A stretch of DNA of 64,000 nt from Vreelandella massiliensis (GTDB lineage Bacteria > Pseudomonadota > Gammaproteobacteria > Pseudomonadales > Halomonadaceae), in assembly GCF_900155385.1 (NCBI RefSeq), contig NZ_LT699745.1:445578-509577 (forward strand). Reading direction: 5' to 3'. The first letter of the stretch is position 1; every line of letters starts with the position of its first letter. The position numbers were made by a program, and so were the translations under genes. This document shows positions 1 to 64,000 of the stretch, in pieces. The notes beneath the pieces are model-generated. The model made no database searches. It was not told the origin of the DNA and was given only the letters and a program-made list of their open reading frames with translations.

Positions 1-549
1 TTCGCTGTGGTCTACTTCCGCTTTCCCCTGCGCATGGTGTGCTTTTGGCTCATCTTCGCCACCTTGATGCTGCCGGTGGAGGTGCGCATCCTGCCCACCT
101 ACGAAGTGATCGCCGATCTGTCGATGCTCAACACCCACGTTGGCCTCATCGTGCCTCTCATCGCATCGGCGACCGCCACGTTCCTATTTCGTCAGTTCTT
201 TCTTACGGTGCCCAATGAACTGGTCGAGGCGGCACGTATCGATGGCGCTGGGCCGTTGCGGTTTTTCAAGGACGTGCTTCTGCCCTTGTCACGCACCAAC
301 ATGGCGGCGCTGTTCGTCATTTTGTTTCTATATGGCTGGAACCAGTATCTGTGGCCGCTTCTCGTGACCACCGACGAGAGCATGTACACCATCGTCATGG
401 GTATCAAGCGCATGATCGCGGTGGGCGATGACGTGGTCGAGTGGAACCTCGCCATGGCGGCGGCCATCCTCGCCATGCTGCCCCCCGTGGCGGTGGTCGT
501 GATCATGCAGCGCCTGTTCGTTAAAGGCTTGGTCGAAGTCGAAAAGTAA
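1..549 (+). CDS. ugpE: sn-glycerol-3-phosphate ABC transporter permease UgpE (3' part)
   Basis: The reading frame is open from the first base, so the 5' end lies outside the window. The visible 182 residues carry the binding-protein-dependent transport inner membrane domain: hydrophobic helices alternate with the EAA loop near residue 75 ([12 protein letters not shown]), which docks onto the ATPase. The C-terminus ends in the KGLVEVEK style typical of UgpE/MalG-type permeases. It would form the inner membrane channel with UgpA for glycerol-3-phosphate or its diesters. The name rests on the neighbouring UgpC and UgpQ; a related sugar permease is the main alternative. Confidence 0.85.
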
Positions 550-572
550 ACACAAAGGAAGACACGAGAAAT

Positions 573-1649
573 ATGGCCTCCATCACACTATCGGGCGTCC
601 GTAAGTCCTACGGCACCACCCAGGTCATCCACGGTGTTGACCTGACCATTGAGGACGGCGAGTTCGTCGTTATCGTCGGTCCCTCCGGCTGCGGCAAGTC
701 GACCCTGCTTCGCATGGTGGCGGGGCTGGAGGAAATTACGGAAGGCACGGTCGATATCGACGGGCATGTGGTCAATCGCCTGGAGCCCAAAGACCGCGAT
801 ATCGCCATGGTGTTCCAGAACTATGCACTCTACCCGCACATGAGCGTGCGTCAGAACATGGCCTATGGCTTGAAGATGCGAAAAATGTCCAAGGCCGACA
901 TTGAAAAGCGCGTGACATGGGCGGCGGGCGTATTGCAGTTGACGGATCTGCTCGACCGCCGACCGGGCCAGCTCTCGGGCGGTCAGCGCCAGCGTGTTGC
1001 CATGGGCCGCGCCATGGTGCGCAGCCCCGCTGCTTTCCTGTTCGATGAACCGTTGTCCAATCTGGATGCCAAGCTGCGCGTGCAGATGCGCCTGGAGATT
1101 AAACGCCTTCAGCAGGAATTGCGCACCACGTCGCTCTACGTCACCCACGACCAAGTAGAAGCGATGACCATGGCCGACCGTTTGGTTGTGATGAATGGTG
1201 GAGTGGCTGAGCAGATCGGCACGCCCATGGAGATCTACGAGCGCCCGCGCACGGTCTTCGTTGCGGGCTTCATTGGTTCTCCTAACATGAATTTCCTGCC
1301 TGCTCGACTGGATAGCGGAATGCTGGCATTGGGGCAAGGGCTGCGTGTGGCATGCCCCCATGCGCCGGAAGAGGCAAACGGTCGGGACGTGACACTGGGC
1401 ATCCGGCCCGAGCATTTGGTGGTGGCCGAGCAGGGGGAACCGGCCGACGTCCAATTTATCGCTCACATGGTGGAGCCACTAGGTGCCGAGACACTGCTCC
1501 ACGGGCGCTTCGACGGCGTCGAGGCCAATGTCGCCTTGCGTCTGCACGGGACGCCGGACGTGCAGCGTGATGCGCGCTTGCCCCTGCGTCTGCGCCCTGA
1601 TGCTCTCCACCTGTTCGATCCTGCCAGCGGCGTGCGTCTGACTGAATGA
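573..1649 (+). CDS. ugpC: sn-glycerol-3-phosphate ABC transporter ATP-binding protein UgpC
   Basis: This 358-residue cytoplasmic ATPase energises glycerol-3-phosphate uptake. Visible motifs are Walker [10 protein letters not shown] (about residue 36), the Q-loop in [11 protein letters not shown], the signature [15 protein letters not shown] (about 134), Walker [14 protein letters not shown] and the H-loop [11 protein letters not shown]. The C-terminal 120 residues form the TOBE/MOI-type regulatory domain of the MalK/UgpC family (GIRPEHL at about 273). The length matches the family (about 356). The gene starts 23 bases after ugpE behind an AGGAAG ribosome site and is evidently co-transcribed. 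MalK-type paralogues look alike, but the following ugpQ makes UgpC the best reading. Confidence 0.93.
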
Positions 1650-1697
1650 CCGCGTGCCCTTATTGCCCCAAGCACACATAACCACGGATCCCTTGTC

Positions 1698-2453
1698 ATG
1701 CCCTCACCAACATTCACCATGCAAACGCCGCCTGCTGTAATGGGCCATCGGGGCATACCCAGCCTGGCGCCAGAAAACACCTTGGGTGGTTTTCGCAAGG
1801 CGGCCGACGTCGGAGTGCGTTGGATTGAATTGGATGTCACCCTCTTGAGTGACGGCACACCGGTCGTTAGCCACGACACAACCACCGCGCGCTGCGGGAA
1901 TCACGCGACTCGACTCGATCAGCTGACGATTGATTCGCTGGACGGTCTCGACATGGCCGCTCACGTCGAGCATTGGCCTGCCGAACCCTTGCCGCTGCTA
2001 GTGGATACTCTGCGCCTACTCTCAACGCTAGGCATGGGGCTCAACCTGGAAATCAAAGACTACGGACTGCCTACCGCTGATGTGGTCGCCGCCGTGGTTA
2101 ATGCGCTACAAAGCACCGATTTCCCTAGTGAGACCCTGATTATTTCAAGCTTTAGCCTTAACTTACTGGCCGAAACCCTAAACCAAGCGCCGCATGTGCG
2201 ACGGGGTTGGATTATCACTGATCTACCCAACGACTGGCGCACCGAGGCCGAGCGTTTGGCACTGTTCAGCCTGCATGCGGATTGGCGCCACCTCAACCCA
2301 CAACGTGTGCAAGCAATCAAACAGGCGGGCCTCTATCTTTATGCCTGGACGGCCAACGCCCCGTCAGAGGTAGCCTCACTCTGGCACTGGGGGCTCGATG
2401 GCGTGATTACGGATTATCCTCAGCGATTTATGACGACCCATGAAGCTAAATGA
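1698..2453 (+). CDS. ugpQ: Glycerophosphodiester phosphodiesterase UgpQ
   Basis: This 251-residue cytoplasmic phosphodiesterase splits glycerophosphodiesters into glycerol-3-phosphate and an alcohol. The family signature is clear: GHRGIPSLAPENTLGGF near residue 17 (catalytic His-Arg and the ENT motif), ELDVTLLSDGTPVVSHD at about 48 (metal-binding Glu-Asp and catalytic His) and LNLEIKD at about 115 (metal-ligand Glu and Lys). The C-terminus has the family's YAWTAN and GVITDYP motifs. It is the fourth gene of the ugp operon, as in E. coli ugpBAECQ. The stop overlaps the next gene's start by 14 bases, indicating translational coupling. Confidence 0.93.
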   Translation: MPSPTFTMQTPPAVMGHRGIPSLAPENTLGGFRKAADVGVRWIELDVTLLSDGTPVVSHDTTTARCGNHATRLDQLTIDSLDGLDMAAHVEHWPAEPLPLLVDTLRLLSTLGMGLNLEIKDYGLPTADVVAAVVNALQSTDFPSETLIISSFSLNLLAETLNQAPHVRRGWIITDLPNDWRTEAERLALFSLHADWRHLNPQRVQAIKQAGLYLYAWTANAPSEVASLWHWGLDGVITDYPQRFMTTHEAK

Positions 2454-3210
2454 CCGACAGGAGCGCATTCTTGCCTTGCTAAGCGCTCAAGGCGAGTTGG
2501 GAGTGGACACCCTGGCCGATGAGTTTACGGTAAGCGCGCAAACCATACGCAAAGACCTCAACCAGCTTTGCGAGATGGGGAGAGCCCGCCGTGTGCATGG
2601 AGGCGTTAGCTTACCGGCCAACGCCCTTAACCTCTCCTTCAATCGCCGCCAACAGCTCCATGCCGACAGTAAACAACGCATGGCCGAAGCCCTGGCAGCG
2701 CGCATCCCGGATGGAGCCACCTTGATGCTGGGAATTGGTACCACGGTGGCCTACCTGGCGCGTTGCCTGTCAGGACATAAGCGCCTTCGGGTGCTGACGA
2801 ATAACCTAAATGTCGCCGGTATTCTCGGGGAACAACCCGATACCCACGTCCTCGTCATGGGGGGCACACTGCGCCATCACGACCACGACGTGGTGGGGGA
2901 AACCGTCACACGCAGTCTGGATCAATACCAGGTGGATATCGGCATTATTGGTGCGGGCGGGCTCGACCCAGACGCCGGCGTGTTGGATTTTGACCCGCTG
3001 GAGGCAGACGTCAGTCGCGCTATTTTACGTAATGCTCGCCGACGCGTGTTGCTTGCCGACGCCAGTAAATGGAATCGCCGCCCCATGGCGAGAGTCACCG
3101 GCTTTGATAGCATCGACCAGCTCGTATGTGATCGCCTGCCCGATAACGCCATCTATTCCGCCCTCCATGATCAGGGCGTTGACATCATTCACACCGAACC
3201 AAACCTATGA
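2440..3210 (+). CDS. DeoR/GlpR-family transcriptional regulator
   Basis: This 256-residue DeoR-family repressor has an N-terminal winged helix (RQERILALLSAQGELGV, then TIRKDLNQLCEMGRARRVHGG) and a C-terminal sugar-phosphate sensor domain with the MLGIGTT phosphate-binding loop and the VMGGTLR, DIGIIGAGGLD and LLADASKW motifs. GlpR is the best studied relative and responds to glycerol-3-phosphate. Because the gene is embedded in the ugp operon and overlaps ugpQ, it probably controls this operon in response to a phosphorylated glycerol compound. The ligand is inference. The stop overlaps the next start by four bases. Confidence 0.88.
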   Translation: MKLNDRQERILALLSAQGELGVDTLADEFTVSAQTIRKDLNQLCEMGRARRVHGGVSLPANALNLSFNRRQQLHADSKQRMAEALAARIPDGATLMLGIGTTVAYLARCLSGHKRLRVLTNNLNVAGILGEQPDTHVLVMGGTLRHHDHDVVGETVTRSLDQYQVDIGIIGAGGLDPDAGVLDFDPLEADVSRAILRNARRRVLLADASKWNRRPMARVTGFDSIDQLVCDRLPDNAIYSALHDQGVDIIHTEPNL

Positions 3211-3998
3211 TGCCCATTGCTGACAACTTCACTTCCATTCGCTATCTACTGACCGATGTAGACGATACGCTCACCACGGATGGTCGCTTACTGCCCGAGA
3301 CACTCTTGGCCCTATATCGCCTAAGTCATGCCGGCATTGAGGTCATACCGGTCACCGGCGGGTGTGCGGGTTGGTGCGATCAAATGATCCGACTCTGGCC
3401 CGTGCCTGCCGTGATCGGTGAAAACGGTGCTTTTTATTTCGACCGCGACCGCATCGGTAAGGTCGAATACCATAGCTGGGATACACCCGAGGCAGGGTTT
3501 GCCAGCCAGCAACGATTGCTAAGCATTGCTGAAGACGCCATGGCGCGTGTTCCCGCGCTTCGGTTAGCAAAAGATCAACCTTACCGGCTCTTTGATGTCG
3601 CGCTTGATCACGGTCAGGATGTACACGGCATATCAACAGTTGACATCGACAGAGCACTGGCAGCATTTCGTGAAGCAGGGGCGAATGCACGCGCTAGCTC
3701 CATCCATATAAACGCTTGGTTCGGTGACTACAGCAAGCAGGCAATGGCGCAGCGCTTACTACAGGCCAAATACGGCTTAGACGAAAACGCCATTCAGCAA
3801 CATGTCGCTTTTGTCGGCGACTCTCCCAACGATGAACCCCTGTTTGCTTACCTGACATATACGTTTGGTGTCGCCAATATCGGCCGATGGTTAGATCGCA
3901 TGACACACCATCCACGCTATCTTCTCGCGCAACGCGGAGGAATCGGCTTTACCGAGCTTGCGACCTTGTTAGTGCAAACGCAAAGGGCTGAGACGTAA
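3207..3998 (+). CDS. HAD-superfamily (Cof/IIB type) phosphatase
   Basis: This 263-residue cytoplasmic phosphohydrolase has HAD motif I DVDDTLTTDG at residue 13 with the nucleophilic Asp, motif II in VTGGCAG, a type IIB cap with an aromatic-rich centre, and motif IV FVGDSPNDEP at about 206. Two adjacent ATG codons exist; the first overlaps the upstream stop (ATGA). Co-transcription with ugpQ and a GlpR-like regulator suggests a sugar-phosphate or glycerol-phosphate substrate, but the fold does not fix the substrate. Mannosyl-3-phosphoglycerate or sucrose phosphate phosphatase-like roles, relevant to compatible solutes, remain possible. Confidence 0.8.
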   Translation: MMPIADNFTSIRYLLTDVDDTLTTDGRLLPETLLALYRLSHAGIEVIPVTGGCAGWCDQMIRLWPVPAVIGENGAFYFDRDRIGKVEYHSWDTPEAGFASQQRLLSIAEDAMARVPALRLAKDQPYRLFDVALDHGQDVHGISTVDIDRALAAFREAGANARASSIHINAWFGDYSKQAMAQRLLQAKYGLDENAIQQHVAFVGDSPNDEPLFAYLTYTFGVANIGRWLDRMTHHPRYLLAQRGGIGFTELATLLVQTQRAET

Positions 3999-4028
3999 AT
4001 CGATATCGTCACGTTAACGCCAATTTTT

Positions 4029-5285
4029 TTATCCCGCCTCTCTCACTCGGTCACGGCCTTCAGCCTTGGCCTGATAAAGCGCTGAATCGACGCGTTTGAT
4101 CATAGAGACAATTAGCTCATTTGGACGAGCCTCAATAACACCCACGCTGGTCGTGACATGTCCTACCACCGGAAACACCGTGGCAGCAACCGCCTCGCGT
4201 AGCTTTTCCGCAAGCTGTAAGGCTTGGGCAAGCGCTGTCTCGGGCGCCAACACAATAAATTCTTCCCCACCCCAGCGGGCACATAAATCGGTAATACGTA
4301 GGTTCTCACGCAACACGTTGGCAAAGCACACCAATACTTGATCGCCGACATCGTGGCCGTGGATGTCGTTGACAGGTTTAAAGTGATCAATATCGAGCAT
4401 GATCAGCGACAACGGGCGCTGGTAGCGATGAGAGCGCGCCATCTCCAGCTCCAGACGCCGATCAAAACTCAATCGGTTAGCCAGCCCCGTCAAGGTATCC
4501 GTATTGGCAATGCGCTCAAGTTCCTGCTCATGCTTAACGCGCCGAGTAATGTCTTTGCCCACAGAAACATAGCGCACAATACGCCCCTGCTCGTCTTTGA
4601 TGGGGCTGATCGTTTGTTCAACATAGCGATGATCTCCATCCCGCGTTTTATCCAAAAACGTGTCGCGAAAGGTCTCACCGCGCGTCAGGGTATCCCACAT
4701 GTTGCGATAAAACTGGGCCGAATGATGGCCAGATTTGAGCAGCCGGGGGTTTTGCCCGATCGCCGCGTCGCGCGCATAACCCGTATAACGCTCGAACGCC
4801 TGGTTGACGTACTCAATATCCCCTGCAGCGTCCGTAATGACCACGCTATCTGACGACATTTCAATCGCACTGGACAGCAGCCGCCTTTGTCGCTGCTCTT
4901 CTACAGAAAGGGTGATGTCCCGTTGGATCGACACAAAATGGGTAACGGACCCCGCCTCATTGCGAACCGGCGAGAGGTTCCACTCCACGTCATAGGGAGT
5001 GCCATCCTTACGGTAGTTTACCGTAATGGCGTCAAAAGGCTCACCGGCTTTCAGGGCCTCTCGCAGGCGTTGCAGCATCGCGCGGTCGGTTTTTGGCCCC
5101 TGTAACAAACGCGGCGTGGTACCCAGCAGCTCTTCACGCTCATAACCGCTCATGCGCATCATGGCCGCATTAACATAAATAATGGTTGGCCCAGGAAGAT
5201 CAAGTTCAGCTGTGGTGATCACAACGGCATTGAACGACTGTTCTACTGCGGTTTCCAGTAACTGCAGGTATTCGGTGTCTCTCAT
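4029..5285 (-). CDS. Diguanylate cyclase with two PAS domains
   Basis: A 418-residue soluble protein. PAS domain 1 spans about residues 10-115 (YVNAAMMRMSGYEREELLG) and is followed by a PAC segment. PAS domain 2 spans about 130-245 (YVNQAFERYTGYARDAAIG). The GGDEF domain occupies about 260-418, with active-site GGEEF at about 343 preceded by RITD at the correct five-residue distance, the product-inhibition I-site. It should therefore make cyclic-di-GMP under feedback control, with PAS domains sensing an unknown cytoplasmic cue. No membrane segment is seen. It is convergent with the ugp operon and has the same orientation as the EAL protein upstream. Confidence 0.92.
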   Translation of the reverse strand: MRDTEYLQLLETAVEQSFNAVVITTAELDLPGPTIIYVNAAMMRMSGYEREELLGTTPRLLQGPKTDRAMLQRLREALKAGEPFDAITVNYRKDGTPYDVEWNLSPVRNEAGSVTHFVSIQRDITLSVEEQRQRRLLSSAIEMSSDSVVITDAAGDIEYVNQAFERYTGYARDAAIGQNPRLLKSGHHSAQFYRNMWDTLTRGETFRDTFLDKTRDGDHRYVEQTISPIKDEQGRIVRYVSVGKDITRRVKHEQELERIANTDTLTGLANRLSFDRRLELEMARSHRYQRPLSLIMLDIDHFKPVNDIHGHDVGDQVLVCFANVLRENLRITDLCARWGGEEFIVLAPETALAQALQLAEKLREAVAATVFPVVGHVTTSVGVIEARPNELIVSMIKRVDSALYQAKAEGRDRVREAG

Positions 5286-5392
5286 AACGCTCTCTGACGT
5301 TGTCTCTTGTCACCTGACGGCAATCGGGTTACCGGAGAATATAGGGAGAGCTCCCATTGCGCTGCTTTAACGTCAATATGAAGCTGTTTGCA

Positions 5393-7225
5393 TTAAGTAA
5401 ATCCGCTGCAAAAAATAGCGGGCATAGCCTCAAGCGGCTTTGGCCGGGCTAACAAAAAACCTTGCACGTAGGCGCAGTGCCGTTCACGTAAAAAGGCCAT
5501 CTGATCTCGGGTCTCCACGCCTTCCGCCACGACATGCAACTTGAGGGTTTTGGCCAGCACGATCACCGACTCCGTAATAGCAGCATCTTCAACGTCATGA
5601 GGTAGGTCACAGACAAAGGCACGATCAAGTTTTAAGGTGTTGACTGGGAAGCGCTTAAGGTAACTCAGCGATGAGTAGCCGGTGCCAAAATCATCAATGG
5701 CCAGTTCCACGCCGAGATCGCGCAAGGCCTGCATCGTCTTAATCGCGCTCTCAACGTCGTCCATCACCATGCTTTCGGTAATTTCCAACTCTACTTTCTG
5801 GGGCGGAATAGCACTCTCATCCAACGCGGCACGTACCGCCTGAATAAGCCCCGGCTGACGGAACTGGCGAGCAGATAAATTAATGGCAATTCCAGGCACA
5901 TGACCAAGCTGTTGACCTAAAGACATGGCATCCATACAAGCGCGGCGAAGTACCCACGCTCCCAACGGCACAATCAGGTTGGTTTCCTCGGCCAGAGGAA
6001 TGAACTCGGCGGGTGATACCATGGTATCGCCACGCGGCCAGCGAATAAGCGCTTCCATGCTAGTAAAGCGGTGTGTCGTAAGATCAAGCTTAGGCTGGTA
6101 ATGAAGCATGAAAGATTCTTCCGCCACCGCTCGGCGTAAATCGCTTTCCAGCCGCAAGCGGGCGGCACTGTTTTCGTTCATGCGTTCGGAGAAAAAGCGC
6201 AGCTCGCCACCCCCATCCGCTTTGGCCCAAGTCAACGCGGTTTCTGCTGACCGAACCAATGCGTCAACGCTCGCGGCATTATCGGGAAAAATACTGATGC
6301 CAATGCTAGCCTGGAGAAAAATATCGTCGAGGGTTTCTGAGCCCGCTTGCAACGCGAATGGCTTGCTTATCGCATCCAGCATGCGCAGCGCTGCAAGCGT
6401 GGCATCCTCAGGTGTTTTAAGGTTATTGAGAATCACAGCAAAATCGTCCCCGCCGGTGCGGGAGACAACGTCAGGGTCGCGCTCAGAGGCGTGGTGTTGA
6501 CGTGCAACGAGATCGGTGCGTCGCACCGCGGCAGTCAGGCGTTCAGCGACCTCCATCAGCAGTTGGTCCCCAACGGGGAAGCCGAAAAAATCGTTGACTT
6601 GCTTGAACCGGTCCAAGTTCATCAACAAAACGCCCACGCACGTTTTTTGCCGGCGGGAAATCTCAAATTCGTGCTGAAGACGATAACGAAACAAAGAACG
6701 GTTGGGCAATTGCGTGAGCGCATCGTAATATTGCAAGCGCTCAATTTCCGCTTCTGAGGCTTTTTGCTGCGAAAGATCGTAAAACATTGCGACGAAATTG
6801 CGGGTTTTACCCTCTTCGTCTACTAACCGATCGATACTCATTAACTTGGGAAATACCGTACCATCCTCATGGCGATCCCAGATTTCGCCCTCCCAGTGTC
6901 GATCTTTTTCAAGTGCAGCCCACATCTTGCGATAAAATTCAGGCCCATGCCGACCGGACTTGGAGATCGACGGCTTTTTGCCCATCACATGCGATAGCTT
7001 AAAGCCGCTCATTTTTTCGTAGGCGGGATTAACATACAGAATGCGGTTATCCGCATCGGTGATCACTACGGCGTGGGAGACACGCTCAACCACGCGGTTA
7101 ACCAACTCCAGTTGCTCGATGGTTTTCTGGTGGCGTTTAATCTCTTGCGCCAGCGCTGCCGAGTTATCCGTCGTTTCTCTATCCGAACCCGCTCCGTCCA
7201 TGACGTCCTCTTCTTGCCACTTCAT
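5393..7225 (-). CDS. PAS-GGDEF-EAL cyclic-di-GMP enzyme
   Basis: A 610-residue soluble protein. A coiled segment (about 20-50) leads into a PAS domain (about 50-165, YVNPAYEKMSGFKLSHVMG), a GGDEF domain (about 175-345) with a variant GGDDF active site and RDPD I-site, and an EAL domain (about 355-605). The EAL half keeps EALIRW, the DDFGTGYSSLSYL loop and AEGVET, so phosphodiesterase activity looks intact. The GGDDF variant may be active or may only bind GTP. An upstream-starting ATG exists, but the start used gives the usual N-terminal coil. The gene is separated by 107 bases from the next cyclase on the same strand. Confidence 0.9.
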   Translation of the reverse strand: MKWQEEDVMDGAGSDRETTDNSAALAQEIKRHQKTIEQLELVNRVVERVSHAVVITDADNRILYVNPAYEKMSGFKLSHVMGKKPSISKSGRHGPEFYRKMWAALEKDRHWEGEIWDRHEDGTVFPKLMSIDRLVDEEGKTRNFVAMFYDLSQQKASEAEIERLQYYDALTQLPNRSLFRYRLQHEFEISRRQKTCVGVLLMNLDRFKQVNDFFGFPVGDQLLMEVAERLTAAVRRTDLVARQHHASERDPDVVSRTGGDDFAVILNNLKTPEDATLAALRMLDAISKPFALQAGSETLDDIFLQASIGISIFPDNAASVDALVRSAETALTWAKADGGGELRFFSERMNENSAARLRLESDLRRAVAEESFMLHYQPKLDLTTHRFTSMEALIRWPRGDTMVSPAEFIPLAEETNLIVPLGAWVLRRACMDAMSLGQQLGHVPGIAINLSARQFRQPGLIQAVRAALDESAIPPQKVELEITESMVMDDVESAIKTMQALRDLGVELAIDDFGTGYSSLSYLKRFPVNTLKLDRAFVCDLPHDVEDAAITESVIVLAKTLKLHVVAEGVETRDQMAFLRERHCAYVQGFLLARPKPLEAMPAIFCSGFT

Positions 7226-7340
7226 ACTTGCTGTTTCTGACCATGATGTGCGTGCTTACCCGCTAGGTATGCATACCCTTAAGCCTAACCTTCGGCGTAG
7301 GTGCTTTAGGAAAAGCGTCAAAGAAAAACGCAACGCATTG

Positions 7341-7374
7341 AAAAAGACCCCAGAAGTGGCGCTGCTTCTTGGGT
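7341..7374 (-). terminator. Intrinsic terminator-like hairpin upstream of the EAL gene
   Basis: Read on the minus strand, CCCAAGAAG and CTTCTGGG pair around an eight-base loop with one bulge, followed by TCTTTTT. The arms are at 7348-7355 and 7365-7373. It lies about 120 bases upstream of the EAL-protein start codon rather than after a gene. Confidence 0.45.
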
Positions 7375-7729
7375 ATTCGTCAAATTTCACCCAACTCACG
7401 GCATGAATCGCCAGCACTCTATACCACCCTTGCGGCTGGATACAGTGCTATGTATATAAACATATCATCTAAAAAACGATGGCAGGCTAAGAAAAGCGGA
7501 CGTTTGCCCAGGCAGTAACGTGTCGTAACAACCCATAAGCAGTTCATTTCCCAGTGGTTGGTGTGGAAAACAGAAACGGCTCATACCGCCCAGCAATACG
7601 AGACGCCGTCGTATCGGACTAAGCAAAACATGCACTTCATTTGACTTACATCAAAAAGATGAGGGTCTAGTAACGCTTTTGCACGTTAACAGTGCGCCAT
7701 TTTTATACAGGCATGAAGACTAGATCAAA

Positions 7730-7756
7730 TAAAGCTGTACAAATACTATACGTTAA
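7730..7756 (+). promoter_or_regulatory. Candidate sigma-28 (FliA) promoter of the chemoreceptor gene
   Basis: TAAAGCTG at 7730 is followed after 11 bases by TACGTTAA at 7749-7756, matching the flagellar consensus TAAAGTTT-N11-GCCGATAA at 4 of 4 core bases in the -35 and 5 of 8 in the -10. A TATAAT also occurs at 7761-7766 and could be a sigma-70 -10 instead. Either would give a leader of roughly 45-55 bases before the chemoreceptor start at 7814. Confidence 0.35.
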
Positions 7757-7813
7757 GTAATATAATATGCTTACACGACAAACATCTGAACAAACCGCAA
7801 CAGGATCACTTTC

Positions 7814-9421
7814 ATGCTGAGTTTTGCACGCCTCAAGGTTCGCCATCGTTTAATGGCCGGGTTTGGAGCCCTTCTGGTTATCTTTAGTGCGCTCACCGTT
7901 GTCGGCATTGACCGCGTCAACACGATTGACCAGCGGTTGTATATGATCAATGACGTCAATGGCCGGATGATGCGCCACGCGATTAACTTTCGCGGCAGCG
8001 TGCATGACCGTGCGATTGCGCTACGCGACATTACCCTCGTCAGTGACACCCAAGAGGTTAATGATCTGGTAGAACTTCATGACCGCCTGGCCAACAATTA
8101 TCGCCAAGCCGAAAACAGCATGAACGACATGTTCGAGAACTACCCTGAAACCATTTCCGAGCGCGAGCGAGAAATGATCGCCGAGATTGACCGCATTGCT
8201 CAGCGTGGCCGTGATCTTGCTCAAGAGATTATTAGCGAGCGCCGTGATGGAGACTTTATCTCCGCGCGTGAAATTGCCGTAGGTGAAGGCGGTGATACGT
8301 TTGCCGAGTGGCTAGATGCCATCAATGTTTTCATTGACTACCAAGAAGCGGAAACCGCAGCAGACACCACTATCGCCCGCAGCGTGGCCAATAACTTTAG
8401 CCAACTGATGATTACATTAACCTTGATTGCCCTTGTTTTAGGCACAGGGATTGCCGTATTTATTTCCCGCCAGTTAGTGAAAGAACTAGGCGCAGAACCG
8501 CGTGAAGTACGTGCCTTCGCGCAGGCCGTCGGTCAAGGAGATCTTTCCATCAAGCCCAAGCTCGCCCCGAACGATAACAGTAGCATTATGGCTGCACTGG
8601 CGAGCATGGTAGATCAATTACGTGCTCTTGTTACCCAAGTTCAGCACTCAGCGGGCACTGTGGCGAGTAATAGCCAGCAAATAGCTGAAAGCAATAATGG
8701 CTTGGCCTCTAGCATGGAGCAGCAAGCAAGCGCTCTCGCCGAGACGGCCTCCGCCATGGAAGAACTGCACAGCACGGTGGAGCAGAACGCTGACAATTCG
8801 CAACAAGCAAGTCAGGAAGCCAGCGGCGCTTCCAGCACGGCTAAGCGTGGCGGTGAATCCGTCTTCCAGGTCACTGAAACCATGAAAGCCCTGAACGAAA
8901 GCTCACAGGAAATTGCCGGTATTATTTCGACGATTGACTCAATCGCCTTCCAGACCAATATCCTCGCGCTCAATGCCTCTGTGGAAGCGGCGCGGGCGGG
9001 TGAGCACGGGCGTGGGTTTGCGGTTGTTGCCCAAGAGGTCCGCAAGCTTGCCCAGCGTAGTGCCGATGCTGCCAAAGAGATCACCTCTCGCATTACCAGC
9101 AACCTCGAACGCGTCAAGGATGGCGATAAACAGGCAGAAGAAGCCAGCAAAGCCACGGAAGAGATTGTCGCCGCCATTGAGCGTGTCACAAGTTTTATGC
9201 AAGAAATCAGCAACGCCAGCGTAGAACAGAGCAAAGGGGTTAGTGAGGTCAACGATGCTGTGACCGACATGGACCGTGTCACGCAAAGCAATGCGCTTAG
9301 CATTCAAGAAGGTGCTCAATCCGCCACGCAGCTGCAAAGGCATGCAAGCGAACTGTTAAGTGCTATTGAAGTGTTCAAGCTGCCAGAACACGACCAGGCA
9401 CCTGCGTTACCTAGGCATTGA
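7814..9421 (+). CDS. Methyl-accepting chemotaxis protein
   Basis: A 535-residue membrane chemoreceptor. TM1 is at about residues 12-32, followed by a helical periplasmic four-helix-bundle sensor (about 33-190). TM2 is at about 195-215 ([19 protein letters not shown]), a HAMP linker at about 216-270, and the signalling domain covers 270-525 with the hairpin tip [14 protein letters not shown] segment ([17 protein letters not shown]) after [19 protein letters not shown]. The C-terminus ends in PALPRH, so there is no CheR/CheB-tethering WETF tail, unlike the other two receptors in this window. The sensor ligand is unknown. Confidence 0.93.
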
Positions 9422-9434
9422 TACGCTTTAGCCC

Positions 9435-9466
9435 CCTAGCCCTCACTCCAAAGAGTCAGGGCTAGG
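9435..9466 (+). terminator. Hairpin after the chemoreceptor gene
   Basis: CCTAGCCCT (9435-9443) pairs perfectly with AGGGCTAGG (9458-9466) across a 14-base loop, 14 bases after the chemoreceptor stop. No U-run follows, so it is a likely 3' end structure rather than a classical intrinsic terminator. Confidence 0.5.
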
Positions 9467-9668
9467 CTTCTCGAATAGTTAAAAAGTAAGCTATTTAAGC
9501 CGTGCCAATAGGTGTTTAGCATTACGGCATCCTGCCCTGAGTGCAGTACTGACTGAGGTGCTATGAGAAATCCTGGCTAAGATAGTATATGCTATGTGTT
9601 TAGTAGATTAAGCACTAAGCACTGCTGATCAGAGTGAAATAACCATCAGGAAATACTAAGGATGTTGT

Positions 9669-9920
9669 ATGTTCGTTCGGAAGTATCGCCTTGCATGGAT
9701 TCATGGCTTTGTTGACGGCGAACAGGGTAAACGTCACCAGACGCTAAAAGGTATTCCCGGCTTTCGCTACACAAATGGCTGGATTGAAGGTCAAGCAAAG
9801 CGCCACGGATACACTTACGGTTTAAGCGATGTCACCGAAGGTGAGATAGAAGCTGCCCGTCGCAAAAGACAACCCGAACCGCACCACCCTTGGGACGGTA
9901 TCAGCGGGACGTTCCTATGA
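9669..9920 (+). CDS. Small hypothetical protein, weakly RMF-like pattern
   Basis: An 83-residue basic protein, preceded by AAGGA at good spacing. It shows an internal near-repeat of G-aromatic-x-x-G-x-x-x-x-R spacing (HGFVDGEQGKR, then NGWIEGQAKRHG), a pattern reminiscent of ribosome modulation factor and related small Gly/Arg-rich proteins. The similarity is only in spacing and I cannot claim homology. No signal peptide or membrane segment is visible. The preceding 250 bases contain no other ORF, so it is probably monocistronic. Confidence 0.55.
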   Translation: MFVRKYRLAWIHGFVDGEQGKRHQTLKGIPGFRYTNGWIEGQAKRHGYTYGLSDVTEGEIEAARRKRQPEPHHPWDGISGTFL

Positions 9921-9971
9921 AAAAGTCACATACAAAACACAACCCTGGGTTACAGGGTGGCTTTATGAGCC

Positions 9972-10256
9972 TCACTCGCTAATATAACTACGTTGTTTCT
10001 TTTTAGCCTTGCCTAGGCAAGTTAAAACCGCCTCGTAATCGCCATATTTGGCTTTCACGTCTTCGTCGGATGCGCTTGCAAGAGAGGTGACACTCTGCAT
10101 AACAGTCCAATCGCCCGGTGTGGCGATGCCGCGCTGCATGGTGGTCTGCAGCGTATCCAGGGCGCGAAGTTCCTCATCGGCATATGTTTTGTTGGCCCCC
10201 TTCGTCACTGTTACCCAGGCATGCGGCGTTTTCTCACAGGGGGTATCGCTTGCCAT
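9972..10256 (-). CDS. Hypothetical protein, 94 residues
   Basis: A small soluble protein of unrecognised family. It has two cysteines (residue 7 and near residue 80), a Lys-rich C-terminus (KAKKKQRSYISE) and an amphipathic helical middle rich in Thr and Gln. It faces the convergent 83-residue gene and is divergent from the exported protein at 10319, with 62 bases between the starts. No function can be assigned. Confidence 0.5.
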   Translation of the reverse strand: MASDTPCEKTPHAWVTVTKGANKTYADEELRALDTLQTTMQRGIATPGDWTVMQSVTSLASASDEDVKAKYGDYEAVLTCLGKAKKKQRSYISE

Positions 10257-10318
10257 CGTGTTCTTTCAGGACGTAGCTTGATGAGATCCATTCAGCTGAC
10301 TGGGAAGACTTTTTTATC

Positions 10319-10834
10319 ATGCTACGTTTACGTTCCTACACTACCTTCTTACTGACACTTGCGGTAACAATTAGCCTGCCAGTCCTCGCCCAGACCCATA
10401 GAGTTTCTCATGCCGAAGAGAAATGGAGGCAGGGTACCTCTTTTCCTCAACAGCAACTGCCGGATGCATTCGGCAATACCTATCAACTCCCATACCCCGG
10501 TATTCGCCATGTGCTTTTCACGGCCGACATGGACGCCAACGACCTGATTGAGCAAAGCTTTGGCGAATTGGGCAAAGGTGATTTTACAGCTGCAGGCCTT
10601 GTGTATATAGCCGATATCAGTGGTATGCCCGACCTGGTTGCTCGCCTCTTCGCGATTCCCGCATTGCGTGACTATCCTTTTCGTGTGCTATTGGCCCGCG
10701 ATGCCGATCAGGTCCGTCTGTTACCGCGGGAAGAAGGCGCCGTCAGCGTGATATCGCTATCGCCGGAAGGTAAAGTTGAACGGCTGCAATTTATCCGTAA
10801 TGAATCAATGCTTAAGACATTGATGATCCCGTGA
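10319..10834 (+). CDS. Exported hypothetical protein, possibly thioredoxin-fold
   Basis: A 171-residue protein with a clear Sec signal peptide (TFLLTLAVTISLPVLAQ, cleavage predicted after VLA or AQT). The mature part begins with a segment like peroxiredoxin or YtfJ-type proteins (FPQQQLPDAFGNTYQLPYPG, then HVLFTADMDAND), followed by alternating strands and helices. No CxxC motif exists, so it would be a redox-inactive thioredoxin-like periplasmic protein at best. The assignment is by pattern only. It is the last intact gene before the insertion sequence graveyard. Confidence 0.6.
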   Translation: MLRLRSYTTFLLTLAVTISLPVLAQTHRVSHAEEKWRQGTSFPQQQLPDAFGNTYQLPYPGIRHVLFTADMDANDLIEQSFGELGKGDFTAAGLVYIADISGMPDLVARLFAIPALRDYPFRVLLARDADQVRLLPREEGAVSVISLSPEGKVERLQFIRNESMLKTLMIP

Positions 10835-11100
10835 ATGACCATTGTCAGGTTTTGGATTGTTCTTCCGGCGAGGCTTCCACCAGCTAATCTGGCAACACCT
10901 ACCTTTCAGCAAAAAATCATGAAAACCTCGCTTAATGCGCGGGCGGGGAGATAAGTAGGTAGCGCGCTAGCGCTGCTCGGGTTGATCTTCGCCACTTATC
11001 GATTTTTATGGATATAAATACAGCTAAAAAGCCACAATGCCATTCTAAACGCCACCAAAGTCCGCCTCTACCTGACGTCTGAAAAGGCAGAGTTTCTGAG

Positions 11101-11892
11101 CGCCTAGTTCAGCGTTGTGCGGTTTATGCACAATATAGCGAGCCCTACCAGGATCAGCCTGTGTATGAAATTTACCACGACTTGCTAGCAAGGGATCTCT
11201 CTAGGATCGCTTAGTACGCGGTACAGACAGCTGCCTGACGTCGAGGAGAGCAGTGACCGCCGCCCTCAAGGCGCGCCTCAACACCATGCCGTGCCACGCA
11301 TCACGGCAAGGGCCGCCAATGAGGCGTGGACGTGGGACATCAGTAAATTGCCCACGCAGCGGCGCGGCGTCTACCTCAATCTTTACGTGGTGCTGGATCT
11401 TTACAGCCGATTTATCGTGGCCTGGATGGTCTCCTGCAATGAGAGTTCGGCGCTGGCTCAACAGCTCTTCCAGGAGGCCGTGGATCGTTACGGCATCCCG
11501 CATGGAGCGCTGACGCTCCGCCAGGATAGAGGCTCACCGATGACCGCCCGGAGCTATCTGGGCCTCATGGGGGAGCTGGGAGTGACGTGCAGTCACAGTC
11601 GCCCGAGGGTGAGTAATGACAACCCGTTCAGCGAAAGCCAGTTCAAGACCAGTAAGTTATCCCGGGCGCTTTGAGAGCATCACGCATATCCAGCAGTGGT
11701 ACAGCGCCTACGTCGACTGGTATAACCTGCAGCACCACCACATTGGGCTTGCTGGTTTCACGCCCGAGCAGGTCTTCACTGGTCGTTACCACGACATCGC
11801 AGAGTTTCGCCAGCAAGCGCTTGATGATAGCTTCGAGGCGCATCCCGAACGGTTCACACGCGGACGCCCCAAAGTGGCAATGCCGCCAACCA
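11101..11892 (+). pseudogene. IS3-family transposase (OrfB) remnant, 5' and central part
   Basis: Pieces of an IS3-type OrfB can be read in three frames. The first is a helix-turn-helix-like stretch ending at an in-frame TAG near 11212. Next comes an integrase core from about 11222 (WTWDISKLP with the first catalytic Asp, VVLDLYSRFIVAW, QDRGSPMTARSYLG with the second Asp region, NDNPFSESQFKT with the last Glu). A frameshift near 11645 leads to the C-terminal part (QQWYSAYVDWYNLQHHHIGL). OrfA is missing. The frame stops being IS3 exactly at the IS30 left end at 11893. Confidence 0.8.
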
Positions 11893-12992
11893 GGGCGGTC
11901 TCAATGACCAAGTGCAACACATGACCTATCAGGTACGGTGTTGCCATGACCCATTGCTACCGCCATCTCACCGCCGAAGACCGAGCCGCCATCATGATGA
12001 TGCGAGCTACGCATTCGATCCGGTCCATCGCCACTCATCTGGGCCGTGCACCGAGCACCGTGTCGCGAGAAATCGCACGCCACACGGTCAACCCCATCAA
12101 GGGCTACGATGCCAGCCTGGCGGGCTATCGAGCTCGTTTGACGCGACAGCAGCCACATCAGCGTCCCAAGCTGCACCCCGACGGTGAGCTCTTCGAGGTG
12201 GTGGTCTACCTGTTGCGCAAGTACTGGTCACCGGAACAGATAGCCCGCACACTGAAGCGCATGTCTCCCAACGATTCCCGTCGACAGGTCTCGCATGAGG
12301 CCATCTACAACGCGCTCTATGTGATGCCCCGCGGCAGCCTCAAGAAGGAGCTCATCGCCTGCTTGCGGCAGGGCAACGGCAAGCGTCGGCCACGTAGTCG
12401 TGGCAAGGATCGACGCCAGCAGATTCCCGAGCTGGTCAGCATCCATATGCGGCCGCCTGAGATCGAAGATCGCCTGATGCCTGGCCACTGGGAGGGCGAT
12501 CTCATCATCGGTGCCAACAATCGCTCTGCCGTCGGCACGCTGGTGGAGCGCACCACGCGCTTGGTGATCCTGGCGAAGGTGGATGGCACCACGGCCACCG
12601 CTGCGGCCGTCGGCTTCAGTGACAAACTCAATGAAGTGCCACGAGCCCTACGCCTCTCCATGACCTATGACCAAGGCAGGGAGATGGTGAAGCATGCCGA
12701 GATCACGCAGAAGACCGGTACGGCGATCTACTTTGCGGACCCACACAGCCCCTGGCAGCGGGGGTCTAACGAAAACACCAATGGACTGCTACGACAGTAT
12801 CTGCCGAAGGGCACGGATCTGTCGGTCTACAGCCAGGAAGAGCTCGATGAGATCGCCGATTCACTGAACACGCGGCCGCGCAAGACGCTCGACTGGCGCA
12901 CGCCGTTGGAAGTCTACGCGGAGGTGCTCAAGAAATCAGTCGCCGGCCCGAGCGCCCTTCAATAGCGTTGCGCTTGGAACTTGAGACCGCCC
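11893..12992 (+). mobile_element. Intact IS30-family insertion sequence
   Basis: An 1100-base element bounded by inverted repeats: the left end 11893-11920 and the reverse complement of the right end 12965-12992 share the outer 12 bases GGGCGGTCTCAA, then CAAG and GCAAC with a few mismatches. It contains one full transposase gene. It sits inside the C-terminal part of an IS3 transposase remnant whose reading frame continues on the other side. No convincing target duplication is seen; IS30 duplications are only 2-3 bases. Confidence 0.85.
11946..12965 (+). CDS. IS30-family transposase
   Basis: A 339-residue DDE transposase. The N-terminal helix-turn-helix (SIRSIATHLGRAPSTVSREIARH, read in two parts around residues 20-42) matches the IS30 signature. 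The catalytic core has GHWEGDLIIG with the first Asp at about 182, TYDQGREM with the second Asp and FADPHSPWQRGSNENTNGLL with the Glu near the end. Length and order fit active IS30 transposases and no stop or frameshift is present. It is likely the only functional transposase in the 10.8-23.6 kb graveyard. Confidence 0.93.
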   Translation: MTHCYRHLTAEDRAAIMMMRATHSIRSIATHLGRAPSTVSREIARHTVNPIKGYDASLAGYRARLTRQQPHQRPKLHPDGELFEVVVYLLRKYWSPEQIARTLKRMSPNDSRRQVSHEAIYNALYVMPRGSLKKELIACLRQGNGKRRPRSRGKDRRQQIPELVSIHMRPPEIEDRLMPGHWEGDLIIGANNRSAVGTLVERTTRLVILAKVDGTTATAAAVGFSDKLNEVPRALRLSMTYDQGREMVKHAEITQKTGTAIYFADPHSPWQRGSNENTNGLLRQYLPKGTDLSVYSQEELDEIADSLNTRPRKTLDWRTPLEVYAEVLKKSVAGPSALQ

Positions 12993-13133
12993 AGTGTCTC
13001 GATCAACCCTGTACAGCCCGATGATGACGACCCGCCACCTTATAGTATGGTGAATTTTCCGACGCTGTCGGCAGCAAGCGATGCCGACACAAAATCTACG
13101 TTAATTTTTAACGATCTGTCCGATTCAGGTTAA
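12993..13133 (+). pseudogene. IS3 transposase C-terminal tail, right of IS30
   Basis: Directly after the IS30 right end the frame reads SVSINPV, then NFPTLSAAS and a stop TAA at 13131. INP followed by a VNFPTL tail is typical of the end of this IS3 subgroup's OrfB, and it continues the RGRPKVAMPP segment that is cut at 11892. It therefore restores the 3' end of the interrupted IS3 gene. Confidence 0.65.
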
Positions 13134-13170
13134 CAGGTTCCGAAACGCTCAGCACGGCAAACTGAGAATG

Positions 13171-13338
13171 TCAGTTCCCGTCCTTGAATTTTGCTTTGCA
13201 GTTGCCGCTCATACACATAGTGCAGTAGTGCTCTCTGTCCTCATGTTGGGTACCCTCAGCGATGATAACGCCGCAGCCGTTGCAGAACAGGGCGCCAGTC
13301 CCTTCTTAGACTTTCACAATTGCATGTTCATAGTCCAT
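13171..13338 (-). pseudogene. Small Cys-rich zinc-ribbon protein with in-frame stop
   Basis: Reading leftward from an ATG at 13338 gives ten codons, a TAA at 13306-13308, then 44 further codons in the same frame ending in TGA at 13171. The second part has CNGCG and, 20 residues on, CTMCMSGNC, a four- or five-cysteine zinc-ribbon pattern. It is too short for most gene finders. It is either a nonsense-mutated small zinc protein or starts from an unusual codon after the stop. The family is not recognised. Confidence 0.45.
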
Positions 13339-13461
13339 AAAGTGCTCCACGAAGACCCCTTTCCTGTAAGAGCGAGTAGTGGGCTTACCGCTTATCAGCG
13401 AAAGCCAGCTGTGATTGCTCCCCGCCCGCCGCGCTACGCGCTTTGGGCGGAGAGCATTCAC

Positions 13462-13935
13462 TCAAGCAAGATATGAGTCGAGCATCCACACGGTTTTCTC
13501 TTGCTCACGGATGTAGTCCCCGGCCTGAGCGGCCGTGCCTTCATCGTCAACATCCGAAGCCAGTGAAAGTAGATCACGCTGCAGATCTATTAGTACTTGG
13601 TAACCCTGAAGTATGCCACGCACACAGGCTTCACCGTCTTGAACACCTTTATCCTCTTGGATCTTGGCAATTTTGATGTAATCGCTGTAAGCGTGAACGG
13701 GCTGATGGCCAAGGGTGAGGATGCGCTCAGCTACCTCATCTACCTTCGTTAGCAGATCAGTGTAGAGTTCTTCAAATTTCTCATGAAGCTGAAAAAACTG
13801 CCGACCTTTCACATTCCAATGGTAACCACGCACATTCATGTAGAAAATTTGATAGTTTGCAAGCAGTTCATTTAACTTCTCGGCCAACTGACTAACATTA
13901 GCTTCGTTCAAGCCGATGGTGTTAGTTGAGTTCAT
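13462..13935 (-). CDS. dps: Dps-family DNA-binding ferritin-like protein
   Basis: A 157-residue Dps. The ferroxidase motif is visible: NVRGYHWNVKGRQFFQLHEKFEELY at about residues 32-56 (written here in family form) supplies His, and the following TKVDEVAERILTLG segment supplies Asp and Glu. The length is that of the family. It forms a dodecameric shell that oxidises and stores iron using peroxide and protects DNA in starvation. The N-terminus lacks a Lys-rich tail, so DNA binding may be weak. An AGGAGG ribosome site precedes the ATG. It lies alone between IS debris and an EF-hand gene. Confidence 0.93.
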   Translation of the reverse strand: MNSTNTIGLNEANVSQLAEKLNELLANYQIFYMNVRGYHWNVKGRQFFQLHEKFEELYTDLLTKVDEVAERILTLGHQPVHAYSDYIKIAKIQEDKGVQDGEACVRGILQGYQVLIDLQRDLLSLASDVDDEGTAAQAGDYIREQEKTVWMLDSYLA

Positions 13936-14184
13936 TCGAATACCTCCTTTAGATTAAATTAATTTAGCAAATAACCGCTGACATATTAAGCATGTCGTCG
14001 GCTAAATAAAAATTAATCTTCTATATCAGCTTTCGGCCGCAGCGCACTGGTGCCAACACAGCAGGCATTCAAAGCACACATTAATGCAGCGCTTACCTTT
14101 ATACTTTATGCTATGTATCTCTTAAGTAAATTTGACACGCTTTTAGTTAAAGACGAATCAATGCGATGGTCCTGGTCAAAGGGC

Positions 14185-14610
14185 TCAAATCGCAAAATCC
14201 TCCAATGTAACCTCATCATCGTCATCTTTATCTAAGTCGTTAAACCAGCTAACTGTACCCGTAAGAAACTCGTCACGCTCAACACGGCCATCACCGTCAA
14301 TATCGCTATTTTCCAGGCTCATGCCATCAGCTATCGATTGCATCTGTTCTCGTTGCTCAGCTTCGTAATTCGCAACATCACCAGCACGCGCTTTGTCGAA
14401 CGCCACATACTCATCAGCGCTGAGATAGTCGTTTTGATTTGTATCAAATGCCTTAAAGACGTTCCCTCGCATTTTTCGTAACTCTTCAACTGTTACCATG
14501 CCGTTTCCGTCGAGATCCCAGGTTTGCATAAATTGGTGCCCAGGCGATGACTGGGCAAATGTTGTGTTCGTGGTAAGCGCCAAAACGAAACTGAAAAAGA
14601 GGCGTTTCAT
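14185..14610 (-). CDS. Exported EF-hand calcium-binding protein
   Basis: A 141-residue protein with a Sec signal peptide (LFFSFVLALTTNTTFA) and four EF-hand-type loops: DLDGNGMVTVEE (about 33), DTNQNDYLSADE (about 56), DIDGDGRVERDE (about 101) and DKDDDDEVTLED (about 126). All four keep Asp at position 1 and Glu or Asp at position 12, so calcium binding in the periplasm is likely. Its role is unknown; such proteins occur widely in marine and halophilic gammaproteobacteria. An AAGGAG ribosome site precedes the start. Confidence 0.85.
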   Translation of the reverse strand: MKRLFFSFVLALTTNTTFAQSSPGHQFMQTWDLDGNGMVTVEELRKMRGNVFKAFDTNQNDYLSADEYVAFDKARAGDVANYEAEQREQMQSIADGMSLENSDIDGDGRVERDEFLTGTVSWFNDLDKDDDDEVTLEDFAI

Positions 14611-14975
14611 TAAAATTCTCCTTAATTACGAGGTTAAAGTTCGAAAAAAGTTGCTCTTCACGACACTTGCCTCCCTTAATATTTGATGGTTCATGATAGA
14701 ACAGCCCATCAAACGGCGAGAGTAATTATAAGAGCTTCCTAGGAGTACGAAATCACTTTGGGCCATTAATACTCCCCGAGCAATTTACGAATTAGCGCTA
14801 GGCGACTCTTCTTCGTCTTGCGATTCAATGAATTCGTTTGGGCACAAGCAAGCTCGAGCTAGCAACTTTTTAGTTCTGGGACAAAATGTACCTGTTGTTG
14901 CACTCAACATAGCATAGAATAGTTATAAATATATAACAATATGAATTATTCGTCACGTCAACGGGAAATCACGCT
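14611..14975. other. 365-base intergenic region
   Basis: No ORF or RNA family is recognised. The region between the divergent EF-hand and oxidoreductase genes becomes AT-rich near 14905-14955, with TATAAATATATAAC-like tracts that could hold the -10 of the oxidoreductase operon. No clear operator was identified. Confidence 0.4.
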
Positions 14976-16307
14976 ATGGCCTATCATTCCACAAACCTCA
15001 GTCGCCGCCAGTTGCTTAAAATGGGCGCGGGCGTGGGTGCCAGCACCCTACTGACACCCCCGCTATACGCCAACACCGTCGATACCCAAGCACATATCGT
15101 CATCATCGGTGGTGGCGCATCTGGCATGGCGATGGCCAACCGCCTCGCGCGGCGTCTACGTGGCGGCACCATCACCCTCATTGAGCCGAGTGAAACCCAC
15201 CATTATCAGCCGGGCTGGACAATGGTGGCCTCTGGCGTTTGGCCTGCCGCTAAAACCATGCGCCCCAACGCAGAATTTGTTCCGCAAGGCATCAACTGGG
15301 TACGCGAACGCGCCGCCGGCATTGATGCGCAGAATCGCCGCGTCGAACTCGCCAACGGCGAAAGGCTGAACTATGACTACCTGGTTGTCGCGACGGGGCT
15401 TCAGTTGAACTACCACTTAATTGAGGGAATGTCGCCTGAGTTAGTCGGCCAGCACGGCATTGGCAGCGTCTATGCCAGCATTGATGCGGCGGCAAAAACG
15501 CGTCAAACCATAAAGTCCTGGATCGATAGCGGCGGCGGGCAGGGGCTATTTACCATGTCGCCAACGGCGGTGAAGTGCGCCGGGGCACCGCTAAAAATGA
15601 CCTTCACCACGCTTTCTCATTTGGAAAATAGTGGCCGCCGAAGTGCTTTCGACGTCGACTTTATGGCGCCAGGTTCGGTGCTATTCACCCAGCCCTGGAT
15701 CAACGATTTTGTTAAACAACGCTTTGATCAGCAGGGCGTCAACCGCCGCCACTTTCACCGCTTGGTGGCCATAGACCCTCAAGCCAGACAGGCTGAATTC
15801 CTGCTGGAAGATAGCGATAGCGGCGAGCGGGTAACGCGAGATTACGACTTCATCCATGTCGTCCCTCCTATGAGTGCGCATGACTTCGTCAAAGAGAGTG
15901 ACTTGATTGCGCTAGGTGGCCCGCATGCCGGTGAGTGGCTGAATGTCGATATTCACACGCTACAGCATAATCACTATCCCGAAGTCTTCGGTATCGGTGA
16001 TGTGATTGGCGCGCCGATCAACAAGACGGCGGCAAGCGTCAAGGCGCAAGCACCGGTGGTGAAAGAGAACCTGATCGCTGTCATGCAAGGTAAGGAACCG
16101 CCCGCCCGGCACCGTGGCTACACCTCCTGCCCCATGATTACCGGCATTGGTAAAGCGATGTTAGTGGAGTTTGGCTATGAGGATAACTTCGCTTTCATGC
16201 CCTCTTTTCCGTTTATCGATCCAAAAGAGGAATCCTGGACCGTTTGGGTAATGAAAGACCGCATGCTTCAGCCCGCGTATTACGCCGTACTTGAAGGGCA
16301 AGCTTAA
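14976..16307 (+). CDS. Tat-exported sulfide:quinone oxidoreductase-like flavoprotein
   Basis: A 443-residue FAD protein. It begins with a twin-arginine signal (LSRRQLLKMGAGVGASTLL) and the dinucleotide-binding VIIGGGASGMAMANRLAR at about residue 42. LIEPSETHHYQPG (about 69), VATGLQLNY and the conserved KCAGAPLK and TSCPM cysteine segments follow. These are features of the sulfide:quinone reductase/FccB group, which oxidises sulfide and passes electrons to quinone or cytochrome. One of the three cysteines of canonical SQR is not obvious. Export by Tat implies action at the outer face of the inner membrane. The next two genes appear to be in the same operon. Confidence 0.82.
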   Translation: MAYHSTNLSRRQLLKMGAGVGASTLLTPPLYANTVDTQAHIVIIGGGASGMAMANRLARRLRGGTITLIEPSETHHYQPGWTMVASGVWPAAKTMRPNAEFVPQGINWVRERAAGIDAQNRRVELANGERLNYDYLVVATGLQLNYHLIEGMSPELVGQHGIGSVYASIDAAAKTRQTIKSWIDSGGGQGLFTMSPTAVKCAGAPLKMTFTTLSHLENSGRRSAFDVDFMAPGSVLFTQPWINDFVKQRFDQQGVNRRHFHRLVAIDPQARQAEFLLEDSDSGERVTRDYDFIHVVPPMSAHDFVKESDLIALGGPHAGEWLNVDIHTLQHNHYPEVFGIGDVIGAPINKTAASVKAQAPVVKENLIAVMQGKEPPARHRGYTSCPMITGIGKAMLVEFGYEDNFAFMPSFPFIDPKEESWTVWVMKDRMLQPAYYAVLEGQA

Positions 16308-16325
16308 CCGAGGAGAAACCGCCTG

Positions 16326-16661
16326 ATGTCCATCTACAGCACGCTCACTATCTTAATGTATGCCCTAGCCCCGTTCGCCTGGTGGTTAACCATCGGCACC
16401 ATCGTACTGATTACGCTACATTTCGTGGCATATTTACGGGGCTATCAAATCACCCGGTACCGCTGCTATCCAGCGGTGGCTATCGCCGCACTGGTGGGGT
16501 TGTCTGCACTGCTGTGGATACCCCCCATGACGCACTCCCAGTTAAGCTATATTGCCACTTGGGTTGACTGGTCCGTGCTGGTGAGCGCCATCATAGGTAC
16601 TGCCGTTATTGCCTATCTTGTGGTGCATCCTTTGAGCTTTTTCGTCCGTGAGAGGACGTAA
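16326..16661 (+). CDS. Small four-helix membrane protein
   Basis: A 111-residue hydrophobic protein with about four transmembrane helices (residues 6-35, 45-63, 72-92 region and 84-103) and short charged loops. It is preceded by GAGGAG at good spacing and begins 18 bases after the oxidoreductase stop; its TAA overlaps the next ATG (TAATG). The position suggests a membrane anchor or quinone-side partner of the exported flavoprotein, but that is inference. The family was not recognised. Confidence 0.7.
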   Translation: MSIYSTLTILMYALAPFAWWLTIGTIVLITLHFVAYLRGYQITRYRCYPAVAIAALVGLSALLWIPPMTHSQLSYIATWVDWSVLVSAIIGTAVIAYLVVHPLSFFVRERT

Positions 16662-17281
16662 TGTCGCTCGCTGTTGTCTCGCGTTACCCACTGGCCAGTG
16701 GGGTAGTATCCATGCTGATCGTCTTGACTGCACTTTTCAGCGCCTACCAGTGGCTCAGCTACGATATTGATGAACGCGACCCATTGGGCAGAACAGCACT
16801 ATTTCGCGCTGTCGAAGAGCGAAATGCGGCAAGTGTTAATACGCTTATCCAGCAAGGTGCCAAACTTGACCTTGACGACAGCTGTGGCTGGTCACCTCTC
16901 ATCAAAGCAGCGTCACTCGGCGAAGTAGCGATTTTACGCCGCCTTCATGAGGCGGGCGCAAACCTGGAGCACCAGGATGAAAGCGGTTATTCGGCGCTGA
17001 TGATCGCCGTGGTCAGCAAAGAGCCAGACTCTCTCGACTACTTGTTGTCTCAAGGCGCAGACGTTAACCATCAAGATGCTCTTGGTTGGACAGCGCTGAT
17101 TTGGGCTGCTAAGCAGAATGATATTGTCAGTGCCCAAAAGCTCTTGGTACATGGCGCAGATCCCTACCTAAGCGATAGCGAAGGAAGAACTGCCGTTCAG
17201 TGGGCCGCCTTAGAGGGACACCAGGAAATTCTTAACTTAGTGACAGCTCCCCACCCTAAGTCGCTACGCGACCAGGGGTGA
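16661..17281 (+). CDS. Membrane-anchored ankyrin-repeat protein with IS-derived tail
   Basis: A 206-residue protein. An N-terminal membrane anchor (GVVSMLIVLTALFSAYQWL) precedes about four ankyrin repeats (DPLGRTALFRAVEERN, CGWSPLIKAASLGE, SGYSALMIAVVSKE, LGWTALIWAAKQND and a fifth partial SEGRTAVQWAALEGH). The periplasmic repeats probably bind the exported flavoprotein. The last 11 codons coincide with a hairpin that looks like the right end of an IS200/IS605 element (17247-17282), so the natural C-terminus was probably replaced when that element landed. Confidence 0.82.
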   Translation: MSLAVVSRYPLASGVVSMLIVLTALFSAYQWLSYDIDERDPLGRTALFRAVEERNAASVNTLIQQGAKLDLDDSCGWSPLIKAASLGEVAILRRLHEAGANLEHQDESGYSALMIAVVSKEPDSLDYLLSQGADVNHQDALGWTALIWAAKQNDIVSAQKLLVHGADPYLSDSEGRTAVQWAALEGHQEILNLVTAPHPKSLRDQG

Positions 17282-17282
17282 G
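17247..17282. repeat. IS200/IS605-type end hairpin
   Basis: CTCCCCACCC and GGGGTGAG pair around an inner perfect hairpin GTCGC-TAC-GCGAC region (17258-17271). This imperfect palindrome lies just beyond the 3' end of a tnpB remnant read leftward, which is where IS605-group right ends and guide (omega) RNA scaffolds occur. It overlaps the stop codon of the ankyrin gene. Confidence 0.55.
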
Positions 17283-17294
17283 GCTTCCCACTTT

Positions 17295-18120
17295 TCAGAC
17301 CGCTGCCGGTGCGTGACCGGGCTTACGCAGGCCTCCGTGGGCAAGAACCGATAGTCCTTCGGCTCGTAACATGAAAAGTCCTTGCTGGTGGATGTTGATC
17401 GCGGCGTTTACGTCACGGTCAATCGCCTTTGTGCCGCAGCTTGAGCAATCCCAGGTACGGACGTTGAGGGGCAGTCTCGACTTTGTGGCCACAGCCCGGG
17501 CAGGTTTTTACACTGGCGAACCACGGGTAGATTTTAACCAAATGCTTGCCCTGCTCCTTCGCCTTATACTCCAGTTTTTCAATCAGGCTATTCAGTTCGC
17601 ATCGGCAATATGCTTGGCCAGCTTGCGGTTTTTGAGCATGTTTTTGAATTTTAGTGTCTCGACCACCACTTGGTTGTCGTCAATGAGTTGTCGAGACAGT
17701 TTGTGCTGGAAGTCAGCACGGGCATTGGCCAGGCGTTCGTGTGCCTTGGCGAATTTAATCCGTGCTTTCGCACGGCCATTGCTGCCTTTTTGGCAGCGTG
17801 AGAGTGCTTTCTGCTTGCGACGCAGGTTGGCACGCGGTTGGCACGCGCGCGCTTGAGAAAGCGGGGTTTGGGGTTTTATTGCCACGCGAGTCAATGGCAA
17901 GGTGCGTCAACCCCATGTCCACGCCGATGACCGACTGCACGGTTTGCAGTGGCGCCGGAGCATCCGCGCCGTCATCAACCAGCACCGAAGCGTAATATTT
18001 GCCGGTGGTGGTTCGGGTCAAGATGATGCTTTTCACCGTGCCTGCGATCTCCCGATAGATTCATGCCTTAATCGGCGTGAGCTTCGGTACTTTGATCCAG
18101 TCATCACCGGCTTTAATTTT
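17295..18120 (-). pseudogene. TnpB (IS200/IS605 OrfB) remnant
   Basis: Leftward reading gives, in several frames, WIKVPKL near 18085, an in-frame TGA, then KSIILTRTTTGKYYASVLV and GVDMGLTHLAIDSRGNKTP (first RuvC Asp). A frameshifted middle part follows (FAKAHERLANARADFQHKLS), then KTCPGCGHK of the zinc finger, another frameshift, CSSCGT and DRDVNAAINI (last RuvC Asp). At least three frameshifts and one stop separate these parts, so no RNA-guided nuclease can be made. The N-terminus is missing. Confidence 0.85.
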
Positions 18121-18209
18121 GCGTGGCGAGTTACAGCTAAACCCAAGCCGGACACTTTATGCGAGCCTCAGCCGTGCCGAACGCGACGCCGATGCCACCG
18201 AGCGCTACT

Positions 18210-18410
18210 TTGCGAAGGGTGACTGGGTCGGCAACCGCTTTGACCGCCGTTTCCGCCATGCTGGGCGCTTTCTTTATATTGTCCGATCCTATTTTTAATG
18301 GCCTTGCCATCTCGTTAATCTTTGGCCTTGCGGTTTCCACCTTGTTGACGCTTCTCGTGGTGCCGCTTCTTTACTATGCCAAAGAGTATCGTCAAGAAGG
18401 CAAGGCTTAA
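18210..18410 (+). pseudogene. RND efflux pump, C-terminal fragment
   Basis: About 65 residues ending at TAA 18408-18410 read LTAVSAMLGAFFILSDPIF, then ISLIFGLAVSTLLTLLVV and PLLYYAKEY. This is the last transmembrane hairpin of a large resistance-nodulation-division transporter. The rest of the gene is absent and the upstream junction abuts the TnpB remnant, so it is a stump left by insertion and deletion. Confidence 0.7.
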
Positions 18411-18806
18411 TAATGTCACTAGTTGGGAGTGGCAGCATTAAAGCGGCTCGCTGCGATAAAACGCGTAATTCACCCCTAGCCAGGGACTCCTGCCGGCTTC
18501 ATTAGCACGCTAAAAGTGGCTATCGTTGTTCTGCAGCCTACAACGGGCTGGCAACATTTTTTCCTAGGATAGAAGTCGTCTTCTAAAACCTGTGGCGAAT
18601 TTCCTCTGGGGCCGAGGGGCTAATATCGGACCTGTCCTCACCTTCCGACAGGTTATGCCGATAACATGGCATAAATTGAGAGGATGCTGGTGAAATGTTC
18701 TTTGCAAAAAACGTACAATGGTTTTCATAAACATATTCGTATAAGTAAGTCGAAAAGCTGAGTGAACACACCCTATATTGCCGCGTAACCGGCACGAGGA
18801 GTAAAA
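18411..18806. other. Intergenic region upstream of a chemoreceptor
   Basis: There is no ORF. A 7-base inverted repeat TTATGCC/GGCATAA with an 8-base spacer lies at 18653-18674. The sequence GCCGATAA inside it (18657-18664) equals the sigma-28 -10 consensus, but no TAAA is found 15 bases upstream, so promoter status is uncertain. The chemoreceptor start follows 133 bases downstream with a GAGGAG ribosome site. Confidence 0.4.
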
Positions 18807-20540
18807 ATGCGCATGACGATAAAGGCGCGCCTGATCACGGTGATCAGCGTGATGTTGGTATTGATGTTGTTGGTCGGTGCTATGGGCTTTAGTGGCATGG
18901 TGACCTCTAATCGTTCGGTCGATACCATTTATCAGCAAAATCTCCTCAATACGCAGCGCATAGCCGCCATCAATCAACACGCTAAGGATATGATCATGGA
19001 GTTGGCGCTGTCAGGGCAGCACGACCCCATTCTTCCCGTAAGCGATTTACACAATCACGAAGTGCAGATGCACATGGACAATATCGTGATGAATATTTCG
19101 GAAATTGATGCTTACTGGCAAGAGCTGACGGCGGATGATTTATCGCCTGAAATTCAAGAGGTGGCTGATCAGTTCATGGAGGATTATCGTCAGCTTCTGG
19201 GTGCCGTGTCGCCTGTTATGCCGATGTACTCCGCCGGCAATTACGATGCCGCCAACGAGAAAGCGTTTACCGAAGCGCTACCGGCCTACCGCCAAATGGA
19301 TGAAACCCTGACCGAGCTGATTGAGCTTGAGGAGCAGGCCGCCCAAGCCGAGTATCTCAATGCCGAGTCGCAGGCGAACTTTATGCGTAACCTAATGATC
19401 GCAGCACTTGTTGTCGCGGTCATCTTGGGCGGTATTATGGGCTGGCTGTTGATTCAGCGTATTACCCAGCCGCTGGCGTTGGCGCGCCGTCACTTCCACG
19501 CCATGGCGGAAGGGGATTTGACCCACTCGATCCAGAGCTCACATCGCGATGAAATCGGCGATATGTTGCAGGAACTCGACGATATGCAGTCCAAGTTGCA
19601 GTCGTTGATTGGCGAGATCAAGACCTCGGCGGATGCTATCTCGACCGCCTCTTCGCAAATTTCCACGGGCAATATCGACCTCTCCCAGCGGACCGAGGAG
19701 CAGGCCTCAAGTCTGCAGGAAACCGCCGCCAGCATGGAGCAGGTGGCCGCCACGGTGAAGAACAACACCCAGCATACCGCCGAGGCGAACCAGCTCGCTC
19801 ACACCGCCAGTACCTCGGCGAGCCAAGGGGGCGAGAAGGTCACCGAGGCGGTGAGCAAAATGCACGAGTTGACCCAAAGTTCAGAGAAGATCAGCGGTAT
19901 TGTCACAATGATCGACGGTATTGCCTTTCAGACCAATATTCTCGCGCTTAACGCGTCTGTGGAAGCCGCACGCGCCGGTGAGCAGGGCCGTGGCTTTGCC
20001 GTCGTCGCCCAAGAAGTGCGCAGTCTGGCTCAGCGCAGCGCCGATGCCGCCAAGCAGATCCAAGAGCTGATCGTGGAAAACGACGAGATCGTAACGCAAG
20101 GGAGTACGGTGGTAGAAGCCGTGGGTGACTCCATGAAACAGATCGTCACCAACATTGGCAGGGTCTCCGACCTGATGGAGGAAGTGAGCCAGGCATCCAC
20201 CGAGCAGAGTTCCGCGATCGAGCAGATGAATACCGCAATTAACCAGATGGACGACGTGACCCAGCAAAACGCCGCGCTGGTTGAGCAAACGGCCAATGCC
20301 TCGGCGTCGATGGAAGAGCAGGCGCGGGATCTGGCCAATGCCGTGGCGTTCTTTAAATTGAGCCATACCAGTACGCGTCCGGCGCTTTCGGCCTCCGCAC
20401 CTTCCAATGAGATGAAGCGCCCAGCGCTTGACGGTGACAGTGACTCCAATGCGCCTTCCAGCTCAGAAGAGTTGCGCCGTCCCGCATCAAAGCAATCCGC
20501 CACGCAGGGCAATGATGATGACGACTGGGAAACGTTCTAG
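18807..20540 (+). CDS. Methyl-accepting chemotaxis protein with WETF tail
   Basis: A 577-residue transmembrane receptor. TM1 is at about 8-30, a Tar-like four-helix periplasmic sensor spans about 31-190, TM2 about 193-213 (LMIAALVVAVILGGIMGWLLI), HAMP about 214-268, and the signalling hairpin has [19 protein letters not shown] and [17 protein letters not shown] near the tip. An unstructured linker ends in DDDWETF, the pentapeptide that tethers CheR and CheB, so this is a self-sufficient high-abundance type receptor. The ligand is unknown. The ribosome site is GAGGAG. It ends in TAG, showing that TAG is a normal stop here. Confidence 0.95.
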   Translation: MRMTIKARLITVISVMLVLMLLVGAMGFSGMVTSNRSVDTIYQQNLLNTQRIAAINQHAKDMIMELALSGQHDPILPVSDLHNHEVQMHMDNIVMNISEIDAYWQELTADDLSPEIQEVADQFMEDYRQLLGAVSPVMPMYSAGNYDAANEKAFTEALPAYRQMDETLTELIELEEQAAQAEYLNAESQANFMRNLMIAALVVAVILGGIMGWLLIQRITQPLALARRHFHAMAEGDLTHSIQSSHRDEIGDMLQELDDMQSKLQSLIGEIKTSADAISTASSQISTGNIDLSQRTEEQASSLQETAASMEQVAATVKNNTQHTAEANQLAHTASTSASQGGEKVTEAVSKMHELTQSSEKISGIVTMIDGIAFQTNILALNASVEAARAGEQGRGFAVVAQEVRSLAQRSADAAKQIQELIVENDEIVTQGSTVVEAVGDSMKQIVTNIGRVSDLMEEVSQASTEQSSAIEQMNTAINQMDDVTQQNAALVEQTANASASMEEQARDLANAVAFFKLSHTSTRPALSASAPSNEMKRPALDGDSDSNAPSSSEELRRPASKQSATQGNDDDDWETF

Positions 20541-20634
20541 GGCTTGTTGATCTTTCACATTGGTAGTCATAAAAAGCCGCAGGCTAAGAGTAATGCCAGT
20601 CAGTTAAGCCTATTCTCAATAAGCTGATCATGAG

Positions 20635-20669
20635 ACCTACCCGTGTCGGGTCCACTTACACGGGTAGGT
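20635..20669. repeat. Perfect 12-base inverted repeat
   Basis: ACCTACCCGTGT (20635-20646) and ACACGGGTAGGT (20658-20669) are perfect reverse complements across 11 bases. No T-run follows, so it is either an operator-like site or the remnant of a mobile element end just upstream of the short ORF at 20676. Confidence 0.5.
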
Positions 20670-20675
20670 AGGTCC

Positions 20676-20855
20676 ATGCATTTTAGCGACGACATTGATG
20701 CCATCGCCGAGGCAGCACCCGACGATTTCTACAGCCTCTACGAAGTGCTCTTTCACGAACTGATCGACACTCGCCTTGAAAAAGCCGGCGCGGCAACACT
20801 GCGCAAGCGTCACTTCGGTGATTTTCAACCCATTTGTCCAAATGGCTGCGCTTAA
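20676..20855 (+). CDS. Short hypothetical ORF, probably a truncated gene
   Basis: A 59-residue acidic ORF (HFSDDIDAIAEAAPDDFYSL, then LFHELIDTRLEKAGAATLRK) preceded by AGGTAGG. The composition is that of a real helical protein, but the last eight residues overlap the end of an oppositely oriented IS3 remnant, suggesting that the 3' part was lost. The family was not recognised. Confidence 0.35.
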   Translation: MHFSDDIDAIAEAAPDDFYSLYEVLFHELIDTRLEKAGAATLRKRHFGDFQPICPNGCA

Positions 20856-21370
20856 GCAGCCCGTTTATTATGCTCGATTCCGTGCATTTTTACCGGGTTG
20901 AGCGACACTGAACCGGTGACTTCCCAGTTCCGAGTGCTGCCCGACCAGCGTTTTGGATGTCGGCGCTTCGCGCTTTCGTATACCTCTTTACGCTGCTTTA
21001 GGCGCTCTTGGTCTACGTCTCGATGACGGTCCGCTGGCTTGACATACTGAATGCCACTGTGCAGATGCTGTTCATTGTAAGCACGCTCGAACGCTAACAT
21101 CTATTCTCGTACCGCGCTCAGCGATGTAAAACCCTTTGCAGGCCATACCGGGCAATATTTAACGGTTCGGAACAGCACTTCCGAGTAAGGGTTATCGTTG
21201 CTCACTCTCGGCCTGCTGTAAGACATCAGCATGCCCATTCTATTAGCTGTTTAGCTAACTCGCCCGATTCCGTGTCGTGGAATTCCCAAGCGATGATTTT
21301 GCGGCTGTAGATGTCCATGATCAGGTAGAGATACCAGTGCTGGCCTCGCACGACGGAGGCGCAATAACTG
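20852..21370 (-). pseudogene. IS3-family transposase remnant hosting intron debris
   Basis: Leftward reading gives YCASVVRGQHWYLYLIMDIY and SRKIIAWEFHDTESGELA from the integrase core, then stops and frameshifts. A C-terminal part from 21100 follows (AYNEQHLHSGIQYVKPADRH, then TGSVSLNPVK). The upstream half of the gene is missing and its place is taken by the 3' end of a group II intron at about 21371. Confidence 0.75.
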
Positions 21371-21475
21371 TTGGGTCGGGCCGGGGCGCCCTGTCAGCTT
21401 TTAAGCTGATGGGTTTCCCCAGCCAGCCCGCCGAACCGGACGTGCGACTCTCACCGCATCCGGCTCTCCACAAGC
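21371..21475 (-). ncRNA. Group II intron 3' end (domains V and VI)
   Basis: On the minus strand, 21466-21433 reads GAGCCGGATG, a GAGA-type loop region and CGTCCGGTTC, the 34-nucleotide domain V hairpin of bacterial group II introns. It is followed by a domain VI-like hairpin whose base is CGGGC paired with GCCCG (21377-21428 region). It lies just 3' of a maturase C-terminus, as expected. The intron lacks its 5' half, so it cannot splice. Confidence 0.75.
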
Positions 21476-21800
21476 TTATGCCAGTGTGTCGCTTGCCCAA
21501 GGTGTTGAGGTCCGAGCTCCCCGGTACCGGTATCGAGTCACTTCGACCCAGCCGTGGCGGAACATCTCGACTCGTCCGTCGCGCAGTAACCACCCGGGTA
21601 GGTGGAGACGAATCAATTTTCCCCATCCCTGCTTGAGGTGCCGATTACGCACCCAGTTAACCACTCGCCAAAAAGCGAAGGAATCATGGTAACTGAATGT
21701 CTTGGCGGACAAGCCATGCCGGAAGTACTGACACCAGCCTCGCATCACGCGTGTTTTGTTCATGCGTTTGCGCACGAAGTAATCGCTGTTGCTTTTCTTC
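21476..21800 (-). pseudogene. Group II intron maturase (LtrA-like), C-terminal part
   Basis: About 105 residues match the maturase X/DNA-binding tail: MRGWCQYFRHGLSAKTFSYH, FAFWRVVNWVRNRH, WGKLIRLHLPGWLL, VEMFRHGWVEVTRYRYRG and ending TPWASDTLA. The reverse transcriptase domain and intron 5' end are missing; at about 21800 the sequence changes to unrelated coding debris. It is typical of 5'-truncated retrotransposition products or later deletion. Confidence 0.8.
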
Positions 21801-22256
21801 ATCAGAGCGGGAGTGCGCGGAAAGAATGGCCTCGCCAAAACCGGGCTGAGAAATCGAGTCCGCGACCTTTCCGCCTAACCCGTCTTTGTGCAATCCAAGC
21901 TGTTTGAGTTTTTCTTCCAATGATACCGAGGCGTCCTCTATCACCAGCGTTAACCATTGCTCTTCACCGAGATGGTCGGCGCGATTACCTTGTTGAAACG
22001 CAACATCGAGTAAAACAGGAAAAAGCAATTCATTCAGCCAAGGCGTGATATCCACTTCCGCCCTACTGCTGGCTTCTTCTTTTTGTTGGCTCGCCTGAGA
22101 AAGGCGCGCTTTAAGATCCGCGTTTCTTTGGAGAGTGTATCGTTTCTATCAGTGGTATTCGTTAATGAAGGCGCCATTCCCAATAACTGGATCAAGGACT
22201 GCGCTTTTTCGGACAGGGTAATATCTTTTAGCTGGAGCGATTCACCGAGATATAGT
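21801..22256 (-). pseudogene. Unrecognised frameshifted gene fragment
   Basis: Leftward from 22256 one frame reads YLGESLQLKDITLSEKAQSL and LLGMAPSLTNT. After a frameshift near 22130 another frame reads LKARLSQASQQKEEAS, DITPWLNELLFPVLLDVAFQ and LVIEDASVSLEEKLKQLGL. The composition is convincingly protein-like, but both ends are cut by mobile elements (intron debris and IS256). The family was not recognised. Confidence 0.4.
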
Positions 22257-22261
22257 CGGAA

Positions 22262-23615
22262 GTTGTGTATGGAGGACTGAAGGAAGGGTGGCGTATCCTG
22301 CTGATTGATCTCGCCAGATCACAACCAGCAAAGAACGGATACGCCATGACGGATTTTACCCTCCAAGCCGTAACACAGCCAGACAACGACATCACAGACC
22401 CGCTGCATGAACTGCTACGCAAGGGAGCTCGAGACTTAATCACCAAAGCCGTGGAGGCTGAACTGGCGACGTGTCTTGAACAGTACGTCGACAAGACGCT
22501 AGGCGATGGCCGCCGGGCTGTGGTGCGCAACGGTTATCTGCCAGAACGCACCGTACAGACCGGCATTGGTGACGTTGAGGTCAAGGTACCCCGGGTACGT
22601 GATCGCAGTGGCCAAGGAGTCTCCTTCAGTGGCACTTTATTGCCGCCTTATCTCAAACGGGCCCGCAGTATCGAGGAGCTGATCCCCTAGCTCTATCTGA
22701 AGGGGATCTCCACTGGCGACTACCAAGAGGCATTGGCCCCGCTGCTGGGTGATCAGGCCAAAGACCTCTCGGCGAACACCGTGTCTCGGCTCAAGAAGCA
22801 GTGGGAGGACGAGCATGCTGACTGGCAGAAACGCAACCTATCAGAGCAGCGCTATGTCTATTGGTGGGTCGACGGTATCTACAGCAAGGTACACATGGAG
22901 GACAGCCTGTGCCTGCTGGTGATCATCGGTGTGACCGAACATGGCCGTAAAGAGCTGGTGGCCGTCGAGGATGGACGACGGGAGTCGGAAGCCAGCTGGG
23001 TAGAACTGCTCACGGGACTACGGGAGCGCAGACTCACCCATGCCCCCAAGCTGGCGATCGGCGACGGTGCCATGGGGTTCTGGGTGGCGTTGAGTTAGCT
23101 CTATCCGGAAAAGGATCACCAGCGTTGCTGGGTACATAAGACGGCCAATGTGCTGAATAAGTTACCGAAATCCGTGCAGCGCAAGGTCAAGTCTGACCTG
23201 CACGAGGTATGGATGGCCGAGACACGCGTTGATGCCCACAAGGCGTTTGATCACACCGTGAAACGCTTCGACGCCAAGTACCCCAACGCCATGGCGTGCT
23301 TGGTGAAAGATCGGGAGGCACTGCTGGCGTTCTACGACTACCCAGCATAGCACTGGTTGCATATCCGCACGACCAACCCGATCGAATCGACCTTCGCTAC
23401 GGTTCGCCTGCGGAGCAAACGCAGCCGGAACTGCGGTTCTCGCGCAACGACCTTGGCGATGGTGTTTAAGCTGCTTCAGAGCGCCCAGAAGCGCTGGAAG
23501 CGGATAGCAGGGTTCAACAAACTGGAACTCGTCGTGAATAACGTGAAATTCCAAGATGGTGAGCCTTTAACCGATCAATCGGACAGCAACGCCGCCTAAA
23601 CGGCCATACACAAAC
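22262..23615 (+). mobile_element. IS256-family element
   Basis: A transposase gene with three internal TAG codons is bounded by short inverted repeats: GTTGTGTATGG at 22262-22272 and the reverse complement CCATACACAAAC at 23604-23615 share ten consecutive bases. Terminal repeats of about this start are usual for IS256 elements. No convincing 8-9 base target duplication is seen. Transposition would need read-through or a helper transposase. Confidence 0.65.
22346..23599 (+). pseudogene. IS256-family transposase with three in-frame TAG codons
   Basis: A single unbroken frame of 418 codons carries a mutator-type transposase: RAVVRNGYLPERTVQTGIGD, VKVPRVRDRSG, then YLKGISTGDYQEAL, WWVDGIYSKVHMED with the first Asp, CWVHKTANVLNKLPKSVQ and RTTNPIESTFATVRLRSKRS with the Glu. 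Stops are all TAG, at 22688-22690 (before LYLKG), 23096-23098 (before LYPEKD) and 23348-23350 (before HWLHIRTT). No frameshift exists and the gene ends in TAA. By family pattern the replaced residues are probably Trp or Leu, Glu or Gln, and Glu or Gln. Confidence 0.85.
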
Positions 23616-23886
23616 AATGACGATAACTCCGCAACCGCTACCGGTTGGCCGACGAGTTAGCGTGACGACGACAGCGTAGACACATCCGACGGGCAAAACC
23701 GGTACGGCTGCCAGACCAACGCGATTTGTTACCGCCTTTACGAACAGGTATCTTTTATCGAAATTTGGTCAACAGCAGATACAGAGCGTCATAAGGCGTG
23801 CCAACAAGACAAAGGCGACATCATTGTCGATACCTGGGGCACCGGCGGTACCGTAAATCTTCTACTGCTGCTTAAGGATACAAACC

Positions 23887-24309
23887 ATGAGTCAAGCCCA
23901 TAGGGTGCTATTGGTCGAAGATGATCAGGCCGATGCCTACATCACGCAGAAAGTCTTTCGCGATATTGCGACTGATATTGCCCTTTCGCATACGGAAACG
24001 GGCGAAAGTGCGCTGGAATGGCTCGTCTCGCACCAGGAAAAGGACACATTACCCGAACTCATACTGCTTGACCTCAACATGCCAAAAATGGATGGTTTTA
24101 CCTTTCTTGAGAAGTCTAAAGGGCACGAGAAGCTGCGTTCGATTCCTGTGGTGGTCTTGACCACATCGGCATCGCAAGGAGATGTCGATCGTGCCTACGC
24201 CTTAGGGGCAGCGGGTTATGTGGTGAAACCCACCAGCATTGATGATTTCACTCACTACATGCAGCAGTTAATAAGCTACTGGTTCAGCTTGGTAAAGCGC
24301 CCCCACTAG
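23887..24309 (+). CDS. Single-domain response regulator (Rcp1-like)
   Basis: A 140-residue receiver domain without output. The acidic pocket is EDDQAD near residue 10, the phospho-acceptor Asp lies in ILLDLNMPKMDG at about 61, VVVLTTSAS supplies the Thr and GYVVKPTS the Lys. Proteins of this type (Rcp1 group) are phosphorylated by phytochrome-like or PAS histidine kinases such as those encoded downstream. It is first of six genes in the same direction. A similar receiver at 30012 suggests an internal duplication of the module. Confidence 0.9.
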   Translation: MSQAHRVLLVEDDQADAYITQKVFRDIATDIALSHTETGESALEWLVSHQEKDTLPELILLDLNMPKMDGFTFLEKSKGHEKLRSIPVVVLTTSASQGDVDRAYALGAAGYVVKPTSIDDFTHYMQQLISYWFSLVKRPH

Positions 24310-24333
24310 GAAAGGATTTCTCATAGGTTACCC

Positions 24334-25665
24334 ATGATGCAAACATTATCTGTTGTATTGGTCGAGGATGAACCGGGCGATGCCGGCTTAATCCGCTACG
24401 GCCTAAAGTTCAGCGGTGGCGAACACGACGTTGACTGGGTCACCAGCCTGGAAGCGCTCGGTACGCAACTCCAGGCGATGACGGCGGCTCCGGACGTGAT
24501 TCTGCTCGACCTGAACCTGCTCGACTCTAGCGGGCTCGACACTATCTCACGCTGTAAGGCCATCGCCACAGAGACGCCGATCGTGGTCCTAACGGGCCAC
24601 GATGACATGGATTTCTCTCTTAAGGCATTAGAAGCAGGTGCCCAAGATTATCTCATCAAAAAGGGCGTTGAAGCGGATGCGCTTTTACGTGCGATGCGCT
24701 ATGCCATGGAGCGACACCAGCTCGAACAGCGCTTAAAAGAGTCCGAAGAGCGGATGACGGCGGCCATCGAAGGAGGCGGCCTAGGTATCTGGGAGTGGAA
24801 CTTAAAAACAGATGCCTGCTACACCAACGAGCGCTTGCGAAAAAACGTGGGGTTCGATGCGGAGGACGAAACCGCTCCCCAGACATTATCGGCGTGGATG
24901 GCTCGCACGCACCCTGACGACACTGACGCGGTCGATGAAGCGCTCAAGCGCCATGTGAAGGGTGAAGAGAAACGGTATGAAATCGAGTACCGCCTCAAGC
25001 ACAAGCAAGGGCACTGGGTCTGGGTGTTTGAATCTGGCCATGTGGTCGACCGTGATAGTAATGGCCATCCAGAGCGCATGGTGGGCATCCTGCAAGACAT
25101 CTCTTCTCGCAAGGAAATGGAAGAGCAGTTGCGCACACTTGCCATGCGTGACCCCCTAACGGGGCTATTCAACCGCCGCAGCTTCATGGAAACCATGGAC
25201 AGCGAGTACGGGCGCGTCAAACGGCATGACGATTATCACGCCAGCATCTTAATGCTAGATATTGATCACTTTAAGCAGGTTAACGATACCTATGGCCACG
25301 CAGCGGGGGATGAAATTCTCAAACACTTTGCCCGCACGATTAGCCACACCCTGCGCGAAAATGACGTATTCGGTCGTCTAGGCGGAGAAGAGTTCGCCAT
25401 TTTGCTACCGGATACCGAACGAGAGGGCAGCGCTTACGTGGCCGAAAAAGTACGTGCCGCCATTGCGGCTATGCGCGTGCAGGCAGAAGGGAAAGCAATC
25501 CGCATTACCACCAGTGTGGGCATGGCCACGCTATCGGCCAACGATAAACGGCCTGACGGTGCCCTCGCCCGTGCGGATGCCGCGCTCTACCACGCGAAAC
25601 AAAATGGACGCAATCGTGTTGAACAGGCAGAAAGCCCAACCGATGCGTCAACCGCACATGCGTAA
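24334..25665 (+). CDS. REC-PAS-GGDEF response regulator diguanylate cyclase
   Basis: A 443-residue soluble protein: receiver domain about 5-125 (EDEPGD, phospho-Asp in ILLDLNLLDSSG, VVLTGHDD, Lys in YLIKKG), a PAS domain of the PAS_3 type about 140-265 (WEWNLKTDACYTNERLRKNV) and a GGDEF domain about 275-435 with GGEEF preceded by REND as the I-site. A partner kinase, probably one encoded directly downstream, would switch cyclic-di-GMP synthesis. It starts 24 bases after the preceding receiver gene, so the two are co-transcribed. Confidence 0.92.
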   Translation: MMQTLSVVLVEDEPGDAGLIRYGLKFSGGEHDVDWVTSLEALGTQLQAMTAAPDVILLDLNLLDSSGLDTISRCKAIATETPIVVLTGHDDMDFSLKALEAGAQDYLIKKGVEADALLRAMRYAMERHQLEQRLKESEERMTAAIEGGGLGIWEWNLKTDACYTNERLRKNVGFDAEDETAPQTLSAWMARTHPDDTDAVDEALKRHVKGEEKRYEIEYRLKHKQGHWVWVFESGHVVDRDSNGHPERMVGILQDISSRKEMEEQLRTLAMRDPLTGLFNRRSFMETMDSEYGRVKRHDDYHASILMLDIDHFKQVNDTYGHAAGDEILKHFARTISHTLRENDVFGRLGGEEFAILLPDTEREGSAYVAEKVRAAIAAMRVQAEGKAIRITTSVGMATLSANDKRPDGALARADAALYHAKQNGRNRVEQAESPTDASTAHA

Positions 25666-25704
25666 TATATCGATCTCGTGCCTTGATAGAGAAAAGGACA
25701 CTTC

Positions 25705-28674
25705 ATGCCCTTGTCTGTTCGCTCTCGTCCGCTGATACGGTGGCTATTGGCTGCAACGCTGTTACTTTCTCAGGCTGCCGTGGCAGCCCCTTCGACCACG
25801 TTGGGTGTATTTGCCTATCGCGACGCTGAAACGGTTCGCGAGCAGTTCACTCCCGTGATGGAGGCGATGCAAAAGGCGCTTCCACGCCACGAGGTGCAGA
25901 TGCAGGTGCTGTCACTTGAGGCATTGGATGACGCGCTTAAAGCAAACGAAATTGACTTTATCCTCACCAATCCGCGTCATTTCCTGGCGGTGCGGCAGCA
26001 ATACAATGTCAGTGGAGCGCTGGCAACGCTCCAGAAATACCAGGGTGGACGTTCCCTAAGCTCACTCGCAGGCGTCATTCTTACCGCTACGGACGCTAAC
26101 ATAGCAACACTGGCGGAACTTGAGGGTCGTACCATCGGCGTCCCGGGCAAACGTTTTCTTGGCGGGTTCCTTGCGCAAGCCTATGAAATACATCAGCAAG
26201 GATACGACCCTAAGCGCTTTGCCGACTACCGAGAGCTCGGCTCCCACGACGCGGTCATGCAGGCACTCATGAACGGCGAGATCGACGTTGGCTTTGTGCG
26301 CAGCGGCATTCTGGAGGACTGGCTAGCCAGCGGACGTTTAGCGCCGAATACGCTTGATGTCATACACACACACACCTTGCATGCGCACGCACATTTCCCA
26401 CTGGCACATTCCACCCGGCTCTATCCCGAGTGGGCACTGGCCGCCATGCCGCATGTAACCATGGAAGATATTCGACGTGTCAGCAACACCCTGCTTCGCT
26501 TAGATGGCGTGGCGCCTAATGACAAGCACGCAGTAGGGTTTGATCCGCCGCAGGACTATCTTACGGTTGAATTAGCGGCGCGCGCGCTCGGCGTTGCACC
26601 TTTCGCGGCAACGCCTCAGACGCTTTGGCAGCAGCTAAAATCTCGCTTCGGCAATGCCATCTGGGTACCCATCGCCCTTGCGGCAGCGTTTTTCTTGTTG
26701 CTCGTGCTTTTTGTCGGGCTTTACCTACGCAAATCCCGGCTATTTGAGCGCTTTAACGCGCTTTTTTACTACTCACCGAGTGCCAAGTTATTGCTACGTA
26801 CCGACGAACAGCATCGATTTGTCATTGCCGAAAGCAATTACGCAGCACTGTCGCTGTTTAAAGCACAAAGCAGTGACGACTTACTGGGCAAGGACATTAT
26901 CGATCTGTCGCCTAACACGCAGCCCGATGGCCAATCCTCTAGCGCTCGCGCGAAGGAATTGCTAACAGAAGCATCCCATCAACGCCAGCGTTTCATTTGG
27001 GAGCACAAAGACCTACAAGGCACGCCCATTCTGGTCGAAGTCACGTTGATTAAGTTTGCTCGCCATTCGCTGCTAGGCGCGCTGAACCAACAGCCGACGC
27101 TTTTGGTTGCCCTGCACGACATCACCGAACACGAGAGCGCTCGTCTCGCGCTGGAAGAAGAACGCAATGCGCTGCAAAACATCCTCTGGGGCACCTCGGC
27201 GGGCACATGGGAGTGGAACGTCCAAACGGGTGAGACACGCTTTAACGAACGCTGGGCCGAGATGATCGGTTACCGCCTTGATGAGTTAACGCCCTCCACG
27301 ATTGATACATGGATGGCATTTTGCCATCCCGACGATCTTAAGCGTTCAGAGGCGTTATTAACCGAGCACTTTGAAGGCAAGCGTGATGCCTATGATTTCG
27401 AAGCGCGCATGCGTCACCGCAACGGCCAATGGATCTGGGTGCAGGACCGCGGCCGCGTCGTTTCACGCACAAAGGCCGGCGAACCGCTATGGGTCGCCGG
27501 TACGCATACGGACATCACCGCGCGTAAAGAAGCAGAAGCCAAAGCCAAATCCGCCATGGAACAAACGCGCAAGCATGCCGCACTCCTGCCGGGCATGCTG
27601 TATCAGTTCTGGCTCCACCCCGATGGCCGTTGTGCTTTTCCCTACGCCAGTGTGGGTATTCAGGATATCTACGGCGTGTCACCCGACGAAGTTCAAGAAG
27701 ATGCCAGTGCGGTATTCGATGTCATCGCGCCTGAGGACTTAGCGGTGGTGTCCAGCAGTATTTCCACCTCGGCCACCGAGCTGACCCTGTGGCGTCAGAC
27801 ATACCGCGTGAACCATCCCGACGGCCATCAAATCTGGGTAGAAGGTATTGCCACACCCGAGCGGCTGAACGATGGCAGCACCATGTGGCATGGCTACTTG
27901 CGCGATGTCACCGACGAGCACACCACTCAGTTACAGCTTGAGCAGTACCGCGAATCGCTCGAGCGCTCAAACAAAGAGCTTGAGCACTTTGCTTACGCCA
28001 CGTCGCACGATCTGCGACAGCCGCTGCGTATGGTGACCAGCTACGCGCAACTGCTTGAACGCCACCTCGGCGAGCTCGACGAAGACGCCGAGATGATGCT
28101 GCATTACATGCGCGACGGCGCAACACGAATGGATAGCATGCTGCTGTCGCTGCTGGACTATTCCCGCGTGGGGCGCAAGGGCCAGCCGATGCAAAAGATG
28201 CCGTTAAAGGACGCCCTTGATGAAGCGCTGCACTTTTTGACCCCAAATATTGAGCAAGCGAATGCCAAGATCACAGTGACAGGTGAGTGGCCCACCGTTC
28301 ATGCCAGCCCTGACGAGATGACACGGCTATTTCAAAACCTTATTAGCAATGCCCTCAAATATCGCGCACCAGAAAACACCGGCGTGGACGTCACCATCGA
28401 CAGCAAGGCACTACCCGATAAGCAGCAGTGGCAAATCAGCGTGACGGATAACGGCATTGGCATCGCCCCGGATCAAATAGAGCGCCTGTTCAAGGTCTTT
28501 CAGCGTCTACACACTCGCGAGCAGTATGAGGGCACCGGCGTGGGTTTGGCGGTATGCCGAAAAATTGTGGAGCGCCACGGTGGCCAAATATGGGTGGAAT
28601 CGGAAGGAGAAGGCAAAGGAAGCCGCTTCACGCTCACACTGCCCATGCCCCCCACCAAAGAGGGTAAAGCATAA
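25705..28674 (+). CDS. Histidine kinase with periplasmic PhnD-like sensor and three PAS domains
   Basis: A 989-residue hybrid sensor. A signal sequence (IRWLLAATLLLSQAAVAA) leads into a PhnD/SsuA-type substrate-binding domain (about 30-300; LGVFAYRDAETVREQFTPVM, then DFILTNPRHFLA). A single transmembrane helix follows at about 322-342, then three PAS segments (about 350-475, 490-620, 625-750; WEWNVQTGETRFNERWAEMI marks the second), the HisKA box with HDLRQPLRM at about 770 and the HATPase (DNGIGIAPDQIERLFKVFQR, GTGVGLAVCRKIVERHGGQI). Its periplasmic domain suggests direct sensing of a phosphonate-like, phosphite-like or other small solute; the ligand is unknown. Confidence 0.9.
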   Translation: MPLSVRSRPLIRWLLAATLLLSQAAVAAPSTTLGVFAYRDAETVREQFTPVMEAMQKALPRHEVQMQVLSLEALDDALKANEIDFILTNPRHFLAVRQQYNVSGALATLQKYQGGRSLSSLAGVILTATDANIATLAELEGRTIGVPGKRFLGGFLAQAYEIHQQGYDPKRFADYRELGSHDAVMQALMNGEIDVGFVRSGILEDWLASGRLAPNTLDVIHTHTLHAHAHFPLAHSTRLYPEWALAAMPHVTMEDIRRVSNTLLRLDGVAPNDKHAVGFDPPQDYLTVELAARALGVAPFAATPQTLWQQLKSRFGNAIWVPIALAAAFFLLLVLFVGLYLRKSRLFERFNALFYYSPSAKLLLRTDEQHRFVIAESNYAALSLFKAQSSDDLLGKDIIDLSPNTQPDGQSSSARAKELLTEASHQRQRFIWEHKDLQGTPILVEVTLIKFARHSLLGALNQQPTLLVALHDITEHESARLALEEERNALQNILWGTSAGTWEWNVQTGETRFNERWAEMIGYRLDELTPSTIDTWMAFCHPDDLKRSEALLTEHFEGKRDAYDFEARMRHRNGQWIWVQDRGRVVSRTKAGEPLWVAGTHTDITARKEAEAKAKSAMEQTRKHAALLPGMLYQFWLHPDGRCAFPYASVGIQDIYGVSPDEVQEDASAVFDVIAPEDLAVVSSSISTSATELTLWRQTYRVNHPDGHQIWVEGIATPERLNDGSTMWHGYLRDVTDEHTTQLQLEQYRESLERSNKELEHFAYATSHDLRQPLRMVTSYAQLLERHLGELDEDAEMMLHYMRDGATRMDSMLLSLLDYSRVGRKGQPMQKMPLKDALDEALHFLTPNIEQANAKITVTGEWPTVHASPDEMTRLFQNLISNALKYRAPENTGVDVTIDSKALPDKQQWQISVTDNGIGIAPDQIERLFKVFQRLHTREQYEGTGVGLAVCRKIVERHGGQIWVESEGEGKGSRFTLTLPMPPTKEGKA

Positions 28675-29999
28675 TGCGACGTTTTATTCGTAGATGCCTT
28701 ATCGCGAGTGCCTTCGTTCTATCGTGGCTACCGGTAACAAGCTGGGCGCTGGACTTTAGAACGTTTTTCGAGCAACACTCGACGCCCATGTGGATGCTTT
28801 CCGTCGATAACGGAGACATTCTGGAGGCCAACCAGGCAGCAGAAGATTTTTACGGCTTCGATCAGCTAGAAGGCATGAACATTGATCAAATCAACATGCT
28901 GACGCCGGAGCAGTTAGAAGAAGAGCTAAAGCGTGTCGCGCAAGCCGAGCGCAATCACCTTTACTTTCGTCACCGCCTGGCCAATGGGGAAGTTAAGGTG
29001 ATGGGGGTCTACACCGACCGTTATAAGGTGGATGGGCGTGAGGTGATGGTCTCTTCACTTTACGATACCAGTGAATTTGAAAGCTCCGCCGAGCGGCACT
29101 ATGTGGCGCGTGTCGAAGAACAGGTCGACCTGCAAACGCAACAGCTTCAAGATTCACGGCAACGGACGCTATGGCTGGCAATGGGGGCAACCCTGCTACA
29201 GCTTGGTGTCATTGCCATTCTCTTGATTGTTCTACTGCGTTTACGTCGCTCTCAGCGAGAAAACCGCCGCTTGATCAAAGAACTTTCCTTTCGTAACCAA
29301 GAGCTTGAGCGCTTAAGCCATGTGATGGCGCATCATTTTCAAGAGCCCAGCCGGCGGCTCGTCAGCTTCGCCCAGCAGCTGTCTCAACAGCTCGCTCACA
29401 AACCGTCTCTGCCGAAGGCAGACGAGAATAACGAAGAGATGCTGATGGCCACGGGCTTTATTGAGCGCCAAGCGAGGCAGCTCAAAGAGCTGGTCAGCGA
29501 GATTCAGCGCTACCTCAGCCTCGATATCAGGCCAAAGCCGGAAACACTCGAGCCGGAACGGGTGATTGAAGCCGTTTGCCATCGTGACCCGGAGCTTGCA
29601 GAAATTAGCCGTGCCGGCACTGTGGAAATTCCTCAACGGCTGCCACCGGTAGAAGCGGATGCGCACCAGCTGAAAATGATTTTCCGCGCGATTTTGCACA
29701 ATGCTTGGCTATACCGTGACCCAGATCGCTCCCTCAAAATCCGTATTACAGCACGCACGCTCGGTGAGCGCGTTCAATTTCGTGTCGAAGACAATGGTAG
29801 CGGTATTGCGCCTGAGTACCGCAAACAGGTATTGGATATCTTCTCTCGTTTGGTACCGCATAACGAACAGTACCCAGGTACCGGTATGGGACTCGCCTTA
29901 GTGGTCAAGGCCCTGCGCAATGTCGAAGGGCACATCGCTATCGAAGAGGGCATGTCAGGTGGCACCGCCATTATTTTTGACCTACCACGCGCAAGGTGA
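28674..29999 (+). CDS. Membrane histidine kinase with periplasmic PAS-like domain
   Basis: A 441-residue kinase whose ATG overlaps the previous stop by one base (TAATG). The signal peptide or TM1 is near residues 8-25. The region 27-125 resembles a PAS domain (TPMWMLSVDNGDILEANQAA) and would be periplasmic, which is uncommon for PAS. TM2 lies at about 165-185 (LGVIAILLIVLLRL). The HisKA box is at about 215 (LSHVMAHHFQEPSRRLVSFA) and the HATPase has VEDNGSGIAPEYRKQVLDIF and GTGMGLALV. Likely partners are the adjacent receivers. Confidence 0.88.
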   Translation: MRRFIRRCLIASAFVLSWLPVTSWALDFRTFFEQHSTPMWMLSVDNGDILEANQAAEDFYGFDQLEGMNIDQINMLTPEQLEEELKRVAQAERNHLYFRHRLANGEVKVMGVYTDRYKVDGREVMVSSLYDTSEFESSAERHYVARVEEQVDLQTQQLQDSRQRTLWLAMGATLLQLGVIAILLIVLLRLRRSQRENRRLIKELSFRNQELERLSHVMAHHFQEPSRRLVSFAQQLSQQLAHKPSLPKADENNEEMLMATGFIERQARQLKELVSEIQRYLSLDIRPKPETLEPERVIEAVCHRDPELAEISRAGTVEIPQRLPPVEADAHQLKMIFRAILHNAWLYRDPDRSLKIRITARTLGERVQFRVEDNGSGIAPEYRKQVLDIFSRLVPHNEQYPGTGMGLALVVKALRNVEGHIAIEEGMSGGTAIIFDLPRAR

Positions 30000-30011
30000 C
30001 GTATTTTGGAA

Positions 30012-30437
30012 ATGGAAAGCGATTTTACCGTTCTTCTTGTTGAAGACGAACCGGCCGATGTCCACCTGACAAAGATGGCTTTCAAACAGAGCCGGCTGCT
30101 GGTTAACGTATGCGATGTCGGTGATGGGGTTGAAGCCTTGGCCTTTTTACGACAGGAAGGACAGTACGGTGACGCCCCAACGCCCGATATTATCCTGTTG
30201 GATCTCAACATGCCGCGGATGGACGGCAAAACCTTTCTCCATCATTTAAAACGGGACGACACCCTAAAACGCATCCCTGTTGTTGTCCTTACCACTTCAG
30301 AGGCGGAATCGGACATTGTGGAGTCATATAACCTTGGCTGCGCCGGCTTTGTCACAAAACCCATCGACCTTACGCAATTTCTGCAGGCCATACAGAACGT
30401 GGAAAATTACTGGCTGACGCTCGTTAAGCGGCCTTAG
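30012..30437 (+). CDS. Single-domain response regulator (Rcp1-like), second copy
   Basis: A 141-residue stand-alone receiver: EDEPADVHL near residue 10, phospho-Asp in ILLDLNMPRMDGKTFLHH at about 62, VVVLTTSEAES and Lys in GFVTKPID. It is strongly similar in pattern to the receiver at 23887 (LLDLNMPxMDG, TTSxx, ENYW or ISYW near the end), consistent with duplication. The ATG at 30012 is preferred over a TTG six bases upstream. It lies 12 bases after the periplasmic-PAS kinase and should accept phosphate from it or from the following kinase. Confidence 0.88.
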   Translation: MESDFTVLLVEDEPADVHLTKMAFKQSRLLVNVCDVGDGVEALAFLRQEGQYGDAPTPDIILLDLNMPRMDGKTFLHHLKRDDTLKRIPVVVLTTSEAESDIVESYNLGCAGFVTKPIDLTQFLQAIQNVENYWLTLVKRP

Positions 30438-30543
30438 GTCAACTACCTCCGGCTAAAAGCCCGATTGACCATGGAAAGCGGTAGCCAACCCAGCACTATT
30501 GGGTATCCCGCGCAAGCCTTATGGATATACGACGAGAACATCA

Positions 30544-32013
30544 ATGAGTGAGAATCTCGAGCACGCCGATTACGCCAAGCTGGTTGACCACCATCCGTTC
30601 ATGCTCAACCGTTTTTTGCCGGATACCACACTGGTTTATACGAATCCGGCAATGGCTGCTTTTTTCGAGGCCGAACCGGAAGCACTGATAGGTAAGCGCT
30701 GGTTGGATAGGGTGGGTGAAGAGGAGCGCCACCAATGGCATGAGCACTACGCGCTCTTTATGCCACAGGCACCGCGTCACCGCTTGGTAAATTGTGTCGA
30801 AGGGCCAAAGGGTGAACCGCGTTGGGTGGAGTGGACCAATACGGCATTTTTCGATGATGACGGCTCGCTTATGTATTTTCAGGCCGTTGGCATTGATGTG
30901 AGCCAGCGTATTCAGGCCCGCACCGCTTTGGAAACAAACGAAGAGCGCTACGCGCTCGCTCAGCAAGCCGCCGGTTTCGGCGTCTGGGAGTGGTACCCTC
31001 AGCGCGACGAAATTTTGTGGGACGCACAATGCTACCGCATGCTCGGGCTTTCCCCTTCTCATACCCCCCTTACCTTTAACGAGTGGCTCGCGCGGTTGCA
31101 CCCCGACGATGTCGAACGCTGTACCAAAGCAGTGAACGAGCAGCTGCTTAAAGGCAATGAGTTCATCATTGAGTTTCGCTATCGAGCGGCAAATGACTAC
31201 TTCTGGGTGCAGGGGCGCGGCCAAGTATTCGAACGCGATGAGTCTGGGGCGCCCGTGCGCCTGATCGGTACCCATCTGGATATTCAATCGCTCAAATCCG
31301 TACAGCAAGAGCTGACGCGCTCCAATCAAGAGCTTGAACAGTTCGCTTATGCGGTTTCGCACGATTTACGCCAGCCGCTGCGCATGGTTAACAGCTACCT
31401 GCAGCTTTTAACCCGCGAACTTGGCCACGACTTAAGCGATGACGCCCAAGAGATGATCCACTTTGCCCGGGATGGCGCTGAGCGCATGGATGAAATGATC
31501 CTGGGGATTCTCGACTTCTCGCGCGTGGGGCGCAAGACATCGCCAATGGAGTGGGTCGACAGTCGCGCCGTTCTGGAGGAAGTCATGGGCTTTCTTAAAC
31601 CCATGCTAGCCGACAGCGGCGGCTACGTTCACATCAAGGGCGACTGGCCCGGGGTGTACGCCAGCCGTGACGAGCTCACGAGGCTACTGCAGAACCTGCT
31701 TGATAACGCCCTGAAGTACGTTGATGAAGGCACAACACCAGAGGTGACCATTACAGGCCGCCAGCAAGCGTCCGAATGGCAAGTTGACGTGCAGGACAAC
31801 GGCATCGGGATCGCACCGGCACAACAAGATCGACTCTTTGGTGTTTTTGCACGCTTGCAGCCGCGCAGCCGCTTTGAGGGAACAGGTATTGGACTCGCCA
31901 TTTGCAAACGTATTGTCGATCACCACGAGGGGCAAATAAGCGTCACCTCCCCCGGCGAAGGTTATGGCAGCTGCTTTACCTTTACCCTGCCAATCACTGG
32001 ACACTACCAGTAA
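30544..32013 (+). CDS. Soluble PAS-PAS histidine kinase
   Basis: A 489-residue kinase without membrane segments. PAS 1 is at about 10-125 (DTTLVYTNPAMAAFFEAEPE), PAS 2 of PAS_3 type about 130-255 (GVWEWYPQRDEILWDAQCYR), HisKA about 265-330 with AYAVSHDLRQPLRMVNSYL, and HATPase about 370-485 (VQDNGIGIAPAQQDRLFGVF, GTGIGLAICKRIVDHHEGQI). The catalytic half closely follows the pattern of the 989-residue kinase, so the two probably arose by duplication. A TTG 45 bases upstream is also in frame; the ATG was chosen because the PAS domain follows at once. Confidence 0.9.
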   Translation: MSENLEHADYAKLVDHHPFMLNRFLPDTTLVYTNPAMAAFFEAEPEALIGKRWLDRVGEEERHQWHEHYALFMPQAPRHRLVNCVEGPKGEPRWVEWTNTAFFDDDGSLMYFQAVGIDVSQRIQARTALETNEERYALAQQAAGFGVWEWYPQRDEILWDAQCYRMLGLSPSHTPLTFNEWLARLHPDDVERCTKAVNEQLLKGNEFIIEFRYRAANDYFWVQGRGQVFERDESGAPVRLIGTHLDIQSLKSVQQELTRSNQELEQFAYAVSHDLRQPLRMVNSYLQLLTRELGHDLSDDAQEMIHFARDGAERMDEMILGILDFSRVGRKTSPMEWVDSRAVLEEVMGFLKPMLADSGGYVHIKGDWPGVYASRDELTRLLQNLLDNALKYVDEGTTPEVTITGRQQASEWQVDVQDNGIGIAPAQQDRLFGVFARLQPRSRFEGTGIGLAICKRIVDHHEGQISVTSPGEGYGSCFTFTLPITGHYQ

Positions 32014-32062
32014 GAGTGATTGGCCAGCTTCGTCTAAACAAATAGTGTTTGAGAGTATATGC

Positions 32063-32084
32063 AAAGCGGCTAAAAGGCCGCTTT
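32063..32084 (+). terminator. Hairpin after the signalling cluster
   Basis: AAAGCGGC (32063-32070) and GCCGCTTT (32077-32084) pair around TAAAAG. It lies 50 bases after the last kinase stop and ends eight bases before the IS1182 left end. Confidence 0.6.
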
Positions 32085-32091
32085 GGGTCCT

Positions 32092-33775
32092 GGCCGTGTG
32101 AAAACAGAAAAAATCTGGTATGACACAAGAATCTTCCCCTTCAACTGCCCGTTGGCCCCATCTGAGCCATTGCTACGATAATCGCCGACCGCTGCTGTTG
32201 TGACATATGGAAATGATGGAATCATCAGGAACCCACTGCATTCGCAATCACGGCCCTAGAATACAGAGAAAAAAGGGCTGTTACGCCCTCGCAGCCCTCA
32301 TCAACGCATTGACGCCCAGGATCTTTATGACGCGCTTCAGGTTGTACGCCAACACATGAAGACTCATTTCCGTGCTCACATTTCTAAAACGCTTTGTCGC
32401 GAAGTGTGTCGCCCCCATCCACGCCTTTAGCGTGCCGAATGGATGCTCCACCGTTTGTCGCCTTAGGCGCATCATCTCTGGATTCCAATCGAGACGTGAC
32501 TGTGCAGATTCAAGCACATCTTCATGCTCCCAACGTCTGATCCGTCGTTGCTTGCCAGTCGTGCATTTTTCTTTCATAGCGCAGCTTGCACATGCCGAGC
32601 TCCAGTAAGTATGCAGCTTCATTCCCTTTTCTATCGTTTCATATCGCCATATGAGCCGCTGACCAGCGGGACAAAAATATTCATTACTTTCAGGCAAGTA
32701 CCGGAATGCGTCTCTTGGGTAAAAGCCCTTGGCCTGGTTTGGAGATGTCATCGGCTTCGGCAGGTAGGTCGTTATCCCTTCTTTATGGCAGGCGAGAATC
32801 TCTTCCCCCTTGAAGTAGCCTCTGTCAGCTACGACCTTCAGCTCCTTAATGCCAGTGGCTTCACGCGCTTGCTTCGCCATGTTGAAGAGCTGCCCCCGAT
32901 CATGCCCAATATTGGTCACCTCATGGGCCACAATTAAATGGTGCTGGCTATCGACCGCTGTCTGCACGTTATAACCTACCGTCCCGGTGCCTCTACCACT
33001 GGTGGCCATCGCCCTGGCATCTGGATCCGTCAAAGATACTTGCTGGTCGGGAGATTGCAGCCGCTGTTCCTCAACTGTTTGTAATCGAGCCGTTTCTTCC
33101 CTGAGCTTTATAATTTTCTCCTTCAGGTGTTCCGTCTTGGCCTCGGCCAAGGCGGGCTCCGCGTGGTCGGCTGTGTCTAGTTGACCAAGGTACCTATTGA
33201 AGCTTTCTTCGATCTGCTCAAGGCGACGCTTCACCTTGGTCGCTGTGAAATTGCGATTGCGGTTGTTGACGGCTTTGAACTTGCTGCCATCGATGGCCAC
33301 GATGGCTTGGGAGAACAGCTCCAGTCGCCGGCAAAGCACGATGAACTCTCGACACACACGGCGGATGGCATCGCCATTGTCCTTTCTGAAGTCTGCAATC
33401 GTCTTGAAATCTGGTGTCAGGCGCTCTGTCAGCCACATCAGCTCGACATTGCGCTGCGTCTCGCGCTCTAAGCGGCGACTCGACTGGATGCGATTAAGGT
33501 AGCCATAGATATAGAGTTTCAGGAGTACAGCGGGATGATAGGCGGGCCTACCTGTTGCATGCGGATCGACGCCCTTGAAACCAAGTTCTCTGAGGTCGAG
33601 ACCTTCTACGAATGCCTCTATGGCACGGACAGGGTTATCGTCTGCGATGAAGTCGTCCAAAAGCGCAGGGAACAAGGTGCTTTGGTCTCGGGCCTCGCCT
33701 ACCACGAATCGCTTCATCGCCATTTCCTCATCGGACCTGGTCAAAGTATAGCGGCCAACACGTTTTCACACAGCC
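32092..33775 (-). mobile_element. IS1182-family insertion sequence
   Basis: A 1684-base element holding one intact transposase. The inferred ends are GGCCGTGTGAAAAC at 32092-32105 and its near-perfect inverse GTTTTCACACAGCC at 33762-33775 (13 of 14 matching). The right end cuts a short gene start that overlaps a DUF2384-like gene. The left end lies beside the kinase terminator. No target duplication was recognised. Confidence 0.75.
32281..33744 (-). CDS. IS1182-family transposase
   Basis: A 487-residue transposase. The N-terminal DUF772 region is seen (DDFIADDNPVRAIEAFVEGL, TGRPAYHPAVLLKLYIYGYL, RRLERETQRNVELMWL, PDFKTIADFRKDN), followed by the DDE core with AIDGSKFKAVNN (first Asp), TVGYNVQTAVDSQHHLIV (second Asp region), VVADRGYFKGEEI and an RRQTVEHPFGTLKAWMG Glu segment. 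The ATG at 33717 (MKRFVVGE) is an alternative and perhaps truer start. No stops or frameshifts are present, so the element may be active. Confidence 0.92.
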   Translation of the reverse strand: MTRSDEEMAMKRFVVGEARDQSTLFPALLDDFIADDNPVRAIEAFVEGLDLRELGFKGVDPHATGRPAYHPAVLLKLYIYGYLNRIQSSRRLERETQRNVELMWLTERLTPDFKTIADFRKDNGDAIRRVCREFIVLCRRLELFSQAIVAIDGSKFKAVNNRNRNFTATKVKRRLEQIEESFNRYLGQLDTADHAEPALAEAKTEHLKEKIIKLREETARLQTVEEQRLQSPDQQVSLTDPDARAMATSGRGTGTVGYNVQTAVDSQHHLIVAHEVTNIGHDRGQLFNMAKQAREATGIKELKVVADRGYFKGEEILACHKEGITTYLPKPMTSPNQAKGFYPRDAFRYLPESNEYFCPAGQRLIWRYETIEKGMKLHTYWSSACASCAMKEKCTTGKQRRIRRWEHEDVLESAQSRLDWNPEMMRLRRQTVEHPFGTLKAWMGATHFATKRFRNVSTEMSLHVLAYNLKRVIKILGVNALMRAARA

Positions 33776-33804
33776 TCGGTCGTCTGCTGTCCTTTCTCAC
33801 TCAT
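33776..33804 (-). pseudogene. Gene start truncated by IS1182
   Basis: An ATG at 33802-33804 overlaps the end of the preceding DUF2384-like gene (ATGAGTGA arrangement) and reads MSEKGQQTTE before running into the IS1182 right end. The coupling is typical of antitoxin-toxin pairs, so a toxin gene may have been lost here. Only ten codons remain. Confidence 0.4.
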
Positions 33805-34375
33805 TTCCACCCACCTTTCCCAACGGCAATAACGCATAAACGCGCTGAGGATTTGTCTCTAATACAGCAATAGGACGTTGGTTTTCCAGCTGCGCATGGG
33901 GGTTTACCATCCAGCGCTGGGCGTGTGCTTCGCCAAGCATATTGACGGCTGCTGCCCGTACGTCTTCCGGGCTGGGAGGGTCTAGCACTTCTCTGCCAAC
34001 GTCCGGCATGTCGCGCCACGGTTTCATCGCTACCCATCGCGGGAAGATACGCTCCATCGCTTTGCAGGCATTCCTGCGCATCACGGAACATTGGGCCGTG
34101 GCTTCATTATTTACCTCACGCGAGACATCAACGCCCTCAGCCAGCATGTACATCTGCGCGCGGTCAAAAATGCGATCCTCAGATTTGTCGTGGGCTTTTG
34201 CAAGCTCACGAATCAGCATGTTCAACCCCGCTTTACGCAGTGGCCCCCGGCGAGTGCCGCCGTTAAGGAACACCTACCCATGGGGTGTGTCGTCTATACC
34301 GAAATAGCTCACGTTGAGCGGATCCTCAGCCGTGATATGGCCAGAAAGCTGGTAGGCCAGCGGGGTAGCGTTCAT
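33797..34375 (-). pseudogene. DUF2384 (MbcA/ParS/Xre antitoxin)-like gene with in-frame TAG
   Basis: From ATG at 34373-34375 the frame reads NATPLAYQLSGHITAEDPLN and YFGIDDTPHG, then TAG at 34274-34276, then continues VFLNGGTRRGPLRKAG for 158 codons. The C-terminal 55 residues (EAHAQRWMVNPHAQLENQRP, then VLETNPQRVYALL) follow the DUF2384 pattern of A-x-x-W-(L/M)-x-x-P and (L/V)-x-T, the toxin-binding domain of MbcA/ParS/Xre antitoxins. A GTG directly after the TAG could restart translation, giving a shorter protein. Confidence 0.5.
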
Positions 34376-34457
34376 GGGCAACCCTGTGCTGATCCAAAAG
34401 CGTCGCCGCTATGATGGCATATCGTGCAAGTGGGTGAGTGCAGGGTTTCAGAATCAC

Positions 34458-34643
34458 TTAAAACGTCAAAATGACGATGCCACAGACAAATAAAAAATTA
34501 ACTATAACTAATAAAATCGAGGTATCATGAAAATTATTTGTGTTAATAAATATCTGCTCACCACCTCTTAGTGCATACTTCACTGTGACATCGTCACGCT
34601 GAAGTTTTTTTACATAAAAGGGGTTGCGCCGTTTAAAATTCAT
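34458..34643 (-). CDS. Possible small membrane protein
   Basis: A 61-residue ORF in an AT-rich stretch. The N-terminal 40 residues are polar and basic (MNFKRRNPFYVKKLQRDD) and the C-terminus is one membrane helix (SILLVIVNFLFVCGIVILTF). The topology looks real for a small type II membrane protein, but no ribosome site is evident and no family was recognised. It is divergent from the recombinase trio. The rest of 34376-34714 shows no gene. Confidence 0.3.
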   Translation of the reverse strand: MNFKRRNPFYVKKLQRDDVTVKYALRGGEQIFINTNNFHDTSILLVIVNFLFVCGIVILTF

Positions 34644-34786
34644 GATAAAAAGTAAATATACATACCTTGAAATAGTGCCATTATATGGCAGCGAAAGACA
34701 TCTCCTTATAAAAAATGGGTGTTGTAATGCTCAAGGACTGTGGCTCAAGAAGGATTTTTCTATCTCAGATCGAGGTAGACCACCAT

Positions 34787-35272
34787 ATGTCATATCGCGC
34801 TAAAGCGCTCTTCTTGGCTCGCCCACCGTCGCTAAAAGACTCACAGGCAATGACAACTTTAGCTATAAAAGCGCTTATCATTCAGCATCCTCCCATCGTA
34901 TACGAAGACCCCAAAAAAAAGAGTGGTGCTCAATTCGCGTGCATCGGCAACCTTTATGCACTGCATATCGCAAAATCTCGTTTACCTGGCAGCGAAAAAG
35001 TAAGGGTTAACGTCGTTGAAGCTCCCTTGAAAAAAGACGTAGAGGCGCTGGCACTGTCTTTAGCATTTTCAGCCGATGCTTTAAATGCGCTCTCACCCAA
35101 AGAATCTTCAACGTACTTAGCATCGCTCTGGCAATACCTAGCTTCTCATCACCCTCAATCGTTAGCGAACGTGTCTGAACAACTAGGACACAAAACCTCC
35201 TTTGCTGATGCATTCAATATTAACCGTCGAGACTTGGCGAAAAAGAAAAAGAAGGAGACTCGTGAAAAATAA
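34787..35272 (+). CDS. First gene of recombinase trio, weakly ParB-like hypothetical protein
   Basis: A 161-residue basic protein ending in a Lys-rich tail (RRDLAKKKKKETREK). The order of segments resembles a ParB/sulfiredoxin-type domain: LARPPSLKDSQAM (ARPPS as in ParB N-terminal boxes), KALIIQHPPIVYEDP, a GNLYALHIAKSRLPG segment where ParB has its GERRxxAA motif, VRVNVVEAP and EALALSLAFSADAL. The ERR catalytic/CTP residues are not conserved, so the assignment is tentative. The ATG at 34787 behind GAGG is preferred to upstream ATGs at 34715 and 34727. Its end overlaps the next start by 11 bases. Confidence 0.6.
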   Translation: MSYRAKALFLARPPSLKDSQAMTTLAIKALIIQHPPIVYEDPKKKSGAQFACIGNLYALHIAKSRLPGSEKVRVNVVEAPLKKDVEALALSLAFSADALNALSPKESSTYLASLWQYLASHHPQSLANVSEQLGHKTSFADAFNINRRDLAKKKKKETREK

Positions 35273-37658
35273 TACGCAGCTTCTCACCCTGCTGGAAGAA
35301 ATCCTGCAGCCTCGTCAGGACTTCTTTGCCATTGAAAAGCTTCAACCGCTATTGGCACCCACTATTGAAAACGTGGCTAGCATTGGCGACGAAGCCTGGG
35401 ATTCATCAGCGCTTTTAACGCTGGCCGAGGCTATCAGTAGTGGTAAGTTAGAACTATCGTCACAGGAGGGCCAAGGCGAAAGAGGTATTCACGGCTCAAA
35501 CCCTGTGCACGGTGCCCTGCTCAAGCTTGCCAAAGCACCAGATGAGACAGAAAGGCTAGATGACCGGCTGATGCTGCTGGCCCACGTCATCTATGCGGCG
35601 TATCAATGGCGTGCCGATATGCAGGCTGCTGAAGAAGATCAAAATTTTACCGAACAGCGCGAAAAGCGTCTTAAGAAAACCACCTACCTGAAGAACTTAG
35701 AAGCCGCTTGCAAAGTGGTTCGGCGCATAGAAGCCGACTGGCTGGACTTTCTTTCGCCGCTAGACCAACCGACGGAAGAGCTGCGCAAACGGTGCGATGC
35801 GTATGAAGTGGATGATGATACCAAGCAACAAGATATTTATATCAAAGAGTTAGGCCGTTTTTTGGCTTACGCATTGAATAAGCGCCAGCCCCGACGGGGA
35901 TACCAAGAAGAAAAAGAATCCTCTTCAGAAAATAGACCAACTCGTCGGCGTCACTTTGACGATGATCCTGACGACCGCTGGCAGGAAACATCTGCTTCTA
36001 CCGTTGCCCTACCACCGGATATAAGCGCAAAAGCTGAAGGGGAACTTCGTACGTCGGGGTTATCGACAACAGAGGAGCGTCCATCTACCGAGCTGACACA
36101 AAGTGACGCCCCCATCAAAGCCGCAAAGGGCGACTCCTCTCTACAAGCGGTGTTTCGCACGCGTAGCCAGCAAATTTTTCAAGACAAGGCAGCGCAACTG
36201 CTGCCGGGGCGGTGGGAACAGCTGAGTGCTTTTGATCTTTATCAGCTAATGCAGCAGCTCAACCAATTAGATTCAAGCAAGCGCCGCCGTATTGGCTGCG
36301 TGATCGGATTGTTGTTAACAACTGGCCGAAGCTTGGAAAGCGTTCTCAATGCACAGATTGTTACGCGTAATAAGCAAATCCCTCAAGTCATTAGCGAGCA
36401 ATCCATTTATGTCTTTTATAGCGACGCTCCCTATTGGATATCCGGCGTCTACCGACCGGAAAGCAGTCGCCAGTTGACGGGTGAGTGGCCTGCCCACATG
36501 CGCAGCACAAAAGACCGTATGGCATTCCCTATCTTGCCGTTTTGCTGGCAGATGATGGCATCCCACGCACGCCACCTCGCCTCAAGGGCTAAAGAGCGCT
36601 CACATTCATTGCCACTGTTCACAAAAGACGGCTGGGCGGAGCTAGAGCGCGACCTAAAAACACTTCTCTCCGACACTAACCGTCAAACAGGAGCCCGTTT
36701 AACCGAATACCGCTTAAGCACTCATCTTTTCAATATGCTCAACCAGGGTGACGCGGATTTAACAGCAGCATGTTTAGTGGCAGCTCGTAATCCCACGCTC
36801 GGCCAACAGGCATCGCTCTACTATTACGCACCGAGTACGTGTTATCTGGAACAGCGCTATACCAAGGCCCTAAACGCCATCGAGCATCAGGGCTCAGATG
36901 CACAGCATCCAGCAGTAAACGAGAGTGTTGCTATCGCAGGCACGACAAAGCAATCAGAAGAAATGACCTATGTCGGTTCTAAGCTGGTGCCCCAAACGGC
37001 TTATATAGCAGATCTCGTTGCTAGCATGCAAACGCAGATCAAAGCCGCCAAAAAGAACGCATCTCCTGTAACGCTTTTCCGAATGCATAACGCCTATGTG
37101 GCCTATACCGTCGCCATGCTGATGTTTTCAACCGGCTATCGCAGCGTTCGCGATCCGCTGCCTCTGTGGAACAATATATCCCTGTCACGTCAACTGATTG
37201 TGATTGCCGACAAAACCGACGATAAGCAAAGCCATGCGCGTTTTTTACCGCTCACCAACATGATGGTCGAGCAGTTGCAGCACTATCACCGCCACCGCCA
37301 AGGCCTTTTAGGGCGCCTGCAATTTTTTCTGCAGAAGGATTGGGACACACCGTTTATGTTTTTGGACGATAACGGCAACCCCAAAGCTGTCACGCCCTCA
37401 CGGTTGAAAAGCCAGCTCCACTGGCCTGGTGACCCGCCTCTGAATATCAATCGGCATTTCCTTCACACCCACCTAAAGGAAAATGGCTGCTCATCAGAAA
37501 TTGTTGACGCGTTCATGGGGCACTGGGATGCAGGCCAAGAACCCTGGGCAAGCTACTCAACATTGTGTCCTCAAGAATACCGAAATCTCTTAACGCCGAT
37601 CATCGAGCGCTTAATGTTGCGCCTAGGCTGGAAAGCTTTAAAAGGAGCAGCACTGTGA
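35262..37658 (+). CDS. Giant tyrosine-recombinase-like protein (798 residues), NxxR variant
   Basis: It starts at GTG 35262 behind AAGGAG, overlapping the previous gene. Residues 1-200 are helical; 200-300 form a charged linker (RRRHFDDDPDDRW). The C-terminal 250 residues follow the tyrosine recombinase fold: LMFSTGYRSVRDPL (Arg I, about 626), HARFLPLTN (strand with Lys), NINRHFLHTHLKENG (about 728), DAFMGHWDAG (about 751) and ASYSTL (Tyr, about 764). The usual HxxR is NxxR. At 798 residues it is more than twice a normal integrase. It may be a weakly active partner of the next protein or a target-capture subunit. The family was not recognised. Confidence 0.75.
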   Translation: MKNNTQLLTLLEEILQPRQDFFAIEKLQPLLAPTIENVASIGDEAWDSSALLTLAEAISSGKLELSSQEGQGERGIHGSNPVHGALLKLAKAPDETERLDDRLMLLAHVIYAAYQWRADMQAAEEDQNFTEQREKRLKKTTYLKNLEAACKVVRRIEADWLDFLSPLDQPTEELRKRCDAYEVDDDTKQQDIYIKELGRFLAYALNKRQPRRGYQEEKESSSENRPTRRRHFDDDPDDRWQETSASTVALPPDISAKAEGELRTSGLSTTEERPSTELTQSDAPIKAAKGDSSLQAVFRTRSQQIFQDKAAQLLPGRWEQLSAFDLYQLMQQLNQLDSSKRRRIGCVIGLLLTTGRSLESVLNAQIVTRNKQIPQVISEQSIYVFYSDAPYWISGVYRPESSRQLTGEWPAHMRSTKDRMAFPILPFCWQMMASHARHLASRAKERSHSLPLFTKDGWAELERDLKTLLSDTNRQTGARLTEYRLSTHLFNMLNQGDADLTAACLVAARNPTLGQQASLYYYAPSTCYLEQRYTKALNAIEHQGSDAQHPAVNESVAIAGTTKQSEEMTYVGSKLVPQTAYIADLVASMQTQIKAAKKNASPVTLFRMHNAYVAYTVAMLMFSTGYRSVRDPLPLWNNISLSRQLIVIADKTDDKQSHARFLPLTNMMVEQLQHYHRHRQGLLGRLQFFLQKDWDTPFMFLDDNGNPKAVTPSRLKSQLHWPGDPPLNINRHFLHTHLKENGCSSEIVDAFMGHWDAGQEPWASYSTLCPQEYRNLLTPIIERLMLRLGWKALKGAAL

Positions 37659-40600
37659 ACGATAAGACCATCTGGCCCGGCTGGAAGCTAGCGAAACCAA
37701 CAAAAATGGCAACTGATGGTCAGGAAACACGTCGTTACCAGCGCACAATGGGCCAATATAAGAGCTTATTAGCGACTCTTGAGACTTTGGAAAGTGCCGT
37801 ACCTGGAGCTTTAGAAGGAAAGCACGGGCTCGTTTTTCCGGACAAAGCCATTACGGCTGTCTTCGACAACCTTCACCAATCAGCCTCGCCTCACGCGCTG
37901 CAAATCGCACACAATTTGCTGGTAAAAGGGTTAGAGCGCGGCCATGCCACACTTAGCTGGCAGGTCTCTATTCCTAGCCCCCTGGTGGTCGTTAAGCGGC
38001 CTTCACCTACCGTAACGACCCACTCATTCGCCGAATTGCATACGTGGGATCCTGTGGTAGAGATGCACGATGCAATGCCAAGCTCGACGGGACTTAGCGG
38101 GCATGCCCTGCATAAATGGCTTACCGGGCGATGGATATTTCAACTAATTCGCGAAGGCGCTCTGCTGCATAAACGTTACTTCGAGCAATTGCCGGATGCT
38201 TTTGAGCAAGGCATCACCTTTTCAGCTGGCACGGGGTTTCTCACGTTAAAAGAATGCGTACAGCCCGCCAATGCAGGCGACGAAAATGAAGCCCCAGAAA
38301 ACGGTAACGACACATCGAATGCCGACCCACTTGCCAAATCGCCCCCTGAACCTCCCATCGAAGAAGAGCAGCGTTTTTGCTACCGGCGCTTATTTTTAAG
38401 CCCGCTGAATCAACTGCTGCTTCTTAACACGTATCAGCGTATCGGCAGGATATGGCCTCGTACTGCTTCCAAAATTATCGTGCCCGTCGAGCAGTGCTTG
38501 ATGTTTTATCTCAATCAGATTGCCGCCAATAAAACACCGGCGAGCTTTTCAGCTCTTTTATCAATGGCTAAAACAGCGGCGGCGCTGGAAATGATGCCGT
38601 TGCTGACACATTACGCAAGCAAAACCGATATTGCGTTATCACTACGCCCATCAACGTGGCAGAGACTGCTTCACCGCAACGTGTTAGCCGCTACTGCAAT
38701 GGAGAGCGCTGGCGATGAGGTTTACCTGGACTTTCAGACACCCACTCTGGCTCGCACTACCGCTTCCGACCAGCTAAAACAACTTCGCCAGCTGCAGCGG
38801 TGTTTCTCGGCATCGTTGGTGGGCCAAACAGGCAGACGCGAGGCAATCGCCAATATTGATGCCTTTCTCGCTGTTTCAAACAATAACGATGTCATGGTCA
38901 CGTTATTGGCAAAATGGTGCCAAAAGTTGATGCAAAAAGGCGGCCGCGTTAAATCCAGGCTTGCCGCCCGGTCTGCTGCTACGTATTTATCGATCATAGC
39001 GCGCCCACTTGTCGCCCATAGCCAAGCGTTTGGAGATGTATCTTCAGCGAGTGCTAATGAGTGGGAAGCGCTCTATGAAAACGTCCTGAATAGCATAAAG
39101 CCAAACGGAGATCGGGCAAAAACGCAAAACCGCCTCTGCGATTTCCATCATTTTTTGGTCGACACACAGGCAGCGCCCCCTATCGACCTGGAAAACACAA
39201 GTGGCGTAAAACAGCGCGTCGATGTGAATATCATTACGCCCGCCGAATTTCGCCGCGCTCTGGCATTGATTGACGCCTCCCAACAGCCCGAGCGCTTTCG
39301 TACCATGCAAAAGCTTGCGCTAATACTGGGTTACCGCCTCGGGATTCGACGTAGTGAATGCGCGGGGCTGATGTTAAAAGATGTCCCCTACCTTTTTGAT
39401 CACGACGCTCAAGATGGCGAGGTCATCATTCGCTCCAATGAGTACCGACAGGGTAAGAGCTACTCGGCCACACGACGGTTGCCGCTGTGGCTGTTGATGC
39501 CAGAAGAGCGGAAGCAACTCATTGACTGGGTGAAGCGTCGCCAAGGGGAAATCACCACCAAACAGATACAGAAGCAGTTACTTTTTTGCCGCGGCGGAAA
39601 TGGCCGTTTACTGCTGGAAGACAAGGCCCTCTTTCACCCCATACAAACCGCCTTGAAAACAGTCAGTGGCGATCACTCGCTACGCTACCACCACCTGCGG
39701 CATAGCTTTGTGACCTTTATCCTGCTGCGTCTGCTGGAGCGCGTACCAGGCGAGCTACTACCCCGCACATGGCTAACGGATGACCATCGCACTATCGCAA
39801 TGCCAAACGCTGACGCCGATATATCGGCTTTAGCCGGCCTTGCGCCTCAAGATCGCCCTTCTCGCAAACGGCTCTGGCAACTCGCGCTTTGGGCAGGGCA
39901 TGCAAGCCCCGAAGAAACGCTTAGCTCCTATACCCACTTATTGGACTGGGTGCTTGGCCAAGCCCTACGTGAACGCTTTAACCCCACGCTCAGTATCGAT
40001 CAACAGTTCGTGCTGCTGAACCTTCAAACAAAAACAGCGCTGAGCAGTTGGCGTAATCGCCGGAAGTTAAAAGGCCAGACACAAGCCAGCGAACTATTGC
40101 AGTATCTAACAGACGACTGGAAGAAATACCTGACAAAAGATCCTCTGGACGACGAATGGCAACCTTATCAGGCGCCGACCGAAAATCCGCTGGATAACCC
40201 CATGGAAGCCGCGTTTGACTGGCCGGAAGCCACGACGATTTATCAAAGCCTACGGCTTGTCGAGCAACAAGAGCAACGCAACGTACCCCTTGATGATGCT
40301 ATCTGGCAGACCGCCAGGCGGTTCGTTCTCGACCCTGAGCAGCTTTCTCTCTGGTTAGAAAATGGCGAAGTGCTGATGCAACGCAAAACGCGACGCACCA
40401 ATCAGCAATTTAGCCGTGAAGACAATCGCTATGATCGGTCGCGGCGCGTCGCGTCAAAAAATATTTACCAGCCAGAGCTGGAACGTTGCATGGCCCCGCC
40501 GATCAAGCCGCCCGTGTTGAGAGAAGCGGGGCAGTTTTTTCACCGCCTGCTCGATTGGCATCAATCACAGCCCACCGTTGCAGAGGAAAGCCTCATAACG

Positions 40601-40978
40601 CTGCGTAATCACATGCAACGCAGCACCGGGCAGCTCGCACTACCCGATGCGGAAGCCATTAACTGTGTTCGCGAACTCTTACGCCCGCTGCGCTGTTTTC
40701 AGCATGTTTATCTCGTTGTAGAAGTCGAGGCCACGGCGAAGGAGAAGAGCATTAAACAGCATTGGTCTAAAGCGACCGGCATTCCCCATAAGCGTATTGA
40801 TTTAATACCCACGCCCTCCCCTTCAGGCCGCACCCGCCACTGGTACGGCAATGCCAACCTCAAGATCACGCGGGGCCATTACTCAGAGTTCCAGCAGCCG
40901 CTATGGGAAGCGGTTCGCTTTGCCGCGTTCATGGCGATGCTGGTGTTGGGCTTGGGGGATGACTCAACGTCAAGTTAA
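37655..40978 (+). CDS. Giant tyrosine recombinase (1107 residues)
   Basis: It starts at GTG 37655, sharing GTGA with the previous stop and preceded by AAGGAG. About 530 residues of unrecognised helical sequence precede the catalytic domain, which has GYRLGIRRSECAGL (Arg I, about 558), SATRRLPLWLL, YHHLRHSFVTFI (HxxRH, about 678), LWAGHASPEETLSSYTHLLD (GH about 746 and Tyr about 757). All catalytic residues are present. The spacer between HxxRH and GH is about 65 residues against roughly 22 in normal integrases. A further 330 residues follow the Tyr, ending with a membrane-like segment (AAFMAMLVLGLG). It probably recombines DNA together with its two operon partners. Confidence 0.82.
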   Translation: MNDKTIWPGWKLAKPTKMATDGQETRRYQRTMGQYKSLLATLETLESAVPGALEGKHGLVFPDKAITAVFDNLHQSASPHALQIAHNLLVKGLERGHATLSWQVSIPSPLVVVKRPSPTVTTHSFAELHTWDPVVEMHDAMPSSTGLSGHALHKWLTGRWIFQLIREGALLHKRYFEQLPDAFEQGITFSAGTGFLTLKECVQPANAGDENEAPENGNDTSNADPLAKSPPEPPIEEEQRFCYRRLFLSPLNQLLLLNTYQRIGRIWPRTASKIIVPVEQCLMFYLNQIAANKTPASFSALLSMAKTAAALEMMPLLTHYASKTDIALSLRPSTWQRLLHRNVLAATAMESAGDEVYLDFQTPTLARTTASDQLKQLRQLQRCFSASLVGQTGRREAIANIDAFLAVSNNNDVMVTLLAKWCQKLMQKGGRVKSRLAARSAATYLSIIARPLVAHSQAFGDVSSASANEWEALYENVLNSIKPNGDRAKTQNRLCDFHHFLVDTQAAPPIDLENTSGVKQRVDVNIITPAEFRRALALIDASQQPERFRTMQKLALILGYRLGIRRSECAGLMLKDVPYLFDHDAQDGEVIIRSNEYRQGKSYSATRRLPLWLLMPEERKQLIDWVKRRQGEITTKQIQKQLLFCRGGNGRLLLEDKALFHPIQTALKTVSGDHSLRYHHLRHSFVTFILLRLLERVPGELLPRTWLTDDHRTIAMPNADADISALAGLAPQDRPSRKRLWQLALWAGHASPEETLSSYTHLLDWVLGQALRERFNPTLSIDQQFVLLNLQTKTALSSWRNRRKLKGQTQASELLQYLTDDWKKYLTKDPLDDEWQPYQAPTENPLDNPMEAAFDWPEATTIYQSLRLVEQQEQRNVPLDDAIWQTARRFVLDPEQLSLWLENGEVLMQRKTRRTNQQFSREDNRYDRSRRVASKNIYQPELERCMAPPIKPPVLREAGQFFHRLLDWHQSQPTVAEESLITLRNHMQRSTGQLALPDAEAINCVRELLRPLRCFQHVYLVVEVEATAKEKSIKQHWSKATGIPHKRIDLIPTPSPSGRTRHWYGNANLKITRGHYSEFQQPLWEAVRFAAFMAMLVLGLGDDSTSS

Positions 40979-40986
40979 GTTCTATA

Positions 40987-41026
40987 AAAACTATCCCCAC
41001 CGCCTGGCTAAGAGGGGGTGGGGATA
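40987..41026 (-). terminator. Intrinsic terminator for the leftward integrase operon
   Basis: On the minus strand TATCCCCACC and GGTGGGGATA (arms 41017-41026 and 40992-41001) form a perfect 10-base stem followed by GTTTTT. It ends transcription from the gene at 41059. It also lies just after the trio and may stop both directions. Confidence 0.75.
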
Positions 41027-41058
41027 AGTCGAGCTGATAGATGAGGATCTGCCTAGCT

Positions 41059-41343
41059 TTAGCCGCTCAGCACCTCATAGGCGTTGATAAAGCAAAGCTT
41101 CTGACTGACAAAGCGCGCCCACTTGACCGTTACGTTTAGCCGCTGCCCCATGGTCGGTACGCCCTGCGCTGTAACGTGACGATCAGTGAGATAGAAGCGG
41201 TAATTGCCCTTCGGGCCAATCAGGTAAAGCGACCACACTTGGTGCTGCATCAGCCATTCGGGGCCCTCAACCCCCGCCACATAAAGCTCACCCTCAAACT
41301 GACGCCCTGCCCGCTGAGCCGTGGTTTTTTGTGTTACTGCCAT
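41059..41343 (-). CDS. Hypothetical protein of the integrase module
   Basis: A 94-residue protein from the ATG at 41343, which has a perfect GGAGG at seven bases. It has a strand-rich pattern (FEGELYVAGVEGPEWLMQHQ, VWSLYLIGPKGNYRFYLTDR, LNVTVKWARFVSQKLCFINA) suggestive of a small beta barrel or OB-like nucleic acid binder, though no family was recognised. Its start overlaps the upstream gene's stop by ten bases, so it is the last gene of the integrase operon. Confidence 0.6.
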   Translation of the reverse strand: MAVTQKTTAQRAGRQFEGELYVAGVEGPEWLMQHQVWSLYLIGPKGNYRFYLTDRHVTAQGVPTMGQRLNVTVKWARFVSQKLCFINAYEVLSG

Positions 41344-41654
41344 GTTTGATCCTCCCACGCCCAGAGCGTGCGCTCGAGTTCCGCCAGCAGCAGCGGAATG
41401 GCATAGCGGTTGGCGTCAAGCTTCAGCTGCTTCAGCGTGCTGCCCACCCATGTCACGAGTGCTTCAAAATTATTCGCTTCATGCCCCTCGCCGAGCCACA
41501 TGACCAACGCGCTGCCGTTGGCTAAATGTGTGGCGACTGCCAGAGACTCCGCTAGGCGCCGTTCGACACGGCGCTGGGCCTGACGCGCTGCCGTCGCGCG
41601 TAGTGAATGTTCGATATCGTTCTGAGTCATCATCAGATCATCAAGGTTTTTCAT
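41334..41654 (-). CDS. Hypothetical helical protein of the integrase module
   Basis: A 106-residue alpha-helical protein (HSLRATAARQAQRRVERRLA, then LALVMWLGE-like centre and LLLAELERTLWAWEDQTW). A good AGGAG ribosome site lies upstream of the ATG. It begins nine bases after the integrase stop and overlaps the next gene, so all four leftward genes form one operon. No family was recognised. Small helical proteins in such positions often modulate integration or excision, but this is not shown here. Confidence 0.6.
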   Translation of the reverse strand: MKNLDDLMMTQNDIEHSLRATAARQAQRRVERRLAESLAVATHLANGSALVMWLGEGHEANNFEALVTWVGSTLKQLKLDANRYAIPLLLAELERTLWAWEDQTWQ

Positions 41655-41663
41655 CGCTATCTC

Positions 41664-42827
41664 CTAGGCGCGTTTTTGTTCGAGCATACGTTCAAAGGCA
41701 GAGCCGTCTTGGCGCGTTAGGTTGGGCACAAAGCGCGAGTAAACGCGGAACAGCATTTCCGTGGTGGTATGGCCCATTTGGCGAGCGATCCATTCCGGGC
41801 TCTCGCCAGCGGCTAACCACAACGTCGCGGCGGTATGGCGAGTTTGGTAAGGCCGGCGCTTTTTCAAACCAAGCTCTTCAAGCAACGGATACCAAACACG
41901 CTTGGTGACGTTGTGATGCGAAAGCTGGGTGCCTTTTCGCGTGGTGAACACCAGCCCTGTCTTGCCCGTCACGGCGTACTGCATCTTCAGCGCGTCAAAA
42001 ACTGGCTGCGACATATCGATTGAACGATAGGAGCCATCAGTTTTAGTCGGCACGAACTGACCGCGCACCAGCGCTTGATGCACCAGGATTTGCCGGCGAA
42101 CAAAATCGACGTGCTCCCACGTAAGGCCATCAATCTCCCCGGTCCGCATACCGGTAAAAAAGCGCACGATGTAGTACTGACGAAAGTCGTCGCGCACGTG
42201 GTCGATGATCTGCTGCACTTCATCAAGGGAGAATGGCTCAACATCCGTGCGTGGCACATTGAGCGATTTAATCCCGCGATACGGTGAGCTAAACTCATAG
42301 CGGTCGGCGGCTTCATTCAACATCATGCGCAATGGCGTCATGATGTGGTTAATACGGCTGGCAGAGATCTTCTTGCCGCTCCGGGTGTTCACTTTGGCGA
42401 GGGAAGCCCGGAACTCAAGAATCTCTGCGCGGGTGATGCTGCCGACCTCTTTATCTCCCAAGGCCGGCAAAATGTGCCTATCCAAACACCCTCGCACGGT
42501 CACGATCTGCGACTCACGCCATTCGATCTCCTTCTCCGCGAACCACGTCTCGGCAAACTCAAACAGCAGCGGTGTCGCGTGGTAACCGCCGACTGCCGTT
42601 AACGCGCGCTTGCTTAGCGTCTTTGCCCGCGGGCTATCCGGAAAGTAACGGCCGTAATCAAATGACCCCAGCGTGATCTCCGCTTCGATCTTCTCCAAAA
42701 TCCGCTCTAGCTTCTTGCGGTTGGCAGCCGTGTTATCCAGTGACGTTTGTTCGCGGCAGCGTTTCCCTAGATAGCGAAAATCAAAGTACAGCTTGCCGGT
42801 CTCTTTACGCGCAGCGACTTTACCCAT
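41664..42827 (-). CDS. int: Tyrosine-type site-specific integrase
   Basis: A 387-residue phage/island integrase from the ATG at 42827 (GGAGGT upstream). An arm-binding DUF3596-like N-terminus (KLYFDFRYLGKRCREQTSL) is followed by a SAM-like core-binding domain (about 100-190) and the catalytic domain: RFFTGMRTGEIDGL (Arg I), RPYQTRHTAATLWL (the second Arg-His with Tyr in place of the first His, common in this subgroup), ARQMGHTTTEMLFRVYSRFV (GH and catalytic Tyr). It would integrate the surrounding island, possibly at the tRNA-Arg near 46.9 kb. It overlaps the excisionase-like gene by eight bases. Confidence 0.92.
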   Translation of the reverse strand: MGKVAARKETGKLYFDFRYLGKRCREQTSLDNTAANRKKLERILEKIEAEITLGSFDYGRYFPDSPRAKTLSKRALTAVGGYHATPLLFEFAETWFAEKEIEWRESQIVTVRGCLDRHILPALGDKEVGSITRAEILEFRASLAKVNTRSGKKISASRINHIMTPLRMMLNEAADRYEFSSPYRGIKSLNVPRTDVEPFSLDEVQQIIDHVRDDFRQYYIVRFFTGMRTGEIDGLTWEHVDFVRRQILVHQALVRGQFVPTKTDGSYRSIDMSQPVFDALKMQYAVTGKTGLVFTTRKGTQLSHHNVTKRVWYPLLEELGLKKRRPYQTRHTAATLWLAAGESPEWIARQMGHTTTEMLFRVYSRFVPNLTRQDGSAFERMLEQKRA

Positions 42828-43056
42828 GGCAAACACCTCCCCCGGCCATCGGCACGCCAATGCTTTCTTCTTTGGAGTGCAGCTGCATGTCGCGCTCGAT
42901 CGGCTCCCACAGGTACAGAATCTTGCGGCCGCCAAACGGGCGGATGTAGTGAATGCCTTCCAGCAGGACATCGTCTTTTAAACGTTCGCGGATGGTGCGG
43001 GCATCATATTTAATGCGTTCGGCAAGCTCGCTTGTTGTCAAGTAGTGAGTAGGCAT
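42820..43056 (-). CDS. xis: Excisionase-like winged helix-turn-helix protein
   Basis: A 78-residue basic protein with a MerR/Xis-type helix-turn-helix at the N-terminus (YLTTSELAERIKYDARTIRE, RLKDDVLLEGIHYIRP) followed by GGRKILYLWEPIERD, which matches AlpA/excisionase-like proteins that direct integrases toward excision. AAGGAG precedes its ATG. It is first in the leftward operon whose promoter lies in the palindromic gap at 43057-43211. Confidence 0.78.
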   Translation of the reverse strand: MPTHYLTTSELAERIKYDARTIRERLKDDVLLEGIHYIRPFGGRKILYLWEPIERDMQLHSKEESIGVPMAGGGVCHG

Positions 43057-43080
43057 CTTATGTACTCCTTAGTGGCTTTA

Positions 43081-43098
43081 TGTAGCTTACACGCTACA
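43081..43098. promoter_or_regulatory. Palindromic operator between xis and repressor genes
   Basis: TGTAGC-TTACAC-GCTACA is a perfect 6-base inverted repeat with a 6-base spacer, located 25 bases upstream of the leftward excisionase start. A further half site TGTAGC lies near 43134. The position and symmetry suggest the operator of the divergently encoded XRE regulator, repressing the integrase operon. Confidence 0.6.
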
Positions 43099-43211
43099 TA
43101 ATAGACAGAGGAAAGATGATGTCAAGCGCTTTTTGTAGCTTTTACTCAACATTAGATGCGGGAACCCAAAGTGTTTGGTAGGATGAAGCCAATGTAAAAA
43201 GGCCACCCACT

Positions 43212-43457
43212 ATGATTCGATTCCGTTTAAAAGAGCTACTTGCTGAGAAAGGCTTCCAAGAAAATCGGCGGGTTACGCTTGATGAAGTGTCGCAAGAAAC
43301 CGGTATACACCGGACAACCCTGTCGAAAATCGCTAACCAGCGTGGCTACAACACCGGCACTGAAAATGTTGATCGGTTGTGTGCATATTTTGGCTGTAAG
43401 GTCGAAGACATCATCGAATATGTGCCCATGTCGGATACGCCCAAATCAGCGGATTAA
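43212..43457 (+). CDS. XRE/Cro-type repressor
   Basis: An 81-residue single-domain helix-turn-helix protein: IRFRLKELLAEKGF, then TLDEVSQETGIHRTTLSKIA as the two DNA-reading helices and VDRLCAYFGCKVEDIIEYVP as the closing helix, typical of the Cro/C1 (HTH_26) group. It is divergent from the integrase operon and probably its lysogeny-type repressor via the palindrome at 43081. Confidence 0.85.
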   Translation: MIRFRLKELLAEKGFQENRRVTLDEVSQETGIHRTTLSKIANQRGYNTGTENVDRLCAYFGCKVEDIIEYVPMSDTPKSAD

Positions 43458-43478
43458 ATTTATTCTCAAGGAAGCAAT

Positions 43479-43568
43479 ATGATCCTCACCCTCAACCAGC
43501 TTGAGCGGCACCTGTTCAAGGCAGCCGACATCCTGCGCGGGCGTATGGACGCCTCGGAGTTCAAGTAG
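43479..43568 (+). pseudogene. HsdM N-terminal fragment ending in TAG
   Basis: Behind AAGGAAG, 29 codons read ILTLNQLERHLFKAADILRG and MDASEFK, the first residues of a type I restriction methylase (HsdM) where family members continue EY. Here a TAG replaces the expected Glu codon, the next codon is still TAC, and the sequence then leaves the family. It is the stump of a lost restriction system. Confidence 0.7.
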
Positions 43569-43685
43569 TACCCCGACTTCTAACGCGGCTGAGTGGGGGA
43601 TGACCAACGATAAATTAAAGAGAGTGCAAGGATGCCCACATACGGAAACATGTTGGTTTAGCGGAACGAGAAAGCTGAAATAGAG

Positions 43686-44805
43686 ATGGCCCGCAAGGTG
43701 CCGATGGGTTTCACCGATGGCCGCAACGAGGCCTGGCTGCGCGACCTGCTCGCCGGCAACCCGGACCTGCTGCCTATCGAGGAGGTTGCGCCCCGCTGGC
43801 GCCGCTCTGCATTGAGCTCTCGACCGAGGCCGGCCTGGTGGATGTGGTCTTCATCAACCCCTCCGGCCGGCTGACGCTGGTGGAGTGCAAGCTGTGGCGC
43901 AACCCCGAGGCGCGGCGCAAGGTGATCGCCCAGATCCTCGACTACGCCCGGGCCGTCTCCGGCTGGAGCTACGCCGACCTGCAGCGCCGTGTCGCGGCTG
44001 CCACGGGGCGCAAGGGCAACGTCCCCTTCAAGGCCGCCCGGGAGCTGCAGCAGGACCTTGACGAGGCCGCCTTCGTGGACGCCACCGCCCGCGCCCTACG
44101 CGAGGGGCGTTTCCTGCTGCTGATCGCCGGCGACGGCATCTGCGAAGGCATCAGCGGCATGGCGGACCTGATCACCCGCAATGCTGCACTCGGCTTCAGC
44201 TTTGGGCTGGTGGAAGTCGCCCTCTACCAGTTCGGCGAGCAGGGTCTGTTGGTGCAGCCGCGGGTGGTGGCCAGGACCGAGACTATCGAGCGCACCTTCG
44301 TCCACCTTCAGACGTGCGATGGTAGCGCGCTGCAGGAGGTCGCCGAGGAAGCCGAAGTCGAGGTAAGAGGCGAAGCCCCCTCAATGAGCGACGAGCGCGC
44401 CTGGTGGGAGCCGCTTACGCGCATCAGCTTCGATGACCCGGAGCAGGAAGCGCCGACCTACCGGCCCCGCAACCACGTTAGGGTATCCATGCCTTACCCG
44501 GGGATCTGGCTTACCGCTTTCCGTTCGATGGGGGGGATGGTGTCTGTGGCGTGTTTTGCACTGGCGCCAAGTCGGAGGCCAAGCAGATACTCAACCGTCT
44601 CAACGAGGAGCGTGAGCAGATCCTCGCCGAGCTCCCCGAGAGGAGCGACAGCCGCCGATCCAACGGTGACCTTGGCTTCGCCAGCTATGCTCAGCTCAGT
44701 GACTTCCCCAGTGACGGCGAATGCCGCGAGTGGGTGGCGCAGCAGCTCAACCAGTTCGTCAACGCCTTGTGCCCGAGTTTGAAGGCGATTCAAGGTGCGA
44801 ATTGA
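43686..44805 (+). pseudogene. Frameshifted PD-(D/E)XK nuclease-like gene
   Basis: Three frames join to one protein of about 370 residues: KVPMGFTDGRNEAWLRDLLA, NPDLLPIEEVAPRW (first frame), then GLVDVVFINPSGRLTLVECK with LWRNPEARRKVIAQILDYAR (second frame; VD...ECK is a PD-(D/E)XK catalytic core), and from about 44540 QILNRLNEEREQILAELPER (third frame). Two single-base frameshifts near 43800 and 44540 break it. The GC content is clearly higher than that of its neighbours, suggesting foreign origin. Such proteins accompany defence islands. Confidence 0.7.
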
Positions 44806-44806
44806 C

Positions 44807-45113
44807 ATCCTCCCCTTCCTCAGCTTGCGCTGCCGTCTAACGACGAAAAGGAAGGGGATTCCCAGGTCGTCACCTTCCTGGTTTCTGCTTCTAAGACGAC
44901 TGCCCGAGGGAATGGCTTGGTTATCGCCGCAAAAGTCCCACAGTGGGGATTTTTACGGTGGCGAGCCAACTCATATCCCCCAGGTCTCACATCGTCTCCA
45001 CAGACGTATCTTCCCGAGTGCCCCTCGGTAGGCCGTGTCGGCATGGGTAGTATAGCACTGCACAAACCGTCAGCAATGGCATCCGGTGGATGCCGCGCTA
45101 TCCATCCGCTCAC
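44807..45113 (-). mobile_element. IS200/IS605-type right end remnant
   Basis: ATCCTCCCCTTCCT at 44807-44820 and AGGAAGGGGATTCC at 44849-44862 form the hairpin usual at IS605-group right ends. Reading leftward into it from 45113 is an ORF resembling a degenerate TnpB C-terminal tail (EGHSGRYVCGDD, ARHRKNPHCGTF). No RuvC or zinc-finger part remains. It lies exactly after the broken nuclease gene. Confidence 0.5.
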
Positions 45114-45167
45114 TAAAAGTAAGCGGTTTTCCGCGCTGATTGATAACCAAATGCGGCTATTTCAATG

Positions 45168-46478
45168 TCACATACCTAGATCCTGGGCCTGATCAGTCAA
45201 GGCCTGTAGCGCAGCTTCGCTGGAAATAGCTTGGCCTGGCTCCTCTCCCCACAGCATACCGATAGGAACGGCGAAGCAGCCCGGCACTTGCAGTTTGAGG
45301 CAGTGGCGGCCGGTGTAGATTAACATTCCCCCACGGAAGCTTTTGCCGGCCTGATCGGCGAGCCGAGCGAGCCCGGCGGCGTCCTTGGCTTGAATGCTGG
45401 CGGCACGCTTGACCTCCACGCCCCAGAGTTCTTGGCCACGCTCAATAACGAGATCAACTTCTACCTGATCCTTGTCTCGATAATGTGAGAACCGCAATTC
45501 CGGGTCGAGCCAGGAGGCCTGAGCGACCAGCTGCTCGACCACATGACTCTCCAGCAAAGCACCGAAGCGTTCTGCCTCTGCCAGCCACTGATTCGGTCCC
45601 AGGCGTCCCAGTGCTGCGGCAAGACCGGTATCTACCAGGTGCAACTTGGGGCTTTTGATCAGCCGCTTGGCCTGGTTGCGATGCCAGGCAGGGAGCTGAT
45701 GAACCAGAAATAGACGCTCCAGGATACCGAGGTACTTGGCAACCGTGCTGCGCTCCATTCCTAGCTCCTTGCTCAGATTACTGATGTTGAGCAGGCTCGC
45801 GGTGCGGTAAGCGAGCACCTCCATTAGGCGCAGCATCCCGTCCTCGTCCTGTATAGCAGCGATATCTCGCACGTCACGCTGTACGATGGCATTGAGGTAC
45901 TGCCGATACCACTGACGTGCCCGATGGGGCAGCCGACGGTTGGGTTCAGGATAGCCACCCTGACATAGCACCTCTGCCGTGGGGGAAAGTGGAACACTAT
46001 CCGTCACCACCCTCGTCGTCATTTGCCCATCCATCAGCGTGGCCAGCAAGGTAGACGTACTCACCCGTTTTTCCTGTTCTGTCAGCGGATGCAGGTAGAT
46101 AACTTCCATGCGACCAGCGAGGGAGTCCTGCGCCTTAGGCAGCAACAGCAAGTTGGCAGAGCCTGTCAGCAAAAAACGGCCCGGCCGACGATCACGGTCT
46201 ACTACCGATTTGATCGCCAATAGTAGCTCTGGTGCCCGCTGTACCTCATCTAGAGTGACCCGTTCGGGGAGATTCTCGACAAAGCCGATTGGATCCTGCT
46301 GCGCCGCTTCAAGTAGCGTCGAATCATCCAGGTTAAGATAAGTGCGCTCGGGGTCGACACGCTGAGCAAGCGTCGTCTTGCCCACCTGACGAGGACCCAG
46401 AAGACAGACCACCGGTGTATCAGTGAGGGAGTCAAGCACTCGATCTCGAATCAACCGGGGAAGATAAGGGGTTACCAT
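45168..46478 (-). CDS. AAA ATPase with DUF4143 domain
   Basis: A 436-residue protein of the archaeal-type ATPase/DUF4143 family: Walker A GPRQVGKTTLAQ at about 32, Walker B VTLDEVQRAPELL at about 74, sensor GRFLLTGSANLL at about 100, a DUF4143 winged-helix region (YRTASLLNISNLSKELGMER at about 230) and a C-terminal nuclease-like segment VEVDLVIERGQELWGVEVKR with the PD-(D/E)XK-like D...ExK pattern at about 350. The family is common in mobile regions and its function is unsettled. It is the last complete gene before the tRNA. Confidence 0.9.
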   Translation of the reverse strand: MVTPYLPRLIRDRVLDSLTDTPVVCLLGPRQVGKTTLAQRVDPERTYLNLDDSTLLEAAQQDPIGFVENLPERVTLDEVQRAPELLLAIKSVVDRDRRPGRFLLTGSANLLLLPKAQDSLAGRMEVIYLHPLTEQEKRVSTSTLLATLMDGQMTTRVVTDSVPLSPTAEVLCQGGYPEPNRRLPHRARQWYRQYLNAIVQRDVRDIAAIQDEDGMLRLMEVLAYRTASLLNISNLSKELGMERSTVAKYLGILERLFLVHQLPAWHRNQAKRLIKSPKLHLVDTGLAAALGRLGPNQWLAEAERFGALLESHVVEQLVAQASWLDPELRFSHYRDKDQVEVDLVIERGQELWGVEVKRAASIQAKDAAGLARLADQAGKSFRGGMLIYTGRHCLKLQVPGCFAVPIGMLWGEEPGQAISSEAALQALTDQAQDLGM

Positions 46479-46876
46479 ACCGCACCTCTTTTAGCGTCCA
46501 TTTGCTGGGTATTTTATCGTCTATTTGATGACTACACCCTCGTCTAATTGTATTATTAAATGCCGTCCAGCTGTGAGTCTGCGAGCATAGTAACCTTTTG
46601 GTTTCCACGCCAAGCAACCCTTTCGTTACCCTCAAAGACGCTTGTCACGCGCTGGAGCAAGACATGACAGGGATCCGGAACCTCTTCATCTATCAACTTG
46701 CCCGCTTGTAGCAGCAGCTTCTGATCGGCTCGGAACGGTATCGCGATGGTGGGAACTGAGAGCCATTACGTGTGACCACGACTGTGACCACAAAATGCCG
46801 AATGTCATGGCTAACAAAGCGCATTAAGAAGAGGGTCGAGACATTGTGGCCACGATTTGGTCACAGAATGGTCACA
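46479..46876. other. Gene-poor island edge with TGTGACCA repeats
   Basis: There is no convincing intact gene. Near the right side, TGTGACCAC occurs twice in direct orientation (46771-46779 and 46782-46790) and its inverse TGGTCACA twice (46858-46865 and 46869-46876), with GTGGCCAC between. This resembles arm-type binding sites of an integrase at an attachment site. An open frame over 46760-46887 could alternatively be the 3' stump of an integrase gene. Confidence 0.4.
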
Positions 46877-46914
46877 GGCAAAAAATAAGGGCCTACGCGT
46901 TAACGTAAGCCCTT
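46877..46914 (-). terminator. Terminator of tRNA-Arg
   Basis: On the minus strand, AAGGGCTTACG and CGTAGGCCCTT pair (46887-46914) and are followed by ATTTTTTG. It lies nine bases after the tRNA 3' end and is a classical intrinsic terminator, showing that the tRNA transcript is a single-gene unit. Confidence 0.8.
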
Positions 46915-46922
46915 GAAATCAT

Positions 46923-46999
46923 TGGCGCGCCCGGCAGGATTTGAACCTGCGACCCTCGGCTTCGGAGGCCGATACTCTATCCAACTGAGCTACGGGCGC
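46923..46999 (-). tRNA. tRNA-Arg (anticodon CCG)
   Basis: A 77-base cloverleaf on the minus strand. The acceptor stem is GCGCCCG (46999-46993) with CGGGCGC, the D-loop contains AGCTCAGTTGGATAGA, and the anticodon arm TCGGC-CTCCGAA-GCCGA gives anticodon CCG. The T-arm has GGTTCGAATCC, the discriminator base is G and CCA is encoded. It reads the CGG codon. tRNA 3' ends are common island attachment sites, and the accessory region lies on its 3' side. Confidence 0.96.
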
Positions 47000-47227
47000 T
47001 TAGTGGTTGCGTATCGTAACCGGGCAGGCCGCTTATGTCTAGGCGAGCGGAGGCGTAGGCGCTAAGGGAATTGATCAGCGTGCTGCTGGTTTATGTGCCA
47101 ATTCTCGCCGGCTGGTCGGGTGCGTGAGCACGAGTGGAATAACGTACCTCGGTAAAAAGGAGACAAAAAAATGTCACCACGACATAACCTAGGTTAACGC
47201 ATTCTCCCGACGACCTATGCACAGTAA

Positions 47228-47361
47228 GGGTGTGGCGGCCAAGGAAAGCCCTTGAGGTCTGAAAGGAAGCGCTCCGAGACACAGGGAGAGAGGAAAAAGG
47301 CCTGCCACACCGCTTTGCCGTTGCCCTGACTGTTCCCACTACCCGGTCAGGGCATTTTTTT
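47228..47361 (+). ncRNA. Candidate small RNA with GGA motifs
   Basis: GTGTGGCGGCC (47230-47240) pairs with GGCCTGCCACAC (47299-47310), enclosing a loop region with several GGA motifs (AAGGAAAG, AAAGGAAG, AGAGGAAA), then a second hairpin GCCCTGAC/GTCAGGGC (47323-47353) followed by ATTTTTTT, an intrinsic terminator read rightward. No rightward gene precedes it, so a stand-alone RNA is likely. GGA-rich loops suggest a CsrA/RsmA decoy, but no named family was recognised. Confidence 0.55.
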
Positions 47362-47363
47362 AT

Positions 47364-50087
47364 TCAGCCTTTAGCCAGCGCGGCGACCTCATCGTGAACG
47401 CGTTCGACTATCGCTTGCTCGTCCTCCGCAAAGCGCTCAGGGTCGATCGGCTTGCCAATCACCACCCTGACGCGCTTACGCTTCGGCAGCCATTTCCCCG
47501 GTGGCAAGGCCTCCCAGGTGCCTTCAATCCAGACGGGCACCACCGGCACTGGCTTGGCGCGCAGCACTAGCCCCAGACCCGGTTTGAAGCGTTGCAAGCG
47601 GCCATCGAGGGAGCGCTGCCCCTCGGGAAACCAAACCAGGCTGTGGCCACGCTCCAGGCAGCTTACCGCCAGTGCCAGGCTGCTGCGGGGCGCCGCCCCA
47701 GGGTCGATCGGCAATATCCGCGCGCAGCGACTTAGCCAGTGCGTTACACGCCCGGAAAACAGCATGCCGGTCCAGCCCGCCCAGTAGAGCGACTCCAGCT
47801 GGTCGCGGTCGAGTATTCGCGTGAGCACCAGCGGGTCGAGCACGCTTAAATGGCGCGGCGCGAGCAGATACGGGCCTTCGGTGGGTAAACGGCCCTCCAC
47901 TTTTAGGTCCGCGAAGAGATAAGCGGCCCCCCGCGTCACGCCCAGTAGCCCCACGCCCACGGCCCGCTGCAAGGCGCTGCGCGGCGACAGCGTCGCTTTT
48001 TGGTCGTCATCGAGCATGTTGTCGGGTTGCTCAAGCGCGGTCAGCAAGTCTTCTCCCGCGTCCTCGGCGCCGGCGGCCCCCGCCGCCTCGTTGAGCAGGT
48101 CGCGCACGCTCTGAACCCGGGAAATGGCGGCATCGTCCAGCTCAATCCCGGCACGCTCGCGCAGCGCTAGGGTCAAATCGACCCAGCTGAGCGAATCGAT
48201 GCCCAAATCCCGTGCCAGGCTGCTGTCGGGGGTGAGGCGAATGTCGTTGAACCGCTTGGCCAGATAGTGCCAGGTCTGCTCCGCCGCCGGGTCGGAGAGG
48301 AGTTGCTGATCCTCCGGCGCCATGGCTTCCGGGGAGATCGGCTCGGGCGCCGCCTGAGACGTCTCATCAACGTCGCCCAGGCTGTCGAATAGTTCTCTCA
48401 CTTTATGCCGGCGCAGCTTACCCAAGCGGGTGCGGGGCAGCGGGTCGAGGGTGATTCTAAGCTCCCCCGGCCGGTGGTGGCTGGGAAGCTCGCGGGCCGC
48501 GTCGCTCACGGCGTCCTCCACGGCGCGGCGGCGCTCTTCCCCACTGGCCTCATCCAGTAGGCCAGGTTCCGGCACCACTACCGCCGCCAGGCGATCTTTG
48601 TACTCAAGAATACCGGCTTCGCGGATCTTATCGGAAGCCGCCAGCGCCTTCTCGACGCGCTCGGGGTCCACGTTCTCGCCGCCGGAAAGCACGATCATCG
48701 CCGACTTGCGGCCCGCTAGGTAGAGATAGCCGTCCTCGTCCAGCCAGCCGACATCGCCGGTGTGAAACCAGCCGTCTTCATCGAGATCTTCCCGGGTCTT
48801 CTCCGGTAGGTTCCAGTAACCACTGAAGACGTTGGGACCACGCGCCAATATCTCACCCTGCTTTGTTTCGCCCTTATGTGTTTCGCCTTCCTGAGCAGGC
48901 TTTTCGCTTTCGGCGATGCGCAGCTCAACGCCGGGCAGCGCCGCACCGGCGCTTTTAAGGCGCACGCGCTCGGGCGGGTTCATGGTCAGAATCGGCGAGG
49001 TTTCGCTGAGTCCGTAGCCGGTGGCCACTTCCCAGCCCAACCCTTGTAGTTTGGCGCCCAGTTCAGGGTCGAGCGCGGCGCCCCCCGCCACCATCAGGCG
49101 CAGCCGCGGGGCCATACGTTGGTGCAGCGTGCCGAACAGGCGTTTGCCCAACCGCCAGCCAAAGCGCCGGCGGGCGATCATCGATATCTGGAGCAACCCA
49201 GAAAACAGCGCCGCCGCTAGCTTACCGCGCCCGGCCACGCGCTCGTGCAGCGCACTCCAGATCGCTTCGTAGAGCCGGGGCACCGCCTCTATCAAGGTGG
49301 CATCGCCCTCGCGTAGCGCCCGGATGATCTGCGGCCCGACCAAGGAGAAGGGAATGATGATCGGCGCGCCCAGGGTGAAGGGCACCAGAATCCCCACGGT
49401 AAAGGGGTAAACGTGGTGAAACGGCAAGGGCACCAGGACGCGATCGCGGCTGTCCGCCAGATCCTGACTGCACAGCGCCTTGACGTTGCTGGCGATGTTG
49501 TAATGGGTCAGCGGCACGCCCTTGGGCGGCCCAGTGGTGCCGGAGGTATAAAACAGCGCCGCAGTATCCTCGACGTGCGCGCGAATCGGTATCGGCTCGG
49601 CTTCCAGCAAGGTACGCCAAGGCTTGGGTTGGCAAGAACCGGCGTTGGGCTCGTCCTGCGTTTGACCGGACGCTTCTTCATTGGACGCTTCGCCGTCGAG
49701 CAGAAACAGCGTCACCGACGCTTCGATCTCGGCCAAACGCGAGCGCAGCGCGCCAGTGGTGATGGCGAAACGCGGCTCACCATCATCAAGGGCATGCTGC
49801 AAATCCTCGCCGGGCATCTGGGTATCCAGCGGCACCACCACGCCGCCGGCATGCAGGATGCCCAGCGCCGAGATGATCCAGTCGACGCTGTTGGGGGCGA
49901 GGATCACCACCCGGTCGCCGCGCTCAAGCCCTTGCTGCTCAAGCCCGCCGGCGAGACGCGCGCTGCGGTCGAGCACCTCCTGGCGGCGCGTGGTCGCGAG
50001 CGACTCTCGCCCTAGCTCAACGACGGCGGGGTGCTGTGCATCCACCTTCGCAGAGGCCAACATCTGATTGAGCGTGGTGACATCCAT
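47364..50087 (-). CDS. Acyl-CoA ligase - ACP - acylglycerophosphate acyltransferase fusion
   Basis: A 907-residue trifunctional protein. The AMP-forming ligase domain (about 1-560) has FYTSGTTGPPKGVPLTH at about 170, GYGLSETSPIL and GWFHTGDVGWLDEDGYLYLA. A phosphopantetheine carrier domain (about 605-680) has LGIDSLSWVDL with the attachment Ser. A PlsC-type acyltransferase (about 715-905) has PRHLSVLDPL (HX4D) and WFPEGQRSLDG. It probably activates free fatty acids, loads them on its own carrier and acylates lysophospholipid or another acceptor, like E. coli Aas but with a built-in ACP and reversed domain order. It is cytoplasmic or membrane-associated. Confidence 0.9.
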   Translation of the reverse strand: MDVTTLNQMLASAKVDAQHPAVVELGRESLATTRRQEVLDRSARLAGGLEQQGLERGDRVVILAPNSVDWIISALGILHAGGVVVPLDTQMPGEDLQHALDDGEPRFAITTGALRSRLAEIEASVTLFLLDGEASNEEASGQTQDEPNAGSCQPKPWRTLLEAEPIPIRAHVEDTAALFYTSGTTGPPKGVPLTHYNIASNVKALCSQDLADSRDRVLVPLPFHHVYPFTVGILVPFTLGAPIIIPFSLVGPQIIRALREGDATLIEAVPRLYEAIWSALHERVAGRGKLAAALFSGLLQISMIARRRFGWRLGKRLFGTLHQRMAPRLRLMVAGGAALDPELGAKLQGLGWEVATGYGLSETSPILTMNPPERVRLKSAGAALPGVELRIAESEKPAQEGETHKGETKQGEILARGPNVFSGYWNLPEKTREDLDEDGWFHTGDVGWLDEDGYLYLAGRKSAMIVLSGGENVDPERVEKALAASDKIREAGILEYKDRLAAVVVPEPGLLDEASGEERRRAVEDAVSDAARELPSHHRPGELRITLDPLPRTRLGKLRRHKVRELFDSLGDVDETSQAAPEPISPEAMAPEDQQLLSDPAAEQTWHYLAKRFNDIRLTPDSSLARDLGIDSLSWVDLTLALRERAGIELDDAAISRVQSVRDLLNEAAGAAGAEDAGEDLLTALEQPDNMLDDDQKATLSPRSALQRAVGVGLLGVTRGAAYLFADLKVEGRLPTEGPYLLAPRHLSVLDPLVLTRILDRDQLESLYWAGWTGMLFSGRVTHWLSRCARILPIDPGAAPRSSLALAVSCLERGHSLVWFPEGQRSLDGRLQRFKPGLGLVLRAKPVPVVPVWIEGTWEALPPGKWLPKRKRVRVVIGKPIDPERFAEDEQAIVERVHDEVAALAKG

Positions 50088-50188
50088 GGACTCGGCAACT
50101 CCTCGCGTTTAAGGATGGCGACGTTGCCTTAACCCTAGTCAAGCCTCGCCGCTACCGCCAAGAGGCGAGGGCGTAATTGCCCCAACAG

Positions 50189-51547
50189 CTACTGCACGAC
50201 GACGCAGTTTCGCCCGTTGTGCTTGGCCTGGTAGAGCGCTTGATCGGCGCGCTGCAGCGAGCGCTGATAGTCGGGATGGCCATCGTGCAGGGTAACGCCG
50301 ACGCTGATGGTGACATTGAGCAGGGTATCGCCCGCGACCAGCATTGGCTCGTGGGCGATTGTGCGGCGCAGCCGTTCGGCGAACAGGCGGCTGCCTTCGG
50401 GGTCGGTATCGACCAGCACGAGCAAGAACTCCTCGCCGCCCATGCGGAACACGTAGTCGCCGCCGCGGGTGGCGGCATCCAGAAGGCTGGCCACCTGCTG
50501 CAGGACGCTGTCGCCGGCATCGTGGCCATGGTTGTCGTTGAAGGCTTTGAAGTGATCGATATCCACCATCAAGAGCGCGAAACGCTTATTGGCGCGGCGG
50601 CCCATTTCGATTTCGCGATTCAGCACCACGGGCAGAAACTTGCGGTTCAGCAGGCTCGTCAAGCTATCGCGCCCGGCCTCTAGGCCGCTGGCGCGCTCAA
50701 GCATATTATCCAGCAGCAGCAAAATGGAGCGCGTGGCATCGCGAATATCGCTCAGCGCTTTCAGCCGTGATGCTGACTCCGCGCTGTGAAGCTTATCCAG
50801 CCACTGGTTATCTATCTGTTCAATACGCTGATTGATGGTGGTGATTTCCGGTGCGCCTTCAAAGGCGTGGCAGGCTTTGTGCAAATACCACAGGCCAAAC
50901 TCCGAACTCGCCAGGGGTGGCAGTGAATCGGCGCTTTGCTGCGCCGCCACCGCGTACATTAGCGTGTTTTCCCAGTTCAGTAGCGCCGAGCGCTGGCGTT
51001 CGCGCTCATCCCCCACGCTCTGGGTCAAGGAGAACAGCCGGTACGCTTCCTCAGTGCGGGCATTGCGGTCGTTGGCGACCGAGTAGGCGTGGCTCATGAT
51101 CTCCATGGCCATGTCGATATGGTCGGAGACATACACGGACGCATCGCCGCGCATGGCGGCGTCCATGTCGCGATTGATCTGGCGGTAGAAGGCGAGTTTA
51201 AGCTGGCGGGCGCCGTTGAGCACCAGGTTCACGGGGATATCGATCCGCGCGTGCACCTGGCCGATTTTTTCTTGCTGCTCGACCAGGGCTTCAAAATCAT
51301 CGTGCTCAACGCTGAACATCGCGCCGAGCCAGCGCTGCATCGAGGGATTGAGGCGCTGTTTCACCTGGTCGTTGGAGAGAAAGAGCGAGGCGGTGGTGTC
51401 GTCCAGCATCACCTGGTAGAAGTGGGTGGCAAAAGACTCCTGGTGGGTCTCCACCAGCGCCGCAACCGCTTGGCGCGCAGGCGTAGACGTGCGCTGCAAA
51501 AGCGTCTGCCACTCGTCGCCAAGCTGTTGTCTATCTTTGTAGCGCAT
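50189..51547 (-). CDS. dosC: Globin-coupled diguanylate cyclase (DosC-like)
   Basis: A 452-residue protein from the ATG at 51547 (an ATG 12 bases upstream is also possible). The N-terminal globin sensor (about 10-155) shows the family pattern of E. coli DosC, with FLSNDQVKQRLNPSMQRWLG and IGQVHARIDIPVNLVLNGAR, whose His is the likely proximal haem ligand. The middle helical domain (about 165-280, LASSEFGLWYLHKACH) also matches DosC. The GGDEF domain (about 290-450) has GGEEF preceded by RGGD as I-site. It should make cyclic-di-GMP in response to oxygen. Confidence 0.9.
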   Translation of the reverse strand: MRYKDRQQLGDEWQTLLQRTSTPARQAVAALVETHQESFATHFYQVMLDDTTASLFLSNDQVKQRLNPSMQRWLGAMFSVEHDDFEALVEQQEKIGQVHARIDIPVNLVLNGARQLKLAFYRQINRDMDAAMRGDASVYVSDHIDMAMEIMSHAYSVANDRNARTEEAYRLFSLTQSVGDERERQRSALLNWENTLMYAVAAQQSADSLPPLASSEFGLWYLHKACHAFEGAPEITTINQRIEQIDNQWLDKLHSAESASRLKALSDIRDATRSILLLLDNMLERASGLEAGRDSLTSLLNRKFLPVVLNREIEMGRRANKRFALLMVDIDHFKAFNDNHGHDAGDSVLQQVASLLDAATRGGDYVFRMGGEEFLLVLVDTDPEGSRLFAERLRRTIAHEPMLVAGDTLLNVTISVGVTLHDGHPDYQRSLQRADQALYQAKHNGRNCVVVQ

Positions 51548-51648
51548 CGCGCACCCCATCTCGTGTTTCGGTCAAAGACGTAATTCTACACCGAAATATA
51601 CGCACTTACTGCGGGCGAGATAGGGTGCGTTTCGCTAAGGCGGGGCGA

Positions 51649-53370
51649 TTAAAACGTCTCCCACTCGTCCTCTTGGCGGTGGCGACGCGCCGGGGCAGAG
51701 AGCGCGGGCTGTGAACCGGACATCTCATCGCCTTGATCGTCTTCACCCAGAACGAAGGCGTTAAGCAGTACGTTTAAGTGTTCGGCATGGCGTCGCATGT
51801 CAGCGGCGGCGGTGGTGGACTCTTGTACCATGGCAGCGTTTTGCTGGGTCATGGTATCCATTTCGGCCACGGCGGTGTTGATCTGGCCGATGCCGCTGCT
51901 CTGCTCTTTGGCGCCGGCGCTGATTTCGCCGATCACATCGGTGACTTTCGCCACGCTTTCGACGATCTCACGCATGGTGGCACCGGCGTTGCGCACGAGA
52001 TCGGCGCCGGTGTGGGTGTACTGCACCGAGGTATCGATTAGGGTGCGGATCTCTTTCGAGGCCTCGCTTGAGCGGTTGGCCAGGGTGCGCACTTCCTGGG
52101 CGACCACGGCAAAGCCACGGCCGTGCTCCCCGGCCCGCGCCGCCTCTACCGAGGCATTGAGCGCCAGGATGTTGGTCTGGAAGGCGATCGCATCGATCAT
52201 GGTGACGATTTCGCTGATACGCGTCGCGGAGTCGTTGATGTCCTGCATGGTGCTCTCGACCTGCCCCATGGCGTCTTCACCGCGGTGGGCCACTTCGGCG
52301 GTGGATTGCACCAGTTGATTGGCTTGCTGGGCGTTATCCGCGCTATGGGTCACCGTGGAGGTGATCTCCTCCATGGAGGCCGAGGTTTCTTGCAGGTTGG
52401 CCGCCGACTGCTCGGTGCGGGTGGCGAGTTCATCGCTGCTGTGGGCGATCTCACCGGCGGCGTGATGCACGCTAATAGAGCTACGGCGCACATCGCGCAG
52501 CGTCTCCTGCATACGCGCGACGAAGGCGTTGAACTGCGTGGCCAGGTTGCCGATTTCATCGTGGCTCTCCACCGTTAAACGGCGGGTCAGGTCGCCTTTG
52601 CCTTGGGCGATATCGTGCATCGCCGCGGCGGTGCGCTTAATCGGCTGAATGGTGCGGCGGACCAGCAAATAGGCCACTACCGCCACGCCGGCGAAAAGCG
52701 CAAGTCCTATCAGCACACTGGCGATAATGGTGGTGCGCAAATCGGCCATCGCGTCCGCTTTAAGCGCCGCCATGGTGTCGTCTACATCGGTGACGTAGAC
52801 GCCCGCACCGAGCATCCAGCCCCACTTATCCAGGCCATCCACGTAGGAGTGCTTGGGCTGCGGCTCATCGGTACCCGGGTACTCCCAGGGGTATTCGTAG
52901 TAACCGCCGCCCTCTTTGGCGATTTTGATCAAGTCGCGCACCAAGTAGTCGCCGTCTGGGGTCTGCACGTTGCGCATATCGGTGCCCTCGCGCTCGGTGG
53001 CGTGGGGCAGCACCACGTTGGTGCCATCGTACTGATAGACAAAAATGTAGTTATCGCCCTCAAAGCGGATTGAGCGCAGAATTTCCGCCGCGCGACTTTT
53101 GGCCAGGCGATTGGTGGCGCTGGCGTCTGCATAAATGGGAGCAATCGCCGTTTTCGCCGTTTGCACCACGTCGCGTACCGCTTTGCGCCGCTCATCGATC
53201 AGCTGCTCGCGCTGCGCGGCCAGGGAGTCCCGGGTATCCTGCACGCGGCTGTAGCTGTCGTAGGCCACCAAGGCGGTCATCACCACGAGCAAGGGGAAAA
53301 GGACCAGAAAGAGCACTTTGGTCTGCAGGCTTATGGCCCGACGGGTGCGGGAAGAAGGGGTTGTCATCAT
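51649..53370 (-). CDS. Methyl-accepting chemotaxis protein with single cache sensor and WETF tail
   Basis: A 573-residue receptor. TM1 is at about 20-40, a periplasmic sCache_2 domain at about 45-195 ([20 protein letters not shown], then [15 protein letters not shown]), TM2 at about 200-222 ([20 protein letters not shown]), HAMP about 223-280, and the signalling hairpin has [19 protein letters not shown] and [17 protein letters not shown]. It ends in EDEWETF for CheR/CheB docking. sCache_2 receptors usually sense small organic acids. A sigma-28-like promoter lies upstream. Confidence 0.95.
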
Positions 53371-53417
53371 GAATACACTCTGGGAACTAGCAAAAGGAAT
53401 GATTTTTAGCCCGCTTA

Positions 53418-53445
53418 TTATCGACTAACGTCGCCCATAACTTGA
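53418..53445 (-). promoter_or_regulatory. Candidate sigma-28 promoter of the cache chemoreceptor
   Basis: On the minus strand GTCGATAA (53425-53418) matches GCCGATAA at 7 of 8 bases, and TCAA with following GTT lies 16 bases upstream (53445-53442) near the TAAAGTTT consensus. It lies about 48 bases ahead of the chemoreceptor start codon. Confidence 0.5.
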
Positions 53446-53497
53446 GGGGAAACTGCGCTTTCACATATTTCTTTACCCTTTCCCCACACCGGTTACC

Positions 53498-53536
53498 TAA
53501 AAACACAGCCCGAGGCGTGAAAACGCGCTCGGGCTG
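53498..53536 (-). terminator. Intrinsic terminator of the urease operon
   Basis: On the minus strand CAGCCCGAG (53536-53528) and CTCGGGCTG (53514-53506) pair around 13 bases and are followed by TGTTTTTA. It lies 24 bases after the truncated ureF stop and ends the ureDABCEF transcript. Confidence 0.8.
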
Positions 53537-53559
53537 CATCGGATACCGGCGTTAAGTGT

Positions 53560-53979
53560 TTATACGCGGCTTTTTGCGCGCACCTGTTTTATCCCTTCCT
53601 GCCGCTTACGCCACGCGCGCCGGGCGAGCAGCGCGACGGCCGCCACGCCCAGCACACCGGCGCCTAACAGTAACCAAATCACGGGGCTACCCAGCCAGGC
53701 GTCCCACTCGGCGACGCTGGCGCTATCGTGCTCGGCCAGCGCCGTTTGCAGCCGTGCCAGCACCGGCAGCTCGCAGCGGGTCAGGCCGTCACCCAGCACG
53801 CCGGAGAGCCACCGGGCGAGGCTCGCCTCGTCCTCCACCCAGCCAAGCTCGAAGGCGCTTTCCAGGCCTTGCGAGAAGGCAAAGGCGCCGATAGGCAGCG
53901 CGGGGCTGACCAGCTGCAGCAGGCCCAGCAGCGCCAGGTCGTCCTGCTGTCGGTGGAGTGCGAGCGGCTCAGTGGGCAT
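53560..53979 (-). CDS. ureF: Truncated UreF fused to a membrane tail
   Basis: A 139-residue protein from the ATG at 53979, overlapping ureE by 11 bases. Residues 1-95 are the UreF start (LLGLLQLVSPALPIGAFAFS, QGLESAFELGWVEDEASLAR). After WDAWLG it switches to a transmembrane helix and basic tail (VIWLLLGAGVLGVAAVALLA, RRAWRKRQEG). Normal UreF has about 220-230 residues and the missing part binds UreG. A deletion has apparently joined ureF to the end of another gene and removed ureG. It is likely unable to complete urease maturation. Confidence 0.8.
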   Translation of the reverse strand: MPTEPLALHRQQDDLALLGLLQLVSPALPIGAFAFSQGLESAFELGWVEDEASLARWLSGVLGDGLTRCELPVLARLQTALAEHDSASVAEWDAWLGSPVIWLLLGAGVLGVAAVALLARRAWRKRQEGIKQVRAKSRV

Positions 53980-54487
53980 GGTCGTGCGCATGATTGTGAA
54001 AATGGTCGTGGTGAGAATGGTCGTGCCCCCCGACCTGGTTGTAAGCCCCCGGTTCGGGGTCGAACGTCGCCTCGTGATACTCAAGTACGGCGCCTAAACG
54101 CGCGGCGAGCTCTTCCAGGACATAATCCGGCGGGAAGCGCACCCAGCCGCCGCGTTCGTCTTCGCGCTGTTCATCGATACCTAGCGCCAACTGCACGTGG
54201 CGATTGCCCAAGTGGTAAGCGAGCCGCGCCAGCGGCAAGCCCGCCGCGACACGGGCGGTGACCACGGGCTCGACGGCGGCCTGGACGCGTATCACCTCGC
54301 CGTTTTCGGCTTTTAGGCCGTCGCCGCCGCGCAGTACCGGGCCGCGATCGAGAAAGAGCCCCAGCGTGCGGCCGCTATCGCTCTCGGCTTTCAACCGCCC
54401 GCGCATGCGCAGCTCAAACGGCAACGTCAGCGTGTCACTCGCCGCGCTCGCCTCCACTGGCCCTAGACGTTCTATCAGTTTCAGCAT
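53969..54487 (-). CDS. ureE: Urease nickel chaperone UreE
   Basis: A 172-residue nickel metallochaperone. The N-terminal peptide-binding domain (LTLPFELRMRGRLKAESDSG, GLFLDRGPVLRGGDGL) and the metal-binding domain (LAYHLGNRHVQLALG with the interfacial His, LGAVLEYHEATFDPEPGAYN) are followed by a His-rich tail (HDHSHHDHFHNHAHDHAH). It delivers nickel to the UreDFG-apourease complex. The His tail suggests nickel storage. It follows ureC after a gap holding a structured repeat. Confidence 0.93.
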   Translation of the reverse strand: MLKLIERLGPVEASAASDTLTLPFELRMRGRLKAESDSGRTLGLFLDRGPVLRGGDGLKAENGEVIRVQAAVEPVVTARVAAGLPLARLAYHLGNRHVQLALGIDEQREDERGGWVRFPPDYVLEELAARLGAVLEYHEATFDPEPGAYNQVGGHDHSHHDHFHNHAHDHAH

Positions 54488-54521
54488 AACTAGCGTCCTT
54501 TCTCGCTCGGGGCGGCCGTGT

Positions 54522-54614
54522 CGGGGGTAGGCCGTAGAGAGGGTCTTTTGCCATGGATGGCAAAAGTAGCGTACACGGATGTATTAACAGCGCCCTCTCG
54601 TAGGCCTACCCCCG
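54522..54614. repeat. Structured intergenic repeat, copy 1 (ureC-ureE gap)
   Basis: GGGGGTAGGCC (54523-54533) pairs with GGCCTACCCCC (54603-54613), and inside it GAGAGGG pairs with CCCTCTC. The centre holds a perfect hairpin CTTTTGCCAT-GG-ATGGCAAAAG (54545-54566) and a 25-base core (54568-54592). The minus-strand core CGCTGTTAATACATCC matches copy 2 at 56393-56454 (22 of 25 bases overall), so this is a dispersed element. Confidence 0.75.
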
Positions 54615-54635
54615 GCGCCCTGGATAATATCTCAA

Positions 54636-56351
<1,716 letters not shown>

Positions 56352-56392
56352 TGTTTACCTCGTCGGTGTGCAGCCAACAACGCAGCCCCTGC

Positions 56393-56454
56393 GTGACACG
56401 CTGTGAATACTTCCCTGTACGCTCGACTGCCGCTTCCCTGCGGCAGACGGTCAC
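56393..56454. repeat. Structured intergenic repeat, copy 2 (ureB-ureC gap)
   Basis: GTGAC (56393-56397) and GTCAC (56450-56454) enclose the core CGCTGTGAATACTTCC (56399 onward, 25 bases to 56423) and a hairpin CTGCCGC-TTCCCT-GCGGCAG (56427-56446). The order arm-core-hairpin-arm is the same as in copy 1. It would fold in the polycistronic mRNA between ureB and ureC. Confidence 0.7.
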
Positions 56455-56483
56455 TTCAGGAGCAGCGCGGTTAACTCGCCGCA

Positions 56484-56813
56484 TTAATTAGCGTCCAACT
56501 TACCCATTACGTCACCACGGAAACCGTAGATATGGCGCCGGCCCACGAACGGAATCAGCGTCACTTCGCGGCTCTGGCCAGGCTCAAAGCGAATCGCCGT
56601 GCCCGCCGCCACGTCCAGCCGGTAGCCGCGCGCCTTGTCGCGGTCGAAAATAAGCGCCGGATTGGCCTCGGCAAAGTGATAGTGCGAGCCGATCTGAATG
56701 GGGCGATCGCCGGTATTGGCCACTTCGACCGTAATCCGCTCGGGCCCCGCGCACAGCTCGATCTCGCCGTCTTTCAACTGATACTGTCCTGGAATCATTG
56801 GACCGGGAATCAT
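56484..56813 (-). CDS. ureB: Urease beta subunit UreB
   Basis: A 109-residue structural subunit that forms the urease trimer with UreA and UreC. Family motifs are [20 protein letters not shown] at the start, [38 protein letters not shown] and [15 protein letters not shown], ending MGKLDAN. The ATG at 56813, not upstream starts, gives the family length of about 105. It is preceded by AGAGGG. The 160-base gap to ureA is longer than usual. Confidence 0.95.
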
Positions 56814-56970
56814 GTTGGTTTTCCCTCTTGTTAATTTTTCGGCACCTAGGTTTAAAACTGAGCGAGCGAAGATCAGGCAAGGCGGTAAGCAACAAAAAAG
56901 CGGAGTTGACAACTGTCAATGAGCATTTTTTGGTGTGCAACCAACAAAGCATGATCGAGCACAGCCAGTT

Positions 56971-57273
56971 TTAATTGATCGGGGTATGGACGGTGACAAG
57001 CTTGGTGCCGTCAGGAAAAGTGGCCTCCACCTGCACCTCGTCGACCATCTCGGCCACACCTTCCATCACTTCATCGCGGCTAAGAATCTCGCGGCCATGG
57101 CTCATCAGATCCGCCACGCTTCTGCCGTCGCGAGCGCCCTCCATAATCTCGAAGCTAATCAGCGCCACCGCCTCGGGGTAGTTCAACTTCAGGCCACGTG
57201 CGCGGCGTCGCTCGGCCAGTTGCGCGGCGGAGAACAGCAACAGCTTATCTTTGTCTCGCGGGGTCAGTTCCAT
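56971..57273 (-). CDS. ureA: Urease gamma subunit UreA
   Basis: The 100-residue gamma subunit: [60 protein letters not shown], then [20 protein letters not shown] at the end, exactly the family length. It starts 16 bases after ureD behind AAGGAGA. It assembles with UreB and UreC in the cytoplasm. Confidence 0.96.
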
Positions 57274-57289
57274 GGTGTCTCCTTGAAAA

Positions 57290-58186
57290 TCAGGTGCGCC
57301 AAATACGCGGCGCGTGAGCCTCGCGCGCAATCCAACGGGGGCGCAGCACACGCCAGGCCTGTTCGCAAAGCGCCCAGGCATCGTTGCGGGCATTACCCAG
57401 GTAGCGCAGCAGCAGCACGCCGTGGCGCACGGTGACCGCCCAGCACGGGTCGGCGGGAATCATTTCGCGCAGTGCGTTCACGGCCTCAACGTCATCTTCA
57501 AGGCCCACGGCCCAGAGTGTGGCCTGCACCGTCGCGCCCCCCTGCCCCCAGTGCCCGGCAAAGCGCGGGTGCGTGGGGTCGAGCGGTTGACGCTCCAGCC
57601 ACAGCGGTTGACCATCGCGGGTCAGGCGAAAGCGCTGCTCGATGCGACCGGATAGATAGGGGAGCTTGCTAGCCGGGCGACCCAGTGCCATCACTTCCCA
57701 GCCCAGGCAGCGGGCGCTGCCGTGAAGATCAATCGTGGTGCGCTGCTCGCCCTTCGAGCCATCAAAGGCGATAGTTTCCTGGGGCAGCCACTCGAGCGTG
57801 CCGCCGTCGGCGACATTGAGGTGCGTCTGCTGAGACCACGCCACGCCTTGGCTATCGGCTTTGTAGAGCTTGTTAGCGGCGGGCGTGGTCAAAAGCGCAT
57901 GAGCGTTAGGTTCGACATGAGCGCCTATGCTCAACGCATCACCGCTCACCAGCCCGCCGGGCGGGTGCAGCAGGTAGACATGGCAGGCACCATCGCGGCC
58001 TTCCGGGTAGAACGGCCGCTGCACCCGCAGCGGGCCATGATGGTGCGTGCGTGTCAGCCGGGTCGCGCCATGGCGCTGAGCAAAGGTGAGATTAAGCGAC
58101 GCCGCCCAGTGCCGTTCACGATCAAAGCGGTGGCCGGAAAAGGTGGGCGATAGGTTCGGCGACAGAGTGGACACGCACTGGTTCAT
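57290..58186 (-). CDS. ureD: Urease accessory protein UreD
   Basis: A 298-residue scaffold that binds apourease and receives UreF and UreG. Family segments include [74 protein letters not shown] and [19 protein letters not shown]. The length is normal. It is the first gene of the leftward operon; the promoter should lie between 58187 and about 58260. Confidence 0.93.
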
Positions 58187-58307
58187 CGCAAGCTCGCTGA
58201 AGTGGCCAAAAGTAAGGCCGTCGAAATAAGATGCTATGTAAGCAGCAAGCGCTGTACCAAAATGGTGAATTCGTCTTTTTTATCTTTATTTTCAGAGCCT
58301 TAATTAT

Positions 58308-58457
58308 TCAAAAACCACCGCACCAAAAAACTCGGCGCGCCATTTTGGCGCGCCGAGGAAGAATGGATGCACGGTTTTGGGGCGAGGCATGCCTCTGACA
58401 CTGTTGTAGTACGTCGTACAGGTTCCAGAGTTTCTGGACGACGTCGTTGTGGGTCAT
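58308..58457 (-). pseudogene. HsdM-like N-terminal fragment
   Basis: From an ATG at 58457 the frame reads MTHNDVVQKLWNLYDVLQ, the typical first residues of many type I restriction methylases (usually continuing CNVLRDDG or similar), then unrelated residues into the terminator palindrome at 58325. Only about 17 codons are family-like, so the call is tentative. A lost restriction operon here would fit the RloA/RloB-like pair beside it. Confidence 0.45.
58325..58357 (-). terminator. Strong intrinsic terminator
   Basis: On the minus strand CTCGGCGCGCC (58357-58347) and GGCGCGCCGAG (58341-58331) form an 11-base GC-rich stem with loop AAAAT and a TTTTTTGG tail. It would end the leftward ATPase-TOPRIM operon about 300 bases after its last stop and shield the urease operon from read-through. 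Confidence 0.8.
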
Positions 58458-58654
58458 GGGGTTCCAGTTATTTTCAGCGCGTTCAAGGAACAGCGCCACA
58501 TGTATAAACAGTGGCGAAATCTTTGCATGTTACGGGTGACATGTTAAGAAAAGCTGGCTTTCTATACTCGTCGGCTGGGCTATGTCGAAAAAAGCCCAAA
58601 AAATCGACATGAATTGAGGCTATGTCGATGCCATCAACATAGCGCATGTTCGCT

Positions 58655-59200
58655 TCATGGATTTTCTGGAAACAGTGCTCTCTTTACAGCGACCACTGAT
58701 TTATTGGTGGTTTTTTCGAGAACCGCTTTGGGAAACAGCGCGGTGTAGGCGTCCGGGCGAGTGTGATCGCCGTTTAACCGAGGGTGTAAACGATCTTTTA
58801 GCTGCTGAGCCGTTTCATGGGCGTTCACGCGTTCTCCAAGAGAGTCTAGTAACGCACCTTCAAGGCAAGTCGGTGCCCAGAAAATAAGGCTGTAACCGTT
58901 TTTGCGCGCTTTATCCCGCTCCTGCTGTGAAGGTGGTATATCGGCATCCAGCACGATAAAGCGCTGATCAAAATCCTGATGGGCGTACTTTCGTGTTGCG
59001 TTATCGATAATATTGCCTGGTGACCCACCCGACTGTTTTTCGATCTTCGCTTTGATGCCACTGTGTCTTTGCCGAAGCTGCTGGTGCATATGTTTGATAA
59101 AGGCCTGATCATCGGGACCCTCACCGACAATCAAAAGGGCGGTTTTGATGACGTGGCGATTAGGGTTGCGTTGAGAGCGTTTTCTGGCCATAGGCGTCAC
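58655..59200 (-). CDS. RloB-like TOPRIM protein
   Basis: A 181-residue protein starting at GTG 59200 (GTGA overlap with the ATPase stop) or ATG 59191. The TOPRIM-like pattern is ALLIVGEGPDDQAFIKHM (catalytic Glu at about 27), FIVLDADIPPSQQERD (DxD at about 85) and PTCLEGALLDSLG further on (second acidic element). RloB and the AriB protein of PARIS share this layout and act as nucleases released by the partner ATPase on phage infection. Translational coupling with the ATPase supports a two-gene defence unit. Confidence 0.8.
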   Translation of the reverse strand: MTPMARKRSQRNPNRHVIKTALLIVGEGPDDQAFIKHMHQQLRQRHSGIKAKIEKQSGGSPGNIIDNATRKYAHQDFDQRFIVLDADIPPSQQERDKARKNGYSLIFWAPTCLEGALLDSLGERVNAHETAQQLKDRLHPRLNGDHTRPDAYTALFPKAVLEKTTNKSVVAVKRALFPENP

Positions 59201-60381
59201 AGCTCCGGCGTGGCGCCGAGCGCTCCCGCCATATATTTGGCGTAAAGGTTATCATCGGCTCGAAGGCCTGCCATATCGTCCAGGCGCCAGGCTTCACTCT
59301 GTTGGTTGCGCTTTTCGATCAGGTATATCTGATGTTTCTGCAGCAGGTTCAGTACCTCAGGGGTATGACAAGTGAAGATCAGCTGCGCCTGATGCGGGTT
59401 GGTATGGTCAAACTCAAACCATTCCAGTAGATGTGGAATCAGGTGTGGGTGCAGGTCGTTGTCGATTTCATCGATCACCGCCACGCCGCCGTGTTGCAAT
59501 GTATGCAAAATAGGCTCCAGTAAAACAAACGCCGACTGGGTACCACTGGATTCCTCAAAGAAGGGCAGCTCAAACGTTTGGCCATTGTCGGTGGCATGCA
59601 AACCAAAAGGGACAAACACAGGCTCTTCCCGTCCGGTTTTGTCGCGTGCTGTGAGCTTTCTTATTTCAACACTACTGAGCCCAAGATCGAATTCACACAT
59701 GGCGTCTGACATTCGTTGGAGCAAGTCAGGTGCCTTCTGATACTTTTCAGCAGCGCCCAAAATATCGCCATGCTGGAAATGCTGGCGTCCTGTGCTCACC
59801 ACATTGCTCTTTATATGCTCAAAGAACTCAACAAAAGGTTTTGCTTCAACAATATCGTAGCTGTGCGCAGCGCTGATGAGTGACGCATTACAACGCAGTT
59901 TTTCAGCCTGCGCCTTGGGAAATGGGAAGCCTTTATGTTTAAAGCGGTACCCCTGCTGGGTTTTTTCACGCTTGAACAAATAGCTGTATTGGGCGCTTGT
60001 TTTTTTATAGAGCGCCTCGGAAATGACCGCTTGAGGTGTCAGTTGCAACTGGTAACGGTAGTCGACGCCATCCAACATAAACTCAAGCTCAAAATGGCTT
60101 GGGGAATCGGTATGGAGAAGATGTGCTGCAAAGGGAATGTCTCCTTCCGGGTCGCCACCGAGGAAGGACTGGTCGACAAACCAGCTCAAAAAAGCCAGTG
60201 GCTTCAAAAATTGGGTTTTACCCGAACCATTCGCACCTACGATGGCGATGGCCTTGTTGAAGCGCTCGCCATTCAGGCTGATGTCGTACCCTGAAGGCGT
60301 GGGCTTCTTGCCTAGACCAAAATCAATCATCGTCTCATCGGCAAAGCTATAAAAATTACTGAAGCTCAGATTTTTTATCAT
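59197..60381 (-). CDS. RloA-like AAA ATPase
   Basis: A 394-residue ABC/SMC-type ATPase of the AAA_15/AAA_21 (RloA, AriA) group: NLSFSNFYSFADETMIDFG at the start, Walker A IVGANGSGKTQFLKPLAFL at about 46, a long helical insert (about 100-270), ABC-like signature region LPFFEESSGTQSAFVLLEPI, Walker B GGVAVIDEIDNDLHPHL at about 300 and switch His in LIFTCHTPEVLNLL. It probably acts as the sensor or scaffold that holds the TOPRIM partner in check. It is the first gene of the pair. Confidence 0.88.
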   Translation of the reverse strand: MIKNLSFSNFYSFADETMIDFGLGKKPTPSGYDISLNGERFNKAIAIVGANGSGKTQFLKPLAFLSWFVDQSFLGGDPEGDIPFAAHLLHTDSPSHFELEFMLDGVDYRYQLQLTPQAVISEALYKKTSAQYSYLFKREKTQQGYRFKHKGFPFPKAQAEKLRCNASLISAAHSYDIVEAKPFVEFFEHIKSNVVSTGRQHFQHGDILGAAEKYQKAPDLLQRMSDAMCEFDLGLSSVEIRKLTARDKTGREEPVFVPFGLHATDNGQTFELPFFEESSGTQSAFVLLEPILHTLQHGGVAVIDEIDNDLHPHLIPHLLEWFEFDHTNPHQAQLIFTCHTPEVLNLLQKHQIYLIEKRNQQSEAWRLDDMAGLRADDNLYAKYMAGALGATPEL

Positions 60382-60461
60382 ATAAATGCCAAATCAACGG
60401 AATTTTGTTGATTGTGCGCTCTTATGACTCCCCCTTCAAGAACGGGGTAGCCAGTATTAGG

Positions 60462-60634
60462 TCACATGGCTTCATTCAACTCCTCCAGCACGCTATCTAG
60501 CTTCTCCTCAAGGATTTTATCCAGTTGCCTGGCACCGCCCTTGAACACCGGTAGCCAGTTGGGGGCTAGGGCTTCACCCAACTGGCGGCGTTTGATCAGG
60601 GTGGTGTTGGGGTTGGCGACAAAAAACCCGCTCG
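60462..60634 (-). pseudogene. C-terminal gene stump next to urtE
   Basis: Leftward from 60634 the frame is open and reads GFFVANPNTTLIKRRQLGEA, LAPNWLPVFKGGARQLDKIL and EEKLDSVLEELNEAM before a TGA at 60462. It has protein-like composition and no start codon. It directly abuts the urtE stop, so the rest was deleted. Possibly a restriction or replication related protein; not recognised. Confidence 0.4.
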
Positions 60635-61345
60635 CTACACCGTCAAATGCTGCTTGATTAGCTCGTCCGAGAGTTCGCCGATGTTGCCTTTGGCGACCGG
60701 CCGGCCGCGGTCCATGATCACGAAGCGGTCGGCGTATTTGCGCGCGAAGGGTAGCTTCTGTTCGACCAGCAGTACCGTGAGGCCGTCTTCTTTGATTAGC
60801 CGACGGATCACCTGGCCAATCTGGGCGACGATATTGGGCTGAATGCCCTCCCCCGGCTCATCCAGAATCAGAAGCTTGGGCTCGATCACCAGCGCGCGGC
60901 CGATGGCGAGCTGCTGCTGCTGTCCGCCGGATAAATCCCCGCCGCGGCGGTGTTTCATCTCCTCCAGCACCGGGAAAAGCTCAAAAATACGCGGGGGGAT
61001 TTTTTTCACCCCGTCACCGCGCGCGACAAGCCCGGTGCGTAGGTTCTCCTCCACCGTGAGCAGCGGGAAAATCTGCCGCCCTTGGGGCACATAGCCAATA
61101 CCTAGCCGCGAGCGCGCCTCGATAGGCTTTTTCGTCAGCTCCGTCTCCTCACCCTGTTCCTGCGTATAGCGGATGCTGCCGGAGGCGACCGTGACTTCGC
61201 CCATGATGGCCTTCATCAGCGTGGTCTTGCCCACGCCGTTGCGCCCCATCACGCAAGTACACTGCCCGGCGGGCACGTTGAGATCCAGATCCCACAGCGT
61301 GTGGCTCTCACCGTAAAACTGGTTGAGCGTTTCAATCGCAAGCAT
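60635..61345 (-). CDS. urtE: Urea ABC transporter ATPase UrtE
   Basis: A 236-residue LivF-type ATPase: CVMGRNGVGKTTLMKAIMGE (Walker A), GIGYVPQGRQIFPLLTVEEN, LSGGQQQQLAIGRALVIEPK (signature), LLILDEPGEGIQPNIV (Walker B). The EGIQPNIV segment and the IRYTQEQGEE insert are typical of UrtE rather than LivF. It is last of the urt operon, and its start shares one base with the urtD stop. It powers high-affinity urea import, supplying the urease. Confidence 0.94.
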   Translation of the reverse strand: MLAIETLNQFYGESHTLWDLDLNVPAGQCTCVMGRNGVGKTTLMKAIMGEVTVASGSIRYTQEQGEETELTKKPIEARSRLGIGYVPQGRQIFPLLTVEENLRTGLVARGDGVKKIPPRIFELFPVLEEMKHRRGGDLSGGQQQQLAIGRALVIEPKLLILDEPGEGIQPNIVAQIGQVIRRLIKEDGLTVLLVEQKLPFARKYADRFVIMDRGRPVAKGNIGELSDELIKQHLTV

Positions 61346-62181
61346 CAGGCCGCCTCCTCGTCGTCCGCACCCAGGTAGACTTCCACCACCTTGGGGTCGC
61401 TGGATACCTGATCCATACTGCCCTCCGCCAGCACGCTGCCCTGGTGCAGCACGGTGACTTGACGCGCGATGGAGCGCACAAAGCCCATGTCGTGCTCGAC
61501 CACGACCACCGACTGTTGGCCCGCGAGCCCGGTCAGAAGCTCGGCGGTGCGCTCCATCTCCTGCTCGGTCATGCCGGCGACCGGCTCATCGACCAGCAAG
61601 AGACGCGGACGCTGCATCAACAGCATGCCGATCTCCAGCCACTGCTTCTGGCCGTGGGAGAGAATGCCCGCCGGCTGGTGGTGCAGGACCGTAAGGCCGA
61701 TCGTCTCCAGTACCTCCTCAATGCGGTCGCGAATCTCGCCGGTCATGCGCGCGGTGAGCGTGGGCAGAATGCGCTTGTCGGCGGCCATGGCCAGCTCCAG
61801 GTTGTGAAACACCGAGAGCGCTTCAAACACCGTGGGTTTTTGAAACTTACGCCCGATGCCGAGACTGGCGATGTCGGGCTCGTTCATGGTCAGCAGGTTG
61901 TGGCGGCTGCCGAACCAGACGCTGCCCTCGGTGGGCCGCGTCTTGCCGGTGATGATGTCCATCATGGTGGTTTTACCCGCCCCGTTGGGGCCGATAATGC
62001 AGCGCAGCTCGCCGTCGTCGATGGTGAGGTTCAGCTTGTTGATCGCCTTGAAGCCATCAAAGCTGACCGTGACATCTTCCATGTAGAGAATCGGGCCGTG
62101 TCGCACGTCCACCGGGGAGGCCTGCGGCGCCATGAAGTCGAACACCCGATCGCGGTCTTTGAGCGAATCGATCAAGCTCAT
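61345..62181 (-). CDS. urtD: Urea ABC transporter ATPase UrtD
   Basis: A 278-residue LivG-type ATPase with an N-terminal extension of about 30 residues as in UrtD. Walker A CIIGPNGAGKTTMMDIITGK at about 60, GRKFQKPTVFEALSVFHNLE, signature-like ILSHGQKQWLEIGMLLMQRP (LSHGQ, the UrtD variant) and Walker B LLLVDEPVAGMTEQEMERTA. It works with UrtE at the UrtBC permease. Its ATG overlaps the urtC stop by four bases. Confidence 0.94.
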   Translation of the reverse strand: MSLIDSLKDRDRVFDFMAPQASPVDVRHGPILYMEDVTVSFDGFKAINKLNLTIDDGELRCIIGPNGAGKTTMMDIITGKTRPTEGSVWFGSRHNLLTMNEPDIASLGIGRKFQKPTVFEALSVFHNLELAMAADKRILPTLTARMTGEIRDRIEEVLETIGLTVLHHQPAGILSHGQKQWLEIGMLLMQRPRLLLVDEPVAGMTEQEMERTAELLTGLAGQQSVVVVEHDMGFVRSIARQVTVLHQGSVLAEGSMDQVSSDPKVVEVYLGADDEEAA

Positions 62182-63335
62182 GAGGTCGCCTCCTGTGAGT
62201 GGGATGGCTGGGTTTCACGCTTTCGGGGTTTACGCCTGAAGTGGGCCAAAAGCCCCGCCACGCCCTTGGGCAGAAAGACCGTGACCAGCACGAAAAGCGC
62301 CCCAAGGGCAAACAGCCAGGCATCGGGCATCACCCCGGTAAACACCGTCTTGGCGTAGTTGACCAGCAACGCACCGATCACCGCGCCGTAGAGCGTGGCG
62401 CGCCCGCCAAGCGCGACCCACAGCACGATCTCGATGGAAAAAATCGGTGAGAACTCGCTGGGGTTGATAATCCCCACCTGCGGCACGTAGAGCGCCCCGG
62501 CAAGCCCCGCGAGCATCGCGGAAACCACGAACACAAAGAGCTGAAAACGCTCGACGCGGTAGCCGAGAAAGCGCGTGCGCGCCTCGGCGTCGCGGGTCGC
62601 CACACTCACCCGGCCGAGCTTGCTGGTGACGATCGCCCGACACAGCAGATAGCCCAGCGCCAGCGCTACCCCCGTCGCGAGGAAAAGCCCCAAGCGCGTG
62701 GCGTCAGAGCGCAAATCAAAGCCGAGTAGTTCGCGAAAATCGGTCAAGCCATTGTTGCCGCCAAAACCCATCTCGTTGCGGAAAAACGCCAGCATCAGCG
62801 CGAACGTCAGCGCCTGGGTGATGATCGACAGGTATACCCCGGTCACCCGCGAACGGAAGGCGAGAAAGCCGAACACCAGCGCCAAAAAACCCGGCGCGAG
62901 CAGCACCATGGCGAAGGCAAACCACGCCATATCGAAGCCGTGCCAATACCACGGCAGGCTGTCCCAGTTGAGAAACACCATGAAATCCGGCAGCACCGGG
63001 TCGCCGTAGGTGCCCCGGTCGCCGATCTGGCGCATCAGGTACATCCCCATGGCGTAGCCGCCGATGGCGAAAAAGGCGCCATGACCCAGGCTCAAAATCC
63101 CCAGATAGCCCCAGACCAGATCCACCGACACGGCCAGCAGCGCGTAGCTTAAATACTTGCCAAACAGATTCACGGTATAGGCGGTGACGTGCAGCGGATG
63201 CCCTTGCGGCACCGCCAGGTGCAGTACGGTGACCAGCAACAGAGCCGCAAACAGCACGCCGAGAAACAGCTGCGTGGCGCGCTCACGAAACGGTCGTGTG
63301 AGCCAAAAGCGCTGGGAGGATTCCATATTTTGCAT
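62178..63335 (-). CDS. urtC: Urea ABC transporter permease UrtC
   Basis: A 385-residue LivM-type permease with about ten transmembrane helices. Visible features are LVWGYLGILSLGHGAFFAIG, GYAMGMYLMRQIGDRG, the long periplasmic loop with LPDFMVFLNWDSLPWYWHGF characteristic of UrtC, and the EAA-like loop RDAEARTRFLGYRVERFQLF. The C-terminus RRKPRKRETQPSHSQ is cytoplasmic. It begins three bases after urtB and pairs with UrtB to form the urea channel. Confidence 0.93.
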   Translation of the reverse strand: MQNMESSQRFWLTRPFRERATQLFLGVLFAALLLVTVLHLAVPQGHPLHVTAYTVNLFGKYLSYALLAVSVDLVWGYLGILSLGHGAFFAIGGYAMGMYLMRQIGDRGTYGDPVLPDFMVFLNWDSLPWYWHGFDMAWFAFAMVLLAPGFLALVFGFLAFRSRVTGVYLSIITQALTFALMLAFFRNEMGFGGNNGLTDFRELLGFDLRSDATRLGLFLATGVALALGYLLCRAIVTSKLGRVSVATRDAEARTRFLGYRVERFQLFVFVVSAMLAGLAGALYVPQVGIINPSEFSPIFSIEIVLWVALGGRATLYGAVIGALLVNYAKTVFTGVMPDAWLFALGALFVLVTVFLPKGVAGLLAHFRRKPRKRETQPSHSQEATS

Positions 63336-63338
63336 CGG

Positions 63339-64000
63339 TTAACCCTCCGCCGCGCGGCCCTTTTGCGGGAAGAGTCCCCGCGGACGTTTTTGAATGAACA
63401 AGATGATGAACACGAGCACGATAATTTTCGCTAGCACCGCCCCGGCCCAGGGCTCCAGTACCTGATTGATCACCCCAAGCGACATGCCCGCGACCAGGGT
63501 GCCCCACAGGTTGCCGACGCCGCCGAACACCACCACCATGAACGAATCGATGATGTAGTTTTGCCCCAGGTTGGGGCCGACGTTGGTCAGCTGGGAGAGC
63601 GCCACCCCAGCAAGCCCCGCCACACCGGAACCGAGCGCAAAGGTCATGATATCGACGCGGGTGGCGCGGATACCCATCGAACGCGCCATGGCGCGGTTCT
63701 GCGTAACCGCGCGCACTTCAAGGCCGAGTCGCGTGCGGCGCATCACAAGCATCAGCGCGGCGAACACGACCAGGGCAAACCCCAGCACATAGAGGCGGTT
63801 AAGGGTCAGCGACAGCCCCTCGTTGATCATCAGCGAGCCGCTTAACCACTCGGGCGAAACCACGGTGCGGTTCTGCGGCGAAATCAGCGTGCGCACCAGC
63901 TGCTGCAGGATCAGGCTGACGCCGAAGGTGGCCAAGAGCGTTTCCAGCGGGCGCCCCTTGAGAAACTGAATGACGCCGCGCTCGATGGCGATGCCGGCGA
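63339..64000 (-). CDS. urtB: Urea ABC transporter permease UrtB (3' part)
   Basis: The frame runs leftward from the window edge and the start lies outside. The visible 220 residues are the C-terminal half of a LivH-type permease: RPLETLLATFGVSLILQQLV, NRTVVSPEWLSGSLMINEGL (periplasmic loop typical of UrtB), TRLGLEVRAVTQNRAMARSM (EAA loop), NVGPNLGQNYIIDSFMVVVF, GGVGNLWGTLVAGMSLG, and the end KRPRGLFPQKGRAAEG. UrtA should follow outside the window. Confidence 0.93.
   Translation of the reverse strand, partial: AGIAIERGVIQFLKGRPLETLLATFGVSLILQQLVRTLISPQNRTVVSPEWLSGSLMINEGLSLTLNRLYVLGFALVVFAALMLVMRRTRLGLEVRAVTQNRAMARSMGIRATRVDIMTFALGSGVAGLAGVALSQLTNVGPNLGQNYIIDSFMVVVFGGVGNLWGTLVAGMSLGVINQVLEPWAGAVLAKIIVLVFIILFIQKRPRGLFPQKGRAAEG

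Follow-up and report, generated by a model that had tools for sequence, protein, structure and literature searches.

A trio of genes with two large recombinase-fold proteins accompanies a convergent arm-type integrase on tRNA islands

Introduction

SE, GInt and Tn554 elements all raise the question of why several recombinases are required together in some mobile elements. RIT elements consist of three ordinary-size tyrosine recombinases in tandem, and Gamma-Mobile-Trio (GMT) elements encode, among their proteins, a recombinase and one that is integrase-like. The SE core, as described in PMC10214605, comprises IntA, Tfp, IntB and Srap, i.e. an ordinary and a large recombinase, a catalytically dead recombinase-fold protein and a small protein. 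The same source gives Tn554 an ordinary recombinase, a large recombinase and a small protein (TnpA/TnpB/TnpC). GInt islands are characterized by the genes ginABCD, a multi-recombinase core with a small protein, and by variable cargo (PMC5385486), and GMT islands are presented as prevalent in Vibrio (PMC12039261).

Here, we analyse a three-gene locus in a stretch of 64,000 nucleotides of Vreelandella massiliensis (the window). It encodes a pair of very large recombinase-fold proteins, with no named family in the libraries searched, whose genes are linked in several bacterial families to ordinary integrases of tRNA islands. The trio probably takes part in moving tRNA islands, in a manner so far undescribed.

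Results

The three genes form a conserved unit

The genes lie on the plus strand in the order A-B-C, and their reading frames, encoding 161, 798 and 1107 residues, are all open (table 1). A and B overlap by 11 bases, B and C by 4. The start codon is ATG in A and GTG in both B and C; AAGGAG is found 4 bases upstream of B and AAAAGGAG upstream of C. Hence, the three overlapping genes with ribosome sites of the original prediction are real. The 4-base geometry occurs in 13 of the 14 genus members having both the end of B and the start of C, and also in the fourteenth (G038) once the alignment is extended by two residues. The order A-B-C is kept in relatives, and the trio is conserved together as a co-occurring unit, not as scattered homologues. 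Some members have broken or absent genes (G068, G006, G046 and G028). The dN/dS ratios range from 0.11 to 0.57 across the 11 gene pairs computed, indicating purifying selection on the trio, with the limits that dS is saturated (>1.3) in some pairs, that G018-G048 shows few changes and that one pair, C of G040-G028, was left out of these figures.

Table 1. Features of the locus and of the right end of the island in the window.
Feature	Position	Strand	Basis
gene A, 161 aa, small protein, no recognised family, first in trio	34787..35272	+	ORF
gene B, 798 aa, ending in a tyrosine-recombinase catalytic fold (residues 573-790)	35262..37658	+	ORF, PF00589, models
gene C, 1107 aa, containing a complete tyrosine recombinase (~413-765)	37655..40978	+	ORF, PF00589, models
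s1, 99 aa, between C and integrase	41059..41358	-	conserved-block gene maps
s2, 106 aa, small gene	41334..41654	-	conserved-block gene maps
arm-type tyrosine integrase (PF12167 + PF00589), converging on trio	41664..42971	-	domain matches
tRNA-Arg(CCG), right attachment site of island	46923..46999	-	tRNA search, island comparison
CCTCGGCTTCGGAGGCCG, segment repeated at far island end	46954..46971	+	repeat comparison

None of the three proteins has a match above the curated cut-off in NCBIfam 20.0. Gene A is at the same place in 12 of the 16 genus contexts, window included; it is absent in G068, and contig ends cut the locus in G004, G019 and G072. The product of A had been called weakly ParB-like, but with the limits applied it matched nothing of the kind in Pfam, NCBIfam or PHROGs. 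ParB was rejected as its identity, the profile match to distant A-like proteins being absent (E 0.11, the two groups of A remaining unaligned). One distant A-like protein weakly matches ParB_N (E 0.0085) and Noc (E 9e-4).

The catalytic residues are complete in C and usually incomplete in B

Structure models and structure alignment, an approach put forward with the original prediction, place a recombinase domain in both B and C. The match of C to PF00589 is just above the cut-off (27.2 bits versus 27.1), whereas that of B is under it (19.6 bits). C carries the residues expected of a tyrosine recombinase that is active (Arg, Lys, HxxR, His and Tyr759), in a domain preceded by about 410 residues and followed by about 340. 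In a by-eye reading of the alignment, from which the residue counts of both proteins come, the Tyr is present in six of 17 aligned B proteins, that of the window among them, and the second Arg in eight, the window B having His there; the full catalytic set occurs in a single one of the 17. B is thus usually degenerate as a recombinase. The description of the locus as encoding two giant tyrosine recombinases holds for the fold of both proteins, but not for the catalytic residues, which B usually lacks.

The fold comparisons mainly cover residues 402-783 of B and 413-765 of C. Secondary structure in the models hints that the N-terminal part of each protein may hold another recombinase fold, in degenerate form. 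Profiles of B 318-545 and C 130-345 gave no match to the catalytic domains (e.g. E 0.057-0.063 for the two parts of B), with a method that barely links the catalytic domains of B and C to each other (E 0.014-0.035). The tail of C has one weak profile match to the N-terminal part of B (E 5.6e-4).

In some relatives, B and C are joined in one protein of about 1800 residues. For example, a fusion of 1790 residues has a match to the profile of B (E 7e-17), followed by one to that of C (E 3.6e-21).

The trio is tied to a convergent integrase on tRNA-Arg islands

The locus limits of the original prediction stop short of a conserved block downstream of C (40985-43430) that includes an integrase converging on the trio. 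Its domain matches are strong (E 6.6e-24 for PF12167 and 5.7e-17 for PF00589), and its true start is probably near 42827. In two loci, L127 and L223, an HD-domain gene takes the place of s1. A strong C and an integrase at least 85% identical are found in the same 16 of the 82 genomes of the genus, and in all 16 they are on opposite strands within about 3 kb of each other, as judged from coordinates and, for seven of them, from gene maps. The integrase subfamily has 34 copies in the 82 genomes at an identity of at least 53%. For the second class of integrase copies, 12 of 18 were checked for a tRNA.

A search for element ends located them well outside the trio, at tRNA-Arg half-sites. Ends hugging the trio were rejected, since a search of 13 loci, extended by 2.5 kb on either side of the trio-integrase cluster, revealed no flanking direct or inverted repeats (exact 10-base seed and score of 14 or more, the integrase starts of G038, G027 and G075 being approximate). 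On the integrase side, tRNA-Arg(CCG) is on the same contig in 14 of the 16 genomes with a strong C, as an intact gene in 13 (ARAGORN) and as a half-site in G068; in the other two, G025 and G028, it is on another contig. Half-sites at both ends in eight genomes delimit islands of 12-115 kb, in which the trio-integrase cluster is interior, with other DNA on either side. In the window genome, the left copy of CCTCGGCTTCGGAGGCCG matches at 17 of 18 positions (G000:C2:383765, about 109 kb leftward and outside the window). Because of this imperfect copy and of its island-type trailer, the left limit of this island is less sure. Both features of tRNA islands with arm-type integrases are therefore present: the integrase with PF12167 and PF00589, and tRNA-derived repeats at the two ends.

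Loci with a tRNA-Arg trailer give a comparison of occupied and empty sites. Among 29 such loci, 18 are uninterrupted, all of them from genomes without a strong C, and the tRNA-Arg is interrupted in all eight from genomes with one. The remaining three, in G029, G045 and G066, are interrupted though these genomes have no strong C. Over 1516 bp, the right flank of the uninterrupted site in G073 and that of G018 share 94.8% identity. Placing the trio within genomic islands, as originally predicted, was thus correct, but the unit consists of the trio and the convergent integrase, which that prediction had missed.

The arrangement recurs outside the genus and on plasmids

We counted 21 loci with B and C outside the genus, i.e. 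those with at least 0.9 kb of sequence beyond C; four loci cut by contig ends (L224, L226, L288 and L290) and four with B but no recognised C (L284, L300, L301 and L302) were left out. The integrase subfamily is near ten of the 21, convergent in eight (one of them a fragment, E 9e-6) and on the same strand in two. The chance expectation is roughly 0.2% per locus, a rough figure that uses the density in the genus itself. There is no such integrase nearby at the other 11 loci, seven of which are from genus g329; at one of the 11, L280, a weaker match to an integrase (E 1e-24) lies some 4 kb further on.

The 18 loci with fused B and C were counted apart. They include L304 (1473 residues, only B recognised, 339 bp of upstream sequence), L295 (513 bp of sequence) and L286 (1350 residues). 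In six of them, a tRNA-Met end lies at most 300 bp from the start of the fused gene: a tRNA-Met 3' repeat at 119 bp in four loci and, with a weak match, at 122 bp in one, and an intact tRNA-Met at 285 bp in one. No such end was found near the fused gene in the other 12. The single shuffled control per locus always scored below 15, and the match of L295 scores 16, not above the uncounted match of L303 (on the other strand, 953 bp off). In tRNA-Met islands, the B-C fusion and the integrase can thus lie at opposite ends.

Among the 227 plasmid records in which C has a match, 223 are from Acinetobacter. Three Acinetobacter plasmid stretches inspected around the C match all have the A-B-C set (A by position), which in pAb-C102_1 comes shortly after parA-parB. 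A fourth Acinetobacter plasmid, picked for its integrase, has no trio annotated in the 49 kb inspected. A related trio is found on a Vibrio plasmid.

Discussion

Possible roles of the trio

We give about even chances to the view that the trio and the arm-type integrase together move tRNA islands, the trio being part of the islands' recombination machinery. The integrase would pick the tRNA site and perform an ordinary site-specific reaction. B and C may form one heteromeric recombinase, in which B would mainly bind DNA and C cut it, a pairing that would account for the B-C fusions. A, the small protein, may serve as an accessory factor, and the trio and the integrase would jointly excise, circularise or re-insert the island.

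As a rule, an arm-type integrase is not known to depend on such partners in a tRNA island, and the trio could therefore be a passenger. It might be cargo or a maintenance system (e.g. for dimer resolution, or plasmid or island stabilisation) that merely travels with the integrase. The Acinetobacter plasmids, which dominate the plasmid records and where one set neighbours parA-parB, are consistent with this, as are the 11 non-genus loci lacking a nearby integrase. We nevertheless find it rather unlikely, given that C and one integrase co-occur without exception in the genus, that the convergent arrangement recurs in other families and that some B-C fusions lie at tRNA-Met ends; moreover, PADLOC models do not match A, B or C at E 0.01. 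The trio might instead be a nested element with its own ends, akin to SEs or GInts, which lies beside the integrase by chance. According to their descriptions (PMC10214605, PMC5385486), SEs and GInts likewise have a small protein alongside recombinases of which some are active and others catalytically incomplete. However, the trio keeps the same position beside the integrase in each of the 16 genus members and no repeats flank the trio and integrase within 2.5 kb; profile similarity to IntB or Tfp of SE-6945 was also undetected, in a test of low power. We regard such a nested element as very improbable. That the trio belongs to GMT, or to a branch that diverged from it, a link raised by the original prediction, seems unlikely to us: the gene number is equal and a related trio resides on a plasmid of Vibrio, where the source on GMT islands reports them as prevalent (PMC12039261), but the NCBIfam matches of the window trio and of its Vibrio, Aeromonas, Acinetobacter and other relatives include no GMT-named model, in a library that may hold none.

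A further mechanism can be conceived, which we consider unlikely: B-C would be an obligate asymmetric recombinase with one cutting subunit. A single cutting subunit would allow one strand exchange only, so that the islands would be copied out with the arm-type integrase rather than cut out. Were this true, SE, GInt and Tn554 would be joined by a further class of multi-recombinase elements, with members on the chromosomes of gammaproteobacteria and on plasmids of Acinetobacter. The natural B-C fusions and the degenerate partners provide material for asking why some mobile elements rely on more than one recombinase.

Comparison with known systems

The trio does not resemble RIT elements, as originally predicted: its products have 161, 798 and 1107 residues and the first has no recombinase match. 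Tn554, set apart here by description, has no counterpart of B. The likeness to GMT lies in three signature proteins carried on islands, a comparison made by name and by descriptions in citing papers. GInts share several recombinases plus a small protein on islands; by description, however, ginABCD has three recombinase-like genes and a small gene, whereas in the window the small gene comes first, two recombinase-like genes follow and the third is convergent.

The set of components is like that of SEs: an ordinary-size recombinase, a large one, a non-catalytic recombinase-fold partner and a small protein. The arrangement differs, since SEs have an intA-tfp-intB operon and then srap, whereas the window has the small gene, B and C with a convergent integrase. 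This ordinary integrase is arm-type and tRNA-associated, and its gene does not open the operon. B and C are also larger than Tfp (581 residues) and IntB (720 residues). With hhalign, C gave E 0.55 against IntB, and B gave E 0.13 against Tfp and 0.4 against IntB, comparisons of low power that used single sequences from SE-6945 alone, with a sensitivity that missed even the fold common to B and C (E 0.019), though it found the G033-type relatives. The islands themselves resemble those of arm-type (PF12167) integrases, with their integrase and tRNA half-site repeats, and differ from the ordinary ones by the constant trio beside the integrase.

Organisation and conservation of the trio

The original prediction of a three-gene locus (A, B and C; 161, 798 and 1107 residues) is confirmed: the open reading frames are present, A and B overlap by 11 bases and B and C by 4, and AAGGAG-type sites precede B and C. 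Its interpretation, a possible mobility core of an undescribed transposon or island class, is partly supported. C has the catalytic residues of a complete tyrosine recombinase and matches PF00589 in Pfam (27.2 bits, cut-off 27.1), B, whose recombinase fold is usually degenerate, matches it under the cut-off (19.6 bits) and A has no Pfam match. With NCBIfam, the trio yields Xer-type matches alone, in C and far under their cut-offs.

Scoring of 7999 candidates retrieved 37 homologues of C, itself included, at E ≤ 1e-3; those bearing organism names are mostly Halomonas/Vreelandella. Among 8000 scored, B has 64 homologues, and their range extends to Marinobacter and Pseudomonas. Within the window's genus, 28 of 82 genomes match C, 16 of them strongly. 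The same gene order was found in other genomes: A-B-C is kept in 12 of these 16 contexts, the contig is cut in three (G004, G019, G072), and in G068 A is missing together with most of B. All 14 readable contexts have the 4-base B/C overlap, one after a two-residue extension. Two genomes, G006 and G028, have a split B and one, G046, a split C; dN/dS ranges from 0.11 to 0.57 (11 gene pairs).

Features of the trio loci (window positions unless a locus is named)
Feature	Coordinates	Strand	Remark
Gene A	34787-35272	+	open reading frame
Gene B	35262-37658	+	open reading frame
Gene C	37655-40978	+	open reading frame
Conserved block 3' of C	40985 to about 43030-43570	-	two small genes and arm-type integrase
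Conserved block in G068	40463 to 42710		in window positions
Genes between integrase and tRNA-Arg	45168-46478 and 43838-44782		
DDE transposase gene (DUF772/DDE_Tnp_1)	32281-33744	-	left of trio
Group II intron domain hit	21370-21468	-	Rfam RF00029, 54.9 bits
Second, related trio	L110:9661-15154	-	also L109, L112, L115, L116, L117
Gene of about 798 aa	L068:13163-15562	-	ahead of distant trio
Plasmid pAb-C102_1	L160:9726-21174		parA-parB, transposase gene, trio

A convergent integrase accompanies the trio

The block downstream of C is conserved in all 15 relatives compared. Its integrase (PF12167 and PF00589) occurs at ≥85% identity in 16 of 82 genus genomes, exactly those with strong C, and in all 16 it lies on the strand opposite C at no more than about 3 kb, with two extra genes intervening in G006. 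The same arrangement is found in Aeromonas caviae (L127) and further families. Outside the genus, 21 B-C loci have 0.9 kb or more of sequence past C; ten of them have an integrase of the subfamily nearby, convergent in eight (L223, L225, L227, L229, L272, L273, L285, L291; that of L225 is a fragment, E 9e-6) and on the same strand in two (L274, L276). The sequence stretches covered around the other 11, seven from a single genus (g329), contain none. In the Acinetobacter plasmid L125 an integrase of the subfamily follows on the same strand, and none was seen near the G033-type trios.

Islands at tRNA-Arg and tRNA-Met

A tRNA-Arg(CCG) lies on the integrase side on the same contig in 14 of the 16 strong-C genomes (13 intact, a half-site in G068) and on another contig in two. 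Its anticodon-arm segment CCTCGGCTTCGGAGGCC is repeated at the far island end with the tRNA 3' half and trailer, without an intact tRNA. The islands measure 12 kb (G068), 49 (G018), 59 (G048), 66 (G006), 86 (G075), 109 (G000, the window genome), 113 (G046) and 115 kb (G077). The tRNA is uninterrupted in 18 of 29 trailer loci, every one in a genome without strong C; the 11 interrupted loci belong to eight strong-C genomes and to G029, G045 and G066. Comparison of occupied and empty sites, proposed originally, succeeded on one side: the right flanks of G073 and G018 share 94.8% identity over 1516 bp and the left alignment ends at about 150 bp, so that the right side of the empty site is fully shown and its left side by the trailer alone. 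Since the left repeat of the window genome bears an island-type trailer, islands may stand in tandem at that place. Close to the trio, no repeats were found.

In the stretch from the integrase to tRNA-Arg, an AAA/DUF4143 ATPase matches the PADLOC candidate PDC-S01 (E 5e-156) and a second gene weakly matches PDC-S11. G040 carries an 80% similar copy of the window's DDE transposase gene past the integrase.

Relatives of about 1750-1920 residues contain B and C in one protein; in one with 1790 aa, residues 317-797 match the B profile (E 7e-17) and residues 1077-1627 that of C (E 3.6e-21). Integrases of a second class (18 copies, 53-56% identity) adjoin tRNA-Met in 10 of 12 copies tested, and in eight genomes (G007, G020, G028, G032, G036, G039, G046, G049) lie about 44-90 kb from an opposite-strand fused gene or distant trio. 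Among 18 fused loci, a tRNA-Met 3' repeat lies upstream of the fused gene (119 bp in four genomes; 122 bp, a weak match, in one) and an intact tRNA-Met 285 bp upstream in one; no match of score 15 arose when each upstream stretch was shuffled once. The repeat stands just before the giant gene, so that in tRNA-Met islands this gene, directed inward, can mark the end that lies opposite the integrase. In two distant-trio genomes the repeat is about 4-5 kb upstream of the trio.

Integrase and fused gene are divergent in L124 (G075:C23), L296 and L297, as if two islands abutted; L124 has a tRNA-Met 3' repeat upstream of the fused gene. The L068 gene, which lies divergently ahead of the distant trio in G048 (and G020), looks helicase-like by eye.

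Wider distribution

Of 369 class genomes, 8 carry C-like genes, the window genome counted, and 11 carry B-like genes; the latter also occur in 25 of 293 genomes of the order, three from the window's genus. C is matched in 227 of 72,556 plasmid records, 223 of them Acinetobacter, and by none of 50,697 phage records at E 1e-3; PHROG 33072 (function unknown) matches its recombinase part. All three Acinetobacter stretches inspected around a C match hold the A-B-C set. In pAb-C102_1, where C has 1271 aa, the trio may be a component of the plasmid backbone, because it is located after parA-parB. The genus has a second, related trio (about 260, 787 and 790 aa) with no arm-type integrase nearby; the L110 copy matches the B-type (E 9e-9) and C-type (E 1e-14) profiles.

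Proposed working and comparison with known elements

Beyond the conservation, integrase association, catalytic residues and island ends that we observed, we propose that the arm-type integrase would choose the tRNA, that B and C would form a single recombinase with C as cutting subunit, and that A may be a helper; together the four proteins would excise or re-insert the island. In strand-biased circularizing integrative elements (SE), circle formation was shown to need intA, intB and srap, and tfp deletion was not achievable (PMC10214605). The parallel with the trio is in organisation only: the B and C profiles do not match IntB or Tfp of SE-6945, in a comparison that fails to link B with C as well. 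Pending comparison with the Gamma-Mobile-Trio (GMT) elements, the trio system would be a variant of the multi-recombinase kind of element.
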